Below are positions 1 to 64,000 of a stretch of DNA of 64,000 nt, piece after piece (position 1 is the stretch's first letter; every line of letters starts with the position of its first letter). The translations under genes and the position numbers were made by a program. Source of the stretch: Bacteroidales bacterium Phil6 (lineage in GTDB: Bacteria; Bacteroidota; Bacteroidia; Bacteroidales; F082); assembly GCA_002633315.1 (NCBI GenBank), contig NWBN01000015.1, positions 86,490-150,489 on the forward strand, read 5' to 3'. Below the pieces are notes generated by a model, which saw only the letters and a program-made list of their open reading frames with translations, had not been told where the DNA came from and made no database searches.

Positions 1-515
1 CTGTGGTGAAGTACTCTCCAACATGGTCGCGTAGTTTTATGCCGGTAAACCAGGAGATGAGAGAACATGTTGCCAAGATGAAACTCATTCCTAATAAGGC
101 TTTGTTGGAGGGTAAGTGTGTCGTGTTTTGCGATGATTCCATAGTACGTGGCACTCAACTTCGCGATAACGTCAAGATGCTGTATGATTGCGGTGCAAAA
201 GAGGTGCATATCCGCATTAGTTGTCCTCCGTTGATTTATGGCTGCAATTTCTTGAATTTTTCTGCTTCCAAAACGGAAATGGAGCTTATTACACGTCGCT
301 GCATCCAGGAACTTGAAGGCGATTCGACCAGAAATCTTGAGGCATATTGCGATTCTTCTACAAAAGAATATGCTAAGCTCGTTGAGATGCTGCGCCAACA
401 TATTGGTGTTGATAGTCTGAAATTTAATAAGTTGGATACAATATGCAATGCTATAGGTCTTAAAAAATGTGATGTTTGTACCCATTGTTTCGATGGTTCG
501 AGTTTTGGATATTGA
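1..515 (+). CDS. purF: Amidophosphoribosyltransferase, C-terminal part (5' end outside window)
   Basis: First committed enzyme of purine synthesis, converting PRPP and glutamine to phosphoribosylamine in the cytosol. Only the last 170 or so codons are in the window. The PRPP-binding loop VVFCDDSIVRGTQ is visible (about residues 40-52 of the visible part), followed by a stretch rich in conserved glycine and proline typical of the phosphoribosyltransferase fold. The tail carries CDVCTHC (Cys 156, 159, 162), resembling the C-terminal cysteine cluster that binds an iron-sulfur centre in Bacillus-type PurF; that role is inferred. The tail ends FDGSSFGY, as in Bacteroidetes versions. The reading frame runs in from base 3 without a start codon of its own. 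purC lies about 6 kb downstream, separated by unrelated genes. A terminator in a duplicated 100-bp block follows. Confidence 0.93.
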   Translation, partial: VVKYSPTWSRSFMPVNQEMREHVAKMKLIPNKALLEGKCVVFCDDSIVRGTQLRDNVKMLYDCGAKEVHIRISCPPLIYGCNFLNFSASKTEMELITRRCIQELEGDSTRNLEAYCDSSTKEYAKLVEMLRQHIGVDSLKFNKLDTICNAIGLKKCDVCTHCFDGSSFGY

Positions 516-547
516 CAATTGAAGGATATTTTATTTTGAAATTGGTT

Positions 548-647
548 ATTCCTTATATAATATGGACGTCTTAATGGGACGTCTTTTTTTCTACATTGCT
601 CAATATTTTTTATTATATAAAATACTTATTGTCAGTATGTTGAAAAA
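548..647. repeat. 100-bp direct repeat, copy 1 (contains purF terminator)
   Basis: This block recurs at 2741-2840 in the same orientation with one mismatch by eye (A at 555, G at 2748). Similarity continues weakly on both sides with small indels (TGGTT on the left, AAAATTATA on the right). The two copies bracket the AbiE genes. The block holds the purF terminator and an AT-rich tail ending GTCAGTATGTTGAAAAA. Confidence 0.97.
565..590 (+). terminator. Rho-independent terminator of purF
   Basis: GACGTC (565-570) pairs with GACGTC (578-583) across a 7-base loop and is followed directly by seven T. It lies 50 bases after the purF stop codon. Confidence 0.8.
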
Positions 648-663
648 ATTATATGACTTATAT

Positions 664-1680
664 TCATTTTTTTATTCTGTCATTCAAATCTCTTAGATTA
701 TTAATCAACTCTTCAAATGAAACAGATTCTCCGTATATCATATGCAAACGCATATTTTCATAATCAGCTTTCCATTGTTCTATGATAGTCTCAGGAGGAA
801 CGATGTTTAGCGAATCAGGATAAAGCGTATCGTAGTCAAATCCGCGCAAGCCAATGAATTTGCGACGATGTTCAACCACTTGACGGTAGAGCTGTTCGTT
901 ATGAATCGCTTTTTCCACAATAGGTGTTTTTAGCATCTGACCGATGTCATAAATATGCCGTGACATTCGTTCTACTCGAATCAAATCTTTTGGTTTGGCA
1001 AATTCTTCGTGCAATAGGAATAATTTTTCAAGGAATGTGCGTTCGGGAAGAACAGCCCGAACATTGAACTTCGGTTCTGCAAAGGGTGCTTTAGGATAAA
1101 CTTGGTCGATCATAGATTCAAGAGGGACTTCATTCACAGGCTCATTCATTGACCTGCCACTCACTTCCACTTTGACTTTGGATAGAACATATAAACCGTT
1201 TCCTCCATCAATAGAGAAAGTCAAGACAGAATCATAATTGATATTTATGGTTTCTGGGTCAGTGGTAGTGATATGAGTAATATCCACATTTACTTGAAAC
1301 TTGTTTTTTGCGATACCATTTTTGTGCAACTGTTCGGCAATGTCATGTTGCATGGTCTCTCTTACGAAAGAACATGTAGCCCGGCGCAATTTATCGCTGA
1401 TTTGTGTTTTAGATAAAGTACCGCTGAACCCCAGATATTCCCTATCAATGGTGATGTCTATATCTTCAGAAAAGCGATCAACCAAATGCCAACACTTGCT
1501 CAACGATGTGCCTCCCTTGAAAGACAAATGTTGAGCGTATGGCAGACTGTACATGGCTCGAAGGACTGCTGTTACCCACCAATCCTTTTCTATTACTTCT
1601 CGCTGTCGTATGTTCAGCTCAGTAGAAACACGATCAAGCACATCTGTGCGGTCCTCTTTTGACAAATCAATAAATTTCAT
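664..1680 (-). CDS. abiEii: AbiEii/AbiGii-type nucleotidyltransferase toxin
   Basis: Toxin half of an AbiE system, which aborts phage infection and also acts as a type IV toxin-antitoxin pair. Family members are DNA polymerase beta-like nucleotidyltransferases thought to modify RNA such as tRNA. Motifs visible: KGGTSLSK (motif I) followed about ten residues later by RFSEDIDI (acidic DxD metal site), then a lysine-containing strand VLSKVKVEVSG and a helix RTFLEKLFLLHEE that matches the C-terminal family motif. The ATG at 1680 overlaps the stop of the upstream antitoxin gene as ATGA, which argues for translational coupling and for a 338-residue product; an upstream ATG at 1704 would add eight residues. 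Catalytic residues look intact. The pair is a self-contained cassette between two 100-bp repeats. Confidence 0.92.
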   Translation of the reverse strand: MKFIDLSKEDRTDVLDRVSTELNIRQREVIEKDWWVTAVLRAMYSLPYAQHLSFKGGTSLSKCWHLVDRFSEDIDITIDREYLGFSGTLSKTQISDKLRRATCSFVRETMQHDIAEQLHKNGIAKNKFQVNVDITHITTTDPETININYDSVLTFSIDGGNGLYVLSKVKVEVSGRSMNEPVNEVPLESMIDQVYPKAPFAEPKFNVRAVLPERTFLEKLFLLHEEFAKPKDLIRVERMSRHIYDIGQMLKTPIVEKAIHNEQLYRQVVEHRRKFIGLRGFDYDTLYPDSLNIVPPETIIEQWKADYENMRLHMIYGESVSFEELINNLRDLNDRIKK

Positions 1681-2282
1681 CGTTGCAATATCATTTTTAT
1701 CCATGTAGGTGCAAGCACTATATCGTGATTAAAGTCTTGCTCCGAAACGTGTTCTGTTATCATATTCTTTATTTTCGCTATTTGCTCTTCTGTTATCAAT
1801 TTTTCACCAATCTCTCGCATGGCAAGTACTGCAAGCTGCATCAGTTTGGATTGATAAACGAAATTGCTTAAATCATTGCTATGACGAAATGTGATGCTTT
1901 TCCTTTCACCAAATTTAACCTGTCGCGCAGAACCGTCCGTTATGTAGATGATATTTGCCGGAACTTGCGTGGACAATCCTAGTTTATTAAGAGCGTAAGC
2001 TCCAGTCGGTATAATACGGGCGTTATCTCTCTTAGCTATTTTTTTAGCAATGGCATCCAATGAAGGCTCACGTAGTGTTCCATCCCATTTGTCGTACATT
2101 GGCACAAAATAAATACCTTTGGCAAAACGGTACAACTTTCCATTACGGCACAAACGAGTTAACCCTGAACGAACTGCATCGGGAGTACCATACGCAACGA
2201 AATCATCAGGAATGAAAATTGTTCCGATTCTTGCTTGTTCCACTATATCATACATAGCCTTGTAAGAACTGTTTGCACCCAT
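1677..2282 (-). CDS. abiEi: AbiEi-type antitoxin / DUF6088-like transcriptional regulator
   Basis: Antitoxin partner of AbiEii: a predicted N-terminal winged helix that represses its own promoter, followed by the domain that neutralises the toxin. The N-terminal part shows the family pattern: a short helix, then FIPDDFVAYG, RSGLTRLCRNGKLYRFAKGI (the wing, G-x-L-x-R-x-x-x-G-x-Y) and later PTGAYALNKLGLSTQVP, which is strongly typical of this family. The ATG at 2282 gives 201 residues. A GTG at 2300 in frame is rejected because it lies inside the predicted -7 element and operator at 2297-2321. It is co-transcribed with the toxin gene by a 4-base ATGA overlap. Family assignment is confident; the finer family name is less so. 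Confidence 0.88.
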   Translation of the reverse strand: MGANSSYKAMYDIVEQARIGTIFIPDDFVAYGTPDAVRSGLTRLCRNGKLYRFAKGIYFVPMYDKWDGTLREPSLDAIAKKIAKRDNARIIPTGAYALNKLGLSTQVPANIIYITDGSARQVKFGERKSITFRHSNDLSNFVYQSKLMQLAVLAMREIGEKLITEEQIAKIKNMITEHVSEQDFNHDIVLAPTWIKMILQR

Positions 2283-2296
2283 AGTCTTGAATTTTG

Positions 2297-2321
2297 CCAC
2301 AAAATTACATAATTTTTGTGG
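2297..2321 (-). promoter_or_regulatory. Promoter and predicted operator of the AbiE operon
   Basis: On the minus strand CCACAAAA, nine bases, TTTTGTGG forms a perfect 8-bp inverted repeat. A Bacteroidetes -7 element TAATTTTG (2307 to 2300) lies inside its downstream half, so a protein bound to the repeat would block transcription. AbiEi antitoxins are known to bind inverted repeats in their own promoter; that this is the site here is inferred. Confidence 0.6.
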
Positions 2322-2740
2322 TATTACATCATTCTTTTGATAGTTTTTTTATAAATTTTTGATTTTGTTTGCATATCAGGGTGGATGAAATATAAGCTAC
2401 TGCAAATGCGTTGTTTTTGTATCAAAAAAGTTTTTGAAAATACACTACATATATGCGATTGTTGGCTTATTGATGAGAATCTTGCAAGATTATTCAGAAA
2501 ACTCATGCTAAATTTCTGAAAAATACACTACCTTTGTAATGGTTTAACAATAAGCTGAAACAGAAGTGGAATATCAGAAACAAATTGCACTGAAAAAACA
2601 CCTATTATATGCTACTACGAGCGAGTTAAGAAACAATAGTATTATTAAATATTTTCCCTTTAGTTAGAAAGTACTCTTAAAGATTACGGCAATATTTCTA
2701 ATTTATTACTTACAAACTATTGAATAATAACTGGTTGTAA
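2322..2740. other. Gene-free stretch right of the AbiE genes
   Basis: No convincing protein gene is seen. A -7-like element TACCTTTG stands at 2529-2536 on the plus strand, with no clear -33 partner. A transcript from it would run about 240 bases into the second terminator copy at 2758-2783. The longest plus-strand frame inside it is about 33 codons (GTG near 2571) and is not recognisable. It may be a remnant of the cassette, a short RNA, or nothing functional. Confidence 0.4.
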
Positions 2741-2840
2741 ATTCCTTGTATAATATGGACGTCTTAATGGGACGTCTTTTTTTCTACATTGCTCAATATT
2801 TTTTATTATATAAAATACTTATTGTCAGTATGTTGAAAAA
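2741..2840. repeat. 100-bp direct repeat, copy 2
   Basis: Second copy of 548-647, offset exactly 2193 bases, same orientation, 99 of 100 bases identical by eye. It includes a second copy of the terminator (GACGTC at 2758-2763 and 2771-2776 followed by seven T). Confidence 0.97.
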
Positions 2841-2888
2841 TTTTTTAAAAAAATTATAAAATAATGTAGTTTATAAAATAAACTTGTT

Positions 2889-2896
2889 TATATTTG
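2889..2896 (+). promoter_or_regulatory. -7 element upstream of the 2968 gene
   Basis: TATATTTG matches TAnnTTTG; about 70 bases separate it from the ATG at 2968. No good -33 element is seen. Confidence 0.45.
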
Positions 2897-2967
2897 CAGC
2901 GTCAATGTTATTATCGCGATACATGGCATTAAATGTAAATTAATGTAGAATTTTAAAAATTAAAGTC

Positions 2968-3531
2968 ATGGAAATGAATGAATTAACACCTGAAAAAAGT
3001 ATTTGTTTGATATCTGAGATTATCAATCAAAGCAGAAAAGATTTTAAAATCAAGGCGGAAGTTCCCTTTTTATTATGGGGAGCCATAGTTATTGTGGTAT
3101 CTGCGGTTATATGGATTCTTGTTAATAAAACCGGTGACTATAGATGGAATTTTCTTTGGTTTGCCATTCCTGTTGTAGCTTATCCACTTAATGCATTGGT
3201 TTTAAGAAATAATGAACCTAAGGCAAAGTATTTTCTCAATGAATTGATAGGTTTGACTTGGATAATGTTCGGTATCATTTCATGTATATTGTCGTTGGTG
3301 CGTTTTTTTGTCACATTTGACGTGGTATCGTTGATATTGGTATTATTGGGATTTACAACAATTGTCAATGGTCTGATTATAAAGCACTATTATATCTCTG
3401 CATGTGGTATTATTGTTGCAATTTCAGGACCTGTTTTGTGTGCATTGTCAATAAATCCTTGTTTAATGATGATTTTTGGCTCGTTTTTTGCACTTCTTTT
3501 TCCGGGCATCATTCTTAAATGGAGTAAATGA
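2968..3531 (+). CDS. Uncharacterised multi-pass membrane protein
   Basis: A 187-residue protein with a short polar N-terminus (about 30 residues, MEMNELTPEKS onward) followed by five or six hydrophobic segments at about 33-52, 64-81, 95-115, 118-138, 140-160 and 163-184. No catalytic motif is recognised. Its stop codon overlaps the start of the winged-helix gene downstream (ATGA), so the two are probably co-translated. Small membrane proteins paired with a PadR/ArsR-like regulator occur in many Bacteroidetes; whether this pair senses or responds to membrane stress is not shown by the sequence. Confidence 0.7.
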   Translation: MEMNELTPEKSICLISEIINQSRKDFKIKAEVPFLLWGAIVIVVSAVIWILVNKTGDYRWNFLWFAIPVVAYPLNALVLRNNEPKAKYFLNELIGLTWIMFGIISCILSLVRFFVTFDVVSLILVLLGFTTIVNGLIIKHYYISACGIIVAISGPVLCALSINPCLMMIFGSFFALLFPGIILKWSK

Positions 3532-3821
3532 TTATGGAATTCAAGAAATTAGACCCAATACTTCATTCAGAGTTACGGTTGTCAATAATGTCGTTACTTT
3601 ATTATCTTGAAGAAGCGGATTTTACATATATTAAAGAAAAGACAGAGGCGACATCCGGTAATTTGAGTGTACAGCTCGACAAATTGTCGAATGTAGGGTA
3701 TATCAGTGTGGAAAAGACTTTTGCCGGGAAGAAACCTCGTACCGTATATCGCATCACTCCTGAAGGAAAAAAGGCTTTTGAAGATTATGTCGATGCCTTA
3801 AAATCTTATATTGGGAAGTAA
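3528..3821 (+). CDS. Winged-helix DNA-binding regulator (HTH_34-like)
   Basis: A 97-residue single-domain regulator. The pattern HSELRLSIMSLLYYLEEADFTY..KEKTEATSGNLSVQLDKLSNVGYISVEKTF gives helix-turn-helix, recognition helix (SGNLSVQLDKL) and then a basic wing GKKPRTVYRITPEG, ending in a helix EDYVDALKSYI that usually mediates dimerisation. This is the layout of the winged-helix family PF13601 (MarR/ArsR-like). It overlaps the preceding membrane-protein gene by four bases; a second ATG six bases later is also possible. It probably controls its own operon, which is inferred from the context only. Confidence 0.85.
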   Translation: MIMEFKKLDPILHSELRLSIMSLLYYLEEADFTYIKEKTEATSGNLSVQLDKLSNVGYISVEKTFAGKKPRTVYRITPEGKKAFEDYVDALKSYIGK

Positions 3822-3845
3822 ATATTATAGTAATCAAATGGTTGT

Positions 3846-3877
3846 ATCGGGTGTGGCAAATTGTTGTTACACCCGAT
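3846..3877. other. Stem-loop between convergent genes
   Basis: ATCGGGTGT (3846-3854) pairs perfectly with ACACCCGAT (3869-3877) across 14 bases. No T run follows on either strand, so it is not a standard terminator. It may still end transcription or stabilise the 3' end of the regulator mRNA. Confidence 0.45.
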
Positions 3878-3966
3878 AAATCCTGTCAATGTACATGTAG
3901 TGTTGAAATAATTATAATGGAATAAATGAATATGGCAGATGGCAGTAAAAGAAGGCAATATTCAAG

Positions 3967-4746
3967 TTATAAAAACTTGACAAACACATCGCTGTCAATA
4001 TTCAGTCCGAGTAATTCTGAAGCATTACCTCTGTTTATTGCGATTTCCAAAAAACCATGAGACCCGAACAGAGCCATGATATTCACATCTTTGGCATCTC
4101 TGTAGCAGTTGAGAATATCTTTGATTACATAATTTATGTTTGTAAAAGTTATATTGAAGTCACGTTTGTTCCTAACTTTATCAAACAGTTCTTTTGAGAT
4201 ATTGGTGATGAGGTTTTGGTAGTTGTCAATATAAATAACATAACCATGAATAAAGTTGGCATTGTATGTTGGTTGTAACGGAAAAATGATTTTCAACGAG
4301 TTATGGGGATTCCCTATTTCCGACAATTGGCAGCCTGAAGCGAGCATGCTGGCGACTTTGGCGAAACGATCGCGACTGCTGAAGGTGAAATAACCTGTAT
4401 CCTGAGGTATTTCAATGGTAACTGCCTCATAAGGAGTATCTCCGATAATGATAGAAAAAATGCCGTTGTCGCAACCGATAAAATAATGTCCATCTGCCTT
4501 TACAACTATATGTGAAAATTCATCACTTTCTTCGGTATCTATGCCAAGAATGTGTATGGTACCTTCGGGAAAGTTTTTATAACAATTTTTAACAATAAAA
4601 CCGGCATTCCTCAGATCGAATGGTGTAATGTTATGAGTTATGTCAACAATGACGGCTTGCGGGCAATAGGAGTAAATAACCCCTTTTACTGCACCAACAT
4701 AATAGTCTGATAATCCCCAGTCGCTTGTTAATGTGATGATTGCCAT
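3967..4746 (-). CDS. DUF62-family (SAM hydrolase/chlorinase-fluorinase-like) protein
   Basis: A 259-residue protein of the S-adenosyl-methionine hydroxide adenosyltransferase family (DUF62). Family marks seen: ITLTSDWG at residues 4-11 (conserved Asp for the adenosine ribose), AVIVDITHNI at 31-40, YFIGCDNGIFS near 88-98 and, in the C-terminal domain, YIDNYQNLITNIS. The usual DPGVG segment is replaced by IDTEESD and the usual FHGRD by FSSRD, so the catalytic Arg and His described for archaeal SAM hydrolases appear absent. The fold assignment is firm; SAM hydrolysis is uncertain. It is transcribed divergently from phoH. Confidence 0.85.
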   Translation of the reverse strand: MAIITLTSDWGLSDYYVGAVKGVIYSYCPQAVIVDITHNITPFDLRNAGFIVKNCYKNFPEGTIHILGIDTEESDEFSHIVVKADGHYFIGCDNGIFSIIIGDTPYEAVTIEIPQDTGYFTFSSRDRFAKVASMLASGCQLSEIGNPHNSLKIIFPLQPTYNANFIHGYVIYIDNYQNLITNISKELFDKVRNKRDFNITFTNINYVIKDILNCYRDAKDVNIMALFGSHGFLEIAINRGNASELLGLNIDSDVFVKFL

Positions 4747-4786
4747 GAAAAACCTTTATGTTATTTTTTGTTGTACAATAGATATG

Positions 4787-4794
4787 CAAAAATA
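4787..4794 (-). promoter_or_regulatory. -7 element of the DUF62 gene
   Basis: TATTTTTG on the minus strand, 40 bases upstream of the ATG at 4746. Confidence 0.55.
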
Positions 4795-4876
4795 CGTTTT
4801 TATATAAAATATAAGAATTAAAAAAAAATTTTTGTAAACATTTTTTCAAAGGTTTTATAATGTGGTTTTTCATTAG

Positions 4877-4884
4877 TATCTTTG
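4877..4884 (+). promoter_or_regulatory. -7 element of phoH operon
   Basis: TATCTTTG, 24 bases before the ATG at 4909. It overlaps a possible TTG start at 4882, which is therefore rejected. Confidence 0.65.
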
Positions 4885-4908
4885 TGCCGCATTTGTAAAA
4901 TAAAAACA

Positions 4909-5898
4909 ATGGCAGAACAGATAATTCAAATTGAAAATGTTAATCCCGGCGAGCTTTATGGACCTAATGACCAAAATCTCAACATGGTGAGGTCTTTATT
5001 TCCGAAATTGAAAATCATAGTTCGCGGTGATTTTGTGAAAGTCATTGGTGAGGATGAAGAGGTTGAATATTTCTTGTCGCGTTTTGTCATGTTGGTTAAT
5101 CATTTGGAACGTTATGGCAGTGTAAATGCTCAAGTCATTGAAGATATTATGTTATCTGTCAATTCTGATGCTGTTAAGAGTATGGATAATGACGATGTCC
5201 TGGTGTTTGGACGTAATGGTTTACAAATAAAAGCATTGACAGTAAATCAAAAACGTATGGTGAAAGCATGTGCCAGTAAGGACATGGTTTTTGCTATAGG
5301 TCCTGCGGGTACAGGAAAGACCTATACTGCTGTGGCTTTAGCGGTGAGAGCTTTGAAAAACAGAGAGGTTCGACGCATTATCTTGACGCGTCCGGCAGTG
5401 GAAGCCGGTGAGAATCTCGGTTTTTTGCCGGGAGACCTTAAAGAAAAACTCGACCCTTATCTGCAACCTCTTTATGATGCCTTGCGCGATATGCTGCCTC
5501 AACAGAAATTGCAGAATTACATTGAGGACGGTACTATTGAGATAGCACCTCTCGCCTTTATGAGAGGTCGTACTCTCGACCATGCTTTCGTGATACTCGA
5601 TGAGGCTCAAAATGCTACACGTTCCCAACTGAAAATGTTTCTTACAAGGATGGGACGTTCAGCCAAATTTGTCATAACCGGTGATATTACTCAAATAGAT
5701 TTGCCAAAAAATCAACCTTCAGGACTGCCTGTTGCAATAAATATCCTTGCTGAGGTCAAGGGCATAGAATTTATCTTTCTTGACGAAAAAGATGTGGTCC
5801 GACATAAACTTGTCACTGATATCGTCAATGCTTATAAACGCTATTATCAGCAACAGGATAATGAGATGGAACAAAATTCTGATGAAATGAATTATTAG
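4909..5898 (+). CDS. phoH: PhoH family ATPase
   Basis: PhoH-like P-loop ATPase of 329 residues, cytosolic, a family linked to RNA metabolism and phosphate starvation. Walker A GPAGTGKT lies at residues 131-138 and Walker B VILDEAQ at 228-234, followed by the sensor motif TGDITQIDLP at 257-266. An N-terminal region of about 110 residues resembles the KH-like part of PhoH proteins. The start at 4909 fits the -7 element at 4877-4884. The gene heads a run with an unknown gene (15 bases further) and purC (25 bases further), all on the plus strand. Confidence 0.95.
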   Translation: MAEQIIQIENVNPGELYGPNDQNLNMVRSLFPKLKIIVRGDFVKVIGEDEEVEYFLSRFVMLVNHLERYGSVNAQVIEDIMLSVNSDAVKSMDNDDVLVFGRNGLQIKALTVNQKRMVKACASKDMVFAIGPAGTGKTYTAVALAVRALKNREVRRIILTRPAVEAGENLGFLPGDLKEKLDPYLQPLYDALRDMLPQQKLQNYIEDGTIEIAPLAFMRGRTLDHAFVILDEAQNATRSQLKMFLTRMGRSAKFVITGDITQIDLPKNQPSGLPVAINILAEVKGIEFIFLDEKDVVRHKLVTDIVNAYKRYYQQQDNEMEQNSDEMNY

Positions 5899-5913
5899 CT
5901 AACATATAGTATT

Positions 5914-6339
5914 ATGCATATTCATGAATTGCAAAGTCATTTTATCCCTCATATACTAAAACTTGTAGAGGACCAATTTGTCGATGCCAATGCTTTGACT
6001 GATATTGACTTCTGGAAACGTTTTATGAAAAACAACAATATGGAGGTTGATTTCTCATGGGATGACATATCTGTAGATTGTCAACCTCTTGACGAAATGA
6101 TAACACTGATATTTTATTCATTTCCCATGCCTTATGTCGTCTCGGAAGCAAGATACGGGTTGATATTCATCAATCTTTATAATCCTAAATTTCATTATTA
6201 TCTTCTTGAGATGGCTTCGGAAGATAAATGGATTCTCAGCGAACTTGCTACAGACGAGTCTCGTAAAGAACATGGTTATTTTGAAGGAGAGCCTACGGCT
6301 GCTGAGTTTGTCAATAAGATCTTTGAATTGGAGAAGTAA
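5914..6339 (+). CDS. Uncharacterised protein between phoH and purC
   Basis: A 141-residue acidic soluble protein. No known motif is recognised. It has no signal peptide and no membrane segment. The segment FPMPYVVSEARYGLIFIN...FHYYLLEMASEDKWILSE looks like a compact alpha/beta domain with alternating hydrophobic strands. It begins 15 bases after the phoH stop and ends 25 bases before purC, so it is probably part of the same transcript. Confidence 0.75.
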   Translation: MHIHELQSHFIPHILKLVEDQFVDANALTDIDFWKRFMKNNNMEVDFSWDDISVDCQPLDEMITLIFYSFPMPYVVSEARYGLIFINLYNPKFHYYLLEMASEDKWILSELATDESRKEHGYFEGEPTAAEFVNKIFELEK

Positions 6340-6364
6340 AAACTGAATTATAAATATATTGAAT

Positions 6365-7315
6365 ATGAATGTATTAACAAGAACTGATTTTAATTTTGCC
6401 GGACAGACCAAGGTCTATCATGGCAAAGTCCGTGATGTCTATTTTATAGATGACAAATATCTCGTCATGGTAGCCACTGACCGTATCTCGGCTTTTGACG
6501 TTATTCTTCCGGAAGGTATTCCTTACAAAGGACAGGTGTTGAATCAAATTGCGTCGGCTTTTCTCGATGAGACAGCAGATATTGTTCCGAATTGGAAAAT
6601 TGCGACTCCCGACCCAATGGTGACTGTAGGTCATTTATGCAAACCCTTTCCTGTAGAGATGATTATTCGCGGTTATCTTACCGGAAGTTCATGGCGTACT
6701 TATAAAAGCGGACAGCATACTATATGTGGCGTGCAAATTCCTGATGGAATGAAGGAACACCAACGATTCGACGAGCCTGTTATTACTCCAACGACAAAAG
6801 CAGAAGAGGGACATGATGAAGATATTTCCCGCGATGAGATAATACGACAAGGACTCATAAGTGAGTCTGATTATATTCAGATAGAAGATATTACAAGAAA
6901 ACTGTTTCGACGTGGCACAGAGATAGCTGCAAAACATGGTCTTATTCTTGTTGATACCAAATATGAGTTCGGCAAGATAGGCGACACTATATATCTTATG
7001 GATGAAATTCACACACCGGATTCTTCGCGCTATTTTATAGCAGACAGATATGAAGAATGTTTTGCAAAAGGTCTGCCGCAAAAACAGTTGTCGAAGGAAT
7101 TTGTACGAGAATGGCTTATGGAGAACGGTTTTCAAGGTAAAGAAGGTCAAAAGATTCCTGAAATGACTCCTGCTATAGTCAAAAATATTTCAGACCGTTA
7201 TATTGAATTGTTTGAAAAAGTTACCGGAGAGAAGTTTGTGAAAGCTGATGATTCAGATGACATTATTAAAAGGATAGAAAACAATATCAATAACTTCCTT
7301 AAGCAATACCGCTGA
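6365..7315 (+). CDS. purC: Phosphoribosylaminoimidazole-succinocarboxamide synthase
   Basis: SAICAR synthase: joins aspartate to CAIR in purine synthesis, using ATP. At 316 residues it is the longer form common in Bacteroidetes. Signature regions: [10 protein letters not shown] at residues 17-26 (ATP-binding loop), ATDRISAFD at 37-45, then the nucleotide-site strand [16 protein letters not shown] and, later, LVDTKYEFG and [12 protein letters not shown]. The ATG at 6365 is chosen over an in-frame TTG two codons earlier. It is last in the phoH run and is followed by a strong hairpin shared with the convergent gene. Confidence 0.97.
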
Positions 7316-7349
7316 TATTTGCTGAAATATATACGGTAAATGCAATATT

Positions 7350-7403
7350 TAAACGGCATACGTTGTGATATTATTGATAATCACGACAGTATGCCGTTTT
7401 TTG
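7350..7403. terminator. Hairpin terminator between purC and the SirB1-like gene
   Basis: AAACGGCATAC (7351-7361) pairs with GTATGCCGTTT (7389-7399); the arm is extended inward by GTTGTGAT/ATCACGAC. T runs or A runs flank both sides, so it can serve both convergent genes. Confidence 0.8.
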
Positions 7404-7415
7404 GTATGATACGAT

Positions 7416-8261
7416 TTATAGTAACAGAGTCAACTCTTGCGCCTGTTTGTAATCTCCTGCTCTTGAACATGTTTCTATAAGTGCCCTTAACAGTTTGTTT
7501 ATTATTTGAATGTTATTCATAGGCGAGAAATGCTTGTTCTCCGGTTTTATGCCCAATCCTTTTAGATAATGTAAGATTTCGTTTTTAGTGAAAATAATTC
7601 CTTTGTTGAAAGGATTGATATAGAACAATACGTCTTCTGCTTTTGGCATCTTGATGTTATCTTTGATATAAGCCAAAACGAAATGTTGTGGCAGATCGAT
7701 GCCATAAATCGGAATGTTGAGTCGTTGGGCTACGGATATGTATAATATTCCAATGGATAATGGGTTGCCTATGCGTGTTTCAAATAATGTGTTGATATAG
7801 TAGAAATCCGGATTTTTCAGTGTGGAGATATTACCATTTATGTTGTTTATGTTGTAAATGATGTGATTAATTACTTTGATTTGTTCCAAAGGGGTTATTG
7901 TGCGGTTCAATTCTTGATCTATTTGTTCAACCATCAGCATCAGTTGAAAAGTCAACATACTCCAATCAGTATGTGGAAAACGGTGTTTACCGAGTAACAG
8001 GTAAGGTTCGAGTATGTTGCTCGCTCCGTTATTTTTCCATTGTTGTATTTTGTTAATGATAATATGATTCTCTATGTTGTAAATTAATGATTCTATCCTT
8101 TCTTTTTGGATATAACCGATATTTCTGCCAAGATTTTTTTTTAATAATGGTATTGCGGTAGCACCAAAATACATGATGTTTTTTGCGATTTCGCTGTATA
8201 AATTCTCATCAGGCTCATCGGTGAGTTTTATAAGGTTATTTAATGTATTTATGGCAGTCAT
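7416..8261 (-). CDS. SirB1-like transglutaminase-core protein
   Basis: A protein of the Transglut_core2/SirB1 family: cytosolic, catalytic role not established. The conserved core reads TRIGNPLSIGILYISVAQRLNIP followed by GIDLPQHFVLAYI and YINPFNKGIIF, with the cysteine of true transglutaminases replaced as usual in this family by serine (NPLSIG), and His retained (PQHFV). The N-terminal third is helical with HEAT-like character. The ATG at 8261 gives 281 residues; an in-frame GTG at 8285 would add eight. It is convergent with purC and follows nadD on the same strand after about 90 bases. Confidence 0.8.
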   Translation of the reverse strand: MTAINTLNNLIKLTDEPDENLYSEIAKNIMYFGATAIPLLKKNLGRNIGYIQKERIESLIYNIENHIIINKIQQWKNNGASNILEPYLLLGKHRFPHTDWSMLTFQLMLMVEQIDQELNRTITPLEQIKVINHIIYNINNINGNISTLKNPDFYYINTLFETRIGNPLSIGILYISVAQRLNIPIYGIDLPQHFVLAYIKDNIKMPKAEDVLFYINPFNKGIIFTKNEILHYLKGLGIKPENKHFSPMNNIQIINKLLRALIETCSRAGDYKQAQELTLLL

Positions 8262-8352
8262 GTCAGATATTTTAATGATAAACACCTTAAATGACTTTAA
8301 GTTTTATAAATACAGGAAATTAAAAAAATATAATATGATTATAAAGTGTTGT

Positions 8353-8952
8353 TTATATGTTTTGTGAAAGGTCTTCGTAAAAGTGCATATCGATGATATA
8401 TTTGTAAACCAAAGGGTTCATAAAGTAACGTATGTCTTTTTTCTGTGCTATGGCATTACGTATGAATGAAGAAGATACTTCTATCTCAGGGGCATTTATG
8501 ACTGTAACGGCTTTATGATGGACAAGTTTATTGTTTTCATAACCTTTACGTGGATAAACAAGAAGATTATAATTCTCTAAAATCATACGGTAGTTTTTCC
8601 ATTTATGGAAATTTTGAAGGTTGTCCATACCGCAGATGAGACAAAACTCGTTGTTTGGATAACGTTCAGACAGTCTTACTAAAGTATCAATGGTATAAGA
8701 AGGTTGTGGCATGTAAAACTCTATGTCACAGATTTCAAAACGTTCGTCGCCTTTGGTGGCGAGTTCCACCATATACAGCCTGTGTCGGTCTTCGAGCAGA
8801 CTTGTCTTATCCTTAAACGGGTTATGTGGAGATATTACAAACCACAATGAGTCGAGTCCGGCATATTCTACCATATAGTTGGCAAGCATAGTATGCCCGT
8901 TATGTATAGGGTTAAAAGATCCGAAATACAGACCGACTCTGTTTTTTATCAT
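8353..8952 (-). CDS. nadD: Nicotinate-nucleotide adenylyltransferase
   Basis: Transfers AMP from ATP to nicotinate mononucleotide in NAD synthesis. The nucleotidyltransferase signature GSFNPIHNGH is at residues 11-20, followed by SPHNPFK at 41-47 and the C-terminal SSSFIR at 160-165 (ISSTxIR class). Length 199 residues is normal. Its ATG overlaps the end of yicC by four bases, which implies coupled translation. In many relatives a guanylate kinase gene lies between yicC and nadD; it is absent here. Confidence 0.96.
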   Translation of the reverse strand: MIKNRVGLYFGSFNPIHNGHTMLANYMVEYAGLDSLWFVISPHNPFKDKTSLLEDRHRLYMVELATKGDERFEICDIEFYMPQPSYTIDTLVRLSERYPNNEFCLICGMDNLQNFHKWKNYRMILENYNLLVYPRKGYENNKLVHHKAVTVINAPEIEVSSSFIRNAIAQKKDIRYFMNPLVYKYIIDMHFYEDLSQNI

Positions 8953-9821
8953 AAGATATTGAATAATTGTTCCTTTATTTTTTCAAGTTCATCTTTCATC
9001 ATAACAACGAGGCGTTGGATTTCGGCATCGTTTGCTTTTGAACCCAAGGTGTTTATTTCGCGTCCGATTTCCTGACTGATGAAACCGAGTTTCTTACCTG
9101 CAGAGTCTTCATCTATTGACTCAATGAAATAGTCGCAATGTTTTTTCAGTCTTACTTTTTCTTCAGTGATATCTAATTTCTCCAAATAATAAATCAATTC
9201 CTGTTCAAAACGGTTTTTATCATATTGATTGTCATCGATTATGTCGGAAATATTTTTTGTAAGTTTTTGTCTTATGTTTTCATGACGTTTGGCTTCAAAA
9301 GGTATTACCTGATCTAAATACTCAAGTATCAAATGTATTCTGTTGATAAGGTCCTTTTTCAATATATCACCTTCATTAATTCTAAATGTATCGACCTGTT
9401 TTAAGGATTCGGACAGTGCAGATTTTATATTATTTTCAAACTCCTCATCATATTGTTGTTCCGGAGTGGCGAATATACCGGGCATTCTGAATATGAGCAT
9501 GGCAAGGTCAGAGGTGGGAGGGATGTTGAACTCCTCGGATATTTCTTTTATTTGTTTCAGATATGAGGAGATGACATCTTTGTGAATATTTACATTTTGT
9601 TCACTTTCAGCATTGGTGACGGTAATTACGGCGTCAATTTTGCCTCTCTGAAGCGCAGCAGCCATTATGTTTCTATAGTCGAACTCATAGATTTTAAGTT
9701 CGGAAGGAAGTTTAATGCTGAGATCTAACTGTTTGCTGTTCAAGGTTTTTATTTCAACAGTTATTGTCTTTCCATGGCAAATTCTTTCAGCTTTGCCATA
9801 TCCTGTCATCGATTTAATCAT
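8949..9821 (-). CDS. yicC: YicC/YloC family endoribonuclease
   Basis: YicC family protein, 290 residues, a broadly conserved RNase-like protein involved in sRNA or mRNA turnover. It starts with the family hallmark MIKSMTGYGKAE, continues with IKTLNSKQLDLSIKLP, and ends with the DUF1732 domain where KKLGFISQEIGREINTLGSKA is strongly conserved. The ATG at 9821 is selected because it begins the hallmark and lies 17 bases after a -7 element (9839-9846); an upstream in-frame start at 9869 would lie before that promoter. It is co-transcribed with nadD. Confidence 0.95.
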   Translation of the reverse strand: MIKSMTGYGKAERICHGKTITVEIKTLNSKQLDLSIKLPSELKIYEFDYRNIMAAALQRGKIDAVITVTNAESEQNVNIHKDVISSYLKQIKEISEEFNIPPTSDLAMLIFRMPGIFATPEQQYDEEFENNIKSALSESLKQVDTFRINEGDILKKDLINRIHLILEYLDQVIPFEAKRHENIRQKLTKNISDIIDDNQYDKNRFEQELIYYLEKLDITEEKVRLKKHCDYFIESIDEDSAGKKLGFISQEIGREINTLGSKANDAEIQRLVVMMKDELEKIKEQLFNIL

Positions 9822-9838
9822 CTTAATCTTATTTGTTG

Positions 9839-9846
9839 CAAAAATA
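9839..9846 (-). promoter_or_regulatory. -7 element of yicC-nadD
   Basis: TATTTTTG on the minus strand, 17 bases upstream of the yicC ATG; decides the start. Confidence 0.6.
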
Positions 9847-9935
9847 AAACATACTTGTAAAAATAGCAATAAGATGCTGTTTAAATTTTGGTATTAATGT
9901 GTATAAATATCAAATTTAAACTGTAAAATTTTTTA

Positions 9936-9965
9936 TTGATGGTTTAGAAAATTAGATTATCTTTG
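9936..9965 (+). promoter_or_regulatory. Promoter of ornithine aminotransferase gene
   Basis: TTG (9936-9938), 19 bases, TATCTTTG (9958-9965): a near-ideal Bacteroidetes sigma-ABfr promoter 40 bases before the ATG. Confidence 0.75.
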
Positions 9966-10005
9966 TAACTTGTTAATGTAAAAAAATATTATAAAAATAA
10001 TAACT

Positions 10006-11232
10006 ATGTCAGAAAAAATGACTTCTCAAAAAGCAATGGAGTTGGAAGCCCGTTATGGAGCTCACAACTATCACCCACTACCCGTGGTATTGGCTAAAGG
10101 CAAGGGTGCTAAAGTGTGGGATGTGGAAGGTGTTGAATATTATGATTTCTTGTCAGCATATTCTGCTGTAAATCAAGGACATTGTCATCCAAAGATTATT
10201 GAAGCCCTGTGTGAGCAGGCTCATACTCTTACTTTGAGTTCTCGTGCATTTTATAATGATTGTCTCGGACCATGGGAGAAATATGTTACCGAGTATTTTG
10301 GATACGACAAGGTGTTGCCAATGAATACCGGTGCGGAAGCCGATGAGACAGCATTGAAGCTCGCACGTCGTTGGGGTACAGTTTGCAAAGGCATTCCGAA
10401 TGACGAAGTGACAATAGTTTGCTGTGAAGGTAATTTCCATGGACGTACCATTACCATCATAACCATGTCGAATGACCCGGATTCTTATGCTAATTATGGT
10501 CCTCTTACTCCGGGATTTATTCGCATTCCATACAATGATGCTGATGCTTTGGAGGCAGTCTTGGCAGAACATCATGAAAAAATCGCTGCATTTCTCGTAG
10601 AACCAATTCAGGGTGAAGCCGGAGTTTATGTTCCTGATGATGGTTATCTTAAGAAATGTTATGACATCTGTCATAAATATAATGTATTATTCATGGCTGA
10701 CGAGGTACAAAGCGGTATAGCTCGTACCGGCAAGATGCTTGCTTGTGATCATGAAGGTGTTCGTCCTGATATATTAATCCTTGGCAAGGCACTCGGAGGT
10801 GGAGTAGTGCCAGTGTCTGCTGTTTTGGCTGATGATTATATTATGTTGAATATCAAACCTGGAGAACATGGTTCTACTTTCGGGGGCAACCCAATAGCTG
10901 CCAAAGTAAGTACTGCTGCATTGCAGGTCATTAAAGATGAACATCTTATGGAAAAAGCTGAATATCTCGGTAAAATATTCCGTGATGAGATCTCTAAAAT
11001 CGACTCTCCAATGATAGAAAAAGTCAGAGGTAAAGGCTTGCTTAATGCAGTCATTATTCGTCCTAAAGATGGTAAAGAGGCTTGGGACGTTTGTATGAAG
11101 ATGAAAGAAAATGGCGTCCTCGCCAAACCTACTCATCAGCATATTATCCGTTTCGCACCTCCGCTCGTGATAACGGAAGAAGAATTGCGTGACGCTATTG
11201 AGAGAATTAAAAAATCCATATTGTCATTCTAA
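10006..11232 (+). CDS. rocD: Ornithine aminotransferase
   Basis: PLP enzyme that moves the delta-amino group of ornithine to 2-oxoglutarate, giving glutamate semialdehyde; it links arginine/ornithine breakdown with proline and glutamate. The N-terminal SQKAMELEARYGAHNYHPL is typical of ornithine transaminases rather than acetylornithine ones. PLP-site residues: MNTGAEADETALKLAR at 106-121, Asp232 in ADEVQSG, and the Schiff-base Lys261 in ILGKALGGG. 408 residues, full length. Monocistronic, with its own promoter and terminator. Confidence 0.95.
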   Translation: MSEKMTSQKAMELEARYGAHNYHPLPVVLAKGKGAKVWDVEGVEYYDFLSAYSAVNQGHCHPKIIEALCEQAHTLTLSSRAFYNDCLGPWEKYVTEYFGYDKVLPMNTGAEADETALKLARRWGTVCKGIPNDEVTIVCCEGNFHGRTITIITMSNDPDSYANYGPLTPGFIRIPYNDADALEAVLAEHHEKIAAFLVEPIQGEAGVYVPDDGYLKKCYDICHKYNVLFMADEVQSGIARTGKMLACDHEGVRPDILILGKALGGGVVPVSAVLADDYIMLNIKPGEHGSTFGGNPIAAKVSTAALQVIKDEHLMEKAEYLGKIFRDEISKIDSPMIEKVRGKGLLNAVIIRPKDGKEAWDVCMKMKENGVLAKPTHQHIIRFAPPLVITEEELRDAIERIKKSILSF

Positions 11233-11250
11233 TCGGGAGTTTATGATGTT

Positions 11251-11289
11251 AAAGGCGTGCCATAAAAAGTGACACGCCTTTGATTTTTT
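11251..11289 (+). terminator. Terminator of rocD
   Basis: AAAGGCGTG (11251-11259) pairs with CACGCCTTT (11273-11281) and is followed by a T-rich tail. Confidence 0.8.
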
Positions 11290-11362
11290 GATAATATGTT
11301 AAACATAAAAATTGTACATGTATATGCAATAATTGTTGTCTGACGATTATTTTGATTATTTT

Positions 11363-11740
11363 TTAATCATCGATGACAATATCTTTCCCAAATGGTGTCA
11401 AAGCTAATCCTGCAAGTTTGAAATGTTGTCTTCCGAAAGGTATTCCTATGATTGTTATAAATAACACACACCCTAGAAACAAATGTGTCAGTGCAATCCA
11501 GATGCCCCCACAAAAGAACCAAATGATGTTCATTAAAGTTTGAAGGCATCCTGTTGACATGTCCATGTTTATTGCAGTACGTCCAAATGGCCAAATGGCA
11601 AGAGACCCCATTTTAAGTGTCTGTATGCCGAATGGAATGCCTATTATTGTTATCATCAATATTAAACTTGAGAAAAAATATTCCAAAGCGATGGCAAAAC
11701 CGCCAAGAATCAACCATAAAATATTCAATATAAATTTCAT
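11363..11740 (-). CDS. yccF: YccF-domain inner membrane protein
   Basis: A 125-residue membrane protein with two YccF repeats: ILMITIIGIPFGIQTLKMGSLAIWPFGR and a second copy VLFITIIGIPFGRQHFKLAGLALTPFGK. Four hydrophobic segments are visible. The function of YccF is unknown; it is an inner-membrane protein. The ATG at 11740 is preferred because a -7 element TATATTTG lies at 11760-11767 on the minus strand, upstream of it and overlapping any longer start. Divergent from the 11895 gene. Confidence 0.93.
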   Translation of the reverse strand: MKFILNILWLILGGFAIALEYFFSSLILMITIIGIPFGIQTLKMGSLAIWPFGRTAINMDMSTGCLQTLMNIIWFFCGGIWIALTHLFLGCVLFITIIGIPFGRQHFKLAGLALTPFGKDIVIDD

Positions 11741-11759
11741 AAGGATTATGTTATTTCTG

Positions 11760-11767
11760 CAAATATA
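11760..11767 (-). promoter_or_regulatory. -7 element of yccF
   Basis: TATATTTG on the minus strand, 19 bases upstream of the ATG at 11740. Confidence 0.5.
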
Positions 11768-11819
11768 CAAAAAACAATTGACAAAAGAAGTTTTTTTAAT
11801 AATTTACAAAAAAAATCAA

Positions 11820-11827
11820 TATCTTTG
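11820..11827 (+). promoter_or_regulatory. -7 element of the 11895 gene
   Basis: TATCTTTG, 67 bases before the ATG at 11895. The leader contains a 24-codon frame from 11834 that overlaps the gene start; probably chance. Confidence 0.5.
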
Positions 11828-11894
11828 CAGATAATGAAGTGGTTGACTATACGGTTTCGCTGTTGTATTAGCTTGTATTTGGTAAATTTTTGTC

Positions 11895-12311
11895 ATGGAA
11901 TGGTTTAAGGTGAAAAATGAAGATGGTAAAATAAGGATTTTTGATCCGGTAAGAAAGATTTATTGTACTTTGACTCCGGAAGAAAAAGTCCGACAAACAG
12001 TCTTGCATCATCTTATAGAAGACAGAAAATATCCTTCAGGGCTGGTAGCTGTTGAGTATTCCATAAAAGTTAACGGATTGAATAAACGGTGTGATATTGT
12101 GGTTTTCAATCGTTGTGGTGAACCTTTTATGATAGTGGAATGTAAAGCGGAATCAGTAGCCATAGATGAAAAAGTGTTACATCAGATTATACGTTATTAT
12201 TCCGGGTTGAGATGTGAATATTTTCTGTTGACGAATCTTAAGACCACTTTATGTGTAAAAATTGATGACGGGAGACTTGTGCCTCAAGATGATATTCCGG
12301 AATATTTATAG
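11895..12311 (+). CDS. Stand-alone type I restriction R-subunit N-terminal (HsdR_N) domain protein
   Basis: A 138-residue protein made only of the HsdR_N-type PD-(D/E)XK nuclease domain found at the N-terminus of type I restriction R subunits. Visible: VRQTVLHHLIEDRKYP (entry helix), EYSIKVNGLNKRCDIVVF with Asp67, and the ECK motif with Glu82 and Lys84 (D-x14-ExK), then HQIIRYYSGLRCEYFLLTN. No helicase domain or methylase lies nearby, so this is not a restriction system. Such short copies are common in Bacteroidetes, and their role is unknown; nuclease activity is possible but not shown. Confidence 0.85.
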   Translation: MEWFKVKNEDGKIRIFDPVRKIYCTLTPEEKVRQTVLHHLIEDRKYPSGLVAVEYSIKVNGLNKRCDIVVFNRCGEPFMIVECKAESVAIDEKVLHQIIRYYSGLRCEYFLLTNLKTTLCVKIDDGRLVPQDDIPEYL

Positions 12312-12521
12312 GGTATGAAATATCGGGTTCAAGTGTTGGAATTTAGAGGCTATGTAAGGGAATTATTGACCAAATATTTGACTCTGAACTTGTATGGAAA
12401 TTCTGTTATTATACATTTTTAAAAGTCAAGAAATCTATTTCTTTAGAATCGCAAACTTTAATTGGATGCCAATGATTGAAAACAAAAATTTCACAAAGCA
12501 CTTGCATATATGTAAAATCCA

Positions 12522-13103
12522 TTACGTTTCGCTTGTGTTTTTGTACAATTTCTTCATTATGATTTTAACAAGTAATGTAACACACCAGCCAATAAGCAAT
12601 CCTGTCAATGCTCCTGCGATTACATCTCCGGGGTAATGCACACCCATGTATATCCTGCTGTAAGCTATTATGGCAGCCCATGGAAACATTATCCATGCAA
12701 TATTTTTGTAATATGGTTTGAAGAAGGAAGTGATGAAGACTGCAAATGCAAAGACATTACACGCATGTGACGAGATGAATCCGTAGGCACCTCCGCAATG
12801 TCCGTTGGGAAGATATACAAGGTCTTTTATGCTTTCCTCATGACAGGGACGTGGTCGCTGAAAAATCGGCTTGAATACATGAGCAGAGATCTGGTCGGAA
12901 CAAATAACAAGTAAAATGACGCCGGCAATGACAATAAGACCTTTCCATCTGTATTTATAAAACACCAGGAACAAAAGAACCGCATAAAACGGAATCCACG
13001 AGGCAGTGCCGGAAATAAAAATCATTATTGGGTCTAACCAATTGACATGCAGACCATTGAGGAACAGGAACAACTCTTTGTCTAAATTTATGATATGTTC
13101 CAT
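12522..13103 (-). CDS. PAP2-family membrane phosphatase
   Basis: Integral-membrane lipid phosphatase of the PAP2 class, 193 residues with five or six membrane segments. The three-part active site is visible: KPIFQRPRP (K-x6-RP, residues 78-86), SSHACN around His113 in place of PSGH, and SRIYMGVHYPGD with Arg150, His156 and Asp160. Substrates in the class are undecaprenyl pyrophosphate, phosphatidic acid or lipid A phosphates; which one applies is not decidable. It begins 3 bases after obg and is the last gene of the ricT-gldH-mrcA-obg operon. The 210 bases between 12312 and 12521 hold no feature seen. Confidence 0.93.
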   Translation of the reverse strand: MEHIINLDKELFLFLNGLHVNWLDPIMIFISGTASWIPFYAVLLFLVFYKYRWKGLIVIAGVILLVICSDQISAHVFKPIFQRPRPCHEESIKDLVYLPNGHCGGAYGFISSHACNVFAFAVFITSFFKPYYKNIAWIMFPWAAIIAYSRIYMGVHYPGDVIAGALTGLLIGWCVTLLVKIIMKKLYKNTSET

Positions 13104-13106
13104 AAT

Positions 13107-14114
13107 TTATAATTCATTGTCATCGTCGGTGATACAAAGCCAAATAAGATCTTTCAATTCTTTAATGCCTTGATTGGTAGCTGAACTGATAAAGACATGC
13201 GGCACTTTTTTCGGAAGATGACGTCGTATGTTTTTCATTGTATCTTCATCAATCAGGTCACATTTGCTTACGGCAAGTATTCTTTTTTTGTCGAGCAGGT
13301 CGGGATTGTATTTTTTCAGTTCGTTAAGTAGGATATCGTAAGATTCTTTAACGTTGGGACTGTCGGCAGATATTAGGAACAATAGTATGGAGTTGCGTTC
13401 TATATGGCGTAAGAATCTTATTCCCAATCCTTTGCCTTCGGCTGCGCCTTCTATTATTCCGGGAATGTCAGCCATGATGAAAGATTTGAAGTCATAATAA
13501 GGCACTATTCCGAGGTTAGGTGTCAGTGTGGTGAAAGGATAGTCGGCTATTTCAGGTTTGGCGGCTGACACTGTAGAAAGCAGGGTAGATTTTCCTGCGT
13601 TTGGGAATCCCACTAAACCAACATCGGCAAGTAGTTTCAATTCTATGACTATCCACCGTTCTTCCGACGGTTCTCCCGGTTGTGAGAATTTGGGTGCCTG
13701 CATGGTAGAAGTCTTGAAAAAGGTGTTACCTTTGCCACCACGGCCGCCTCTCATCAATACTATTTCCTGTCCGTCTTCTGTCACTTCGCCGAGAGGCTCG
13801 TGAGTGTCAGCGTCGTATGCTGTTGAACCTAACGGCACATCTATATAAATGTTTTTCCCGCTTGCGCCAGTTCTTTGGTTAGCGCCTCCGGATTCTCCGT
13901 CCTCAGCAAAAAGATGTTTGGTATAGCGAAGATGCAACAATGTCCACATCTGGGCGTTGCCGCGCATCACGACATCGCCGCCTTTGCCACCGTCACCTCC
14001 GTCGGGACCGCCTTTGGGTACATATTTGGCGCGGTTGAAATGCATGGACCCATTGCCGCCTTTCCCGGAACGACAAAATATCTTAACGTAATCGACAAAA
14101 TTTGAGCCTGACAT
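13107..14114 (-). CDS. obg: GTPase Obg/CgtA
   Basis: Essential ribosome-associated GTPase for 50S assembly and stress control. The glycine-rich OBG domain fills residues 1-160 (KGGPDGGDGGKGGDVV). The GTPase domain follows with G1 GFPNAGKST at 169-177, G3 DIPG at 216-219 and G4 SKCD near 285. The C-terminal OCT domain of Bacillus Obg is absent and the protein ends shortly after the GTPase fold with an acidic tail, as in Bacteroidetes. It sits 15 bases after mrcA in the same operon. Confidence 0.97.
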   Translation of the reverse strand: MSGSNFVDYVKIFCRSGKGGNGSMHFNRAKYVPKGGPDGGDGGKGGDVVMRGNAQMWTLLHLRYTKHLFAEDGESGGANQRTGASGKNIYIDVPLGSTAYDADTHEPLGEVTEDGQEIVLMRGGRGGKGNTFFKTSTMQAPKFSQPGEPSEERWIVIELKLLADVGLVGFPNAGKSTLLSTVSAAKPEIADYPFTTLTPNLGIVPYYDFKSFIMADIPGIIEGAAEGKGLGIRFLRHIERNSILLFLISADSPNVKESYDILLNELKKYNPDLLDKKRILAVSKCDLIDEDTMKNIRRHLPKKVPHVFISSATNQGIKELKDLIWLCITDDDNEL

Positions 14115-14129
14115 AAATAATCTTTGATA

Positions 14130-16421
14130 TTAAAACTCTTCTTCTATTAAGTATTCGTTGCCGGGTTCATCCGGACTGTTGTTTGTAGTGCCGTTCTGCT
14201 GTTCATAAAGATCACAGTCGAAATCCAATGACACATCGGACAATGGTTTTGGGAAGTCTCCTTTGCTTACATGCAGTTGAGGGTCGGCATAAATCTTTTG
14301 CATATACAATGCCCAGATAGGCAGAGCCATATTGGCGCCCTGCCCGAGCTGTAAGGTTCTGAAATGCACTGAACGGTCTTCGGCACCGGTCCATACACCT
14401 GTCGTAAGGTCGGGAGTGATGCCCATGAACCAACCATCGCTATGATTTTGGGTAGTGCCGGTCTTGCCGGCTATTGGATTCATCAAATTATATTTGTATC
14501 TCAGACGTACGCCTGTGCCGCTTTGTACCACACCTTTCATCAGCTCTATCATCTTATATGCGGTTATCTCGTCTAAAGCCTCCGATTGTTCGGCAGAAAA
14601 AGTTTCTATGATATTACCGTTTTTATCTTCAATTTTGGTAACGAATAATGGTTTGACGTAAACGCCCTGATTGGCAAAAGTGTTCATGGCACCTACCATT
14701 TCATAAAGAGACAGGTCGCATACTCCAAGACATATTGAAGGCACTGCGGGTATGGGAGATGTCACGCCCATACGACGAGCCATCTGTATAATAGCTTCAG
14801 GACCAAAACGTTTCATCAGATATGTGGAGATTCTGTTGTTGGATTGTGCCAATGCCCATTTCAGTGTCACTTCTTCGCCGAACTTGCTTTTCCCCGAGTC
14901 CTTGGGTTCCCAGAAAGTACCGTCGGGCAGTTCAATGCTGTAGCTGATATTGGGCACTTTGGTACATGGTGTATATTCACCTTCCTGCATGGCGAGCGAA
15001 TAAAGGAATGGCTTAAAAGTAGAACCTACTTGACGACGTGCCTGTGTCACATGGTCATATTGGAAAAATCTATGGTCGTTGCCTCCAACATAAGCTTTGA
15101 CATGTCCGGTATGTGTTTCTATGGACATTAAGGAAGCCTGAAGGAAAAATTTGTAATAAAGGATGGAATCTAAAGGAGACATCACGGTATCTATAGGACC
15201 GTCCCATGAGAATACTTCCATGCTTACGGGTTTTTTGAAGTTTTCCATTATGGAGTCGAAACTCATTCCTGCATTATTCAGCACACGGTAGCGTTCTGAA
15301 CGTTTTATCGACAACTCCATAACATGGTTTATTTCAGTTGTATCAGTTAGGTCGAAAGGAGCATTCGGAATACCTTTCCAGTGTTCGTAAAAAGCGGGTT
15401 GGAGGTAAAGTGCCAGATGTTCTCTTATGGCGTCTTCGGCATATTGCTGCATCCTTGAGTCTATTGTTGTATATACACGAAGACCGTCTTTATAGATGTT
15501 GTATTTCTCTCCGTTGGCTTTAGTGTGTGTGTTTGCCCAATCGGTTAGGAAGTTTCTTAAAAATTCACGGAAATAGGTGGCTTGTCCCGTGTTGTGGTCA
15601 GACATGCCGTATTTAGACATGTCTATGGGAATCAAAGATATAGAATCACATTCTTGTTGTGTTATGAAATTGTATGTAGCCATTTGTTGCAACACGAGGT
15701 TACGGCGACGAAGAGCGCGGTCGGGATTTCTTACCGGGCTGAGACGTGAAGGTCCGTTGACAACACCTGCCATTAGTGCTGCCTCCTGTATGTTGAGTTC
15801 AGCAGGAGTCTTTTTGAAAAAAGTCTCGGCAGCCTTTTTGATGCCGTATGAGTTATGTCCGAAAAAAACAGTATTAAGATACATGGAAATAATCTCATTC
15901 TTGGAATAGTTATATTCCAATTTTGTGGCAGTCACCCATTCCTGTAACTTACGAATGACTAATTGTACGGTGTTGAGATTTTCTCCACGTGGAAAAAGAT
16001 TTTTTGCAAGTTGTTGAGTGAGGGTGCTGCCTCCACCTCTTTCAGTACCTGTCAGCAATCCTATTGCCACTCGAAACAGAGCCTTTTGGTCAATACCGGA
16101 ATGTTCATAGAAACGATAGTCTTCTATTGCGATGAGTGCATTTATAAGATATGGTGACAACTCCTCATAACTTACATTAGTACGATTTTCAATGTAATAA
16201 TTTCCAAGTAATTGCCCGTCAGCAGAAATGATTTCAGTAGCCAAATTGGTATTCGGGTTTTCCAAATCTTCAAAAGTTGGCATCTTGCCAAACCATTCAT
16301 GCACTATTCCGTAAAAAAGCAAAAATACCGATATAACAAAAACGAAAAATAAAGACCAAAGTACTATTACAAATGGCTTTATCCCGGATTTTTTCTTTTC
16401 TTCTTTATTTTTTTTAGCCAT
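14130..16421 (-). CDS. mrcA: Bifunctional penicillin-binding protein 1A
   Basis: Class A PBP that polymerises glycan strands and cross-links peptides at the periplasmic face of the inner membrane. One N-terminal membrane anchor is at about 16-40. The glycosyltransferase GT51 domain shows EDYRFYEHSG with catalytic Glu100, and GGGSTLTQQLAKN at 129-141. The transpeptidase shows STFK with Ser467/Lys470, SNN at 527-529 and KTGT at 653-656. 763 residues, full length, acidic tail. It begins 1 base after gldH in a five-gene operon. Confidence 0.97.
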   Translation of the reverse strand: MAKKNKEEKKKSGIKPFVIVLWSLFFVFVISVFLLFYGIVHEWFGKMPTFEDLENPNTNLATEIISADGQLLGNYYIENRTNVSYEELSPYLINALIAIEDYRFYEHSGIDQKALFRVAIGLLTGTERGGGSTLTQQLAKNLFPRGENLNTVQLVIRKLQEWVTATKLEYNYSKNEIISMYLNTVFFGHNSYGIKKAAETFFKKTPAELNIQEAALMAGVVNGPSRLSPVRNPDRALRRRNLVLQQMATYNFITQQECDSISLIPIDMSKYGMSDHNTGQATYFREFLRNFLTDWANTHTKANGEKYNIYKDGLRVYTTIDSRMQQYAEDAIREHLALYLQPAFYEHWKGIPNAPFDLTDTTEINHVMELSIKRSERYRVLNNAGMSFDSIMENFKKPVSMEVFSWDGPIDTVMSPLDSILYYKFFLQASLMSIETHTGHVKAYVGGNDHRFFQYDHVTQARRQVGSTFKPFLYSLAMQEGEYTPCTKVPNISYSIELPDGTFWEPKDSGKSKFGEEVTLKWALAQSNNRISTYLMKRFGPEAIIQMARRMGVTSPIPAVPSICLGVCDLSLYEMVGAMNTFANQGVYVKPLFVTKIEDKNGNIIETFSAEQSEALDEITAYKMIELMKGVVQSGTGVRLRYKYNLMNPIAGKTGTTQNHSDGWFMGITPDLTTGVWTGAEDRSVHFRTLQLGQGANMALPIWALYMQKIYADPQLHVSKGDFPKPLSDVSLDFDCDLYEQQNGTTNNSPDEPGNEYLIEEEF

Positions 16422-16422
16422 A

Positions 16423-16896
16423 TCAAATATCTTTTTCTATTCTTAAACCTATATCAGTGATACCGTTAAGGATATTGTCACGCATTGCCTGTTCTATTTC
16501 GAAATGATAAGTACCTTTTAAAGGGAATCTAAGATTTTTGTTCAGTATTATATTGCAACTTCTCATACTTCCGCTGCCTTTTCCCATCCATCGTCCGTCG
16601 GGGTATGACAACAAACATTCTATTGTGTCATGTGTTTGGTTGCCATTGGGGAAAGTGGTATGCAGAAAAACATAAATGTTACTATAGCGGTAATTCTCCA
16701 AATGTCTTATATTAAGTGAAAAGATATGATTCGACAAGGTATCATCTATGGCAACGTCGAAATAGGGAGATTTTTTGTTGTCCCATGAAGCATTGGGAAT
16801 CACCACGCTTTCATCGAATATGGCGTTATTATCGCATGATGACAATGACATCATGAAGACGAAAATAAAATAGTATAACAGAGTTTTTACTTTCAT
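16423..16896 (-). CDS. gldH: Gliding motility lipoprotein GldH
   Basis: Outer-membrane or periplasmic lipoprotein of the gliding/type IX secretion machinery. A type II signal peptide ends at the lipobox SLSSC (Cys21). The mature part has the GldH pattern: WDNKKSPYFDVAIDDTLSNH, then YSNIYVFLHTTFPNG and a central glycine-rich GRWMGKGSGSMR. 157 residues is the normal length. The order ricT-gldH-PBP1A is conserved in Bacteroidetes. Its presence agrees with the two proteins carrying T9SS sorting domains in this window (47815 and 62203). Confidence 0.92.
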   Translation of the reverse strand: MKVKTLLYYFIFVFMMSLSSCDNNAIFDESVVIPNASWDNKKSPYFDVAIDDTLSNHIFSLNIRHLENYRYSNIYVFLHTTFPNGNQTHDTIECLLSYPDGRWMGKGSGSMRSCNIILNKNLRFPLKGTYHFEIEQAMRDNILNGITDIGLRIEKDI

Positions 16897-16908
16897 AACG
16901 TTTTGATA

Positions 16909-18552
16909 TTATTCGAGTTTGCTGAGGTTGGCGTATTGTCCGTCCTCGTATTCACTGTTCTGTTGTTCTTTGCTGAAAGCGAAGTCTTCCAGTTGTTCAG
17001 GGAAGATACCATTGTTGTTGTCTTCAATAATCTCTTTGACTTTATCGGCAGGAATAGCCATCATGTTATTCTTGTCGAAAGTGTAGGAATACCACATAAG
17101 GCCTTTGAATATGTCGCTTTTTTGATGTACGGCATCACCTTTTTTTGTTTTCAGCACTATATGGTTATCTGGGAAAGATTTAAGGGCTTCGACGTATGTG
17201 TCGTATTCATAGTTAAGGCAGCATTTCAATTTGCCGCATTGTCCGGCAAGTTTCTGAGGATTGGGTGACAGTTGCTGTATTCTGGCGATACTTGTAGTGA
17301 CAGATTGAAAATCGGTAATCCACGAACTACAACACAGTTCTCGTCCGCATGAGCCTATACCTCCGAGTTTTGCTGACTCCTGGCGAAATCCTATCTGTCG
17401 CATCTCTACACGTACATGAAATTCTTCCGCAAGTTTTTTTATCAATTCCCTGAAATCTACACGTCCGTCAGCAGTATAATAAAATATAGCTTTTGTTCTG
17501 TCTCCTTGATATTCTATATCATTAAGTTTCATGTCGAGGTTAAGACTTAAGGCTATTTCACGGCTTTTATATAAGGTGCGTTCTTCAAGACGAATAGACT
17601 CAAGAAATTTCTCAACATCGGAGACACGGGCACGACGGTAGATTTTTTTGAGTTCTTCGACAGGAGTACTGTTTTTTTTGCGAATACGTTGTTTTTCAAC
17701 AAGAGAGCCTACCATAGTTACAATGCCTATGTCGTGTCCTATTGTCGTTTCTACTGCTACAAGCTCGCCTTCAGCAAGGTCTAATTCTGAAGGATAACAA
17801 TAGAAATCTTTCCTGTCGTTCTTGAAACGTACCTCAGCTACAAGTAATTCACCTTCGTGTGGTGTTTCCTGATAGTCTTTTAACCAATTGAAACTATCAA
17901 GTTTGCATTGTCCGTGACGGAGTACGTTAGAGCCAAATACGAAATTTTCCGTGTTGAGATTACAACCGCGATGAAAGTCTTTTGGCATTTCTTTTTTAAT
18001 GCTGTCGTGTCTGTGCCATGTGATGACAAGTTCCTCGTCATCGTCTTCCTGTTTCAACATAGGGTCTTCTTTTTCTTCATCGGAGAAAGGTTTGTTTTTA
18101 ATCATTTCTTTGATGGATGTTGTCATTGTTGGAGTGTCATAAGACTCATCTTCAGCGATTTTTTGTTCATCTCCGACTTCCATTTTTTCGACATCTCTAT
18201 AAACGAAAGTATCCGATTCTTCAATTACAATATCGTCAACGGCATCATTTTCAGGAGTGTCAATGATATTTTGTGATGACACTTCTTTTTTCGGACTTTT
18301 GTCTTTCTTGTCCATGTCGTGTTTTTTTTCAGAATCGATGCTGTGATTATTGTCTTCTTCAGCGGTAATGTCAATATTTTCGGACATTTCTACAGTACTT
18401 AGATTATCCATGTCTTCAATATTGTCATCTTCAAAATTCAAATTTTCTTTTTTATTGAATTTCTTTTTGTTATAATATTTCCTTCTATGTTGAAACGACT
18501 TTTTTTTATTGCCGTTGTTATCGTTATTATTATTGATGTTATTTTTATCCAT
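16909..18552 (-). CDS. ricT: PSP1-domain protein, RicT/YaaT-like
   Basis: Homologue of Bacillus RicT (YaaT), part of an iron-sulfur complex affecting RNA processing. The PSP1 region spans about residues 235-390. It is followed by the cysteine cluster GSCGRELCC (Cys402, 407, 408) and GQCGKLKCC (Cys439, 444, 445), the likely cluster ligands. The first 210 residues are an Asn-rich, Lys-rich and then strongly acidic low-complexity extension (NNINNNNDNNGNKKK at the start), which is not part of the usual domain. First gene of the operon that continues with gldH. Confidence 0.92.
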   Translation of the reverse strand: MDKNNINNNNDNNGNKKKSFQHRRKYYNKKKFNKKENLNFEDDNIEDMDNLSTVEMSENIDITAEEDNNHSIDSEKKHDMDKKDKSPKKEVSSQNIIDTPENDAVDDIVIEESDTFVYRDVEKMEVGDEQKIAEDESYDTPTMTTSIKEMIKNKPFSDEEKEDPMLKQEDDDEELVITWHRHDSIKKEMPKDFHRGCNLNTENFVFGSNVLRHGQCKLDSFNWLKDYQETPHEGELLVAEVRFKNDRKDFYCYPSELDLAEGELVAVETTIGHDIGIVTMVGSLVEKQRIRKKNSTPVEELKKIYRRARVSDVEKFLESIRLEERTLYKSREIALSLNLDMKLNDIEYQGDRTKAIFYYTADGRVDFRELIKKLAEEFHVRVEMRQIGFRQESAKLGGIGSCGRELCCSSWITDFQSVTTSIARIQQLSPNPQKLAGQCGKLKCCLNYEYDTYVEALKSFPDNHIVLKTKKGDAVHQKSDIFKGLMWYSYTFDKNNMMAIPADKVKEIIEDNNNGIFPEQLEDFAFSKEQQNSEYEDGQYANLSKLE

Positions 18553-18582
18553 TTACATTTATCTCTTATATTTATAAACTTG

Positions 18583-18590
18583 CAAAGATA
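18583..18590 (-). promoter_or_regulatory. -7 element of ricT-gldH-mrcA-obg-PAP2 operon
   Basis: TATCTTTG on the minus strand, 30 bases upstream of the ricT ATG. Confidence 0.6.
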
Positions 18591-18690
18591 TAAAAAATTA
18601 TGTATAAATGCATTAAAAAATTATAGCAGGTGTAAAGTGATGTTTAAAGTTTCGATTTATAAAAAGCAAGATGTTTTTTTACACTTGACC

Positions 18691-20127
18691 TTATGCTTTT
18701 GACACTGATAAATTGTTTTGAGCTTCTTTTTTCTTCAGGTCTTTGATAATCCATATTGAAAAAGGAACAGTAAGCATAAAACTTAATGCGTCGGCGACAG
18801 CCTGAGTTATTTCAACGCCCTTTAAACCAAGAAACAGGGGGGCTATAAGTATGGTAGGGATGAAAAAGAGACCTTGACGGCATATTGACAGCAAAGTAGC
18901 TTTGAAAGTCATGCGTATGGTTTGAAACAGCATGTTGGTAGCAGTGTTGAGACCACTGAGAGGAAGGGCTAAACATTGCCAAAGCATCACATAAGTACCT
19001 ATTTTGATAAGTTCAGGGTCTTCACTGCGGAAAAGACTGATGATTTGGGGAGCAAAAATGGATAGTGATACTGCCATGATGATAAGAACAACCGTCATTA
19101 CTTTTATGGTAAAAATATATGAAGATCGAACTCTTTCATAGAGACGTGCACCATAATTGAACCCACAAATGGGTTGAAATCCTTGACCGATACCGAGTAT
19201 TATGGAAAAAATGAACATCATAATACGGGTGACAACGGCAAAAGCTGCCAATGTGGATGCTTCGTGGCCAGGAACGGCATATATAGCCGCAGCATGATTG
19301 AGGAGTGTTATCGAAATACTTGCTAATATCTGTCTGCATAATGAGGGGAATCCGCCTTCGAAAATGAGTCGGTATTGATGTAATGAAGGTTTGAAATTTT
19401 TGATTCTGATATGAACATTGCCTTTGCGCCTTGTTCCTTTGAGTAAAGCGGTCCAACTGATGAATTGACTTATGGCTGTCGCCAAGGATGCTCCGGTAAC
19501 ACCCATGTCAAAAACAAAAATGAAAATAGGATCTATGATGATATTGATAATTGCGCCAATAGCTATGCCTACCATTGCATATTGGGCATTACCTTGAAGT
19601 CGCAGTTGGTTGTTGAGGGTGAGAGACGACATCATGAAAGGTGTGGCAATGAGTATGAAACGAAGATAATCGTTGGTGTGTTTCAGAATGTCGGGGGTGG
19701 CGCCTATGGCTTTTGAAAGATGAGGTAGTATTGCAAGACCTGTCATGCCAATGATGGAACCGAGAATAAGAGGAGAGAAAAAACCTACTGCAGCCATTGT
19801 CTCGGCATCTTTGTGTTTTTTTGCTCCGAGACATTGCGAGATGAAGTTGCCTGAACCGTGGCCGAAAAAGAATCCTAAAGCCTGGATGAGAGCCATATAG
19901 GCGAAAGATACTCCTATTCCGGCAGTGGCTTCTGTACTGAGTCGTCCTACATATATGGTATCTATGATGTTATATAAAGCGGTGATCACCATGGAAATAA
20001 TAGCAGGAATTGCCATCTTTACGACGAGTGGTCTTACAGGCGTTTTGGTCATCAGGTCAAAACGTTTCTGTTGTTGCTGCTTCTCTTCTATGCTGTCGGA
20101 TTCTATGTCGAATAAATGTCTATTCAT
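18691..20127 (-). CDS. MATE family efflux transporter
   Basis: Multidrug/toxic-compound extrusion carrier in the inner membrane, with 12 predicted membrane helices in two similar halves. Typical sequences: MAIPAIISMVITALYNIIDT in helix 1, GIGVSFAYMALIQALGFFFGHG, and in the second half GIGQGFQPICGFNYGA. 478 residues from the ATG at 20127, normal length. A TTG one codon earlier is rejected. A -7 element TAACTTTG lies at 20135-20142 on the minus strand, only seven bases before the ATG, so the mRNA leader would be nearly absent. Substrate unknown. Confidence 0.94.
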   Translation of the reverse strand: MNRHLFDIESDSIEEKQQQQKRFDLMTKTPVRPLVVKMAIPAIISMVITALYNIIDTIYVGRLSTEATAGIGVSFAYMALIQALGFFFGHGSGNFISQCLGAKKHKDAETMAAVGFFSPLILGSIIGMTGLAILPHLSKAIGATPDILKHTNDYLRFILIATPFMMSSLTLNNQLRLQGNAQYAMVGIAIGAIINIIIDPIFIFVFDMGVTGASLATAISQFISWTALLKGTRRKGNVHIRIKNFKPSLHQYRLIFEGGFPSLCRQILASISITLLNHAAAIYAVPGHEASTLAAFAVVTRIMMFIFSIILGIGQGFQPICGFNYGARLYERVRSSYIFTIKVMTVVLIIMAVSLSIFAPQIISLFRSEDPELIKIGTYVMLWQCLALPLSGLNTATNMLFQTIRMTFKATLLSICRQGLFFIPTILIAPLFLGLKGVEITQAVADALSFMLTVPFSIWIIKDLKKKEAQNNLSVSKA

Positions 20128-20134
20128 CAAAATG

Positions 20135-20142
20135 CAAAGTTA
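20135..20142 (-). promoter_or_regulatory. -7 element of the MATE gene
   Basis: TAACTTTG on the minus strand with seven bases between it and the ATG at 20127. Confidence 0.5.
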
Positions 20143-20233
20143 ATAAAAAATATTTGTTTTTTCTATAACAAATAATGACTTTGCGTTGTCTTTTTTTTAT
20201 AAAAACAACCAAATGACACTGTTATTGATGATG

Positions 20234-21151
20234 TCAGTCTTGTTTCTTGGCACGGCTCTTGTTGACAAGTATTACTCCTGTGAAAACGAGTGCTGCAGCG
20301 ACTATTTTTTGCCAATTCAGACGGTCCATGCCGAGTAATATGCTTACAATAGTGGCAATAAGAGGTTGCATATAAGAATACAGACTGATGACGGTGGGAC
20401 GTAATACCTTTTGTCCGACAGGAATCAAAAAGTAAGCTGTGAATGTGGAAAACAATACTAAAAATCCTAATTGTAACAAATGATTTGTTGGTAATGAGGC
20501 AAAGTTTAAATGTATAAGTTCTTTAAAACTTATGGGCAATGAAACTATCATGGAGAAAAGAAACATCCATTTCATGAATGTCATTACAGAATATTTTGCG
20601 ATGATGGGTTTAAAAACACCAAGATAAAGAGCAAAACATAAACAATTGAGAATCATGAATATAATTCCCAATGGCTTTGTTTCGGCAGCACCATTGCCAA
20701 GACTTACGCTGTTGAGAATGAGGAATACTATTCCAATGAAACTGAGAGCCACTCCGCCCGCTTTTTTCCATGTGATGGGTTCTTTCAAGGCTATGGCAGC
20801 GACAAACATGGTGAAAATAGGCGTTATTGAGGTTATTATAGAGGTGTCTAATGGTGTTGTAATGGTTATGGCCTCAAGAAACAGTAACTGTGTGAGGAAT
20901 AGACCCAACATGGAAGCGAAAAATATCTTTATCAAGTCGCGTCGTTCCACTTTTTCTTTCGGAAAGAACAGCGACACTAACCAAAATAAAGTTGATGCAC
21001 CTGTGGCTCTTATGAGAAACAGACATTCCGGGGAGATAAGATGCGAATTGCTCAGGCTTTTGCAGATGATGATGTTGAACCCGAATATGGTATATGCTAC
21101 AAAACATGACAGATGCCCCGACAATTTGCTGTTGAAATTAAGACTTGGCAT
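20234..21151 (-). CDS. EamA-family (DMT) transporter
   Basis: Drug/metabolite transporter with ten predicted membrane helices in two EamA repeats, 305 residues. Repeat 1 carries FLTQLLFLEAITITTPLDTSIITSITPIFT and repeat 2 LILPVGQKVLRP-like PVGQKVLRPTVISLYSYMQPLIA, both typical of the family. The C-terminus is basic (NKSRAKKQD), expected on the cytosolic side. Substrate unknown; members move amino acids or metabolites outward. It is separated from the upstream alcohol dehydrogenase by a strong terminator, so it has its own promoter, which I could not place. Confidence 0.93.
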   Translation of the reverse strand: MPSLNFNSKLSGHLSCFVAYTIFGFNIIICKSLSNSHLISPECLFLIRATGASTLFWLVSLFFPKEKVERRDLIKIFFASMLGLFLTQLLFLEAITITTPLDTSIITSITPIFTMFVAAIALKEPITWKKAGGVALSFIGIVFLILNSVSLGNGAAETKPLGIIFMILNCLCFALYLGVFKPIIAKYSVMTFMKWMFLFSMIVSLPISFKELIHLNFASLPTNHLLQLGFLVLFSTFTAYFLIPVGQKVLRPTVISLYSYMQPLIATIVSILLGMDRLNWQKIVAAALVFTGVILVNKSRAKKQD

Positions 21152-21190
21152 ATTTTTTGATTTATATAACTTTTTACCTTTATATTAAAA

Positions 21191-21224
21191 CTGATGTTTA
21201 TGACTTCAGAGTCATAAACATCAG
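21191..21224 (-). terminator. Terminator of the iron alcohol dehydrogenase gene
   Basis: A perfect 15-bp stem (21191-21205 with 21210-21224) closes a 4-base loop; on the minus strand TTTT follows at once. It lies 32 bases past the stop codon at 21257. Confidence 0.85.
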
Positions 21225-21256
21225 ACAATGGTGTTTCTATAAAATTGATGTAATTA

Positions 21257-22414
21257 TTACAGGCACATTTCAAAGATGTTACATACGTCTTCAACGTTGA
21301 GAGGTACGTATGCCTGAGACAGATTGCCCAAAGTTACAGCATCTTCAGCCATTTTCTTGAAATGTTTTCTGTCTATACCCAACTCTGTCAGTGTCATAGG
21401 TATGCCGCAGCGTTTGAAGAAGTTTTCAAGAGCATCAATACCTTTGTTGGCAAGGGCATATTTATCATTTTCAGGAGACAGACCCCATACGTTTTGCGCG
21501 AAAGTGACGAATTTGTCCACAGTCTTTTCGCTTAGTATATAACGCATCCAACGAGGTGTGATGATTGCAAGACCAACGCCATGAGTGATATCGTAAAATG
21601 CACTGAGTTCGTGTTCCATAGGGTGACAACTCCATGCTACAGGTTTTCCTGTGGAGCCTATACCGTTGATTGCTAATGAACTACACCACATAAGTTGAGC
21701 TCTTGCCTCATAATTGTCCGGCTCTTGAAGGGCTATGGGACAGTATTTTATACAGGCTCTCAACATTCCTTCGTTGAAACTGTCCGGTATATAAGCCTCT
21801 TGTGAAGCAAAATACACTTCCATGATATGCGACATGATGTCTGCAGTACCGGCGGCAGTTTGGTTTTTAGGTACTGTAAATGTATATTCCGGGTCGAGAA
21901 TTGAACATTTTGGAAGGTTGTGTTCGTTGATGAATCCGACCTTCATGTTATTTTTCATATTGCTTATCACGGCTGCTGAATCCATCTCGCTTCCGGTGGC
22001 TGACAATGTGAGTATGGTACATATTGGCAATGCTTTTTTTATTGTTTGCGGATTCATTATCATGTCCCACGCATCGCCTTCATAGTAATATCCTGATGCT
22101 ATGGCTTTCGAACAATCTATGGTACTGCCACCACCAACAGCGAGTATCACATCGATGTTGTTATTACGGCATATCTTGATGCCTTCATAAACACTCTCTA
22201 TGCGGGGATTTGGCTGTATGCCGTTTAGTTCAAAGACTTTGAAATCAGCAAGTAGTTGCATTACTTTATCATATAATCCTGTTTTCTTGATACTGCCTCC
22301 ACCATAGGTGAGAAGTACGCGGTTACCGAATTTTTTTAATGCTTCCGGAAGATGCGATATTTGTCCTTTGCCGAATAATATCTCTGTTCCGACACAAAAT
22401 CTGAAGTTTTCCAT
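21257..22414 (-). CDS. Iron-containing alcohol dehydrogenase (YqhD/BdhA-like)
   Basis: NAD(P)H-dependent group III alcohol dehydrogenase reducing aldehydes, cytosolic, 385 residues. It starts MENFRFCVGTEILFGKGQI as in the YqhD/butanol-dehydrogenase branch. GGGSTID (94-100) binds the nucleotide. Metal ligands are visible in ADIMSHIMEVYF (Asp and His) and in HPMEHELSAFYDITHG (two His). Likely role is disposal of reducing power or aldehyde detoxification in an anaerobe; the natural substrate is not decidable. A -7 element TATATTTG is at 22437-22444 on the minus strand. Confidence 0.94.
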   Translation of the reverse strand: MENFRFCVGTEILFGKGQISHLPEALKKFGNRVLLTYGGGSIKKTGLYDKVMQLLADFKVFELNGIQPNPRIESVYEGIKICRNNNIDVILAVGGGSTIDCSKAIASGYYYEGDAWDMIMNPQTIKKALPICTILTLSATGSEMDSAAVISNMKNNMKVGFINEHNLPKCSILDPEYTFTVPKNQTAAGTADIMSHIMEVYFASQEAYIPDSFNEGMLRACIKYCPIALQEPDNYEARAQLMWCSSLAINGIGSTGKPVAWSCHPMEHELSAFYDITHGVGLAIITPRWMRYILSEKTVDKFVTFAQNVWGLSPENDKYALANKGIDALENFFKRCGIPMTLTELGIDRKHFKKMAEDAVTLGNLSQAYVPLNVEDVCNIFEMCL

Positions 22415-22436
22415 AGGTTAGTTTTTTTAAGATTTG

Positions 22437-22444
22437 CAAATATA
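22437..22444 (-). promoter_or_regulatory. -7 element of the alcohol dehydrogenase gene
   Basis: TATATTTG on the minus strand, 22 bases upstream of the ATG. Confidence 0.5.
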
Positions 22445-22541
22445 CTTATTTTTGAAATATGTTTGATGAATATTTTTATTAACAAAACGCCGATATGTTA
22501 TTTATTGTTGTTTAATAAAACAAGATAATATAAATGTTAAA

Positions 22542-22584
22542 AAAATATTATTGCACAATTTGACATGAATACCAAATTGTGCAA
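22542..22584 (-). terminator. Terminator of nrdJ
   Basis: TTGCACAATTTG (22551-22562) and CAAATTGTGCAA (22573-22584) are a perfect 12-bp inverted repeat; on the minus strand TAATA and seven T follow. It lies 80 bases after the nrdJ stop. Confidence 0.7.
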
Positions 22585-22663
22585 CAGTTAAGAAGATTTG
22601 CTGAAGTAAAAATAGTCAACAAGTGACTTTCTAAGATACTATATCACTAATAAATGTTGAAGA

Positions 22664-25399
22664 TCAACCGCATTTGGAATATCCGCAAGACACGCAATGT
22701 TTACAGCCGTCTTCAAAAATCAGTGTTTCCTGATGACAACTTGGACATTTTTCTTTTTCTATCTTGGTACCGTTGGTAATATACCGTTTCAAGGCGCGGG
22801 CAATACCGTTTTTCCATGTGTTGATATTGTCTTCTTCGACATTGAGGTTTTGTATCAAGGTAACCACATAGTTTATAGGCATACCGTGACGCAACACTCC
22901 GGAGATGAGTTTCGCATAATTCCAGAACTCTTTGTTGAATGAACGCGACAGACCTTCCATAGTGACGTTAAAACCTTGTTTGTCGGTATATTGAAAGTCA
23001 TAACGTGATTTATCGTCGTTGTCTTTGTTTTTTATGATACGTCCTGTCTCTACGAAAGGAGGAATAAAGAAATCATCGAGTTTACCGGAGAATATCTCGT
23101 AGGGTTTTCCGTTGATTTTTCCAACAAAAGCTATCCATTTTTCGTAGTTGTTCTGGAAACGCACCACGTCGCATTCGAGTACTTTGGGACGTATAGGGGA
23201 GTGTGTTTCTATTATGTCGTCTTCTTTAACTTCTTTTTCTTTTTTGTCATCTTTCACCAAGACACCGGAACGGGATCCGTCTCTATATATTGTCATACCT
23301 TTACATCCGCATTCCCATGCTGTCATGTAAATCTTGCTTACCACCTCTTCACTTGTGTTGGCAGGAATGTTGACGGTGACACTGATTGAGTGGTCAACCC
23401 ATTTTTGTATCTCTCCTTGCATTTTTACCTTGTTCACCCAGTCGATATCGTTGGAAGTGGCTTTATAATAAGGTGAAGATTTTATCACTTCCTGGAGATG
23501 TTCGTCGTCGTATTTTTTCACTTCATCGACATTATATCCATTGACTTGAAGCCAAGTTATGAATTTTGGATGAAACACATTATATTCCTCGAATGAGTTG
23601 CCGTCGGTATCAGTATATGTAATATGTGCGCTTTTATCGTTGGGATTGACTTTACGGCGGCGTTTATATGACACGAGGAATACAGGTTCTATGCCGGATG
23701 TCGTTTGAGTACAGATACTAACGCTGCCTGTAGGAGCTATTGTCAACATGGCAATGTTGCGTCGTCCGTACTTACACATGTCGTCATACAGTTCGCTGTC
23801 AAGTTCTCGCAACCTGCTTATAAAAGGATTGTTAATTTCTCGTTTGGCGTCGTATATAGTAAAAGCACCACGCTCTTTGGCAAGATTAATAGAAGAACGA
23901 TAAGCTTCATGAGCGAGGAGTTTATGTACTTCGGTAGAGAATGCTATTGCTTCGTTGGAGGCGTAACGTTTCCCGAGAGCGGCAAGCATGTCGCCTTCTG
24001 CTGTGATGCCTATACCTGTACGACGTCCTTGCAAGGCTTTCTCTCGAATATTTTTCCATAAGTTGATTTCAGTTCTTTTGACTTCATCTTCTTCAGGGTC
24101 AGAATACACCTTGGCAAGTATGGCATCGATTTTCTCGATTTCAAGATCTATGATATCGTCCATCATACGTTGTGCTACACGTACATGTTTTGCAAAAAGA
24201 TCAGCGTTGAAACGGGCATCTTTTGTAAAAGGATGTTCAACGTAGCTGTATAAGTTGATGGCGAGCAGTCGGCAACTGTCGTAAGCACAGAGAGGTATCT
24301 CTCCGCACGGATTGGTACTCAATGTTTTGAATCCAAGATCTGCATAACAATCCGGTATAGATTCTTTTATGATGGTATCCCAAAACAAGACTCCCGGTTC
24401 CGCAGAAGCCCATGCGTTGTGGATTATTTTGTTCCACAAATTGTTGGCATCTATTTCTTTTGTGACTTTGGGATTTGGAGAGTCGACGGGATACTGTTGA
24501 GTAAAAGAAGTGTTGTCTTTGACAGCTTTCATGAAATCATCAGTGATACGTACAGAGATATTGGCATTGGTAATGCGCCCTTGCTGCATTTTAGCATCAA
24601 TAAAAGCTTCGGAATCAGGATGTTTTATGCTTACGCTCATCATGAGAGCTCCACGACGCCCGTCTTGTGCCACTTCTTTGGTGGAGTTGGAGTAACGTTC
24701 CATAAAAGGCACTACGCCTGTCGATGTCAAAGCACAGTTTTTCACAGCACTGCCTGAAGGTCTTATATGTGACAGATCGTGACCTACTCCACCTCTGCGC
24801 TTCATCAATTGGACTTGTTCTTGATCTATCTTCATGATGGCACCGTAAGAGTCTGAAGAACCTTTGGTTCCTATGACGAAACAGTTTGATAATGATGATA
24901 TCTGGAAATTGTTGCCTATACCGGCCATAGGACTGCCTTGCGGTACAATATATTTAAATTCTTTCAATACCTCGAATATGTCTTCTTCAGACATAGGGTT
25001 GGGGTATCTTTTTTCAATACGGGCAATCTCCTTGGCGATACGATGATGCATATCGTCAGGTGTCTTTTCGTATATATTGCCTTCACTGTCTTTTAAGGCA
25101 TATTTGTTCATCCATACATCGCCGGCCAACTGGTCACCTCCGAAATACTCTGTGGCGGCTTTTCTTACTTCTTCAATGGAATACATCTCGTAATGCTGCG
25201 TTTTTTCAATATCATTACAACAATGCTCATCAGGTATGTTATAATGTGAATAATTCTCAAAAACTTTTTCTTCAGATGGCTTGGTCTCATTACGATATTC
25301 TATCAACTTGCCATTGTTTGTCTCTTTTTCAGATTCGATATATGTATCATCGACCATTGAAAAAAGATCGTACCTGCTGTTCTGAGTTTTATTCATCAT
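22664..25399 (-). CDS. nrdJ: Adenosylcobalamin-dependent (class II) ribonucleotide reductase
   Basis: Makes deoxyribonucleotides with a radical generated from adenosylcobalamin. Visible core: GNNFQISSLSNCFVIG (first redox Cys), RRGGVGHDLSHIRP, NPCGEIPL with the thiyl-radical Cys, and APTGSVSICTQTTSGIEP. The end has two CxxC pairs, CPSCHQ and CVSCGYSKCG, for reactivation or zinc binding. An acidic extension of about 65 residues precedes the first conserved block, giving 911 residues. ATG at 25399 or the next codon. The adenosyltransferase at 49948 would supply the cofactor. No riboswitch was found upstream. Confidence 0.96.
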   Translation of the reverse strand: MMNKTQNSRYDLFSMVDDTYIESEKETNNGKLIEYRNETKPSEEKVFENYSHYNIPDEHCCNDIEKTQHYEMYSIEEVRKAATEYFGGDQLAGDVWMNKYALKDSEGNIYEKTPDDMHHRIAKEIARIEKRYPNPMSEEDIFEVLKEFKYIVPQGSPMAGIGNNFQISSLSNCFVIGTKGSSDSYGAIMKIDQEQVQLMKRRGGVGHDLSHIRPSGSAVKNCALTSTGVVPFMERYSNSTKEVAQDGRRGALMMSVSIKHPDSEAFIDAKMQQGRITNANISVRITDDFMKAVKDNTSFTQQYPVDSPNPKVTKEIDANNLWNKIIHNAWASAEPGVLFWDTIIKESIPDCYADLGFKTLSTNPCGEIPLCAYDSCRLLAINLYSYVEHPFTKDARFNADLFAKHVRVAQRMMDDIIDLEIEKIDAILAKVYSDPEEDEVKRTEINLWKNIREKALQGRRTGIGITAEGDMLAALGKRYASNEAIAFSTEVHKLLAHEAYRSSINLAKERGAFTIYDAKREINNPFISRLRELDSELYDDMCKYGRRNIAMLTIAPTGSVSICTQTTSGIEPVFLVSYKRRRKVNPNDKSAHITYTDTDGNSFEEYNVFHPKFITWLQVNGYNVDEVKKYDDEHLQEVIKSSPYYKATSNDIDWVNKVKMQGEIQKWVDHSISVTVNIPANTSEEVVSKIYMTAWECGCKGMTIYRDGSRSGVLVKDDKKEKEVKEDDIIETHSPIRPKVLECDVVRFQNNYEKWIAFVGKINGKPYEIFSGKLDDFFIPPFVETGRIIKNKDNDDKSRYDFQYTDKQGFNVTMEGLSRSFNKEFWNYAKLISGVLRHGMPINYVVTLIQNLNVEEDNINTWKNGIARALKRYITNGTKIEKEKCPSCHQETLIFEDGCKHCVSCGYSKCG

Positions 25400-25606
25400 T
25401 GTAATGGTATTTATCTGATAATAAATGAGTTATGATTTCTGTGATTACTTGTGTTTTCAGTGGCTAAATTAAAGACTGTATTTATTATTTGCAAGAAAAT
25501 ATATGTTTTTTGATCATGTTTTTATCAACATTTTTAGTTGATAAAATTTATTGGGTTAGTAATTTGCAAATTTTTATAAATAACGGAATTTTGAAGTAAA
25601 AAGTTT

Positions 25607-25614
25607 TAAATTTG
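25607..25614 (+). promoter_or_regulatory. -7 element of the MBL gene
   Basis: TAAATTTG, 18 bases before the ATG at 25633. Confidence 0.5.
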
Positions 25615-25632
25615 TAGCAAAATAAAAAGGAT

Positions 25633-26283
25633 ATGTTGAACATTAAAGTTTTTGTTTTTAACGGTCTTTCAGAGAATACGTTTGTGTTATATAATGCTAA
25701 GGGGCAATGTGTTATCGTCGATGCCGGTAATAGTAATAAGACTGAAGATGAGATGATTTTCAAATTTATTGATGATAATCATCTGACACCGTTGATGCTT
25801 TTGTCAACACATTTACATATAGATCATGTGTTGGGAAATTATTCGTTAAATAAGCGCTATGGTATCTCCCTTGCTGCTTATCCTGTCGATAAAGAGTATA
25901 TAATGGGAGTATGGAGGTATGCCGGTGTTTTTGGAATAGATGTAGATGAAAATAATTATATATTTCCTGAGATAGAGTTAAGTGAAAATGAGGTGATAAA
26001 AGTGGGAGAGGACTATATAAAAGTTTTATATACTCCCGGTCATGCACTTGGTCATGTATGTTTTTATGATGAAGCAGATGGTTTCGTCTTGACAGGCGAC
26101 ACTTTGTTTTATAGAAGTGTGGGAAGGTACGATTTCCCCGGCGGCAGTTATAAGGAATTGGAAAATAGTGTGAGAAATTGTCTGTATAAATTGCCTGATA
26201 ATACTGTGTGTTATCCCGGTCATGGCCGTTCTACTACAATAGGTGATGAGAAAGTTTACAATCACGTTATTCCATTGCGTTAG
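25633..26283 (+). CDS. Metallo-beta-lactamase fold hydrolase (glyoxalase II-like)
   Basis: Cytosolic MBL-fold hydrolase of 216 residues, probably a thioesterase of the hydroxyacylglutathione-hydrolase type. Metal ligands are visible in STHLHIDH (His60, His62, Asp64, His65), TPGHALGH, TGDTLFYRSVGRYDFPGG and the last His in YPGHGRST. The natural thiol ester is unknown, since Bacteroidetes often lack glutathione. It is a single gene between nrdJ (divergent) and the tRNA. Confidence 0.93.
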   Translation: MLNIKVFVFNGLSENTFVLYNAKGQCVIVDAGNSNKTEDEMIFKFIDDNHLTPLMLLSTHLHIDHVLGNYSLNKRYGISLAAYPVDKEYIMGVWRYAGVFGIDVDENNYIFPEIELSENEVIKVGEDYIKVLYTPGHALGHVCFYDEADGFVLTGDTLFYRSVGRYDFPGGSYKELENSVRNCLYKLPDNTVCYPGHGRSTTIGDEKVYNHVIPLR

Positions 26284-26410
26284 TTTATATAATATTAATA
26301 GGTGTGTTTGTTTTTATGCTCAATATGAAAATGTATTTCTGTTTTTTGTTGTGTGTTGACAGACAGTCTTTTTGATTTTTTTTGTTATGTTGTAAAAAAA
26401 ATCCGTTTTT

Positions 26411-26442
26411 TTTGGTTGGTATATAAAAATATTGTATTTTTG
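26411..26442 (+). promoter_or_regulatory. Promoter of tRNA-Glu
   Basis: TTTG (26411-26414), 20 bases, TATTTTTG (26435-26442), 13 bases before the mature 5' end. Confidence 0.7.
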
Positions 26443-26455
26443 CACAGTGAAAAAT

Positions 26456-26528
26456 GTCGGGTTCTACTAGCCGGTCAGGTAACGACACTCTCACTGTCGA
26501 AACAGGGGTTCGAATCCCCTACCCGATA
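26456..26528 (+). tRNA. tRNA-Glu (anticodon CUC)
   Basis: Cloverleaf read by eye: acceptor GTCGGGT with ACCCGAT (first pair G-U), D stem TACT with GGTA including the U13-G22 pair typical of tRNA-Glu, anticodon stem CGACA with TGTCG, loop CTCTCAC with anticodon CTC, a 4-base variable region lacking position 47 as in tRNA-Glu, T stem AGGGG with CCCCT around TTCGAAT. Discriminator base A; CCA is not encoded. It has its own promoter and terminator. Confidence 0.9.
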
Positions 26529-26530
26529 CT

Positions 26531-26569
26531 AAAGGTGAGTCAGATTTGATTATTTGGCGCACCTTTTTT
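26531..26569 (+). terminator. Terminator of tRNA-Glu
   Basis: AAAGGTG (26531-26537) pairs with CACCTTT (26560-26566), followed by more T. Confidence 0.65.
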
Positions 26570-26681
26570 ATTATGATTCCCAAGATAAGATTTTGGATTT
26601 ATAATTAAAAAGACTTTGTTATTGTGTAATTATAGAACAGAGATTTGACATCGTAACACACTGCGTTTTTTGTTTTGTCAT

Positions 26682-27665
26682 TTATTCTTTTAATTTCTGT
26701 ACGATATAGTCAATGTCGATATTCATCATACAGTTGAAATGTTTGCGGGGACATTTTTTGTAACCCAATTTGCTGCAAGGACGACATTTGACATCTTTGC
26801 ATTCAATTATTTTGACTTTCTCAGGTTCAAGAGGAAGATAAGGATACATTCCGAACTCAGGCACAGTATTGCCCCATACCGAGATAATCGTTTTATGCAA
26901 TGCTGCTGCTATATGCATCATGCCGGTGTCGTTGGTGAGTACCTTTTTTGCCATTAATAATATAGAAGCTGACTGTTCGATATTCAGTTTACCTACGGGA
27001 TTGCCTACTACTAAATTGTTTGTTGCCTTGACAATTTCGTCAGCCCTTTTCATATCGCCTGTGCCTCCAAGCAGTACTACCGGTTCATCGAGACGTTTTA
27101 TTATTTCTATGATTTTCTCAGAAGGTAATATTTTTGTGAAGTATGTGCCGCCTATTACTATGGCATAAAATCCGTTGCGAAAACTTTCAGGTATGTCAGG
27201 CTCTTGCATGAAATTGGAATCTGATATGAAAAAGTCCAATCCCTTATTGTCATTGTGAACACAAAGATCTTTAACAGCCATGAAATAACGATCCACAATG
27301 TGGATGTTGGGCAATAGATTGATCTTAAATGAAGTGAGTAAGAATTTCTTGAAATTTAATTTTGGAAAACTTCTGTATTTGCATGATAATGCCATACATA
27401 CTCTGAGAGAACGGTTGTTTTTCTGTAAATCAACTATATAATCATATTTCTCTTTTTTTAATTCTTTGATGATGTCGCTTAAAGAATCGTCGAATTCATA
27501 GACTTTATCAATGTGGGGATTGGTGTCATATAAACTGCTGAATTTCTTTTTTGTCAGAGCATGAAGTTGAATGTCTGGTAGTTGTTCTTTAAGACATCGT
27601 ATCACCGGTGTGGTCAAAACGATGTCACCTATAGAACTGAACCGTATTACAAGTATTTTTTTCAA
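26682..27665 (-). CDS. Glycosyltransferase family 9 (heptosyltransferase-like)
   Basis: Cytosolic GT-B glycosyltransferase of family 9, the family of LPS core heptosyltransferases. It starts KKILVIRFSSIGDIVLTTPVI, the family entry strand, and shows GGTYFTKILPSEKI, VLLGGTGDMKRADEI, then the donor-site block LTNDTGMMHIAAALHKTIISVWG. A cysteine-rich end (CKDVKCRPCSKLGYKKCPRK) matches the Bacteroidetes branch. 327 residues. A -7 element TAACTTTG is at 27683-27690 on the minus strand. The sugar donor is not known. kdsD and lptB nearby also serve LPS. Confidence 0.92.
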   Translation of the reverse strand: MKKILVIRFSSIGDIVLTTPVIRCLKEQLPDIQLHALTKKKFSSLYDTNPHIDKVYEFDDSLSDIIKELKKEKYDYIVDLQKNNRSLRVCMALSCKYRSFPKLNFKKFLLTSFKINLLPNIHIVDRYFMAVKDLCVHNDNKGLDFFISDSNFMQEPDIPESFRNGFYAIVIGGTYFTKILPSEKIIEIIKRLDEPVVLLGGTGDMKRADEIVKATNNLVVGNPVGKLNIEQSASILLMAKKVLTNDTGMMHIAAALHKTIISVWGNTVPEFGMYPYLPLEPEKVKIIECKDVKCRPCSKLGYKKCPRKHFNCMMNIDIDYIVQKLKE

Positions 27666-27682
27666 GATTTATTATTTTGCTG

Positions 27683-27690
27683 CAAAGTTA
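27683..27690 (-). promoter_or_regulatory. -7 element of the GT9 gene
   Basis: TAACTTTG on the minus strand, 17 bases upstream of the ATG. Confidence 0.5.
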
Positions 27691-27743
27691 AGTATTTTTT
27701 GCAGTATGACATAAATGAATTGATAATGATTGCAGTAATTATG

Positions 27744-28202
27744 TTACTCTGTGTCATTGTCAGAATTTTTCTCTTGGGACTCTTTTTCCTGCTTCTCTTT
27801 TTCTTCTAATAGCTCTTTCTCCTTTAATACTTTAACTTGTTCTCTTTCTATTCTTTTGGTTATAGAGTCGAAGATTCTGTACATTATTTCTGTGTTGGCG
27901 TTATAGAAACTGACGTTTTCAAAGAATATCGAGTCGGTGATGCCATAGTGAGAAAAGATGGTGTCATATCCTTTGTCTTTCAAGTCGTATGTCGCTTGAT
28001 TGGTATTTTTTTTGTAATTGATAGCGCTTTCCATTATCTGAATGTCTGTCAGTATCTCAACCATTTTGTTTTCCGGGATAAGCACCGAAGGTATTGTTCC
28101 TTGTGGTTGACTGTTTTTGCAACCGACAAAGAACAATAGTCCTATGATAAAAACATATAATCGATTAGTTTCCAAATTCCGACAAGAATTTAATTCTGAC
28201 AA
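27744..28202 (-). CDS. DUF4296 lipoprotein
   Basis: Predicted lipoprotein with signal peptide LYVFIIGLLFFVGC and lipidation at Cys28 (numbering from the ATG at 28202). The mature part has the DUF4296 pattern: IPENKMVEILTDIQIMESAINY, then YDTIFSHYGITDSIFFENVSFYNAN. The tail is a highly charged Glu/Lys helix. The ATG lies 38 bases inside the 3' end of recQ; a TTG at 28175 would give a more usual signal peptide and a smaller overlap, so the start is uncertain. Function unknown; the family is specific to Bacteroidetes. Confidence 0.8.
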   Translation of the reverse strand: MSELNSCRNLETNRLYVFIIGLLFFVGCKNSQPQGTIPSVLIPENKMVEILTDIQIMESAINYKKNTNQATYDLKDKGYDTIFSHYGITDSIFFENVSFYNANTEIMYRIFDSITKRIEREQVKVLKEKELLEEKEKQEKESQEKNSDNDTE

Positions 28203-30366
28203 GTCTTACTTCTTCTTCATCATATTCGTTTTCGCCTAAAGCTTTCATGGCATCTTCCACGTTATCCGATTCTGCCTTTCGGAAGTAGTCTTCTATTTCT
28301 TCAAGAACATAAGGGTCGAGATGATCTCTTGTATCATAACTGATATCGAGACGTATGCCGCTTGCAACGATACTTTCTATTTCAGTAAGTAGCTCATCGA
28401 AAGTCAAGTTGCGTGCTTTTGCAATATCTTCGAGTGGTATTTGTTTGTCTATGTTGTGTATGATGCTAACCTTGAGGTCGGATTTTTGTGTTGATTTGAC
28501 TATCATGTCGATAGGACGCATGATGTCATTTTCTTCTACGTATTCCTTTATCAGGTCGAGGAAAGGTTGTCCGAATTTTTGCGCTTTACCGGGACCTACG
28601 CCTACAATTTGTGTCAATTCTTCGATAGTAATAGGATATTGTATTGCCATATCTTCAAGTGACGGGTCTTGGAAGATAACAAACGGAGGCAGATTTTTCT
28701 TTTTGGCTATGGTTTTGCGCAAGTCCTTTAACATAGAGAACAAAGTCTTGTCTGTTCCGGAATCTTTGGCAAATGCAGCTCTTTCATCGTCAAAATCATC
28801 ATCCTCCGGATTGTCATAGTCATGGTCTTTGGCTACCATTATGGTATAAGGTTTCTTTACGAAATCTTTACCTTCTTTTGTGACTTTTAAGATGCCATAA
28901 TTTTCTATGTCTTTAAATAAAAGTTTATTAACTATAGCCTGTCTTATGATGGAAGTCCAATACTTTTCATCATGGTCGTCGCCAGCACCGAAGAATTCGT
29001 TAGTGTCATGTTTGGCAGTTTTTATGTCACCGGTGGCTTTACCGGTAAGGAGTTCAGCTATATGTTTGGTTTTAAATAGTTGTTTTGTGGCGATGACAGC
29101 CTCGATGACGAGTTTAAGGTCGTCTTGTCCATCAAAGTGCACTTTGGGATTGAGGCAATTGTCGCAGGCACCGCAGTTCTCTTTTTCGTATTCTTCTCCG
29201 AAATAGTGTAACAACAACTTATGGCGGCATACAGGCGATTCTGCATACGACACTGTCTCGTTCAAAAGCTCGCGTGCTATCTCCTGTTCAGCCACGGTTT
29301 TATCTTTATTGAACTTCTCAAGTTTATGAATATCTTCGTAATCGTAAAATGCTATACAGTTGCCTTCGCCTCCGTCGCGACCGGCACGTCCAGTCTCTTG
29401 ATAATAACTCTCAAGACTTTTTGGTATGTCGTGATGTATGACAAAGCGTATGTCAGGTTTGTCAATACCCATGCCGAAGGCTATCGTTGCGACTATTACA
29501 TCCACTTCTTCCATGAGGAATTTGTCTTGATTTTCCTTACGTGTCTGACTGTCGAGTCCTGCATGATATGGTAATGCACGTATTCCGTTTACCACGAGTG
29601 TTTCTGCAAGTTCTTCAACTTTTTTACGGCTTAGACAATATACTATACCTGATTTTCCATGATTATTCTTTATGTATTTTATAATGTCTTTTACTACGTC
29701 TTTTGTCTTGGGACGTACTTCATAATATAAATTAGGTCTGTCGAATGATGATTTAAAGACCTTGGCATCAGTGATTTCGAGATTCTTCATGATGTCCTGT
29801 TGTACTTTCACCGTAGCTGTCGCTGTAAGTGCAATGACAGGTAATTTAGGGTCTATAGCATTGATGATCTGACGTAGCCTGCTGTATTCAGGTCTAAAGT
29901 CATGTCCCCATTCAGAGATGCAATGAGCCTCGTCTATGGCAAAAAACGATATCTTTAGTCCTCTGAGAAATTCCAATGTCTCTGCCTTAGTCAAGGACTC
30001 CGGTGCTACATATAATAATTTTGTCTTTTGCCGTATGAGGTCTTCTCTCACTTGTAAAAGTTCAGCTTTGGATAATGATGAATTCATGACATGGGCCACA
30101 CCATTGTCGGTGCCGAAACTTCGAAACATGTCAACTTGATTTTTCATCAATGCTATCAGAGGAGATACTACTATTGTCGTACCTTCGCTAAGCAATGCCG
30201 GAAGCTGATAACACAATGACTTGCCTCCACCCGTCGGCATAAGTACGAATGTATTGTTCTTAGACAAGATGCTTTTAATGATAGCCTTCTGATTGCCTTT
30301 GAACTGTTCAAAGCCAAAAACCTCTTTTAATAAGGTTTGCAAAACTTTTTCATCTATTTTTGCCAT
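28165..30366 (-). CDS. recQ: ATP-dependent DNA helicase RecQ
   Basis: 3'-5' DNA helicase for recombination and fork repair. Walker A MPTGGGKS at 43-50, DEAH at 145-148 (FFAIDEAHCISEWGHDFRPE), motif VI QETGRAGRDG, the RQC zinc site from CRHKLLLHYFGE to NCGACDNC, and an HRDC domain at about 510-600 (PPFVIFQDPSLEDMA). A further C-terminal helical part makes 733 residues, slightly long, as in Bacteroidetes. Divergent from kdsD, with little more than 120 bases between them. Confidence 0.96.
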   Translation of the reverse strand: MAKIDEKVLQTLLKEVFGFEQFKGNQKAIIKSILSKNNTFVLMPTGGGKSLCYQLPALLSEGTTIVVSPLIALMKNQVDMFRSFGTDNGVAHVMNSSLSKAELLQVREDLIRQKTKLLYVAPESLTKAETLEFLRGLKISFFAIDEAHCISEWGHDFRPEYSRLRQIINAIDPKLPVIALTATATVKVQQDIMKNLEITDAKVFKSSFDRPNLYYEVRPKTKDVVKDIIKYIKNNHGKSGIVYCLSRKKVEELAETLVVNGIRALPYHAGLDSQTRKENQDKFLMEEVDVIVATIAFGMGIDKPDIRFVIHHDIPKSLESYYQETGRAGRDGGEGNCIAFYDYEDIHKLEKFNKDKTVAEQEIARELLNETVSYAESPVCRHKLLLHYFGEEYEKENCGACDNCLNPKVHFDGQDDLKLVIEAVIATKQLFKTKHIAELLTGKATGDIKTAKHDTNEFFGAGDDHDEKYWTSIIRQAIVNKLLFKDIENYGILKVTKEGKDFVKKPYTIMVAKDHDYDNPEDDDFDDERAAFAKDSGTDKTLFSMLKDLRKTIAKKKNLPPFVIFQDPSLEDMAIQYPITIEELTQIVGVGPGKAQKFGQPFLDLIKEYVEENDIMRPIDMIVKSTQKSDLKVSIIHNIDKQIPLEDIAKARNLTFDELLTEIESIVASGIRLDISYDTRDHLDPYVLEEIEDYFRKAESDNVEDAMKALGENEYDEEEVRLVRIKFLSEFGN

Positions 30367-30493
30367 ATCTTTTCCAAAGAAATTATTTAAATTTGCATCG
30401 AATTTAGAATTCTATGCTTATTTACTCAGATTAAGTACAAATATAATAGTTTTTGTTTTTATTCCGAGCAAAATTAACAAAAAAATATTGCTA

Positions 30494-31450
30494 ATGAAAA
30501 ATATTTTAGATATTGCACGAGAAGTTATTGATACAGAGATTGATTCTATTAAAGGTCTTAGGGGTTTGTTGACTGATGATTTTGCAAAAGTTGTAAAAAT
30601 TATCTATAATTCTAAAGGTAATGTAGTTGTTTCGGGCATTGGAAAGAGTGCAATTATAGCACAAAAGATAGTAGCGACACTTAATTCTACCGGTACTAAG
30701 GCTGTTTTTATGCACGCTGCCGATGCTATACATGGGGACCTTGGCATTATCCGTGATGATGATATTGTCATTATAATATCCAAAAGTGGTGAGACGCCGG
30801 AAATAAAATTTCTTACACCTTTAATAAAAATAAGGTCCAATCCTCTTGTCGCCATTGTAGGCAATAGGGATTCTTATCTCGCTCGTCAGGCTGATTATGT
30901 TTTGGATGTTACAGTGCCTTTCGAGGCTTGTCCTAATAATCTTGCACCAACATCAAGTACTACAGCCCAGCTTGTGATGGGTGACGCTCTTGCTGTAGCG
31001 TTGCTTGAGTGTAAAGGTTTTACGGCACAGGATTTTGCTAAGTTCCATCCCGGTGGTGCACTCGGTAAACGTCTTTATCTTAGAGTTGGTGATGTTTGCG
31101 TCAAAAATCCTGTTCCTTCAGTACGCCCGGACGACATAATGACTAATGTGATTATTGAAATATCAGCCAAGATGCTCGGTGCTGCCGCAGTGATGGAAAA
31201 TGATACTCTTATTGGGATCATTACTGATGGTGACCTCCGTCGTATGTTGATGAAACACCCTAATATTGAAAAGGTTAAAGCACAGGATATCATGACTCGT
31301 AATCCTAAAACCATAGAGAAAAGCGACCTTGTTGTCAATGCTTTAAGCATAATGCAGAATTGTAAGGTTACTCAGTTGCCTGTGATGGAAGATGGTAAAT
31401 ATGTGGGCATGATTCATATTCATGACATCGTTAATGAAGGTATTTTGTAA
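30494..31450 (+). CDS. kdsD: Arabinose-5-phosphate isomerase (KpsF/GutQ family)
   Basis: Converts ribulose 5-phosphate to arabinose 5-phosphate, the first step to Kdo of lipid A. SIS domain at residues 20-170, with [36 protein letters not shown] and [22 protein letters not shown] visible; then two CBS domains at about 200-318 ([24 protein letters not shown]). The ATG at 30494 gives 318 residues, normal. The frame is open further upstream but that part would overlap recQ and is not conserved. lptB follows after 11 bases. Confidence 0.95.
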
Positions 31451-31461
31451 AAACTATATAT

Positions 31462-32199
31462 ATGTTGCTACGGACTGAACAACTTGTGAAGAAATACAAA
31501 CAACGCACTGTGGTGAAAAATGTCAGTGTTGAGGTTAATCAGGGTGAGATAGTGGGACTTCTCGGTCCTAATGGCGCCGGTAAGACGACGACATTCTATA
31601 TGATTGTCGGTCTCATTAAGCCTTTTTCCGGTCATGTGTTTCTTGATGATGTTGACATCACGAAGTTTCCTATGTATAAGAGAGCACAGTTGGGTATAGG
31701 CTATTTGGCTCAAGAGGCTTCTATATTTCGCCAGATGACGGTGGAAGACAACATAGCTTCCGTCATGCAGTTTAAGGAAGGAATGTCCAAGTCTCAGCAA
31801 AAGGAGAAGTTGGAGTCATTGCTTGATGAGTTCGGATTGCAGCATATCAGAAAAAGTAAAGGAATACAACTTTCAGGGGGTGAACGACGCCGTTGCGAGA
31901 TAGCAAGAGCGTTGTCGGTAGATCCTAAATTTATCTTGCTCGATGAACCTTTTGCAGGTGTTGACCCTATTGCTGTGGAAGATATCCAAAGAATTGTCGC
32001 TAAATTAAAAAATAGAAATATTGGTGTATTGATAACAGACCATAATGCCAATGAGACATTGTCAATAACGGATAGAGCATATCTTGTTTTTGAAGGACAG
32101 TTGCTTAGATCCGGAACACCGGAGGAACTTTCTGCCGATGAAACGGTACGTACCCATTATCTCGGAACCAATTTCGAGTTGAGAAGAAAAGAGTTTTAG
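31462..32199 (+). CDS. lptB: LPS export ABC transporter ATPase LptB
   Basis: ATPase that drives LPS extraction from the inner membrane with LptFG. Walker [10 protein letters not shown] at 35-43, Q-loop [20 protein letters not shown], signature LSGGERRR, Walker [14 protein letters not shown] and switch DHNANET are all visible. 245 residues is normal. It follows kdsD in an operon, joining Kdo synthesis and LPS export. No lptF/G/A/C gene is in the window. Confidence 0.96.
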
Positions 32200-32270
32200 T
32201 GTTTTCGTAATATTGTTACAATTTGCTATAACTATGGCAATTTTGCTTTTTGATAAATTTGTCCTGTATA

Positions 32271-33005
32271 TCAGGCAGCTGATTGTTTTTTGTCCTTTTC
32301 TTCTTTGTAAAAACAAAATGATAACAATATGTAAAATAGTATTATAAACGGTAATGATTGCCATTTTAATAAGACAAAAATTATAATGGCGAATATTATT
32401 ACTGTATAGCGTAAACTATTGTCTTTGAAAGAGAAATTTTTGATTTTGAAAGAGAAGAAGGGTATTTTGCTTATCATAAGAAAACTGAATATCAGTATTG
32501 AAGCCAAAAGAGGCAGTGGAGAGTTTATGATATGTAAAATGGATTCTGTATCTGTTTGTGTAATGCCAATGGCTATGGATGCAAAAAATATGCCTGTTGC
32601 CGGTGTCGGCAATCCGACAAAAGAACTTTTTTGTTTCGGATCTATGTTGAATTTGGCAAGACGTATGGATGCAAATGCCGCCATTAAAAATGCTGCAAAA
32701 GGTATTATGTTGATATTGTTGACGATTAGTGATAATGACGACTCAGAGAGTAGCCTGTAAACGATGAAAGAAGGAGCTACTCCAAAAGAAACGACATCGG
32801 ACAATGAATCGAGTTCACCACCTATTGGAGAATGTGCATTTAAGAGCCGTGCTGCAAAACCGTCGAAGAAATCAAAAAGAGCTGCAATGAAAATCATTAC
32901 ACCGGCGCCCATGAGATTCCCGTTAAAAAGTAAAGCTATTGAGATACAGCCGGAAAGCAAGTTGCAACATGTCAAAGTGTTTGGGAGATGTTTTATTATT
33001 TTCAT
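32271..33005 (-). CDS. pssA: CDP-diacylglycerol--serine O-phosphatidyltransferase
   Basis: Membrane enzyme that makes phosphatidylserine, the precursor of phosphatidylethanolamine. The CDP-alcohol phosphotransferase signature D-G-x2-A-R-x8-G-x3-D-x3-D is seen in FFDGFAARLLNAHSPIGGEL followed by DSLSDVVSFG. About seven membrane segments; basic C-terminal tail. 244 residues, typical of the small Bacteroidetes form. It is convergent with lptB and followed upstream by a lipoprotein gene 14 bases away on the same strand. Confidence 0.95.
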   Translation of the reverse strand: MKIIKHLPNTLTCCNLLSGCISIALLFNGNLMGAGVMIFIAALFDFFDGFAARLLNAHSPIGGELDSLSDVVSFGVAPSFIVYRLLSESSLSLIVNNINIIPFAAFLMAAFASIRLAKFNIDPKQKSSFVGLPTPATGIFFASIAIGITQTDTESILHIINSPLPLLASILIFSFLMISKIPFFSFKIKNFSFKDNSLRYTVIIFAIIIFVLLKWQSLPFIILFYILLSFCFYKEEKDKKQSAA

Positions 33006-33019
33006 TATCCGTTATTTAT

Positions 33020-34075
33020 CTATAATTGTTCAAAAAGTATATTTTGCAAAGTCTTGTTAAGTTTTCTGCCGGTGTCTTTCAACAAGGCTTCGTCGGTAGG
33101 AAACCCAATGGAGTCATTGTTGAGAAGTCTTAAGGTCTGTTCCGAGCAAGCTGACTTGTCACCGGAAATTTCTGCAAAGTTATATTTAAATGTTGAAGTA
33201 ATGTTAAACGGAGTAGAAATAATTGTCATATCCTCAGACAAGTCTATATATTCTATCTTCCCTTTTACCGTAGCTGTTTTGGTGATGGTTTTGTCAGTTA
33301 CTGTAGCTGTCAAGTTGTCTTTGCTTTCTTTAAATGTCACAGCGTCTATGCGTTCTGGAGAGATTGCACTCTCTTCTATCAGTACACGTATCATGAGGTC
33401 GTATGATTTATCATTTGACAAGGTCACATCGTAAGGTTTGTTTCCTATGAGATTGCCATGAAAATCAAGGACTGTATTTGCATAATCTTTTGGCATCTCA
33501 ATATTGTTAAAAGCAGCGACGCGAAATACTATACTGTTTGCTGACGATAACACTGTACGTATTTTAAGAGCATCTATATTTGAATTATGAGGGTTGATTT
33601 TTATCAGTTGATTTACAAGACTGTCTGCTGAGGCTGTGTTGTTATTGTCAGGATCTTCAAGTAAAGCATTGACTTTTGCACAAATATATAACTCGGTCTT
33701 GTTTTTAGCTGCCGCAATCTCCTCATCAAGGTTCAATGTCTTGTAATTTATTGCCTTTTTGATATCTGCAGATTGGCGCGACATGAGATTTTGTCTTCTG
33801 TCCATTCTGTTGTATAGATTATAAACTTTACCCCATATATCCGGTTCACCGCTTTTTTTTAGTTCCATTATTTTGTCATGGTCGCGTTCATTAGCTTCGT
33901 GATATGACATTTTTAACATCGTCAACTCTTCATCGTTAAGCGTTGCAGTCTTGGATTTTTTTGTCAGTATTTCTATTACGTCATCGTATCTCTTTGATTC
34001 ATAAAGATTTCTTGTACTTGTACATGAAAATAGAACCAATAAGGCAATAATATAAAATAATCTATGCAGTTTCAT
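33020..34075 (-). CDS. Uncharacterised lipoprotein
   Basis: A 351-residue predicted lipoprotein with signal peptide MKLHRLFYIIALLVLFSC (Cys18 lipidated). The first half is helical and looks like short tetratricopeptide-like hairpins (LYESKRYDDVIEILTKKSK; DALKIRTVLSSANS). The second half is strand-rich with many Thr and Val (FKESKDNLTATVTDKTITKTATVKG), like a beta-sandwich. No known domain is recognised. It lies 14 bases upstream of pssA on the same strand and is divergent from the RND exporter. Confidence 0.7.
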   Translation of the reverse strand: MKLHRLFYIIALLVLFSCTSTRNLYESKRYDDVIEILTKKSKTATLNDEELTMLKMSYHEANERDHDKIMELKKSGEPDIWGKVYNLYNRMDRRQNLMSRQSADIKKAINYKTLNLDEEIAAAKNKTELYICAKVNALLEDPDNNNTASADSLVNQLIKINPHNSNIDALKIRTVLSSANSIVFRVAAFNNIEMPKDYANTVLDFHGNLIGNKPYDVTLSNDKSYDLMIRVLIEESAISPERIDAVTFKESKDNLTATVTDKTITKTATVKGKIEYIDLSEDMTIISTPFNITSTFKYNFAEISGDKSACSEQTLRLLNNDSIGFPTDEALLKDTGRKLNKTLQNILFEQL

Positions 34076-34137
34076 TTATGAAAAATTTATTTTTGTTGAA
34101 ATTCACTATTTTTTTTACAACAAATTTCGCACCATTT

Positions 34138-34167
34138 TTTGTAATTTGGATTAAAATTGTAACTTTG
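34138..34167 (+). promoter_or_regulatory. Promoter of the RND exporter gene
   Basis: TTTG (34138-34141), 18 bases, TAACTTTG (34160-34167), 68 bases before the ATG at 34236. Confidence 0.65.
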
Positions 34168-34235
34168 ACACCGAAAAACAACGTTTTTTTATTCTGGAGA
34201 CAGATAAGTAATTGATATTTAGAAGGTAAAATTTT

Positions 34236-36554
34236 ATGTGGAATAAAATAGCCGATTATATTCTTAAGCATAGGGTGCTTAACATTTGTATTGTAATTGT
34301 TATATTGATATTTTTGATTTTTGAATCTTCCAAGGTTAAGATGTCTTACGAGTTTGCGAGAACTCTTCCTGACACAGATTCAACGATGTTGGCTTATCAG
34401 GAGTTTCTTGATGAGTATGGACAAGATGGCTGCATGGTATTTGTTGGGGTCAATGACCCGGATATCTTTGAATTGGAACGTTTTCAATCATGGTATCATT
34501 TTAATGAAGCTTTGAATAAGGTGGATGGGGTTACAGGATGTCTTTCCGTGTCTAAGATGTATAACCTTGAAAAGATAGACAGTCTTAAAACTTTCTCTTT
34601 GACTGATGTGGTGCCTACATGTCCTGTTACACAAAAAGAAATGGACAGTATCAGGTCTGTCATCGATAATCTTGTAATGTATGAAGGCTTGCTTTTCAAT
34701 ACGGAAGATAATGTTTATATGGTGATAATCAATATCGACAAGGAATTGGTTAATACTAAGAAACGTGATAAGGTTATTAATAACATTGAGCATATAGTTA
34801 CTCAATACGGCAATGATAACGGTCTTGAGATGCATATTTCAGGCATGCCGTATATCAGGACTGTTACAACAAATAAAATGAAAGTTGAGATAGTGGGATT
34901 TATTTTGTTGTCTATTGTTGTTGCAACTGCTATTTTGTTGTTGTTTTTCCGTTCTTTTAAGACTATAGTTTCAATATTGGTAATCGTAGGATTGTCAGTG
35001 ATTTTTATGTTTGGTACTTTGGGATTGTTTGAGTATAAGGTGACGATTCTGACCGGTGTGTTGCCACCATTGCTTATAATAATAAGTGTTGAGAATTCCA
35101 TTTTCCTGTTAAACAAGTATCATCGTGAATATTTGCGCCATAAAGACAAGATGGTAGCGTTGAATATTGTTATTCAGCGTATTGGTGCAGCCAATTTGCT
35201 TACTAATGCTACTACGGCTGCGAGTTTTGCATCGTTTATTATTACCGGAAATGAGATGTTGGTGCAATTCGGGGTGGTGTCATCTATAAATATATTATTG
35301 ACTTATTTGATGACAGTGCTGCTTATACCAACGTTTCTCAGTTATCAGAAAGCACCTGCAGGCCGACAGTTTGATTATATGTCTAACAACAGATTAGGCG
35401 TTTTTTTGAATATGGTTTCCCATATTGTGGAAAAACGACGTTCTGTGATTTACACAGTTGCGACAGTGTTGATAATTGTAGCAGTTTTCGGTGCGCTGAA
35501 ACTTGAAACGACAGGCTGTGTCGTCGATGATATATCAAAAAAAGACAAGTTGTACAAGGACATGGTGTTTTTTGAGAATCATTTCAATGGAGTCATGCCT
35601 TATGAAATAACGATAGATACCAAGAAACCTAAGGGAATTCTTAAGACATCGTTTATCAATAAGATACAACAGCTGGAAGATACTCTTGCCATGTATCCTG
35701 AATTTAGCAAGCCTCTTTCTGTTGCCGAAGTCGTCAAATTTGCAAGAGCATCATTTTATAATGGCAACAAAAATTATTACAAGATTCCAAGCAATAGGGA
35801 ATTTGCTTTCATAATGAATTATATGCCCAATATTGAAAATGGTGTTTCCGATGGTTTGCTTGACTCTTTTATAGATGGTGAGATGCAAAAGACACGTGTC
35901 AGTGTACAGATGGCGAATGTCACAACACCCAAGATTGACAGTATCAACGAGTCACTAAAACCCAAGATAGCAAAGATATTTCCACCTGATAATTATAATG
36001 TTACTATAACCGGAAGCAGTATAGTGTTTTTGGAGGGTACCAACTATTTGATAAGAAACCTGTTGTATTCTTTGATATTGGCTTTCGTGGTGATTGCCAT
36101 ATTGTTGACATTGACTTTCAGATCATTTAGAATAGTATGTATCTCATTGATACCTAATATAATACCTTTGTTGCTCACGGCAGCGATGATGGGATTGTGC
36201 GGTATCCCGTTGAAGACATCATCTATATTGATTTTCAGCATAGCTCTGGGAATAGGTGTCGATAATACCATACATTATTTGTCACGTTATCGTTTGCATT
36301 TGAAATCCAATGATGGAAATGTAAAAAGATCTGTTTTTGATGCCATCATGGAGACAGGCCCAAGTATGATTTATTCGGCTATTGTGTTGATATGCGGATT
36401 TCTTATCTTTGCCTTTTCTTCGTTCGGTGCTACACAAGTGGTAGGATATCTCGTTCCGTTTACTTTGTTGATAGCTTTAATTACCAATCTGATAATTTTG
36501 CCTTCACTTATTTTGACTTTTGGAAATAAAAATGATGTTAAAGACGTTAAATAA
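34236..36554 (+). CDS. RND/MMPL-family exporter
   Basis: Inner-membrane RND-type exporter of the MMPL/HpnN-like group, 772 residues. One helix at about 15-30, a periplasmic domain to about 215, five or six helices at 220-370, a second periplasmic domain to about 610, and a second helix bundle to 765. Typical strands: SILVIVGLSVIFMFGTLGLF and, in the second half, SIALGIGVDNTIHYLSRYR, where the Asp is the usual proton-relay residue. Relatives carry lipids, hopanoids or sterol-like compounds; the neighbouring polyprenyl synthase (21 bases downstream) may point to an isoprenoid cargo, which is only inference. Confidence 0.9.
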   Translation: MWNKIADYILKHRVLNICIVIVILIFLIFESSKVKMSYEFARTLPDTDSTMLAYQEFLDEYGQDGCMVFVGVNDPDIFELERFQSWYHFNEALNKVDGVTGCLSVSKMYNLEKIDSLKTFSLTDVVPTCPVTQKEMDSIRSVIDNLVMYEGLLFNTEDNVYMVIINIDKELVNTKKRDKVINNIEHIVTQYGNDNGLEMHISGMPYIRTVTTNKMKVEIVGFILLSIVVATAILLLFFRSFKTIVSILVIVGLSVIFMFGTLGLFEYKVTILTGVLPPLLIIISVENSIFLLNKYHREYLRHKDKMVALNIVIQRIGAANLLTNATTAASFASFIITGNEMLVQFGVVSSINILLTYLMTVLLIPTFLSYQKAPAGRQFDYMSNNRLGVFLNMVSHIVEKRRSVIYTVATVLIIVAVFGALKLETTGCVVDDISKKDKLYKDMVFFENHFNGVMPYEITIDTKKPKGILKTSFINKIQQLEDTLAMYPEFSKPLSVAEVVKFARASFYNGNKNYYKIPSNREFAFIMNYMPNIENGVSDGLLDSFIDGEMQKTRVSVQMANVTTPKIDSINESLKPKIAKIFPPDNYNVTITGSSIVFLEGTNYLIRNLLYSLILAFVVIAILLTLTFRSFRIVCISLIPNIIPLLLTAAMMGLCGIPLKTSSILIFSIALGIGVDNTIHYLSRYRLHLKSNDGNVKRSVFDAIMETGPSMIYSAIVLICGFLIFAFSSFGATQVVGYLVPFTLLIALITNLIILPSLILTFGNKNDVKDVK

Positions 36555-36575
36555 TTGATAATAAAAAATGATATT

Positions 36576-37550
36576 ATGACAAGTGTCGAGAAAATACAAA
36601 GTCTTATTGCTGAATTTATTGAGGCTCAGGATTTTACCGGCGTTCCCAAGGAGTTGTACGAGCCTATAGAATATATTATGAAGCAAAATGGCAAACGTAT
36701 GCGTCCGACGTTGAGTTTGCTTTCGTGCGACATGTTTGGCGGTGATATAAAAGAGTGCCTTATGCCTGCTGTAGCTGCCGAGGTGTTTCATAACTTCACT
36801 TTGGTTCATGATGATATCATGGACAGGGCGGCCTTACGTCGTGGCATGGAGACGGTATATCACAAATGGAATGCTGATGTCGCTTTGTTGTCAGGAGACA
36901 CCATGTTGATAAAAGCATTTCTTTATGCACTGAATACCAATCCGTTGTATTCATTCGACGTGCTTGCAGAACTTTGTAAGGTGGCTTTGGAGGTCTGCGA
37001 AGGTCAGCAGTTCGACCTTAATTTCGAGACTGCTGATAATGTGAGTCTTGACGATTATCTCGAGATGATACGTCTTAAAACTGCCGTCTTGTTGGGTTCC
37101 GTGCTGAAAATAGGTGCTATTGTGGCTAATGCAGATGCAGCCTCGAAAAAAACTGTTTATGATTTCGGTATCGACCTCGGAATGGCATTCCAGTTGCAGG
37201 ACGATTTGTTCGATTGCTATGGTGATGTGAAGGTCTTTGGAAAAATGCCTGGCGGCGATATCGCTGATAATAAGAAGACTTATTTGTATATCAAAGCGTT
37301 GGAATTGGCTTCCGAAGAAGATAAAAATATACTGATAAACCTTTTCAAAATGCCTAAAGGCAGAGATGAGAAGAAGTTTACGGCTGTGCTTGATATTTAT
37401 GCCAAATATAATATCCGTGAGATTGTTACTGCTGTGATGACAGATTATTATAATAGCTCCCTACAGCATCTCGATAAAATCAATCTTCCGGAAAACAGGA
37501 AAACTGTTTTGAGAGAATATGCTTCCATTCTTTATAATAGAGTTAAATAA
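36576..37550 (+). CDS. Polyprenyl diphosphate synthase
   Basis: Trans-prenyltransferase that lengthens isoprenoid diphosphates, 324 residues, cytosolic. First Asp-rich motif LVHDDIMDRAALRRG and second QLQDDLFDCYGD are intact; GKRMRPTLSLLSCD and EGQQFDLNFE also match. The product length (farnesyl, geranylgeranyl or longer) depends on residues before the first Asp motif, here EVFHNFTLV, and cannot be settled by eye. The ATG at 36576 is used; an in-frame TTG at the RND stop is less likely. Co-transcribed with the RND exporter. Confidence 0.93.
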   Translation: MTSVEKIQSLIAEFIEAQDFTGVPKELYEPIEYIMKQNGKRMRPTLSLLSCDMFGGDIKECLMPAVAAEVFHNFTLVHDDIMDRAALRRGMETVYHKWNADVALLSGDTMLIKAFLYALNTNPLYSFDVLAELCKVALEVCEGQQFDLNFETADNVSLDDYLEMIRLKTAVLLGSVLKIGAIVANADAASKKTVYDFGIDLGMAFQLQDDLFDCYGDVKVFGKMPGGDIADNKKTYLYIKALELASEEDKNILINLFKMPKGRDEKKFTAVLDIYAKYNIREIVTAVMTDYYNSSLQHLDKINLPENRKTVLREYASILYNRVK

Positions 37551-37616
37551 AGATTTTTTAATGCTGTGTTAAACATTTTTAGTTGTTGTTAGTTAATATC
37601 ATATAAAATTCATATT

Positions 37617-38375
37617 ATGAAAACACTTAGCAAGATTTCTATTCTGGTTGTCGAAGATGATCTTAACTTACGTAATCAGCTGAAAGAATGTTTGGAAGCA
37701 GTTGAATACAAGGTGTATGTTACGCGCAGCAGTGTCGAGGGTCTTGAGATATTTAAGAAATATGACATTGATTTGTGTATCTATGGAGTAGAACTTAATG
37801 AGAATGACGGTTTTGCCTTGGCAGCGCAAATCAGAATATTGAACCCTGATATGCCTTTCATTTTTATTGCAGACAAAGGTATGCATGTCGATATGTTGAA
37901 AGGATTCGAGTTCGGGATAGACGATTATGTTCTTAGACCTTTCTCCAATGATGAACTGTTGTTGAGAGTAAAGTCGGTTATGCATCGAATGGAACGAAAT
38001 AATCCGTTTACTTATACTCTTGGAGATGATAAAATCAACTTGGGTAAGTTTATTTTCGATACCAAGAATATGATGCTGATATACAATGGTAAAGAACAGT
38101 CGTTGACGAGAAAAGAGGCTGCTTTGCTAAAAGTGCTCTATGACAACAAGAATGAGTTGTTGACACGCAAGAAAGCCTTGAAAATGATATGGGGCAACAG
38201 TGATTATTTTATTGGTCGCTCCATGGACGTGTTCATTGCTCGTTTGAGAAAATATCTCAAAGCTGATCCCAATGTCAAGATAATGACGGTACATGGCGTG
38301 GGATTCAGATTGATTATCAATGAAGATGTGCCGCAAACAGAATCTGTGACAGTTGACAAGGATGTTACGGTATAA
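37617..38375 (+). CDS. OmpR-type response regulator with degenerate receiver
   Basis: A 252-residue OmpR/PhoB-class regulator. Receiver at 7-120, winged-helix DNA-binding domain at about 140-235 with SLTRKEAALLKVLYDNKNEL and MDVFIARLRKYL as in RprY-like proteins. The acidic pocket VVEDD (11-15) is present, but the phosphorylated Asp is replaced: the position reads IDLCIYG (Gly57). The conserved Thr/Ser is Ala85 and the conserved Lys is Arg107 (YVLRPF). It therefore cannot be phosphorylated in the normal way. No histidine kinase gene adjoins it. Its 3' end overlaps queA tail to tail by 11 bases. Confidence 0.93.
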   Translation: MKTLSKISILVVEDDLNLRNQLKECLEAVEYKVYVTRSSVEGLEIFKKYDIDLCIYGVELNENDGFALAAQIRILNPDMPFIFIADKGMHVDMLKGFEFGIDDYVLRPFSNDELLLRVKSVMHRMERNNPFTYTLGDDKINLGKFIFDTKNMMLIYNGKEQSLTRKEAALLKVLYDNKNELLTRKKALKMIWGNSDYFIGRSMDVFIARLRKYLKADPNVKIMTVHGVGFRLIINEDVPQTESVTVDKDVTV

Positions 38376-39591
38376 ACAGACAACTGTCTCCGTAACTAAG
38401 GAAACGGAAATCGTTATCAAGAGCATAACGGTAAGCTTCTTTCCATTTGTCGCCTATCAGAGCAGACACCAATAATAATAATGTACTTTTTGGTTGATGA
38501 AAGTTGGTGATCAGTGCCTTGGTAATCTGAACAGGATACGAAGGTGCTATCATTAATGCTGTCGTGGCATGTAATGCTGTCATGCTGTATAAGTCCAAAT
38601 ATTCGGTTATTATTTTTAATGAATCTTCTACAGAAAGAAGTTTTGTTCTTTCTTTGTATGGAAACCATTGATCTACATGTAGATGTCTGTTGTCCATGCC
38701 TTCTTCTGCAAGCATCATGCCAATCCAATAGATGGATTCGAGGGTGCGCATGCTCGTCGTCCCAACAGGTATAATGGTTTTATTTATGTTTTTTATTAGA
38801 TTTTCGATACATGTCTTTTTTATTATGATACTTTCAGAATGCATTTCATGTTCGCCTATGGTGTCGGAAGATACCGGGCGGAAAGTGCCGGCGCCGACAT
38901 GAAGTGTGATTTCTTCGAAACTGATGCCTTGTTTTTTGAGGTCATCAATAAGATGTTCAGTAAAATGCAACCCTGCTGTAGGAGCGGCGACGGAACCTTC
39001 GTATTTGGCAAAGACAGTCTGGTAGCGTTCTCTGTCGGACGGTTCAGCATCACGATGAATATATGGAGGCAGTGGTATCTCGCCGGCGGCTTCCAACACT
39101 TCTGCAAAACTGAGTTCCTCGGGAGTCCATCTCAGACATACCACTGAATAGGCATCATGTTGCTCTATTCTTGTGGCTTTTAATATGACTTCGCGACCTT
39201 CTACGGTAAGTGTCATGGAAAGGTCTCCGTCTTTCCATCGACGCGAATTGCCTACAAGACAACGCCATTCTACCAAGCCTTGCGAACTGAATGCCAACTG
39301 ATAATCACCACAGTGACTGACAGGCTCTAAACAGAATACTTCAATGGCTGCTCCACTGTCTTTTATAAATTGCAGTCTCGCACGTACTACCTTGGTTTCA
39401 TTGAAAACGAGCAAAGAATCTTTAGGTAAAAATTCTCCTATGTTTTTAAAATGAGATTGACATATCTTGTTGTCTTTCAATATTAAAAGTTTAGAATCGT
39501 CACGTTCTGCCAATGGATATACAGCGATACGGTCATTAGGTAAAGGATAATCGTATTCTGAAATATTAATATTTTTAACATCTTTTATCAT
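38365..39591 (-). CDS. queA: tRNA preQ1(34) S-adenosylmethionine ribosyltransferase-isomerase
   Basis: Transfers the ribosyl group of SAM to preQ1 in tRNA, the next-to-last part of queuosine synthesis. Family blocks: YPLPNDRIAVYPL at the start, SVAAPTAGLHFTEHLI, LHVGAGTFRPVSSD, VGTTSMRTLES and, near the end, ITNFHQPKSTLLLLVSALIG. 408 residues, somewhat longer than the 340-350 of E. coli. A -7 element TACTTTTG (39596-39603, minus strand) ends four bases before the ATG, so the mRNA is predicted to be leaderless. queD lies at 63275. Confidence 0.95.
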   Translation of the reverse strand: MIKDVKNINISEYDYPLPNDRIAVYPLAERDDSKLLILKDNKICQSHFKNIGEFLPKDSLLVFNETKVVRARLQFIKDSGAAIEVFCLEPVSHCGDYQLAFSSQGLVEWRCLVGNSRRWKDGDLSMTLTVEGREVILKATRIEQHDAYSVVCLRWTPEELSFAEVLEAAGEIPLPPYIHRDAEPSDRERYQTVFAKYEGSVAAPTAGLHFTEHLIDDLKKQGISFEEITLHVGAGTFRPVSSDTIGEHEMHSESIIIKKTCIENLIKNINKTIIPVGTTSMRTLESIYWIGMMLAEEGMDNRHLHVDQWFPYKERTKLLSVEDSLKIITEYLDLYSMTALHATTALMIAPSYPVQITKALITNFHQPKSTLLLLVSALIGDKWKEAYRYALDNDFRFLSYGDSCLFIP

Positions 39592-39595
39592 TTTG

Positions 39596-39623
39596 CAAAA
39601 GTAATAAAAAACGTGTATATTTG
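39596..39623. promoter_or_regulatory. Back-to-back promoters of queA and the CPBP gene
   Basis: Minus strand TACTTTTG at 39603-39596 for queA and plus strand TATATTTG at 39616-39623 for the CPBP gene are only 12 bases apart, so the two promoters overlap and may compete. Confidence 0.55.
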
Positions 39624-39638
39624 CACAAAAATATAATT

Positions 39639-40532
39639 ATGGCTTTTCCTCTGTTAAATAATGTATCCAAAAAGACTTCTATAATATTGTTTTTTGTACT
39701 TTTCGTTTTTGGATATATATTTTCTTCGCTGTTGGCTGTTTTGATAACAGGCATGTTGAGCGGTTATGTGTCTGAGTTGAATATTTTACGCGTCGTTCAG
39801 ATATGCGGACAGTTGTTTATGTTTATCATTCCGGCTTTGTCGTATGTGTCATTGGTGAAGAAATATCCTGCTAAGGCATTGGGATTTAATCGTATGCCAT
39901 TATATGGTTGCATAGGTGTGTTGATGATATTTTTTATTGTTCCGATAAATGACTTGTTGCTGAAATGGAATGAGAGTATTACCTTGCCGGAATCATTGAG
40001 AAATGTAGAGTATTTTTTTAAAGAGATGCAGAAAGTAGCAGAAGAGACTACTGATATAATGTTGAATGTCGATACAATAGGAGGTTTAATACTCAATATT
40101 ATCATGGTGGCAGTTCTTGCTGCTGTAGGAGAAGAATTGGTGTTTCGTTCTTTGATTCAGCCTTTTATGATAAGGTCGTTTAAGAATGCACATCTCGGAA
40201 TATTTTTTACCGCTGTGCTTTTTTCTGCTTTTCATTTTGAGTTTTATGGATTTCTGCCGCGTCTTGTGCTCGGTATGCTGCTCGGATATATGTTTTTTTA
40301 TACCCGCAGTATCTGGACTTCAATAATAATGCACTTTATCAACAATGCTATTATTGTAGTACTATATTATATTAATAATATAGGATTGACGAATATTGAT
40401 GTTGATACTATTGGAAGGACAGACAATTCCTTCGTTCTTGCCGGAAGTCTCATTCTCATGATAATTTCTTTCATTATCACTGTTAATTGTTATAAAAAAT
40501 ATGACAATGAAACTGTTATTTACGATAGATAA
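39639..40532 (+). CDS. CPBP-family intramembrane metalloprotease
   Basis: Membrane protease of the CAAX/Abi (CPBP) family, 297 residues and about eight helices. Active-site motifs: EELVFRSL (EExxxR) and FSAFHFEFYGFLPR (FxxxH), followed by GMLLGYMFFYTRSIWTSIIMHFINN with the second His and Asn. Roles in the family include protein processing and self-immunity to bacteriocins; none is evident from the neighbours. The ATG at 39639 follows the -7 element at 39616. The gtrA-like gene starts inside its 3' end. Confidence 0.92.
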   Translation: MAFPLLNNVSKKTSIILFFVLFVFGYIFSSLLAVLITGMLSGYVSELNILRVVQICGQLFMFIIPALSYVSLVKKYPAKALGFNRMPLYGCIGVLMIFFIVPINDLLLKWNESITLPESLRNVEYFFKEMQKVAEETTDIMLNVDTIGGLILNIIMVAVLAAVGEELVFRSLIQPFMIRSFKNAHLGIFFTAVLFSAFHFEFYGFLPRLVLGMLLGYMFFYTRSIWTSIIMHFINNAIIVVLYYINNIGLTNIDVDTIGRTDNSFVLAGSLILMIISFIITVNCYKKYDNETVIYDR

Positions 40533-40908
40533 GATTCTGATTTTCAAATTTTTGAAGTTTGGAGTAGTGGGTTTTTCCGGTTTGATTGTGGATTTCGGAC
40601 TGACTAGCCTTTTCAAAGAAATCTTTCATTGTAATAAGTATCTTAGTAATACAATAGGTTTCGTTTGTGCTGCTACTTCAAATTACATTTTAAACCGTTT
40701 GTGGACATTCCAAAGTCATAATGAAGCGATAGGTGCCGAGTATTTGCAGTTTATGCTTGTCTCTGTCATTGGACTGGTAATCAATACGACGGTTCTTTAT
40801 ATAGCAACCGATAAATTCAAATTGAATTTCTATTTCAGCAAAATTATTGCAATTGGCGTAGCTACAGTTTGGAACTTTTTTGGCAACATGCTAATTACTT
40901 TTGCATGA
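40501..40908 (+). CDS. GtrA-family membrane protein
   Basis: A 135-residue protein with four membrane helices of the GtrA family, thought to move lipid-linked sugars or to assist glycosyltransferases of surface polysaccharide. The conserved start FLKFGVVGFSGLIVDFGL and NTIGFVCAATSNYILNRLWTF are clear, with the end VATVWNFFGNMLITF. It overlaps the CPBP gene by 32 bases, so it is probably read by coupled translation. No partner glycosyltransferase is adjacent. Confidence 0.92.
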   Translation: MTMKLLFTIDKILIFKFLKFGVVGFSGLIVDFGLTSLFKEIFHCNKYLSNTIGFVCAATSNYILNRLWTFQSHNEAIGAEYLQFMLVSVIGLVINTTVLYIATDKFKLNFYFSKIIAIGVATVWNFFGNMLITFA

Positions 40909-41258
40909 TTTTTTCAATGTTCTGCATGTAGTGTATTGTGATTTTTCAAGAAACGACAATGTAAATGTTTCAGAAATAAAATACCAAATTTATGATGGAT
41001 CGACCATGATTAAGACTGTATTAGGGAGAAAAGACGTTTTCAAAACGTTATGATTTTTATTTTAAGACTGAGTAAGCATTAAAGATGTTTTTGGTTCAAA
41101 ATATCTGCAAATGGACTGAATAACAGGAGGATGTCTCTTTATTTATTATAATAATTTGCAAATTTCTAATATACAAAAATACGAAAATCAGCCGATTTCT
41201 TAATTTGTTTTTTGATAGTCAATTCTAAATTTAAGATCTACGGTTGACTAATCGATAG
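40909..41258. other. Gene-free stretch between gtrA and the LolC/E gene
   Basis: No gene is seen on either strand. It holds a perfect palindrome ACGTTTT-C-AAAACGT (41034-41048) followed by a T-rich tail, which might be an operator or weak terminator, and two copies of GATAGTCAAT about 39 bases apart near 41213 and 41252. On the minus strand a -7-like TATTTTTG occurs near 41178 and points into this empty region. Confidence 0.4.
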
Positions 41259-42479
41259 TCAATCTTTTAAATATTGAGATTTGATGTGATGCCTTACTGT
41301 TAACAGGGCGGAACTGCCACCTATTATTATTATGGTGACAAACACAAGTATTATATCTGTCATTTGTAATGCCACGGGATAGGCATCGATGACATAATTG
41401 CCTTCTCCCATTCTTATTATGCCGAAATGTTGCTGTAATGCCACTGCAATTATTCCGGCTATAAGACCCAAAAGCCCTCCAACCACTGAAATAATGGTAC
41501 CTTCAGTTAGAAATATTCTTTTTATCAAGATGTTATCGGCACCAAGTGAACGTAAGATTCCTATATCTTTTTTCTTTTCTAAAATCAACATGCTTAATGA
41601 ACTGATGACATTGAATGTTGCCATTATCAAGATGAAAGCGAGTATCATAAAGACGGCAAGTTTTTCGGATTTCATCATCTTGTACATAGTGGCTTGTTGC
41701 TCGTATTGGTCGTGAATATAATAATCGTCACCTATGATGTCGTGAATTTCCTTTTTTATCTTGCTCACATTTGTAGTTGTAGTAAATACTTCTATTTCTG
41801 TTGACAGACTGTCATAACCTATCAGGTTGGACAGCCAATCAAAAGGAGCTATTATCAGTTTCTCATCTGTGTCCTGTTGGGTAGAAAACAGGTCTTTCAC
41901 GAGTAGTGTTCCGCTGCTGAAACTGTTGTCTATGTTGAAAGACGATGCGTTACCGCGTTTAGGGACAAAAACCTGAATGGAAGAAAACATGTCATAAATG
42001 TTGACTCCTAAATAATAAGCCATTCCGGCACCCGGTATCCCGTAGTTCCTGTTTGCAACTCTCACTTCAAAAACGCTGTCGTTGAGTATGGTACCTCTGA
42101 TTCTTTTTATATTTCCGTATTCGTCCGGCACGCCTTTTATTTTCCCGATCTGTTGTCTGTTGTCGTTTTTAAAGAGAGCATCTTCTGTGATAGTAGGGAA
42201 AACCTGTTCGACAAACCGTATCGTTTTAATATCTTCTACGGGAAATTCTCTGAGGTTGATAGTCTTGCCACTCTTCGCCGTGATACTGATGTCAGGCGAC
42301 AATTGATGTATAAGATTTGTTATAACAGACTCGAAACCATTGAACACAGACAGCACGAATATCATCGCAAAAGAAGCAACACAAACGCTAATCACTGATA
42401 TCCACGTGATTATGTTGATGAGATTGTGACTTTTTTTCGCTAACAGATAACGTGTTGCTATGTATAATGGCAGTTTCAC
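41259..42479 (-). CDS. LolC/LolE-like ABC transporter permease (FtsX family)
   Basis: Inner-membrane permease that releases outer-membrane lipoproteins, 406 residues. It starts LYIATRYLLAKKSHNLINII, the LolC/E entry pattern, with one helix at about 22-45, a large periplasmic domain to about 260, and three helices at 270-400 with the FtsX core KKKDIGILRSLGADNILIKRIFL. No ATPase (LolD) gene is adjacent. It follows rbfA by 10 bases, so both are co-transcribed; the rbfA-lolC/E order is common in Bacteroidetes. Confidence 0.93.
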   Translation of the reverse strand: MKLPLYIATRYLLAKKSHNLINIITWISVISVCVASFAMIFVLSVFNGFESVITNLIHQLSPDISITAKSGKTINLREFPVEDIKTIRFVEQVFPTITEDALFKNDNRQQIGKIKGVPDEYGNIKRIRGTILNDSVFEVRVANRNYGIPGAGMAYYLGVNIYDMFSSIQVFVPKRGNASSFNIDNSFSSGTLLVKDLFSTQQDTDEKLIIAPFDWLSNLIGYDSLSTEIEVFTTTTNVSKIKKEIHDIIGDDYYIHDQYEQQATMYKMMKSEKLAVFMILAFILIMATFNVISSLSMLILEKKKDIGILRSLGADNILIKRIFLTEGTIISVVGGLLGLIAGIIAVALQQHFGIIRMGEGNYVIDAYPVALQMTDIILVFVTIIIIGGSSALLTVRHHIKSQYLKD

Positions 42480-42489
42480 GACATTGTCA

Positions 42490-42831
42490 TTATTCTTTTA
42501 ATAAATTATCAATTCTCTCTATGTAATCGAGGGAGTCGTCTTCATAAAATTGAAGTTCAGGAATAATTCTTAACTGGTGTCTCACTCTGTCACCCAACAT
42601 TTTGCGAATGGATTTAGTCATCTTGTTGACTTCCGCCACTACGTTTTTTTTAACGTCTTTTTCAGGACCGAAAATACTAAGATATACTCTCGCATACGAA
42701 AGGTCAGTGGTGACATTGACTTTTGTCACGGTTATCATTATTCCACCATGTGTCTTTATCTCTCTTTGAAATATATCACTTAATTCTTTGAGAATCAGTT
42801 TAGAGATTTTTTGTTGTCTCGTTGTTTCCAT
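42490..42831 (-). CDS. rbfA: Ribosome-binding factor A
   Basis: 30S maturation factor with a KH-type RNA-binding fold, 113 residues. RQQKISKLILKELSDIFQRE at the start, then MITVTKVNVTTDLSYARVYLSIFG and a basic helix KMLGDRVRHQLRIIPELQFYEDDSLDY; all are classical RbfA. A -7 element TATTTTTG (42836-42843, minus strand) ends four bases before the ATG, the same spacing as in queA, so a leaderless mRNA is predicted. Confidence 0.95.
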   Translation of the reverse strand: METTRQQKISKLILKELSDIFQREIKTHGGIMITVTKVNVTTDLSYARVYLSIFGPEKDVKKNVVAEVNKMTKSIRKMLGDRVRHQLRIIPELQFYEDDSLDYIERIDNLLKE

Positions 42832-42835
42832 AATG

Positions 42836-42843
42836 CAAAAATA
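42836..42843 (-). promoter_or_regulatory. -7 element of rbfA-lolC/E
   Basis: TATTTTTG on the minus strand with four bases to the ATG at 42831. Confidence 0.55.
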
Positions 42844-42912
42844 TGATAATTTGTATTATAATAACGAAAACCATTAATGTTTTTATTTGTTGAAATGCAA
42901 AAATATCATCTT

Positions 42913-44238
42913 ATGGAGAAACCTCGACTTACATTTGGGCAGATTTGGAATATGACTTTCGGTTTTCTTGGGATACAGATGGGTTTTGCATTGCAGAATG
43001 CCAATGCAAGTCGTATCTTGCAGACTTTCGGTGCTGATGTGGAACATCTGTCATGGTTTTGGCTCGTCGCTCCGGTTACAGGTATGATAGTTCAACCTGT
43101 GATTGGACATTACAGCGACAATACTTGGAATGCTTTGGGACGTCGCAAGCCGTATTTTCTTTTCGGTGCCATAATGGCTTCTATTGGTCTTATTCTCATG
43201 CCTAATTCATATCTTCTTGCTGTGGTACTGCCTCCTCTCTGGATAGGGGCTGGTCTTCTGATGATTATGGATGCTTCCTTCAATATCGCCATGGAGCCTT
43301 TTCGTGCCCTGATGGCAGATAAACTCCCGTCTTCGCAACAGACTCTCGGTTTTTCGGTACAGACCCTGTTGATAGGTATTGGTGCAGTTTTGGGCTCCTG
43401 GCTGCCTTATCTGCTTTTTAATGTCTTTGAAGTGAACGATATTGATGAAACAGGTGTGCCTCGTAATGTGAAATTGTCGTTTCTGATTGGAGCCGTTGTC
43501 CTTATAGTTTCGGTGTTGGTGACTGTTGTCACGACAAAAGAATATTCACCGGAGATTATGCGCCGTTTTAATAAGTCTAAAACTGATGATGAGAAAAAAG
43601 CTCGTTTTTCTGACATATTCTCCGATTTGTTCAATATGCCGCGTACCATGAGACAACTTGGTGTGGTTCAGTTTTTTACGTGGTTTGCTTTTTATTCCAT
43701 GTGGGTATTCACCACTCCGGCATTGGCTCAACATGTATGGGGACTTTCTCCGGGTGACACTACATCGTCCTCATTCAATGAGGCTGCTGATTATGTAGGT
43801 GTCATTTTCGGTGTATATAATCTCACGGCTGCTTGTTTCGCCATGGTGTTGCCTCTTTTGGCACGCCGTCTCGGTCGCAAGACAACGCATGCATTATGTC
43901 TTTCCATAGGTGGTTTAGGTCTTGTTTCCATGATTTTTGTCAATAGTCCTGACATGAAATGGATGCTTAATATCTCTATGGTGGCTGTCGGCATAGCATG
44001 GGCAAGCGTACTCGCAATGCCATACGCCATTCTGTCTGATTCTTTGCCTCAGAAAAAGATAGGCGTTTATATGGGACTTTTTAACTTCTTCATCACTTTC
44101 CCACAGATACTTAACGGAATTTTTGGAGGCATGCTGGTAAAATATCTCTACAACGGTAATGCCGTTTTTTCTCTTGTCACTGCAGGTTTGTTTTTGATTA
44201 TAGCTGCAATTGCCGTACAAAGGGTGCGCATTGAATAA
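42913..44238 (+). CDS. MFS sugar transporter (SLC45/GPH-like)
   Basis: Twelve-helix major-facilitator carrier, 441 residues, of the sucrose/maltose-type group common in Bacteroidetes. It begins MEKPRLTFGQIWNMTFGFLG, with GMIVQPVIGHYSDNTWNALG and RRKPYFLFGA after it: the cytosolic loop motif G-x3-D-x-RRxP of sugar transporters. Other marks: FRALMADKLPSSQQTLGFS and MPYAILSDSLPQKKIGVYMG, repeated by halves. The start at 42913 is preferred over two upstream frames. A sugar substrate is likely but its identity is not shown; no glycosidase adjoins. Confidence 0.93.
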   Translation: MEKPRLTFGQIWNMTFGFLGIQMGFALQNANASRILQTFGADVEHLSWFWLVAPVTGMIVQPVIGHYSDNTWNALGRRKPYFLFGAIMASIGLILMPNSYLLAVVLPPLWIGAGLLMIMDASFNIAMEPFRALMADKLPSSQQTLGFSVQTLLIGIGAVLGSWLPYLLFNVFEVNDIDETGVPRNVKLSFLIGAVVLIVSVLVTVVTTKEYSPEIMRRFNKSKTDDEKKARFSDIFSDLFNMPRTMRQLGVVQFFTWFAFYSMWVFTTPALAQHVWGLSPGDTTSSSFNEAADYVGVIFGVYNLTAACFAMVLPLLARRLGRKTTHALCLSIGGLGLVSMIFVNSPDMKWMLNISMVAVGIAWASVLAMPYAILSDSLPQKKIGVYMGLFNFFITFPQILNGIFGGMLVKYLYNGNAVFSLVTAGLFLIIAAIAVQRVRIE

Positions 44239-44244
44239 TATGTG

Positions 44245-44697
44245 TCATTCTTTGATTTTGCTGTCCATGATGATAGTAACAGGTCCGTCATTTGTCAAAG
44301 ATACCTCCATCATGGCTCCGAAAGAGCCGCTTTGAACATCACTACCTGAGATTTCACGCAAACGACGCAAAAACATCTCGTATAAAGGTATGGCATGTTC
44401 CGGTCGTGCCGCTTTGATGAAACTCGGACGATTGCCTTTCTTTGTCATGGCATGCAAGGTGAATTGACTTACAACCAAGAAAGACCCGCCGACTTGTTCT
44501 ATGTCAAGGTTCATGGCATCGTTGTCATCGGCGAAAATACGCATCTTGCTTAGTTTACGACATAACCATTCGACATCTTCTTCATTGTCGGATTCTTCAA
44601 TACCTAACAATATCATCATCCCGCAGTCTATCTCAGCTTTCTTGTATCCTCCAATTGTAACGGAGGCTTTGGATACTCTTTGTGCCACTATTCTCAT
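44245..44697 (-). CDS. dtd: D-aminoacyl-tRNA deacylase
   Basis: Removes D-amino acids (and Gly from tRNA-Ala) from tRNA, cytosolic homodimer, 150 residues. It starts MRIVAQRVSKASVTIGG, with SFLVVSQFTLHAMTKKGNRPSF (catalytic SQxTL) and the C-terminal TNDGPVTIIMDS (the cross-subunit NxGPVT). Convergent with the sugar transporter gene with only six bases between stops. Confidence 0.96.
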   Translation of the reverse strand: MRIVAQRVSKASVTIGGYKKAEIDCGMMILLGIEESDNEEDVEWLCRKLSKMRIFADDNDAMNLDIEQVGGSFLVVSQFTLHAMTKKGNRPSFIKAARPEHAIPLYEMFLRRLREISGSDVQSGSFGAMMEVSLTNDGPVTIIMDSKIKE

Positions 44698-44829
44698 CGG
44701 AGTAGTCTTAAAAACGAAAGCAACAACGTAAAAATACTTGTTTTATTGTGTATATTGATATTTTTTTGTCTATGTGACATGAATCTGCGTTTGTTGAGGG
44801 ATAATATGACGATATATGATATAAATTAG

Positions 44830-44837
44830 TAATTTTG
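44830..44837 (+). promoter_or_regulatory. -7 element of pdxJ
   Basis: TAATTTTG; the ATG at 44839 directly after it would precede the transcript start, so the start at 44860 is chosen. Confidence 0.6.
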
Positions 44838-44859
44838 CATGATAAAAAACATGGTTATT

Positions 44860-45576
44860 ATGGTACGTTTAAGTGTTAATATTAATAAAATAGCTACGTT
44901 GCGTAATGCTCGCGGGCACAACATGCCCGATGTACAAAAAGCTGCTATCGACATAGAACGTTATGGTGCTGAAGGTATTACGGTGCATCCACGTCCCGAT
45001 CAACGTCATATCACTTATAAGGATGTGCAGTTGCTTCGTCCAATTGTCAAGACGGAATTCAATATTGAAGGTTATCCTTCTGAAGATTTTATCAAGTTGG
45101 TTATTGACAATCATGCCGATCAGGTGACTTTAGTTCCGGATTTACCCGGACAGCTGACGTCGGATCATGGATGGGATACCAAGACATATAAAAAGGAACT
45201 GTCTGAGATCATAGCACGTTTCAAGGACGCAGGAATACGTACTTCTATTTTTGTAGATGCCGTTCCGGAGATGGTGTACCATGCTGTCGAGACAGGCACT
45301 GACCGTGTGGAATTATATACCGAAAGTTATGCCTCCGGCTATGCTGCCAATCCCGAGACTGCCGTACTTCCTTTTGTCAAGGCAGCCCGCGCCGCCGTGG
45401 AGGTAGGTCTCGGCATCAATGCAGGTCACGACCTTAACCTCGATAACTTGAGATATTTCGCTCAAAACGTTGAAGGACTCCTGGAAGTGTCTATCGGTCA
45501 TGCTTTGATATGCGATGCTCTGTATCTCGGTCTTGAAAATACTGTACACATGTATAAGAGATGTTTGGAGTTTTAA
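44860..45576 (+). CDS. pdxJ: Pyridoxine 5'-phosphate synthase
   Basis: Condenses 1-deoxyxylulose 5-phosphate with aminoacetone phosphate in de novo vitamin B6 synthesis. It starts MVRLSVNINKIATLRNARG, then ERYGAEGITVHPRPDQRHI, FNIEGYPS, VTLVPDLPGQLTSDHGW, and GLGINAGHDLNLDNLRYF with the catalytic His. 238 residues, normal. The product feeds the PLP enzymes here, including tryptophanase and ornithine aminotransferase. Single gene. Confidence 0.97.
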   Translation: MVRLSVNINKIATLRNARGHNMPDVQKAAIDIERYGAEGITVHPRPDQRHITYKDVQLLRPIVKTEFNIEGYPSEDFIKLVIDNHADQVTLVPDLPGQLTSDHGWDTKTYKKELSEIIARFKDAGIRTSIFVDAVPEMVYHAVETGTDRVELYTESYASGYAANPETAVLPFVKAARAAVEVGLGINAGHDLNLDNLRYFAQNVEGLLEVSIGHALICDALYLGLENTVHMYKRCLEF

Positions 45577-45631
45577 TGCTTCTTTTATCGTTTCTTAATA
45601 TGTTTTTATTTAAAAATTATTGTTGTTTTTC

Positions 45632-45661
45632 TTGGAGATATCATTGTTTTTATTAACTTTG
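45632..45661 (+). promoter_or_regulatory. Promoter of the alpha/beta hydrolase gene
   Basis: TTG (45632-45634), 19 bases, TAACTTTG (45654-45661), 41 bases before the ATG. Confidence 0.7.
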
Positions 45662-45702
45662 TAGTCTCTGCATGTTATATGCGTAGATAAATATAATGTG
45701 TC

Positions 45703-46491
45703 ATGCGTTTGTTTTACAGGAAATACGGCGATGTTGGAAATCCTGTCATTGTAGTGTTGCACGGGCTGCTCGGTTTGTCGGACAATTGGGATTATTTCGG
45801 CAAGCATTTTGCCGAACTGGGATATCATGTCATCATTCCCGACATGCGTAACCATGGACAGTCGCCCGGGATGGAGACGTTTAACTATTCCGTGATGGCT
45901 TCTGATGTTATGAAAGTTCTTAAAGATGAGAATGTTACGCGTTGTTCTGTCATAGGTCACAGCATGGGTGGCAAGATAGCCATGATGCTCGCTTTCCGTC
46001 ATCCCGACATGGTGGAACGTCTTGAGATTCTTGACATTAGTCCACGTCAGTTTGATTATCCGCTTCAGCATGTTGATTTTATTGATGCCATGTCGCATGT
46101 CGATTTGAAAAAAGTGACACGACGCAGTGATGTGGAAGATGAACTGTCGAAGAGAAATTATGAGAAAAGAATAGTGCTTTTCCTTCTTAAAAACCTGTCT
46201 TACAGCCGTGAAAAAGGATTCCGCTGGAAACCTTATCTTAAAGCAATAAATCGTAATATTGAGGAGATAGGAAAAGGTTTTGACCCTTCGTTGCATTATT
46301 CAGGAAAGACACTCATTATAAAAGGAGGTAAATCGGATTATATCATTGAAGAAAAAGATAAACCTTATTTTGAATGTCATTTTTCTGATTATAAGATTGT
46401 TACATTGCCTGATTCGGGGCATTGGATCCATGTTGACGACCCGGTGGGTTTTATGAAAACTACGGAAAGTTTTTTTATGTCGAATAAATGA
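45703..46491 (+). CDS. Alpha/beta hydrolase (YbfF-like esterase)
   Basis: Cytosolic alpha/beta hydrolase of 262 residues. Oxyanion strand VVLHGLLGLSDNWDYFG, then DMRNHGQSP and the nucleophile elbow VIGHSMGGKIAM with the catalytic Ser; the catalytic His is in LPDSGHWIHVDDP near the end. It matches the YbfF/short esterase group. Natural substrate unknown. It is a single gene with a good promoter and lies just before mrp. Confidence 0.93.
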   Translation: MRLFYRKYGDVGNPVIVVLHGLLGLSDNWDYFGKHFAELGYHVIIPDMRNHGQSPGMETFNYSVMASDVMKVLKDENVTRCSVIGHSMGGKIAMMLAFRHPDMVERLEILDISPRQFDYPLQHVDFIDAMSHVDLKKVTRRSDVEDELSKRNYEKRIVLFLLKNLSYSREKGFRWKPYLKAINRNIEEIGKGFDPSLHYSGKTLIIKGGKSDYIIEEKDKPYFECHFSDYKIVTLPDSGHWIHVDDPVGFMKTTESFFMSNK

Positions 46492-46497
46492 TTTTTA

Positions 46498-46505
46498 TAA
46501 ATTTG
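46498..46505 (+). promoter_or_regulatory. -7 element of mrp-nifU-T9SS cargo operon
   Basis: TAAATTTG, 19 bases before the ATG at 46525. Confidence 0.55.
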
Positions 46506-46524
46506 CAACCTAAAAAATAAGTTT

Positions 46525-47550
46525 ATGTTGTTGACAAAAGAAAATGTAATAGAAGTCCTTAAGGAAGTAGTCTATTTCCCTAAGGGAGGAAATATTATCG
46601 AACTTGGAATGATCGATAACCTCAATGTTGAAGATGGTTTTGTCAGATTTAATATCATTGTCGATGATATTGAAGATGATAAGAACAATTTCCTGGTGGA
46701 GACAGCAACGAAATATATAAATGATGCTTTTGGCAATATCAAAATAGATGTATCTCTTATGTTGTCCAAGACCAACACTTTGGCACATATAAAACATATC
46801 ATAGGAGTGGCATCCGGCAAAGGAGGTGTGGGTAAATCGACAGTGGCTGTAAATCTTGCCGTGGGTCTTGCTACACAAGGCATGAGAGTGGGAATTTTGG
46901 ATGCTGATATTTATGGTCCTTCAGTTCCTATCATGTTTGGTACTGAAGGTTCCATGCCAGAAACTTGTGAAAGAGATGGCAAGACTTTCATGATTCCCGT
47001 AGAGAAATTTGGTGTCAAGATGTTGTCTATAGGTCATCTTGTCAGTGGAGAGACGCCGCTCATTTGGCGTGGACCTATGGCGTCGAGTGCTTTGAATCAA
47101 CTTATGACAGAGACAGATTGGGGCGAGTTGGATTTCCTTGTCGTTGACATGCCTCCGGGAACAGGCGACATACAACTGTCGCTTGCACAAAACTATAAGC
47201 TCGCGGGTGCCATAATAGTCACTACACCGCAAAAAGTGGCTTTCGCCGATGTGCGTAGAGCTGCCAATATGTTTATCCATAGCGGTGTTAATGTTCCGGT
47301 TCTCGGTCTTGTGGAGAATATGGCTTATTTTACTCCATCAGACATGCCTGAAAAGAAATATTATATCTTCGGACAGGGACATGGCGATGCTTTCGCTAAG
47401 GAACTCGGCGTGCCTTTCCTTGGTCAGATACCTATAGACGAGAATATCGCTGCTGCCGGAGACAAGGGCACTCCTTTCTCGTTCAGTAACTTCTCACCTG
47501 TGACTGCCGCTTTTGAGAAATTGGCTAAAACAATAATAGATAAGTTTTGA
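46525..47550 (+). CDS. mrp: Mrp/NBP35-family iron-sulfur carrier ATPase
   Basis: Carries and delivers iron-sulfur clusters. N-terminal MIP18/DUF59-like domain at 1-85; P-loop ATPase from 90 with the deviant Walker A GKGGVGKST at 98-106, DADIYGPSVP, VVDMPPGTGD and TTPQKVAFADVRRA. The usual C-terminal CxxC for the bridging cluster is not seen: the place reads LVENMAYFTPSDMPEKKYY, as is common in Bacteroidetes. 341 residues. Followed after 2 bases by a NifU-domain protein, supporting the cluster role. Confidence 0.95.
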   Translation: MLLTKENVIEVLKEVVYFPKGGNIIELGMIDNLNVEDGFVRFNIIVDDIEDDKNNFLVETATKYINDAFGNIKIDVSLMLSKTNTLAHIKHIIGVASGKGGVGKSTVAVNLAVGLATQGMRVGILDADIYGPSVPIMFGTEGSMPETCERDGKTFMIPVEKFGVKMLSIGHLVSGETPLIWRGPMASSALNQLMTETDWGELDFLVVDMPPGTGDIQLSLAQNYKLAGAIIVTTPQKVAFADVRRAANMFIHSGVNVPVLGLVENMAYFTPSDMPEKKYYIFGQGHGDAFAKELGVPFLGQIPIDENIAAAGDKGTPFSFSNFSPVTAAFEKLAKTIIDKF

Positions 47551-47552
47551 GT

Positions 47553-47789
47553 ATGAAAAAAGAAGATATCATAAAAAAAGTAAACAACGTCCTTGACCAG
47601 ATACGTCCTTATCTTGCAGCTGATGGAGGAGGTGTTGATTTCGTTGACCTTACCGATGATTATGTAGTGTTGGTGAGACTTACCGGGGTATGCGGTGACT
47701 GCCCTCATAGTACTCAGACTCTTAAAAACGGTATTGAGAAAACTATGAAAAGCGTACTGCCTATGATAAAAGCAGTGGAAAAAGTGTAA
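47553..47789 (+). CDS. NifU C-terminal-domain iron-sulfur scaffold
   Basis: A 78-residue NifU-like domain with the cluster-binding CGDC pair (Cys47 and Cys50, within LTGVCGDCPHS) and the start VLDQIRPYLAADGGGVDFVD typical of the family. It accepts or hands over 4Fe-4S clusters. The ATG at 47553 lies 2 bases after the mrp stop; the longer frame from 47547 is less likely. Followed 25 bases later by a T9SS cargo gene. Confidence 0.95.
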   Translation: MKKEDIIKKVNNVLDQIRPYLAADGGGVDFVDLTDDYVVLVRLTGVCGDCPHSTQTLKNGIEKTMKSVLPMIKAVEKV

Positions 47790-47814
47790 ACTATTAACAT
47801 AAAAATTTAAAACA

Positions 47815-49500
47815 ATGAAGAAAAATTTATTCTTAATCAGTCTCTTGGCTATGTTGTTGACGGGCATTACTTTGCAGGCACAATCAACATATACCATGAT
47901 TACATCTTCTGCAGAACTTGAAGCCGGAGCCAAATATCTTATCGTTGGCTTCACGGAAGATGGCGCAGCCTATGCTATGGGCTATCAGAAGTCTAACAAC
48001 CGTTTTGCTCTCAATGTGGCTGAATCCGGTGGTAGCATCACTGTCACTGTGGCTACAAACTCCACTTCTGCAACAGAACCTTTTGAGTTTGAACTCGGTG
48101 GTACTCCCGGTGCATGGACAATCTATGATGCTCTCAACGACGGTTATCTCTATGCCGGTGCAAGCGACAAGAATTATCTCAAGACGCAGAATCCTAATAA
48201 TGCCAATGGAGAATGGAATATTGAGGTCGCAGGCGATGGCTCTTGTGTCCCTACAGCTCAAGGCGAGAATACACGTAATATTATGCGTTTTAACGACAAT
48301 GACTCTGAAAATGTGTTGTTTAGCTGCTATAACAGCGCTTCTACCGTCATCAGTCCCGTGTATTTCTTCAAAGCCGGTGGAGCTCCTGTCATAGATCCGG
48401 AACCGACTAACTATCCTACTAACTTCATTGCTGAAGTGGACCGCAACTCCATAGAACTTTCTTGGGATGATGCCGTTTCAGGCGCTCAACTTCCAAGAGC
48501 TTATCTCGTCTTGGGTTCTACATCTGCAATAACAGTACCTGTCGATGGAGTGGCAGTGGCAAATGATATAGACGCCTCTGACGGCAATGTCGCTTATAAT
48601 GTGTTACAGGGTGCTGAAGATATTACATTCGAAGGTCTTAACCCTAACACTACGTATAACTTTGCCATATTCCCCTATACCAATGCTGGAACCAACATAG
48701 ATTATAAAACTGATGGTTCTTATCCTACAGCAACGGCAACGACAGCAAATGTCGCGACTTTACTCGATGTGGATTTCGAAAACTCCCTTGCTCCGTTTAC
48801 TGCTTACAATGCCTTAGGTGACCAGGAATGGACTGCAACATCATATAATGGTGTGACATACGCCTATATGAATGGTTATGCTGCTGGCGCTTCCAATGCT
48901 AATGAAGACTGGCTCATTACACCTAATATGTTCGCTAATGGTGGCTATACAAGTGTGTTCTTCAGTTTTGAGTCTGCCTATAAATTCGATGGAGACCCTA
49001 TCAGAGTGATGCTTTCTACAGATTATGATGGAGTAAGCGAACCAAGCGACTTCACGTGGATAGATATTACTTCGAACTTTACTTATTCTCCTGGCAACTA
49101 TGAATGGACGGAATCAGGAGAGGTTAATCTCGCTAATTTGACAACATTGAATAACAATACACTGTATGTGGCATTCGTTTATACTTCCAATACTACTGCT
49201 GCTGCATCATGGGAGATTACCGATGTAGAGGCTTTCGGTCAGGGCTATCTTTCTGTTGAAGATAATATGATGACAGAGGTGTCTTTACATCCGAATCCTA
49301 CTTCAGGAAACCTTTCTATCAATATTGACAATGATGCTGTCATGGAGATACGTGATATTGCAGGAAGAGTGGTTATGAAAGGCCAGTTTTCACAGGGAGA
49401 GTCTGTTATCAATGTTTCAGAACTTGGACAGGGCGTTTATGTCATTAGTCTTAGATTCGACAACGGCTCTGTGGCAATGAAGAAATTTATCAAGAAGTAA
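47815..49500 (+). CDS. Secreted T9SS cargo with choice-of-anchor J domain
   Basis: A 561-residue secreted protein. Signal peptide at 1-22 (MKKNLFLISLLAMLLTGITLQA). Residues 25-190 form a beta-rich region; 200-310 resemble a fibronectin III-like domain; 318-475 match the choice-of-anchor/cleaved-adhesin type (LLDVDFENSLAPFT ... EDWLITPNMF ... WEITDVEAFG). The last 80 residues are a type A T9SS sorting domain: VSLHPNPTSGNLSINI, then GRVVMKG, LGQGVYVISL and a final MKKFIKK. It would be exported by T9SS and attached to the surface or released. Its function as adhesin or peptidase partner is not known. Confidence 0.9.
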   Translation: MKKNLFLISLLAMLLTGITLQAQSTYTMITSSAELEAGAKYLIVGFTEDGAAYAMGYQKSNNRFALNVAESGGSITVTVATNSTSATEPFEFELGGTPGAWTIYDALNDGYLYAGASDKNYLKTQNPNNANGEWNIEVAGDGSCVPTAQGENTRNIMRFNDNDSENVLFSCYNSASTVISPVYFFKAGGAPVIDPEPTNYPTNFIAEVDRNSIELSWDDAVSGAQLPRAYLVLGSTSAITVPVDGVAVANDIDASDGNVAYNVLQGAEDITFEGLNPNTTYNFAIFPYTNAGTNIDYKTDGSYPTATATTANVATLLDVDFENSLAPFTAYNALGDQEWTATSYNGVTYAYMNGYAAGASNANEDWLITPNMFANGGYTSVFFSFESAYKFDGDPIRVMLSTDYDGVSEPSDFTWIDITSNFTYSPGNYEWTESGEVNLANLTTLNNNTLYVAFVYTSNTTAAASWEITDVEAFGQGYLSVEDNMMTEVSLHPNPTSGNLSINIDNDAVMEIRDIAGRVVMKGQFSQGESVINVSELGQGVYVISLRFDNGSVAMKKFIKK

Positions 49501-49526
49501 ATTTGATCAGTATAGTTGAAAAATTG

Positions 49527-49553
49527 GAGGCTGACTGTATGTCGGCCTCTTTT
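49527..49553 (+). terminator. Terminator after the T9SS cargo gene
   Basis: GAGGCTGAC (49527-49535) pairs with GTCGGCCTC (49541-49549) with one G-T pair, followed by TTTT. Confidence 0.8.
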
Positions 49554-49591
49554 GTCTAAACTGTTTGTTGATAATGATGTGACGTTGCGCT

Positions 49592-49939
49592 ATGTTTTGG
49601 AATTATCTGTCATATCTTTTTAAAAGCCATAATAGTTTCAGATTGCATTCGCCATTGGTTTTCGCTTTGTATAATAAGGTGTGGCATGATTTGCCAAAAA
49701 AGGATTATCAGGATGAATTGTTGTCGAGACTTGAAGTTTTTATGACTGAGCATCAATCTGTGTTTAAAGAAGGCGACTATGTCATGATTTTTGAGGACCA
49801 TCATAAAGATAAGCATAAGATGAATGTTTGGAATGACTTGAAAAACAATGAGAAAGTACGTCTCTCGGTCGATTTTTACCGTTTTGGCCTGCTTTTTGTG
49901 ATGGATAGGAAAGAGAAAGAAGATTTTATGTTAAGATAA
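49592..49939 (+). CDS. Short protein resembling the two ends of a SAM methyltransferase
   Basis: A 115-residue protein of unknown function. Its start (SYLFKSHNSFRLHSPLVFALYNKV) resembles the N-terminus of a Bacteroidetes class I SAM-dependent methyltransferase family, which carries HG-HSPFVF near residue 20. Its end (VMIFEDHHKDKHKMNVWNDL ... RLSVDFYRFGLLF) resembles the C-terminal part of the same family, D-D-I-x-W ... TIDLFxxGLVF. The SAM-binding core between them (about 130 residues) is missing, and the join near residues 45-65 is in frame. This reading rests on remembered family patterns. It starts 8 bases upstream of the adenosyltransferase gene. Confidence 0.6.
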   Translation: MFWNYLSYLFKSHNSFRLHSPLVFALYNKVWHDLPKKDYQDELLSRLEVFMTEHQSVFKEGDYVMIFEDHHKDKHKMNVWNDLKNNEKVRLSVDFYRFGLLFVMDRKEKEDFMLR

Positions 49940-49947
49940 TAAGAACA

Positions 49948-50502
49948 ATGAGTATGAAAATATACACTAAAACCGGTGATTCCGGAACCACATCATTAGT
50001 CGGAGGGACGAGGGTTTCCAAAGATGATATACGCCTTGAAGCATACGGTACTGTTGACGAGTTGAGCGCTTTTGTGGCTGTATTGCAGGACTCGGAAGGC
50101 ATAGAAGACTCGCATCTGCCGGAATTTGACAGGATACAAGTCAATCTGCTTGTCATTGAGAGTCTGTTGGCAACTGAAAATGACTGCGAATACAAGAAGA
50201 ACATGCCTCAGCTTCATGAAGAAGAGGTAGATAGATTGGAACGATGGATTGATGAACTGACAGACAGACTGCCGCCATTGAGAAATCTCGTCATACCAGG
50301 TGGTCATGTACTTTCTTCCAAATGTCATCTCTGTCGTACAGTATGTCGTCGTGCAGAACGCCGTATAATTGGACTCAGTCGTCAATATCCTGTCAATGAG
50401 ATGATAATGAAATACTTGAATCGTTTATCTGACACGTTTTTCGTATTGTCGCGTTATTATCTTAATAAATTCAATAAAGAGGAAAAGCCTTGGAAACCAT
50501 GA
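49948..50502 (+). CDS. Cob(I)yrinic acid a,c-diamide adenosyltransferase (PduO type)
   Basis: Transfers the adenosyl group of ATP to cob(I)alamin, making the coenzyme used by the class II ribonucleotide reductase at 22664. PduO-type marks: KIYTKTGDSGTTSLVGG at the N-terminus, YGTVDELSAFVAVLQD and CRTVCRRAERRIIGL (Arg cluster at the ATP site), then YLNRLSDTFFVLSRY. 184 residues, full length. It is preceded by the short methyltransferase-like gene. Confidence 0.95.
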   Translation: MSMKIYTKTGDSGTTSLVGGTRVSKDDIRLEAYGTVDELSAFVAVLQDSEGIEDSHLPEFDRIQVNLLVIESLLATENDCEYKKNMPQLHEEEVDRLERWIDELTDRLPPLRNLVIPGGHVLSSKCHLCRTVCRRAERRIIGLSRQYPVNEMIMKYLNRLSDTFFVLSRYYLNKFNKEEKPWKP

Positions 50503-50539
50503 TGTTGGTAAAAATTTTGATGTTTATTAAAAATAATGC

Positions 50540-50569
50540 TTGACAAATTCTTAATATGTATTATTTTTG
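50540..50569 (+). promoter_or_regulatory. Promoter of the DUF2795 gene
   Basis: TTG (50540-50542), 19 bases, TATTTTTG (50562-50569), 26 bases before the ATG. Confidence 0.75.
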
Positions 50570-50595
50570 CGCCCTAAATAAAATCAAAATATAAA

Positions 50596-50817
50596 ATGTA
50601 CTGGACATTAGAATTAGCATCTAAATTGGAGGATGCACCATGGCCTGCAACTAAAGAAGAATTGCTCGATTGGGCCATGAGAGTAGGTGTTCCTCAGGAA
50701 GTTATTGAAAATCTTCGTGAAATAGAAGATGAAGGCGACATATATGAACGTATTGAAGATATATGGCCCGATTATCCTACCAAAGATGACTTCTTCTTCC
50801 ATGAGGACGAATATTAA
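50596..50817 (+). CDS. DUF2795 protein
   Basis: A 73-residue acidic protein of the DUF2795 family, recognised by the start MYWTLELASKLEDAPWPATK, with ELLDWAMRVGVPQEVIENL and IEDIWPDYPTKDDFFFHEDE after it. It is soluble and highly conserved in Bacteroidetes, with no known function; the fold resembles a small helix-turn-helix-like bundle. Single gene with a strong promoter and terminator, which suggests high expression. Confidence 0.92.
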   Translation: MYWTLELASKLEDAPWPATKEELLDWAMRVGVPQEVIENLREIEDEGDIYERIEDIWPDYPTKDDFFFHEDEY

Positions 50818-50842
50818 TAAGGTAATTGGTTATCAATTAAAT

Positions 50843-50879
50843 AAAAAAAAGATTCATAGCTAACTGTGAGTCTTTTTTT
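50843..50879 (+). terminator. Terminator of the DUF2795 gene
   Basis: AAAAAAAGATTCA pairs with TGAGTCTTTTTTT (one G-T pair) around a 10-base loop, ending in seven T. Confidence 0.75.
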
Positions 50880-50973
50880 GTTTAAATATGACTTGTTTGG
50901 AAAATGTTGTTGTCAATCAGTTCTTTTCTTTATGATATCTTTTTGATGTGGAAGTAGTTGTAGATAATGAAAT

Positions 50974-51537
50974 TCATTGCCTTCGTTTTTTCCGGTCGAA
51001 GGCATATATGCTGTATCCTGTAGCAATATTGACAAGTTGGACGCTGCCTAAAACAAAAGTAAACAAAAATGGGAAGAATATGGCAAAATCACGTTGAGGT
51101 GTAATTTTGAGCTGTATGTTGTTCCAACATACAAACGTGCTGACTATCTTGAAAAAACCGCTGATAAATGACAGCAAAACTACTAATGGCAGAAAGTCGG
51201 ATACCATGCACAGACAGTCGCTTATGATGAATATTATAGCGGAAACAAGGAGAATGTCTCTTGTGTTGAATCTGAAAAGTATCCTGAACAATAGCGGGAA
51301 AGCCATCGTTAGTCCTGTCATGGAAGCATATCCCGCCATCATGATGTCTTCGGTTATCCACGACAGACTGCCGCTCATCTCGGCAACTGCTGACATATAA
51401 ACTCCTCCTGAAAACATGAAAACGATGATGATAAGTATCATTAAAGGAAAACGTAACCATAATGGTACGAAATCTTTCCATACCATAATGCGTCTTGCAG
51501 AGGATATTTCTTCCGGTGATGATGTTGGTGAAGACAT
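50974..51537 (-). pseudogene. emrB: EmrB-like MFS drug exporter, truncated after five helices
   Basis: N-terminal third of a DHA2/EmrB-type major-facilitator permease. Intact members have about 14 helices and over 500 residues; this frame stops at 187. Five membrane segments are seen, from LRFPLMILIIIVFMFSGGVYM to FAIFFPFLFTFVLGSVQL, with the family blocks EDIMMAGYASMTGLTMAFP and WNNIQLKITPQRDFA. The frame is normal up to NIATGYSIYAF and then ends in DRKKRRQ, which is unlike the family. A hairpin, TGCCTTCG (50978-50985) with CGAAGGCA (50997-51004), sits at the break. No continuation is found in the 150 bases beyond. It follows emrA by four bases. Confidence 0.82.
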
Positions 51538-51541
51538 GCTT

Positions 51542-52576
51542 TCAATATTTTATTTTACATTCAACATTCATTCCGGAACGTAATAGTTCTATGGCGTCTC
51601 TGCTGTTTTTGTCAGTAAAGACAATCTTTACTGGGATACGTTGTTCTATCTTTACAAAATTTCCTGCAGAATTGTCTTGAGGAATTATCGAATATTGTGC
51701 GCCTGTGGCATTAGAAAGTCTTTCTACGCTTCCGTAGTATTCTATTCCCGGTACTGCGTCAACCTTTATGCTTACCGGCATCCCTGACCTGATGTTTGCT
51801 GTTTGAGTTTCTTTATAGTTGGCAATTACCCATACATTGTCGTGTTCTACAACCGACAGCAGTGTCTGTCCCGGCTGTATTAGCTGTCCTTCCTGTATTG
51901 CTTTACGTGAAGTCACACCATCGCATGGTGATACAATTACAGTGTATGAAAGGTTTAGCTCAGCAAGATTCTGTGCGGCTTTTGCGACTTCAATATTGGT
52001 CTGATTCTGTTCCAATCGTTGTGTTTGTTCTTTTTTCAATAATGAAGTACTCATTTTCTGACGTATAAGCATGTCATATTTGGCTTTGGTGGCTTCGTAG
52101 TCTGCTTTTACATTGTCATATTGTTGTCGGGTGACTGCATTTTGCTCCAGCAATTGTTTGTATCTTTGGAAATCTGTTTCTGTTTGGGTAAGCCTTATTC
52201 TCAATTCTTCTATGTTTGCGTCTGAAACAGTCAGATTGTTCTCAGTAGTGGAGATGACAGTCTCCATTGCAGTGTTTTCCATGAGTGCTTTTTCATAATT
52301 GGCTTTTGCCTGTACTACTTTGAGTTCATATTCAGTACTTTCTATTATTACCAAAGTGTCTCCTTCATGGACAAATTCGAAATCATCGAAGCATACCTTT
52401 TGTATGAATCCTTGAACTCTTGAGTTTACCGGTATTATGTTACGTCTGATTTGTGCATTGTCGGTGTATTCTACACGTCCAAGATGAATAAATTTGGAAC
52501 AGACCCAAAACAGTCCGCATAAAATTATTGTTATTGCAATAATGTTGTTAATGTTTTTTCTTGTTTTTTTATTCAT
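51542..52576 (-). CDS. emrA: HlyD/EmrA-family membrane fusion protein
   Basis: Periplasmic adaptor linking an inner-membrane exporter to a TolC channel, 344 residues. One N-terminal helix at about 10-30, then RVEYTDNAQIRRNIIPVNSRVQGFIQKV (lower barrel and lipoyl half), a long coiled coil at 90-200, the second lipoyl half, and the beta-barrel domain with SIKVDAVPGIEYYGSVERLS. ATG at 52576; an earlier in-frame start would overlap tolC. It lies between tolC (13 bases) and the truncated emrB (4 bases). Confidence 0.94.
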   Translation of the reverse strand: MNKKTRKNINNIIAITIILCGLFWVCSKFIHLGRVEYTDNAQIRRNIIPVNSRVQGFIQKVCFDDFEFVHEGDTLVIIESTEYELKVVQAKANYEKALMENTAMETVISTTENNLTVSDANIEELRIRLTQTETDFQRYKQLLEQNAVTRQQYDNVKADYEATKAKYDMLIRQKMSTSLLKKEQTQRLEQNQTNIEVAKAAQNLAELNLSYTVIVSPCDGVTSRKAIQEGQLIQPGQTLLSVVEHDNVWVIANYKETQTANIRSGMPVSIKVDAVPGIEYYGSVERLSNATGAQYSIIPQDNSAGNFVKIEQRIPVKIVFTDKNSRDAIELLRSGMNVECKIKY

Positions 52577-52589
52577 ATTCGTTAAGTTT

Positions 52590-53921
52590 TCAATTGTTAA
52601 TAAAATTAAGCGTACCGGTTTCATACAGCAGTTTGTAATAGCTGTAGATTACATTAATTTGTGCATTGACCAGTTGAACCTCGGCAGCTATTTTCAAATT
52701 GTCGGCATCGACAAGATCTGTGACAAGAACTAAATCGTTGGAATATCTGTTTGATGTGATCTCATAATTCTCAATTGCAAGTTGAAGACTTTTTTCCTGT
52801 GTCTTCAAAAGTTCAAAAGAGTCGAGATAATGTATATATGCAGCCCGTACATTGTGAGATATATTATTCTCTGATAAAGATAGCTCAAAATTGGCTTGTT
52901 CTATTGAGGTTCTTAAATAGGAGAGTTCTTTGGGAGTCTTATACAGATTTCCAATGCTGAATGTAAGTCCCATGCCGACATACCATGTGTTGATGTTGTT
53001 GTCAAGTACGGGAATTTCGTATGTTATTGGTCCTTTAAGATTGTCGCCTGCTATTAAGTTCAGATGCGGCATAATTCCTGCTTTTACAGTTTTCTCTTTT
53101 CTGTAAAGCATGTCTATTGCGAGACGGTTTTTGTTTAATAGGGGAGAATTTTTGCTCGCAATGTTTTGAAATTCAGATTCTTCGTGTTTTTCCATTCTGT
53201 TTTTAAGCAATGTTGAGTCCGGAAAGATTTCTGTTTGGGGAGGAAGCTCGAGCAATGTTACAATCTTGTCATTGTATATTTTTATCGAACTTAATAATTC
53301 CGTACGCTTGTATTGTAGATTTTGATATTGTACTTCATATCTGGTGATATCGTTGTTAAGTACTATTCCAACAGATTCACGAACTTTCATGTCGTGTATG
53401 ATCTGCATGGTTTGTTCCATGTTGCGGTCATATACTGTCAGCAGGTTCCTGTATTTATATAGGTCTAAGAAATATCCTGTCAATAAAAAATATACTTCCT
53501 GCCGATGTTCTTCGAGATTCCATTCTGCTATTTCTTTACCTATTTCAAGGGCTTTGATTTCATTGTAAATCGCTCCTCCGGCAAAGACGACTTGGGAAGC
53601 CTCTATTGAAAAATTGTCTCCAAAATGAGGAGATGAAAATGTCTGACCATTGGAGAAGTCCCTGTCAGATACCCATACGTCTCCGTTGTATGATGCAGAA
53701 GCCGAGAAAACAATGTCCGGAAGAAGTGCGTTCTTGGCAATGGAGATGTTCTGTTCCGCTCCTGTAACTGCATATTCATAGATTTTGATGATTTTATTGT
53801 TGTCATCTGCCAGAGTGAAGAGTTCTTCTATGCTCATGAAACGTTCTGATGCTTGCGCCATTATCTCGTTAGCGCAAAGCAAAATTATACTTGTTATTAT
53901 CGTTTTAATCAAATGTTTCAT
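52590..53921 (-). CDS. TolC-family outer-membrane efflux channel
   Basis: Outer-membrane channel of 443 residues. Signal peptide MKHLIKTIITSIILLCANEIMA, then two OEP repeats: SIEELFTLADDNNKIIKIYEYAV with ISIAKNALLPDIVFSASASY, and the second repeat ENNISHNVRAAYIHYLDSFELL with NRYSNDLVLVTDLVDADNLK. These are the long alpha-barrel and the small beta-barrel of TolC. It follows marR by 54 bases and precedes emrA, so it is the exit channel of this exporter. Confidence 0.94.
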   Translation of the reverse strand: MKHLIKTIITSIILLCANEIMAQASERFMSIEELFTLADDNNKIIKIYEYAVTGAEQNISIAKNALLPDIVFSASASYNGDVWVSDRDFSNGQTFSSPHFGDNFSIEASQVVFAGGAIYNEIKALEIGKEIAEWNLEEHRQEVYFLLTGYFLDLYKYRNLLTVYDRNMEQTMQIIHDMKVRESVGIVLNNDITRYEVQYQNLQYKRTELLSSIKIYNDKIVTLLELPPQTEIFPDSTLLKNRMEKHEESEFQNIASKNSPLLNKNRLAIDMLYRKEKTVKAGIMPHLNLIAGDNLKGPITYEIPVLDNNINTWYVGMGLTFSIGNLYKTPKELSYLRTSIEQANFELSLSENNISHNVRAAYIHYLDSFELLKTQEKSLQLAIENYEITSNRYSNDLVLVTDLVDADNLKIAAEVQLVNAQINVIYSYYKLLYETGTLNFINN

Positions 53922-53975
53922 ATATTGTTGATATTATAAATAATTTACATTAGCAACTAAAATTATAAAAAAACA

Positions 53976-54407
53976 TCAGATGCCGTCTGCTTTATGAGAT
54001 ATCTCATCTATGACTTCAAAAAAGACAGCAAGTTTTTCCGGAGACAGATCCTGAAGCAGTTCAGATGACAATTTTTTTTCTATTTCCTGATATTTGACAA
54101 CAACTTTTTCTCCTTTTTCAGTGATACTTAATAAATTTTCACGTCTATCTTCAGGGTTGACGGTACGTTTGACGAGATCTTTACTTTCCAAAGAATCAAT
54201 CATTCGCATCACCACCGATTTGTTTTTGCCTGTAGCAATTGCGATATTCTGCAGTATCTGGTCGGTTTTTGCTCCAATCATGTTAAGCAGAATAAACTCC
54301 TCAACAGTTAATTTGGTGTCGGCTTCGGAGGCATACCTCAGTTTCATTAAACGGTGTAATTTGTTTCTGAGTTTACCAACGGTTGTTCCTAATAAAACTT
54401 CTTTCAT
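53976..54407 (-). CDS. MarR-family transcriptional regulator of the efflux operon
   Basis: A 143-residue winged-helix regulator. TVEEFILLNMIGAKTDQILQNIAIATGKNKSVVMRMIDSLESKDLVKRTV is the helix-turn-helix, followed by the wing NPEDRRENLLSITEKG; the flanking helices form the dimer. ATG at 54407; a TTG at 54428 is rejected because it lies inside the -7 element at 54426-54433. The first gene of marR-tolC-emrA-emrB; MarR proteins commonly repress such drug-efflux operons and are released by the drug. Confidence 0.94.
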   Translation of the reverse strand: MKEVLLGTTVGKLRNKLHRLMKLRYASEADTKLTVEEFILLNMIGAKTDQILQNIAIATGKNKSVVMRMIDSLESKDLVKRTVNPEDRRENLLSITEKGEKVVVKYQEIEKKLSSELLQDLSPEKLAVFFEVIDEISHKADGI

Positions 54408-54425
54408 TTCAGAATAATTTGGCTG

Positions 54426-54433
54426 CAAATATA
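54426..54433 (-). promoter_or_regulatory. -7 element of the marR-tolC-emrAB operon
   Basis: TATATTTG on the minus strand, 18 bases before the ATG at 54407; decides the start of marR. Confidence 0.6.
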
Positions 54434-54695
54434 CTGAAATTTTAAAGATGTTTGCAGATAGTCGAAAAAATAATTGCTATTGCTTACTTTTTTTGTTCGG
54501 AGTGAATTTTTTCACAATATGTTGTCTGAGATTATTAATTTATCGGCTCAATCTGTTAATATTGTGCGAATGTTGGAGTTATTTGAATTGTGCGTATATG
54601 AGTTTAATGGAGATCCTGTTTTATCGGACAGCGGCAGCATTTTTGCAACAAAACGAATAAATTGGCAGTTCGTCATTACAACTGGTTTGTCACAA

Positions 54696-56513
54696 TCAGT
54701 TAAAACGGAAATTGTTAAGATTTATCAAATCTTCTATTTTTGTCTTGTTAGGTTGCCAGGTCCTCACATGAATACAAGGCAACTCTTTGCGCAAGTCAAC
54801 TATTAGGAACAGATATCCTACATCTGAATAAGTGCTGGAATAATATTCCTGTTTTATCTGTACTCCGAAAAGGTTTTCTCCGTTGGCAGCCTGAATGAAA
54901 TTGGTATCTCTGAATTTCAAGTTTATATATTCTCTGCTGTTGAAAGCCCTGCTCAGACTTTTTATATATTCCGCTTTGGTTTTTTGATTCAATTCTATAA
55001 AACTTTCGTCCTTGTAATACACACCATCTACTAACTTTCGGCGTTGCATCACACGTCCTACTATTATCAATGCGTCATCCGAAAATATCTGGTCAAGGTA
55101 GTCGATACGTTTTAAGGCGTATGCAGTCTGATAATCTTCAAGAAAGTTGATGAGTGTGAGTCTTGACCTTTCATCCCATTGTTTTTTGCCGAGTATATCG
55201 AATTCAGTCATGTCGGTCAAACGGAAAGCAATAGATGTAACAAGTCCGGTGCTGTCATCGAAACGGAACACCACGTCTTCGCTAAATCCGGCATTGTTTT
55301 TGAAATCGAATTGCATGGTGATGCTGCGGCATATCACCTCGTTGTTGAAATGTAAAAACTTGTATTGCGGCAAGCCAATGACACTCATGTTGCCAAATCT
55401 GGCAAGACGTTGCAACATGTCGTATCCTTCTGCAGAAAAACAATTCCTTGCATCTTCTATTCTCTTGTTGCGCAATGCTTTCTCAATAGTCTCCATCGAC
55501 TTGATGTATTTCTTCTCATCAACAGCATATTCTCCTATTAAATTATTGGTGTTTTCCTGTTTCTCTTTAAGGTCTTCTCTTTGATATTCATGAGTTTGTT
55601 CTTTGGTGACTTTGAGTTTTTCAATATTTACCGTTTTATTGGCTCCGGTCATGTGTATCTGTTTGTTGAGAGTCGTCATTACAGAAAACACGGTCCTGTC
55701 GAAATTCTCGGCTTCATTGCGGAATTCTGTGTCAATGCGTATGTCTATTTTGTCTATGTCTTTGTTCTTCAATTGTATCTGAGATTTGCCGTTGTTGACT
55801 TTCATAGGGCGCATGCTTTGTCCGTCATAATATTGATAACTTAAGTTGCTGACATAATCTCCATTGTTCGTGAACACAAGTTCTATGACATCGTCGTTTT
55901 TGTTGTATTTATTTGGCACTATGTTGATACCGTTGAGCATGTCGTTTATATGATTGACTATCCATTTGTATGCAGGAACCTTGCTGTTTGTCTCGGGATC
56001 GATACATCGTATCTCGTTGCCGTTAGGATGAGAAAGACATAATAATGCGCTCCAATAGTAATATTTTAAAGCATCACCTGTCATCATCTGTTGTTCTTTG
56101 TCGTATGCTTCTTTAAGATAAAAATGAATGTTCCTTTCTCTTTCATTACAGATTTCAATGAATTCCTCTTTTTTAATATACCTTAAAATGTGGTTGTCGT
56201 CAACAATAATTTGATCTGAACCGGTAGATATTATCTTTTGAAAAGTATTGAAAACTTTACTTATCCATTCATCTGTATCATCATTTGAAATATATATTAT
56301 ATTGGCTTTGAAGTTATGTTCAATGTTTTCCATAAGTGCATCCAAAGCTATGTTGTTACATTCGTCAATATTTTCACAATCAGTGCTTTCGCCGTAATAA
56401 TACTTTGAATCAGTTTTGATGATATTTACCAATTTCTTATTCTCTTTGGAAGATTGAGCTTCTGCATAAACGAAAAATGTCAATAAACACAATAATAGTA
56501 ATGCTCTTTTCAT
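54696..56513 (-). CDS. Uncharacterised secreted protein with LPP20-like start and NTF2-like end
   Basis: A 605-residue exported protein. Signal peptide MKRALLLLCLLTFFVYAEAQ. Residues 28-70 (YYYGESTDCENIDECNNIALDALMEN) resemble the LPP20-type pattern Y-G-E-G ... A-x-x-x-A-L. A middle beta-rich region of about 200-290 precedes a helical linker rich in Lys/Glu (KVTKEQTHEYQREDLKEKQEN), and the last 150 residues (LINFLEDYQTAYALKRIDYLDQIF ... DDALIIVG) look like a SnoaL/NTF2-like cone. No catalytic residue is evident. A -7 element TAATTTTG is at 56531-56538. It is divergent from the PEGA protein at 56747. Confidence 0.7.
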   Translation of the reverse strand: MKRALLLLCLLTFFVYAEAQSSKENKKLVNIIKTDSKYYYGESTDCENIDECNNIALDALMENIEHNFKANIIYISNDDTDEWISKVFNTFQKIISTGSDQIIVDDNHILRYIKKEEFIEICNERERNIHFYLKEAYDKEQQMMTGDALKYYYWSALLCLSHPNGNEIRCIDPETNSKVPAYKWIVNHINDMLNGINIVPNKYNKNDDVIELVFTNNGDYVSNLSYQYYDGQSMRPMKVNNGKSQIQLKNKDIDKIDIRIDTEFRNEAENFDRTVFSVMTTLNKQIHMTGANKTVNIEKLKVTKEQTHEYQREDLKEKQENTNNLIGEYAVDEKKYIKSMETIEKALRNKRIEDARNCFSAEGYDMLQRLARFGNMSVIGLPQYKFLHFNNEVICRSITMQFDFKNNAGFSEDVVFRFDDSTGLVTSIAFRLTDMTEFDILGKKQWDERSRLTLINFLEDYQTAYALKRIDYLDQIFSDDALIIVGRVMQRRKLVDGVYYKDESFIELNQKTKAEYIKSLSRAFNSREYINLKFRDTNFIQAANGENLFGVQIKQEYYSSTYSDVGYLFLIVDLRKELPCIHVRTWQPNKTKIEDLINLNNFRFN

Positions 56514-56530
56514 ACTTTTTAATATATGTG

Positions 56531-56538
56531 CAAAATTA
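56531..56538 (-). promoter_or_regulatory. -7 element of the 605-residue protein gene
   Basis: TAATTTTG on the minus strand, 17 bases before the ATG. Confidence 0.5.
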
Positions 56539-56720
56539 AATAAATTTTTCTGTAAGTTTTACGAAATCATTTAATTTTTTTATTAAAATAAAAATCTTTC
56601 TTTTAGCGGTGAAACTACAATAGAGTCTTATGTATGGCATCTCTAAAAATTTGTGATGAAAGATTTTATTGTGATTTATTAAATTTTGCAAATAAATTTT
56701 TAAATGAAATGCCTATTTTT

Positions 56721-56728
56721 TATTTTTG
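56721..56728 (+). promoter_or_regulatory. -7 element of the PEGA protein gene
   Basis: TATTTTTG, 18 bases before the ATG at 56747. Confidence 0.6.
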
Positions 56729-56746
56729 CAGGAAAATTATTAAACC

Positions 56747-58882
56747 ATGAAGAAATTCCTGATATCCATATTGTTTGTATTTGCCACATTGTTGTCTTTT
56801 TCTCAAATAAAAGTATTGTCCATTGAACCTGACGAAGCTGATTTGACAGCGAGGATAAACCCAAAACAGGACCGTAACGGTTTTGACTGTGCTTTGTTGA
56901 GAATTACAACAGTGGGTGTAAATGGAGAGCAAAGACGTAAGTTTCGTTTTACCGGAGACATGGCAACGCAGATAGTGGATGTAAGTTTTCCATCCGGAGA
57001 GATATGGGTGTTTCTGTCTCCTGGTAGAAGTACTTTGACAATAACTCATGATGATTTCGGAAGAGAAGTATTTGAGATGCCTTATGCACTGAAAGAGAAG
57101 ACTTGTTATGTGATGGAGTTGACAACAGCTGAGAATGTTAACAGAATAATGACAAATTATTTGGTGATTAAGGCAGACCAGCCTCATGCCGTGATATATA
57201 TTGATGACGATTTTGTGGGTGAGAAAGAGGTGTATAAATCGTTTGTGGCAGGAGAAGAACATACGTGGAGAATTGAATGTGACATGTATCATACAGAAAG
57301 CGGGAAAGTAAAGATAGGTTATAGTGAAAAAACGGTAATAGAAAAGAAATTGCGTCCTGCATACGGATTCCTCAATGTGACAAGTGTTCCTGAAAGTGGT
57401 GCATTGGTGTTTGTTGACGGTAAAAAGATGGGCGAAACACCCTATATGTCCGACAAAATAGCAAGTGGTGAACATAAGGTGTTGGTGATGAAAGAAATGT
57501 ATGAATCCATGGAGAAAATGGTGAAAGTTACTGATGACAATACTACTGAGGTGATAATGGAAATGAAAGCTGATTTTGTTAATGTGACAGTGACGACAGA
57601 CAAACAAGCGGATATTTATGTCGATGGAGAGAAAAAAGGACAAGGAGTCTGGAAAGGTAAAATGTCCAAAGGAAATCATTTGTTTGAGGCAAAAAGATAT
57701 TCTCACCGCACAACGATGAGAACTGTGGAACTGATGACAGAAAATGAAGTTAATGTTACAATACCTGACCCCGTTCCGGTTTATGGCATCCTGAACGTGG
57801 AGAGCGAGCCAATCGAAGCAAAAATATATCTCGATGGGGAACTGAAAGGAGAGACTCCGGCTGTCGTCTCAAATGTCTTGATAGGTTCCAGGAATTTGAG
57901 ACTTGTGAAAGAGGGCTTTGTTCCGGTAGATAAAACAATAATAATCAAAGAAAATGAGGTGCTGGAGGTGAAGGAGAAAATGCAGATGGAAGAATTGCCG
58001 GGAAAAAGTGTGAAAGTCTTTACCAATAAAGATGGAGACAAAATATATGTGGATGGGAAATATAAGGGGACAAGTCCTTTGGAATTGTTCTTGTCTTATA
58101 AAGAATATCTTTTTAAAGTTGAAAGAAATGGACGTTCTGTAATGCAAATGGAGAATATACAGCCGGGAAGTGATGATGTCATAATGATAAATTTTGAAGA
58201 TGAAAAATATGATAATGTTGCAGATGACATGAAAAAAACTGCTGTGGTTAAAAATAAAAAAGTGATTGATAGGAAAAAACAACAAAAACTGCATTTGGAT
58301 TTTGGTTGCGGACCTATGGTGGGCTTACATGTGAGTGGTTTGGATAATAGTGATATCTTGGAAGATTATGCAATAATGGATTTTGGATTTGCTTTTGGTG
58401 TTTTTTCACGTTTTGTAATAAACCGTATAGATGAATCAGATTCTTTTGGCTTTGTTTTACAACCGGAATTGCTCTATTATAATACTAAATATGATTTGGC
58501 AATGAAAAATTACGATAATGCTACTCTTGAATTTTCATCTTTGTCTGTTCCTTTGCTTTTTGGCTTTCAAGGGGAAGAAAAGCCGTTGAAATTGAGAGCT
58601 GCTGTCGGTCCGGTTTTTCAATTGTTGCTTGACCAGAAGGTGGAAGTGGAAAATAATACTGAAAAAACGGATTTTAAAAATATGATCGGATTGAAAATTA
58701 ATTTGGGTTCGGATTGGGAAAGAATAACAGTTGATTTTAGCTTTAATATTGGTCTGACAGATTTTGAAGGTGATTCTGGTTTTATTGATGGTTTGGGTTA
58801 TCATACAAGAGGAGAGTTTGTTGAAATAGAGGACATGAATCAATATATGTTGATGATTACTTTGGGGTATAAATTCTTTTGA
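56747..58882 (+). CDS. PEGA-repeat protein with C-terminal outer-membrane barrel
   Basis: A 711-residue envelope protein. Signal peptide MKKFLISILFVFATLLSFSQ. A beta-rich N-terminal domain to about 130, then several PEGA-type repeats, clearest as YGFLNVTSVPESGALVFVDG, the repeat with TDKQADIYVDGEKKGQG, YGILNVESEPIEAKIYLDG and NKDGDKIYVDGKYKGTSPLE. After a basic linker (KNKKVIDRKKQQK) residues 525-711 alternate as an outer-membrane beta-barrel of the PorT-like type and end LMITLGYKFF with a terminal aromatic. The protein would sit in the outer membrane with the repeats in the periplasm. It is divergent from the 54696 gene; partnership is inferred only. Confidence 0.85.
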   Translation: MKKFLISILFVFATLLSFSQIKVLSIEPDEADLTARINPKQDRNGFDCALLRITTVGVNGEQRRKFRFTGDMATQIVDVSFPSGEIWVFLSPGRSTLTITHDDFGREVFEMPYALKEKTCYVMELTTAENVNRIMTNYLVIKADQPHAVIYIDDDFVGEKEVYKSFVAGEEHTWRIECDMYHTESGKVKIGYSEKTVIEKKLRPAYGFLNVTSVPESGALVFVDGKKMGETPYMSDKIASGEHKVLVMKEMYESMEKMVKVTDDNTTEVIMEMKADFVNVTVTTDKQADIYVDGEKKGQGVWKGKMSKGNHLFEAKRYSHRTTMRTVELMTENEVNVTIPDPVPVYGILNVESEPIEAKIYLDGELKGETPAVVSNVLIGSRNLRLVKEGFVPVDKTIIIKENEVLEVKEKMQMEELPGKSVKVFTNKDGDKIYVDGKYKGTSPLELFLSYKEYLFKVERNGRSVMQMENIQPGSDDVIMINFEDEKYDNVADDMKKTAVVKNKKVIDRKKQQKLHLDFGCGPMVGLHVSGLDNSDILEDYAIMDFGFAFGVFSRFVINRIDESDSFGFVLQPELLYYNTKYDLAMKNYDNATLEFSSLSVPLLFGFQGEEKPLKLRAAVGPVFQLLLDQKVEVENNTEKTDFKNMIGLKINLGSDWERITVDFSFNIGLTDFEGDSGFIDGLGYHTRGEFVEIEDMNQYMLMITLGYKFF

Positions 58883-59159
58883 TGGGTCCAGTTTTTTATG
58901 ATGTAAAATATTGTTATAGCTCGCTTGGGAATTTGTTGTATGGATATGATTTTGTTTGAATGTTGATTGTAATACATTGACAGAAAATATGTTACACATA
59001 GTTTAAATGGGGAACAAAATATTAAGTCGGAAACAATGAGAATTTACTTTTGTTGGTTGCTATGATATTTACGGAATTTAATTGTTTCTTATGTTGGTTC
59101 TGTAAAATTTATATGTAATTTTATTTTTAATAATATTTTTTTGAAAATAAACATGTCTT

Positions 59160-59681
59160 ATGGGAAATATTAAAGAGATATATCTTGCAGGAGGATGCTT
59201 TTGGGGTATGGAGCATTATTTCAAAATGATGAATGGTGTGATAGATACTGAGGTGGGTTATGCCAACAGTATTAAAGACAATCCTTCATATCAGGATGTG
59301 TGTTCAGGAACCACCCATGCCGCAGAGACGGTACGCGTCGGTTATGACATTTCAATAATAAAACTTGAGTTGTTGCTCGATATGTTTTTTTGTGCTATTG
59401 ACCCATTAAGTCTTAACAAACAAGGAAATGATGTGGGAGAACAGTATAGAACAGGCATTTATTATACTGACCCGACAGATTTACCTGTTATTAATAAGGT
59501 GTTTTCGGAACAACAGAAGAAATTCAAATCCGAGATGATGGTCGAATTGCTACCTTTACAGAATTTCTTTCCGGCAGAAAATTATCATCAGGACTATCTC
59601 GACAAAAATCCTACCGGCTATTGTCATTTGTCTCGTGAGCTTTTTGAATTTGCAAAAAATACAGGTTGTAAATCAGAATGA
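59160..59681 (+). CDS. msrA: Peptide methionine sulfoxide reductase A
   Basis: Reduces methionine-S-sulfoxide in proteins, cytosolic. The active-site Cys lies in AGGCFWGMEHYF near residue 13, followed by VIDTEVGYANS, TTHAAETVRVGYD and the C-terminal AENYHQDYLDKNPTGYC with a possible resolving Cys. 173 residues, without an MsrB fusion. The 277 bases before it (58883-59159) show no feature. Confidence 0.96.
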   Translation: MGNIKEIYLAGGCFWGMEHYFKMMNGVIDTEVGYANSIKDNPSYQDVCSGTTHAAETVRVGYDISIIKLELLLDMFFCAIDPLSLNKQGNDVGEQYRTGIYYTDPTDLPVINKVFSEQQKKFKSEMMVELLPLQNFFPAENYHQDYLDKNPTGYCHLSRELFEFAKNTGCKSE

Positions 59682-59845
59682 TTTTTTGATTCTGAAAATA
59701 TAGTATTATGCTTTTTTAGGTGGTATTTGATGAAAATACAGGTCTGTTTTTGTCTTGTTGTGGTGCAGAAGATAACTTTTTTATTGTAGCCCTACATTAA
59801 ATTTAGGTTTAATAATAATTTTTTCTGTGAAAGGTTGTTTTTTTG

Positions 59846-59876
59846 TTGTCTTTCTGCCAAATGTTTCATAATTTTG
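59846..59876 (+). promoter_or_regulatory. Promoter of tnaA
   Basis: TTG (59846-59848), 20 bases, TAATTTTG (59869-59876); the tnaA ATG is about 160 bases downstream, so the mRNA has a long leader. The stretch 59682-59845 before it shows nothing else. Confidence 0.6.
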
Positions 59877-59893
59877 TAGGCAAGTTAAAAGAT

Positions 59894-59956
59894 ATGATAT
59901 TTCAACCTTCATACAAATTTACATATCTGAATATCAAAGACAGGGACAGGTTTTGA
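59894..59956 (+). CDS. Possible 20-codon leader peptide of tnaA
   Basis: ATG at 59894 to TGA at 59956 encodes a 20-residue peptide beginning MIFQPSYKF and ending DRDRF, just after the predicted transcript start. It has no Trp, so it is not a standard TnaC. A run of seven T lies about 40 bases after it, upstream of tnaA. Whether it is translated is unknown; chance is a real alternative. Confidence 0.3.
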   Translation: MIFQPSYKFTYLNIKDRDRF

Positions 59957-60036
59957 TATCTTGTTGTTATTGTATTGCCTTAATGTGAAAATCTTTTTTT
60001 AATCTTAAATTTATAAACTATAAAATATTGATAATT

Positions 60037-61410
60037 ATGGAATTACCATTTGCAGAATCATGGAAAATCAAGATGGTTGAACCCATCAAAAAAAGTACAC
60101 GTGCAGAACGTGAACAATGGATAAAAGAGGCTCATTATAATGTTTTCCAATTGAAAGGGGAACAGGTTTATATAGATTTGTTGACTGACTCCGGTACCGG
60201 AGCGATGAGTGATCGTCAGTGGTCGGCTCTTATGATGGGAGACGAAAGTTATGCAGGCGCCCGTTCTTTTTATAGAATGAAAGATACAATAACGAGAATT
60301 ACAGGTTTTGAGTATGTACTGCCTACTCATCAGGGACGTGCTGCAGAGAATGTGTTGTTTGGCGTCCTTGTTAAAGAAGGTGACTATGTGCCCGGAAACT
60401 CTCATTTCGATACTACAAAAGGTCATATAGAGTCACGTAAGGCCTTTGCTATCGACTGTACTGTGGATGAGGCTAAAAACACTCAACTTGAAGTGCCTTT
60501 CAAAGGTAATGTCGATCCTAAGAAACTCGATGCCTGTCTTGCAGAACATGCTGACAAAGTGCCGTTTATCATTGTTACTATTACCAATAATACTGCTGGT
60601 GGACAGCCTGTATCGATGCAAAATTTGCGCGAAGTACGTCAGATAGCTGATAAATATGGCAAAAAGGTTATATTTGACTCTGCTCGTTTTGCAGAAAATG
60701 CTTACTTTATCAAGATGCGTGAGGATGGTTATCAAAACAAAACTATTAAGGAGATATGCAGAGAGATGTTCTCCTATGCCGATGGTATGACGATGAGCGC
60801 CAAAAAAGATGCCATTGTCAATATGGGCGGATTCTTTGCTACTAACATACAGGAATGGTACGATATGGCAAAAGTGAGAGGTATTGTATGTGAAGGATAT
60901 CTTACATACGGCGGTATGAATGGCCGCGATATGGAGGCTCTTGCCGTCGGTCTTGATGAGAATACTGAATTTGACAACCTTGAAACTCGTATCAGGCAAG
61001 TGCAATATCTTGCTTCTAAATTGGATGAATATGGCATTCCTTATCAGCGTCCTGCAGGTGGTCACGCTATCTTCGTTGATGCACCAAAGGTGTTGACTAA
61101 TGTGCCTAAAGAGGAGTTCCCCGCTCAGACATTGACAATAGAGTTGTATCTTGAAGCTGGCATACGTGCTTGTGAGATAGGTTATCTTCTCGCCGATCGT
61201 GATCCGGTTACACGCGAAAACCGTTTCAACGGTCTCGATTTGGTACGCCTCTGCATCCCTCGTCGTGTTTATACCAATAATCACATGGATGTTATCGCTG
61301 CCGCCCTCAAAAATGTTTACGACCGTAGAAACGAAATTAAACGCGGTGTCCGTATTACATGGGAAGCAGAATTAATGCGTCATTTTACTGTTCAGTTGGA
61401 ACGCTTGTAA
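60037..61410 (+). CDS. tnaA: Tryptophanase
   Basis: PLP enzyme that splits tryptophan to indole, pyruvate and ammonia. 457 residues. YIDLLTDSGTGAMSD, THQGRAAENVLF, DSARFAENAYFIK and the PLP lysine in MSAKKDAIVNMGG are visible. It is called tryptophanase rather than tyrosine phenol-lyase because the substrate-site arginine of the latter (VRSMERG) is GIRACEIG here, and the MSAKKDA context is of the tryptophanase type. No tryptophan permease gene is next to it. The leader of about 160 bases holds a small open frame. A hairpin with a GCAA tetraloop ends the transcript. Confidence 0.93.
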   Translation: MELPFAESWKIKMVEPIKKSTRAEREQWIKEAHYNVFQLKGEQVYIDLLTDSGTGAMSDRQWSALMMGDESYAGARSFYRMKDTITRITGFEYVLPTHQGRAAENVLFGVLVKEGDYVPGNSHFDTTKGHIESRKAFAIDCTVDEAKNTQLEVPFKGNVDPKKLDACLAEHADKVPFIIVTITNNTAGGQPVSMQNLREVRQIADKYGKKVIFDSARFAENAYFIKMREDGYQNKTIKEICREMFSYADGMTMSAKKDAIVNMGGFFATNIQEWYDMAKVRGIVCEGYLTYGGMNGRDMEALAVGLDENTEFDNLETRIRQVQYLASKLDEYGIPYQRPAGGHAIFVDAPKVLTNVPKEEFPAQTLTIELYLEAGIRACEIGYLLADRDPVTRENRFNGLDLVRLCIPRRVYTNNHMDVIAAALKNVYDRRNEIKRGVRITWEAELMRHFTVQLERL

Positions 61411-61420
61411 TATTTATATT

Positions 61421-61453
61421 CATGTCTCTCTCGCAAGAGAGAGACATGTTTTG
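61421..61453 (+). terminator. Terminator of tnaA
   Basis: A perfect 12-bp stem (61421-61432 with 61437-61448) closed by a GCAA tetraloop, followed by TTTTG. Confidence 0.88.
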
Positions 61454-61466
61454 TTATTCTATATCC

Positions 61467-62006
61467 ATGATAAAAGCATTACTATTTATTCTGGCATTGA
61501 CATTCCCCATAGCGGTTTCATCCAATGCTTTCAGTCTGAATACACAACAAAAGTTGGGTAAAAGGTTGTCTTTCATAGTGATTATTTCTATAATACAGGC
61601 TGTCATGTGGATACTCGGAAAATTACTTGGTTCTTCATTCATGCATCTTCTTTCAGATTATGCCAAGTTCGTTCCTATTGTGCTTTGTTTTATTATTATG
61701 TTTAGAATGCTGATAGATACGATAAAAATTAAAAATGGGGGCAATATCTTTATTATTGATAATATAAAACAATTGCTTTTTTTGTCCGTAGCATTGGGTA
61801 TCAATACATTCTTCGTGGGACTCGGATATGATTATTTCCCTTTGCTCGGTAAAGTGACACCCTTAGTAATAGCATGTACAACGTTAGTATGGGCTGTGAT
61901 TGGGACGTTTATTCCATTCTCTAAAATTAAACTGTTGATAAACAGTCTTCTTAATCTCTTCTTCGCTTTTATTATACTTGTTTTAGGATTTCTTACATTG
62001 TTATAA
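61467..62006 (+). CDS. MntP-like membrane protein
   Basis: A 179-residue protein with six predicted helices, length and layout as in the manganese efflux pump MntP. Two positions fit the MntP pattern: AVSSNAF near residue 20, where MntP has MDAF, and LGINTFFVG near 113, where MntP has S-x-D-A-x-A-V-G; the middle FRMLID near 80 resembles the MntP GRMIxEG. In both signature places Asp is replaced by Asn (Asn20 and Asn113), which are the metal-binding residues in MntP. It may be a divergent transporter. Starts after the tnaA terminator. Confidence 0.6.
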   Translation: MIKALLFILALTFPIAVSSNAFSLNTQQKLGKRLSFIVIISIIQAVMWILGKLLGSSFMHLLSDYAKFVPIVLCFIIMFRMLIDTIKIKNGGNIFIIDNIKQLLFLSVALGINTFFVGLGYDYFPLLGKVTPLVIACTTLVWAVIGTFIPFSKIKLLINSLLNLFFAFIILVLGFLTLL

Positions 62007-62141
62007 TTACTTTTGTAGTTAACTCCAGTCTTTTTATCAATTTTAAATTTGCTGTATATTCCTTATGGTATATTTCATCTGATAATTTCATGATGAGATA
62101 AATTTAAGGTTAATTTTTTATTACATTTAATATTATTTGAA

Positions 62142-62169
62142 TTGTCGAATAATTTTTTTACTACTTTTG
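62142..62169 (+). promoter_or_regulatory. Promoter of the endonuclease I gene
   Basis: TTG (62142-62144), 17 bases, TACTTTTG (62162-62169), 33 bases before the ATG at 62203. Confidence 0.5.
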
Positions 62170-62202
62170 CGCAAATGTTTAACTAAAATTAATGGTCTGA
62201 TT

Positions 62203-63252
62203 ATGAGACGTCTGTATTTTGTTGTTCTGTTATTGATATGTATATCGATATGTAAGGCTCAACCTGCCGGTTATTATGATTCCGCTGAAGGAAAGGTTGG
62301 CGAGGATCTGAGAGTTGCATTGCACAATATTATCAAGGGACATAATAGTGTGTCATATAGTGCATTATGGACACATTTCAGAGATACAGATGCAAAACCA
62401 GATGCTACTGTTTGGGATATGTATTCTGATGTTCCTGGTGGTACACCTCCTTATGTGTTTAATTTTGGAGGAGACCAATGTGGTAACTATTCAGGTGAAG
62501 GGGATTGCTATAACAGAGAACATATTTGGGCATTGTCATGGTCTGATGATGATGGTGTGTTGCGTACAGATTTATTCCATCTCGTGCCTACTGATGGTTA
62601 TGTCAATAATAGAAGAAGCAATTATCCTTTCGGAGAGGTTGATTCTCCTAGTTGGACTTCACGCAATGGCTCTAAAGTTGGTGATTGCTCTGTGTCAGGG
62701 TATAATGATAAGGTTTTTGAGCCTATTGATGAATATAAAGGCGACATAGCACGGTCTTTGTTTTATGTAAGTACTCGTTATTATGGTGAGGATGCTCAAT
62801 GGTCTTCAAGCGGAATGACAAACAAGTCGATTATCAAAGCATGGGCTGTGGATATGTTGCTCGAATGGCATAGAGATGACCCAGTGAGTGAAAAAGAGAT
62901 ACAAAGAAATGAGGAGGTATATGCCATCCAGCACAATAGAAATCCTTTTATAGATAATCCCGATTTCGCTGAGATGATATGGAGTCCTACCTGGGGTTCA
63001 GATGAACTTTATAATGATATGACAGTGGAAGTGTGGCCTAATCCAACAAACTCCATGTTGAACATTAAGGGTGATAATATTGTTAAAATCAATGTGTTCA
63101 ATGTTTTAGGTGTTATGATGGCTTCTTTTGATGTAAAAGGAGAATGTTATAATACCATAAACGTTTCATCTTATGATAATTATTTGTTGTTTATACAAGT
63201 CGTAGGCGAAAACGGAAACTATGTGACAAAAACGGTAATGGTTTCAAAATAA
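62203..63252 (+). CDS. Secreted endonuclease I (EndA/NucM family) with T9SS sorting domain
   Basis: Exported nuclease of the His-Me-finger type. Signal peptide MRRLYFVVLLLICISICKA. Core: CYNREHIWALSWS with the catalytic His, DLFHLVPTDGYVNNRRSNYPFGEV and, further on, RSLFYVSTRYYG, all endonuclease I signatures. The last 75 residues form a T9SS sorting domain: VEVWPNPTNSMLNIKGDNIV, FNVLGVMMASF and the end VVGENGNYVTKTVMVSK. 349 residues from the ATG at 62203; earlier in-frame ATG at 62137 would put the promoter inside the frame. It probably acts outside the cell to degrade DNA for nutrition or biofilm turnover. Confidence 0.92.
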   Translation: MRRLYFVVLLLICISICKAQPAGYYDSAEGKVGEDLRVALHNIIKGHNSVSYSALWTHFRDTDAKPDATVWDMYSDVPGGTPPYVFNFGGDQCGNYSGEGDCYNREHIWALSWSDDDGVLRTDLFHLVPTDGYVNNRRSNYPFGEVDSPSWTSRNGSKVGDCSVSGYNDKVFEPIDEYKGDIARSLFYVSTRYYGEDAQWSSSGMTNKSIIKAWAVDMLLEWHRDDPVSEKEIQRNEEVYAIQHNRNPFIDNPDFAEMIWSPTWGSDELYNDMTVEVWPNPTNSMLNIKGDNIVKINVFNVLGVMMASFDVKGECYNTINVSSYDNYLLFIQVVGENGNYVTKTVMVSK

Positions 63253-63274
63253 ATAGTATATATAAATAAGGTGT

Positions 63275-63709
63275 ATGATATATATTACTAAAATATTTCA
63301 TTACGAAGCGGCTCATGTGCTTTTAGGATATGATGGAGCATGCAGTAATATACATGGTCATTCTTATGAACTGCAGGTGACTGTGAAAGGAGAGCCTGTA
63401 AATGATGCCTCAAATCCTAAAAATGGTATGGTTATGGATTTCGGTGATTTGAAAAGGATTGTCAATGATAATATTGTTTTAGAATTTGATCACGCTTTCA
63501 TTATGAATGCCAATTTTCCACAGGATTTTATTGAAGATGTAAGAAAAAGATTTGAAAAGGTTATAATAGTACCGTACCAACCTACATCAGAAATGATGCT
63601 TGAAGATTTTGCAAAAAGAATTATATACAAATTACCTGCCGGGGTAAGATTGCATCGTCTGATGTTAAGAGAGACAAACAGTTCGTTTGCAGAATGGTTT
63701 GCTATTTAG
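63275..63709 (+). CDS. queD: 6-carboxytetrahydropterin synthase (QueD)
   Basis: Converts dihydroneopterin triphosphate to 6-carboxytetrahydropterin, the first queuosine-specific step. Zinc ligands His in YEAAH and HGHSY are clear; the catalytic Cys precedes them in GACSNIHGHSYELQV. EFDHAFIM and PTSEMMLEDFA are typical of QueD, as is the final Glu/Thr segment LRETNSSFAEW. 144 residues. It starts 22 bases after the endonuclease gene and pairs functionally with queA at 38365. Confidence 0.94.
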   Translation: MIYITKIFHYEAAHVLLGYDGACSNIHGHSYELQVTVKGEPVNDASNPKNGMVMDFGDLKRIVNDNIVLEFDHAFIMNANFPQDFIEDVRKRFEKVIIVPYQPTSEMMLEDFAKRIIYKLPAGVRLHRLMLRETNSSFAEWFAI

Positions 63710-63921
63710 AATCATTCTAAATTTTATTATTTTTCTAAAAATATATATATTTTTTGTAGGATTTTTTTCATTTCAGTTGTCATATTATTGTAAAATTTTA
63801 CAAAAATATGACAAAAAGAGTGATAAAATGCAAGTTCACAACCTTGTATAGATATGATAACATATTGTATATCAATATATTAAATTTAATTAACATTATT
63901 ATTAACTAAAATTGATGCGCT

Positions 63922-64000
63922 ATGAGAAAATTTCTAGCATGTTTGTTGCTATTGGTGTTTATGGCACCATTTGCGACACAAGCCGATGAAATTATCGTTG
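63922..64000 (+). CDS. Start of an exported protein (3' end outside window)
   Basis: ATG at 63922 opens a frame that begins with a signal peptide, MRKFLACLLLLVFMAPFATQA, then DEIIV before the window ends. Only 26 codons are visible, so the product is unknown. The 212 bases before it (63710-63921) are AT-rich with no clear promoter. Confidence 0.7.
   Translation, partial: MRKFLACLLLLVFMAPFATQADEIIV

What the first reader, a model, noticed from the sequence alone, without database searches (positions are those of the whole stretch)
548..2840. AbiE defence cassette bracketed by duplicated purF terminator
An AbiEi/AbiEii pair sits between two direct copies of a 100-bp block (548-647 and 2741-2840, one mismatch by eye). 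The block carries the purF terminator. Target duplications of transposons are far shorter than 100 bp, and no integrase is in the 2.2-kb unit. It looks like a minimal island that entered at, or was captured between, copies of a terminator, possibly mobilised in trans or moved by homologous recombination. It could be excised by recombination between the repeats, leaving one purF terminator.
Basis: partly seen in the sequence, partly recalled or inferred. Interest (0 to 1): 0.7.

Follow-up and report, generated by a model that had tools for sequence, protein, structure and literature searches.

The report
Toxin–antitoxin cassette inserted by target duplication
A two-gene toxin–antitoxin (AbiE) cassette in a Bacteroidales genome sits between two 100-base copies of the sequence behind a purine-synthesis gene, and because a second AbiE pair in the same genome and about one in eight related cassettes are also bracketed by direct repeats, such cassettes likely enter genomes without a transposase by duplicating the stretch they land in.

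Summary
548-647 and 2741-2840 are direct repeats (100 bp, one mismatch), each with a terminator hairpin, around an AbiEi/AbiEii pair with no recombinase. The block occurs only twice in the 2.59-Mb genome. The cassette is self-contained: predicted operator palindrome (2297-2321), AbiEi, then AbiEii with an ATGA overlap; DNA similarity to the 16 closest cassettes, all in other contexts, ends at this unit. The pattern recurs. A second AbiE pair in this genome lies at the junction of a 761-bp, 96% direct duplication that includes a truncated neighbour gene. Of 105 distinct AbiE cassettes, 13 have a tight two-copy direct repeat (28-761 bp), against 3 of 2045 control intervals and 0 of 25 purF intervals; two of the 13 repeats have copies elsewhere in the genus. 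This fits 'insertion with long target duplication', known for restriction-modification genes and, in my nine searches, not reported for AbiE. No empty allele could be examined (one genome per species), so insertion itself, its enzymology and RecA excision stay inferred. Best reading, 0.6: transposase-free insertion with long target duplication.

The parts
3..515 (+). 3' end of purF (its open frame of 476 aa begins before the window)
548..647 (+). direct repeat copy 1, 33 bp behind the purF stop, with terminator-like hairpin 564-584 and T-run
664..1680 (-). abiEii, toxin; nucleotidyltransferase motif GG-x15-DID (G64 G65 ... D81 I82 D83 in the 346-aa numbering)
   Evidence: motif definition from PMC3985639 passages
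1677..2282 (-). abiEi, antitoxin (DUF6088), 201 aa; stop overlaps the abiEii start (ATGA)
2297..2321 (-). predicted AbiEi operator: palindrome CCACAAA-N11-TTTGTGG overlapping a TAnnTTTG promoter element (2300-2307; the motif is recalled)
2322..2740 (.). spacer of unknown origin inside the insert; no matching DNA in the relatives' AbiE loci
   Evidence: similarity ends at 2317-2369
2741..2840 (+). direct repeat copy 2 with hairpin 2757-2777
2968..3531 (+). 187-aa membrane-type protein behind copy 2, outside the unit
   Evidence: (no Pfam family)
3528..3821 (+). 97-aa winged-helix regulator (HTH_34, PadR-like), outside the unit

Best explanation
A self-contained AbiE toxin–antitoxin cassette lies between two 100-bp direct copies of the DNA that follows purF, and it likely came in as a transposase-free insertion that duplicated its target, the process called insertion with long target duplication. 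Shown: the repeats, the two genes, the absence of a recombinase gene in the unit, the recurrence of direct repeats of 28-761 bp around other AbiE cassettes, and a second case in the same genome in which the AbiE pair fills the junction of a 761-bp duplication. Inferred: a piece of foreign DNA of about 1.7-2.1 kb was joined into a local tandem duplication, for example when two arms broken at different points were linked through it by end joining or template switching. The duplication would leave both neighbours intact (here each side keeps a terminator), the cassette would be expressed at once from its own predicted operator-promoter, and the toxin would penalise loss by recombination between the repeats. 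The repeats would still allow deletion, amplification or re-insertion by RecA.
For: Block in two copies only. Similarity of the 16 closest cassettes ends at 648-706 and 2317-2369, so the unit is operator plus two genes; conserved palindrome upstream of AbiEi in 17 aligned cassettes, strong palindromes upstream in 75 of 100 cassettes against 24 of 100 downstream. Second AbiE pair in the genome between 761-bp, 96% direct repeats, the left copy holding only the last 50 codons of the gene that is complete at the right copy; five relatives have one copy of the duplicated gene. Strict two-copy repeats in 13 of 105 AbiE groups against 3 of 2045 intervals in 79 of the same loci and 0 of 25 purF intervals. 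Insert sizes 1678-1944 bp in 11 of 13. P. uenonis and P. somerae share the cassette over 1716 bp (94.6%) and nothing else of the 3.7 kb compared. Contig ends within 500 bp of the cassette in 9 of 59 contigs of 10 kb or more, 2.05 expected. 17 of 38 near-identical AbiEii proteins have a longest contig of 2161-2233 bp, about the 2193-bp unit. Precedent for restriction-modification genes.
Against: No allele without the cassette was seen; the nearest relatives that keep purF next to SamHyd lack the block itself as well as mem187 and PadR (9 of 29 loci). 92 of 105 groups show no strict repeat (decayed, other route, or short flank). L070 and L073 repeats have copies in other genomes of the genus, and the near-identical cassette L069 lacks the repeat found at L070. 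The L143 repeat also occurs without AbiE. Repeat ends decay in the window, and 419 bp of the insert are not part of the shared unit. The strict rule caps the insert at cassette plus 1 kb, so uniform insert size is partly built in. Control intervals overlap and are not gene-aligned. Other AbiEii families: 0 of 30.
Confidence: 0.6

Rival explanations
1. Exchange of a pre-made unit by homologous recombination: a circle or fragment carrying AbiE plus one block, excised from a repeat-flanked copy in another strain, recombined with the single resident block and left two copies.
For: Repeats of 100 and 761 bp are long enough for RecA; unit-length contigs would also fit a circle.
Against: Needs an earlier event that made the first repeat-flanked copy; many repeats of the family are only 28-41 bp. 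The block was not found elsewhere.
Confidence: 0.2
2. Site-specific integration in trans: a tyrosine recombinase of another element integrates the cassette at gene 3' ends, and the repeats are its att sites.
For: Several repeats restore a gene 3' end or terminator, as att sites of islands do (window; L066; L123).
Against: No integrase in the unit; repeats of different loci are unrelated in sequence and range from 28 to 761 bp. Integrases elsewhere in the genome were not searched.
Confidence: 0.07
3. Capture between two older copies of a terminator or dispersed repeat, with no duplication at insertion.
For: Repeats of L070 and L073 have copies elsewhere in the genus; relatives offer no single-block state to compare.
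Against: The window block and the L066 repeat have just two copies in the own genome; the truncated gene copy in L066 points to a duplication with the cassette at its junction.
Confidence: 0.1
4. Assembly artefact: the second block is a misjoin.
For: Draft genome in 34 contigs.
Against: The copies differ by one base and have different outer flanks; 17 of 38 near-identical proteins lie on contigs of about unit length, as expected if repeats break assemblies; a longest contig of 287,255 bp is listed both for an AbiEii copy and for the gene behind copy 2.
Confidence: 0.03

Closest known systems
Insertion with long target duplication of restriction-modification genes (Nobusato et al. 2000, Gene 259:99-108; known here only through passages of PMC1643837, PMC3874152 and PMC3031569)
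   Same: Addiction-type gene pair without its own transposase between long, variable direct repeats (order of 100 bp) of local DNA.
   Different: Cargo is an AbiE toxin–antitoxin pair in Bacteroidota; no pair of alleles with and without the insert was available here.
AbiE type IV toxin–antitoxin systems (PMC3985639, abstract and passages)
   Same: Two-gene operon, DUF1814-type nucleotidyltransferase toxin with hG[G/S]x15DhD motif, antitoxin regulator gene upstream, inverted repeats in the promoter.
   Different: Antitoxin is of the DUF6088 type; a single palindrome overlaps the promoter element; flanking direct repeats are not described in the passages I saw.
Genomic islands integrated at gene 3' ends by tyrosine recombinases (recalled)
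   Same: Direct repeats that give the target gene its 3' end or terminator back.
   Different: No integrase in the unit, no common att sequence, repeat length differs between loci.
Direct repeats near a toxin–antitoxin region in Mycoplasma mycoides subsp. capri (PMC8562856, passages)
   Same: Region I of that paper has two direct repeats and also holds an AbiEii/AbiEi-like pair.
   Different: The passage ties the repeats to another module (TA132/3) and does not describe target duplication.

Membership tests
AbiE type IV toxin–antitoxin | AbiEii nucleotidyltransferase of PF08843 with hG[G/S]x15DhD | tested here: met
   PF08843 125.7 bits; PADLOC AbiEii 337 bits; KGG-x15-DID in the sequence, motif
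AbiE type IV toxin–antitoxin | AbiEi-type antitoxin gene directly upstream in one operon | tested here: met
   PADLOC AbiEi 189 bits, PF19570 167 bits; ATGA overlap
AbiE type IV toxin–antitoxin | Inverted repeats in the promoter bound by AbiEi | tested here: inconclusive
   Palindrome present and conserved (the window's own scores 8, just under the cut of 9); binding not tested
AbiE type IV toxin–antitoxin | Toxicity, neutralisation, phage resistance | not testable with these tools
   needs the bench
Insertion with long target duplication | Long, variable direct repeats around the insert | tested here: met
   100 bp in the window, 28-761 bp in 13 of 105 groups
Insertion with long target duplication | No transposase or integrase gene in the insert | tested here: met
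   only the two genes exceed 80 aa
Insertion with long target duplication | Related genome with a single target copy and no insert | tested here: inconclusive
   no such genome held; L066 shows it indirectly by a truncated gene copy
Classical transposon | Transposase, terminal inverted repeats, short target duplication | tested here: not met
   no transposase ORF; no inverted-repeat pair joins the two ends of the insert among the 25 longest of 45 listed; repeat is 100 bp
Integrase-borne island | Integrase gene in the element | tested here: not met
Integron gene cassette | attC site and integron integrase | not tested
   attC structure was not searched; no integrase in the unit

The most novel reading that the evidence does not exclude
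Small abortive-infection and toxin–antitoxin modules of Bacteroidota are a class of transposase-free mobile addiction units: operator plus two genes move as a bare 1.7-kb cassette and regularly enter by building a local tandem duplication around themselves, so that both neighbours stay intact and recombinational loss is punished by the toxin.
Probability: 0.35. Interest if true: 0.75.

Novelty: new variant of a known kind. Interest (0 to 1): 0.5.

Why it matters
How defence genes without transposases spread is an open question. If AbiE and similar modules use long target duplication, as restriction-modification genes are thought to, then repeat-bounded cassettes can be found by a simple scan, their empty sites sought in strain sets, and the insertion step tested in ordinary laboratory strains. 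It would also explain why assemblies tend to break around such genes.

Tried and rejected
Block as a genome-wide repeat: rejected. Block in viral contigs: 0 exact matches to a 50-base stretch. Viral carriage of this AbiE: 4 stretches matched a pattern, none encodes a relative; 4 of 50,697 phage records (20.8-37.3% identity) and 388 of 72,556 plasmid records, 387 of them below 60% identity, hold an AbiEii relative. Known RNA in window 1-5000: none at E 1. Using contig counts of AbiEii against its neighbours to estimate how often the cassette is absent: dropped, since the counts are not comparable between proteins.

Empty sites: purF loci of relatives; the duplicated gene of L066 in relatives (single copies in other contexts); L072's neighbour (28 of 60 genomes match, a paralogous family, not followed further); a neighbour gene in Porphyromonas (5 of 26 genomes; the repeat has three copies in L143 and occurs without AbiE in L324 and L325, so L143 is not counted as target duplication); L207's left flank in its genus (2 of 5 genomes, one being the genome itself, the other a partial match).

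Looser counts made first: 14 of 90 loci against 17 of 2106 intervals; 19 of 105 groups against 26 of 1235 intervals at 36 bits; at that cut Abi_2 6 of 30, Fic 2 of 30, other AbiEii 3 of 30, against 3, 1 and 0 of 30 under the strict rule. One of the three Abi_2 loci (L248) looks like a tandem copy of the gene beside a run of N. Any copy number, strict distances: 17 of 105 groups against 16 of 2045 intervals. Left out before the AbiE count: L067 (same place as the window), L079 (broken relic), and the partial or weak AbiEii hits (L047-L054, L057-L059, L061-L063). A group counted as positive if any member was. In some searches the bounds of Abi_2, Fic and other AbiEii genes were guessed from open frames, and the middle of a locus was used where it was cut short.

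Full report
Observation. 548-650 and 2741-2843 are the longest direct repeat of window 1-6000 (103 nt, 98%), or 100 bp at 99% as BLAST trims them, with an identical 92-bp core. Each holds a hairpin followed by a T-run. The genome (2,591,650 bases, 34 contigs) has just these two copies; of 59 other genomes searched, two have weak partial matches. Between the copies lie AbiEii and AbiEi, and no other ORF above 80 aa.

What the cassette is. AbiEi and AbiEii overlap by ATGA; the likely starts are 2282 and 1680. Upstream DNA of 17 cassettes (the window and its 16 closest relatives by DNA) shows a palindrome CCACAAA-N11-TTTGTGG overlapping a TAnnTTTG element, followed within about 20 bases by the start codon, and no similarity further upstream. 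In a wider set, 75 of 100 cassettes have a palindrome scoring 9 or more in the upstream stretch, against 24 of 100 downstream; the window's own scores 8; in the 60 rows printed the two arms change together between cassettes (CCAC/GTGG, GTCG/CGAC, GTCC/GGAC). I read this as the AbiEi operator, in line with AbiEi autoregulation through inverted repeats (PMC3985639, passages). DNA shared with the 16 closest cassettes begins at 648-706 and ends at 2317-2369, so the unit that recurs in other genomes is the operator plus two genes, about 1.66 kb. L143 and L145 (Porphyromonas uenonis and P. somerae) show the same: 1716 bp at 94.6% and no other match in the 3.7 kb compared.

Surroundings. In 9 of the 29 relatives' purF loci read, purF (82-85% identical as protein) is followed within about 20 bp by the convergent SamHyd gene; none of the 29 loci has a match to AbiE, mem187 or PadR97. 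So the purF-SamHyd interval has grown in this lineage, and no held genome shows a single block.

Is it a pattern? A second AbiE pair in the same genome (L066; toxin 40% identical) lies between direct repeats of 761 bp, 96% identical. The right copy continues into a complete gene (o172), while the left copy holds only its last 50 codons, so the AbiE pair sits at the junction of a local duplication. I then used 124 cassettes: the window, L066, 13 stretches, the 80 loci and 29; they form 105 groups at 95% identity. Strict rule: exactly two copies, both within 500 bp of the genes, at least 44 bits. Positive: 13 of 105 groups (12 of 104 without the window), against 3 of 2045 same-length intervals from 79 of the same loci and 0 of 25 purF-centred intervals; Fisher p 2e-15. 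The intervals overlap one another and are not gene-aligned, so p is only a guide. The repeats of different loci are unrelated: 34 bp perfect in Candidatus Symbiothrix (L126) and in Phocaeicola sartorii (L088), 29 bp perfect in a Prevotella MAG (L087), the last 78 bp of a 613-aa gene (L123), 345 bp of a gene that reads like a phosphoesterase (L207, not tested). In 11 of 13 the insert is 1678-1944 bp, hardly more than the cassette, though the rule caps it at cassette plus 1 kb. Two repeats (L070, L073) are also seen elsewhere in the genus, so 11 is a safer count; a near-identical cassette to L070 (L069) has no such repeat. Abi_2 (3 of 30, one of them doubtful) and Fic (1 of 30) show it too; other AbiEii do not (0 of 30).

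Assembly traces. Of the 38 full-length AbiEii proteins listed at 99-100% identity, 17 have a longest contig of 2161-2233 bp, eight of them exactly 2183, near the 2193-bp unit (only the best 120 of 7736 hits are listed). Of 59 GTDB contigs of 10 kb or more, 9 end within 500 bp of the cassette, 2.05 expected; over all 80, 16 against 8.5. Both fit repeats that break assemblies; neither separates a chromosomal copy from a circle.

Mechanism. No gene in the unit can move it. Long and variable target duplications are described for restriction-modification genes (passages of PMC1643837; PMC3874152; PMC3031569; the original paper of 2000 was not read). L066 shows the product: a duplicated stretch of neighbouring DNA with the cassette at its junction. 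I infer capture of foreign DNA during a local tandem duplication and retention because both neighbours stay intact, the cassette has its own promoter, and the toxin penalises loss; that AbiE can stabilise plasmids is stated in the abstract of PMC3985639. The joining step, excision and circles are untested.

Literature. Nine searches listed no paper on long target duplication around AbiE; only openly licensed papers are held, and I judged by listings and passages. PMC8562856 (passages) mentions two direct repeats in a mycoplasma TA region that also holds an AbiE-like pair.

Host. Two contigs of the genus mate G003 (4896 and 4123 bp) are identical to records of 'bacterium F082' (L064 = L104, L065 = L113), and G517 in the same order carries a cassette grouped with Porphyromonas uenonis; so the host is a Bacteroidales bacterium in the genus of F082 (inference).

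Verdict. A real feature, best read as insertion with long target duplication carrying a toxin–antitoxin unit: a new variant of a known kind. The missing empty allele keeps confidence at 0.6.

Noticed in passing
L153 7264-12220 (Flavobacterium sp. xlx-214): An AbiE pair lies between one solitary, complete CRISPR-type repeat (7264-7313) and the degenerate end repeat of a regular 40-repeat array with 80-bp period; Cas1-, Cas2- and Cas9-like ORFs follow the array (names from reading the ORFs, not tested). The operator palindrome starts about 30 bp behind the solitary repeat.
   Followed up: partly
window 2427-2448 and 2510-2531, + strand: Two 82% identical copies of a 22-bp stretch ending in AAAATACACTAC or AAAAATACACTAC, the second leading into TACCTTTG, a promoter-like element that points towards the terminator of copy 2: a possible short RNA of about 250 nt (no Rfam match).
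   Followed up: no
window 2968-3531: The 187-aa membrane-type protein behind copy 2 has only two hits at E 1e-3, both 100% identical over the match, in the 5.8-billion-protein search, 271 and 2 contigs: a near-orphan gene next to a PadR-like regulator.
   Followed up: no
G000:C29:61674-62095 (L061, L062): A third, broken AbiEii relic in the same genome: first part and last part of the protein side by side, with stops in the second piece.
   Followed up: no
L244 1096-1194/2504-2602; L282 938-980/2252-2294; L290 1050-1094/2294-2338: An Abi_2 gene and two Fic genes also lie between direct repeats of 99, 43 and 45 bp; the first two repeats hold a TAnnTTTG-type element and the third a hairpin with A- and T-runs, by eye.
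   Followed up: partly
L064 and L065 (G003): A genus mate has two related AbiE cassettes (62 and 63% identical to the window's toxin) on separate short contigs of 4896 and 4123 bp.
   Followed up: no
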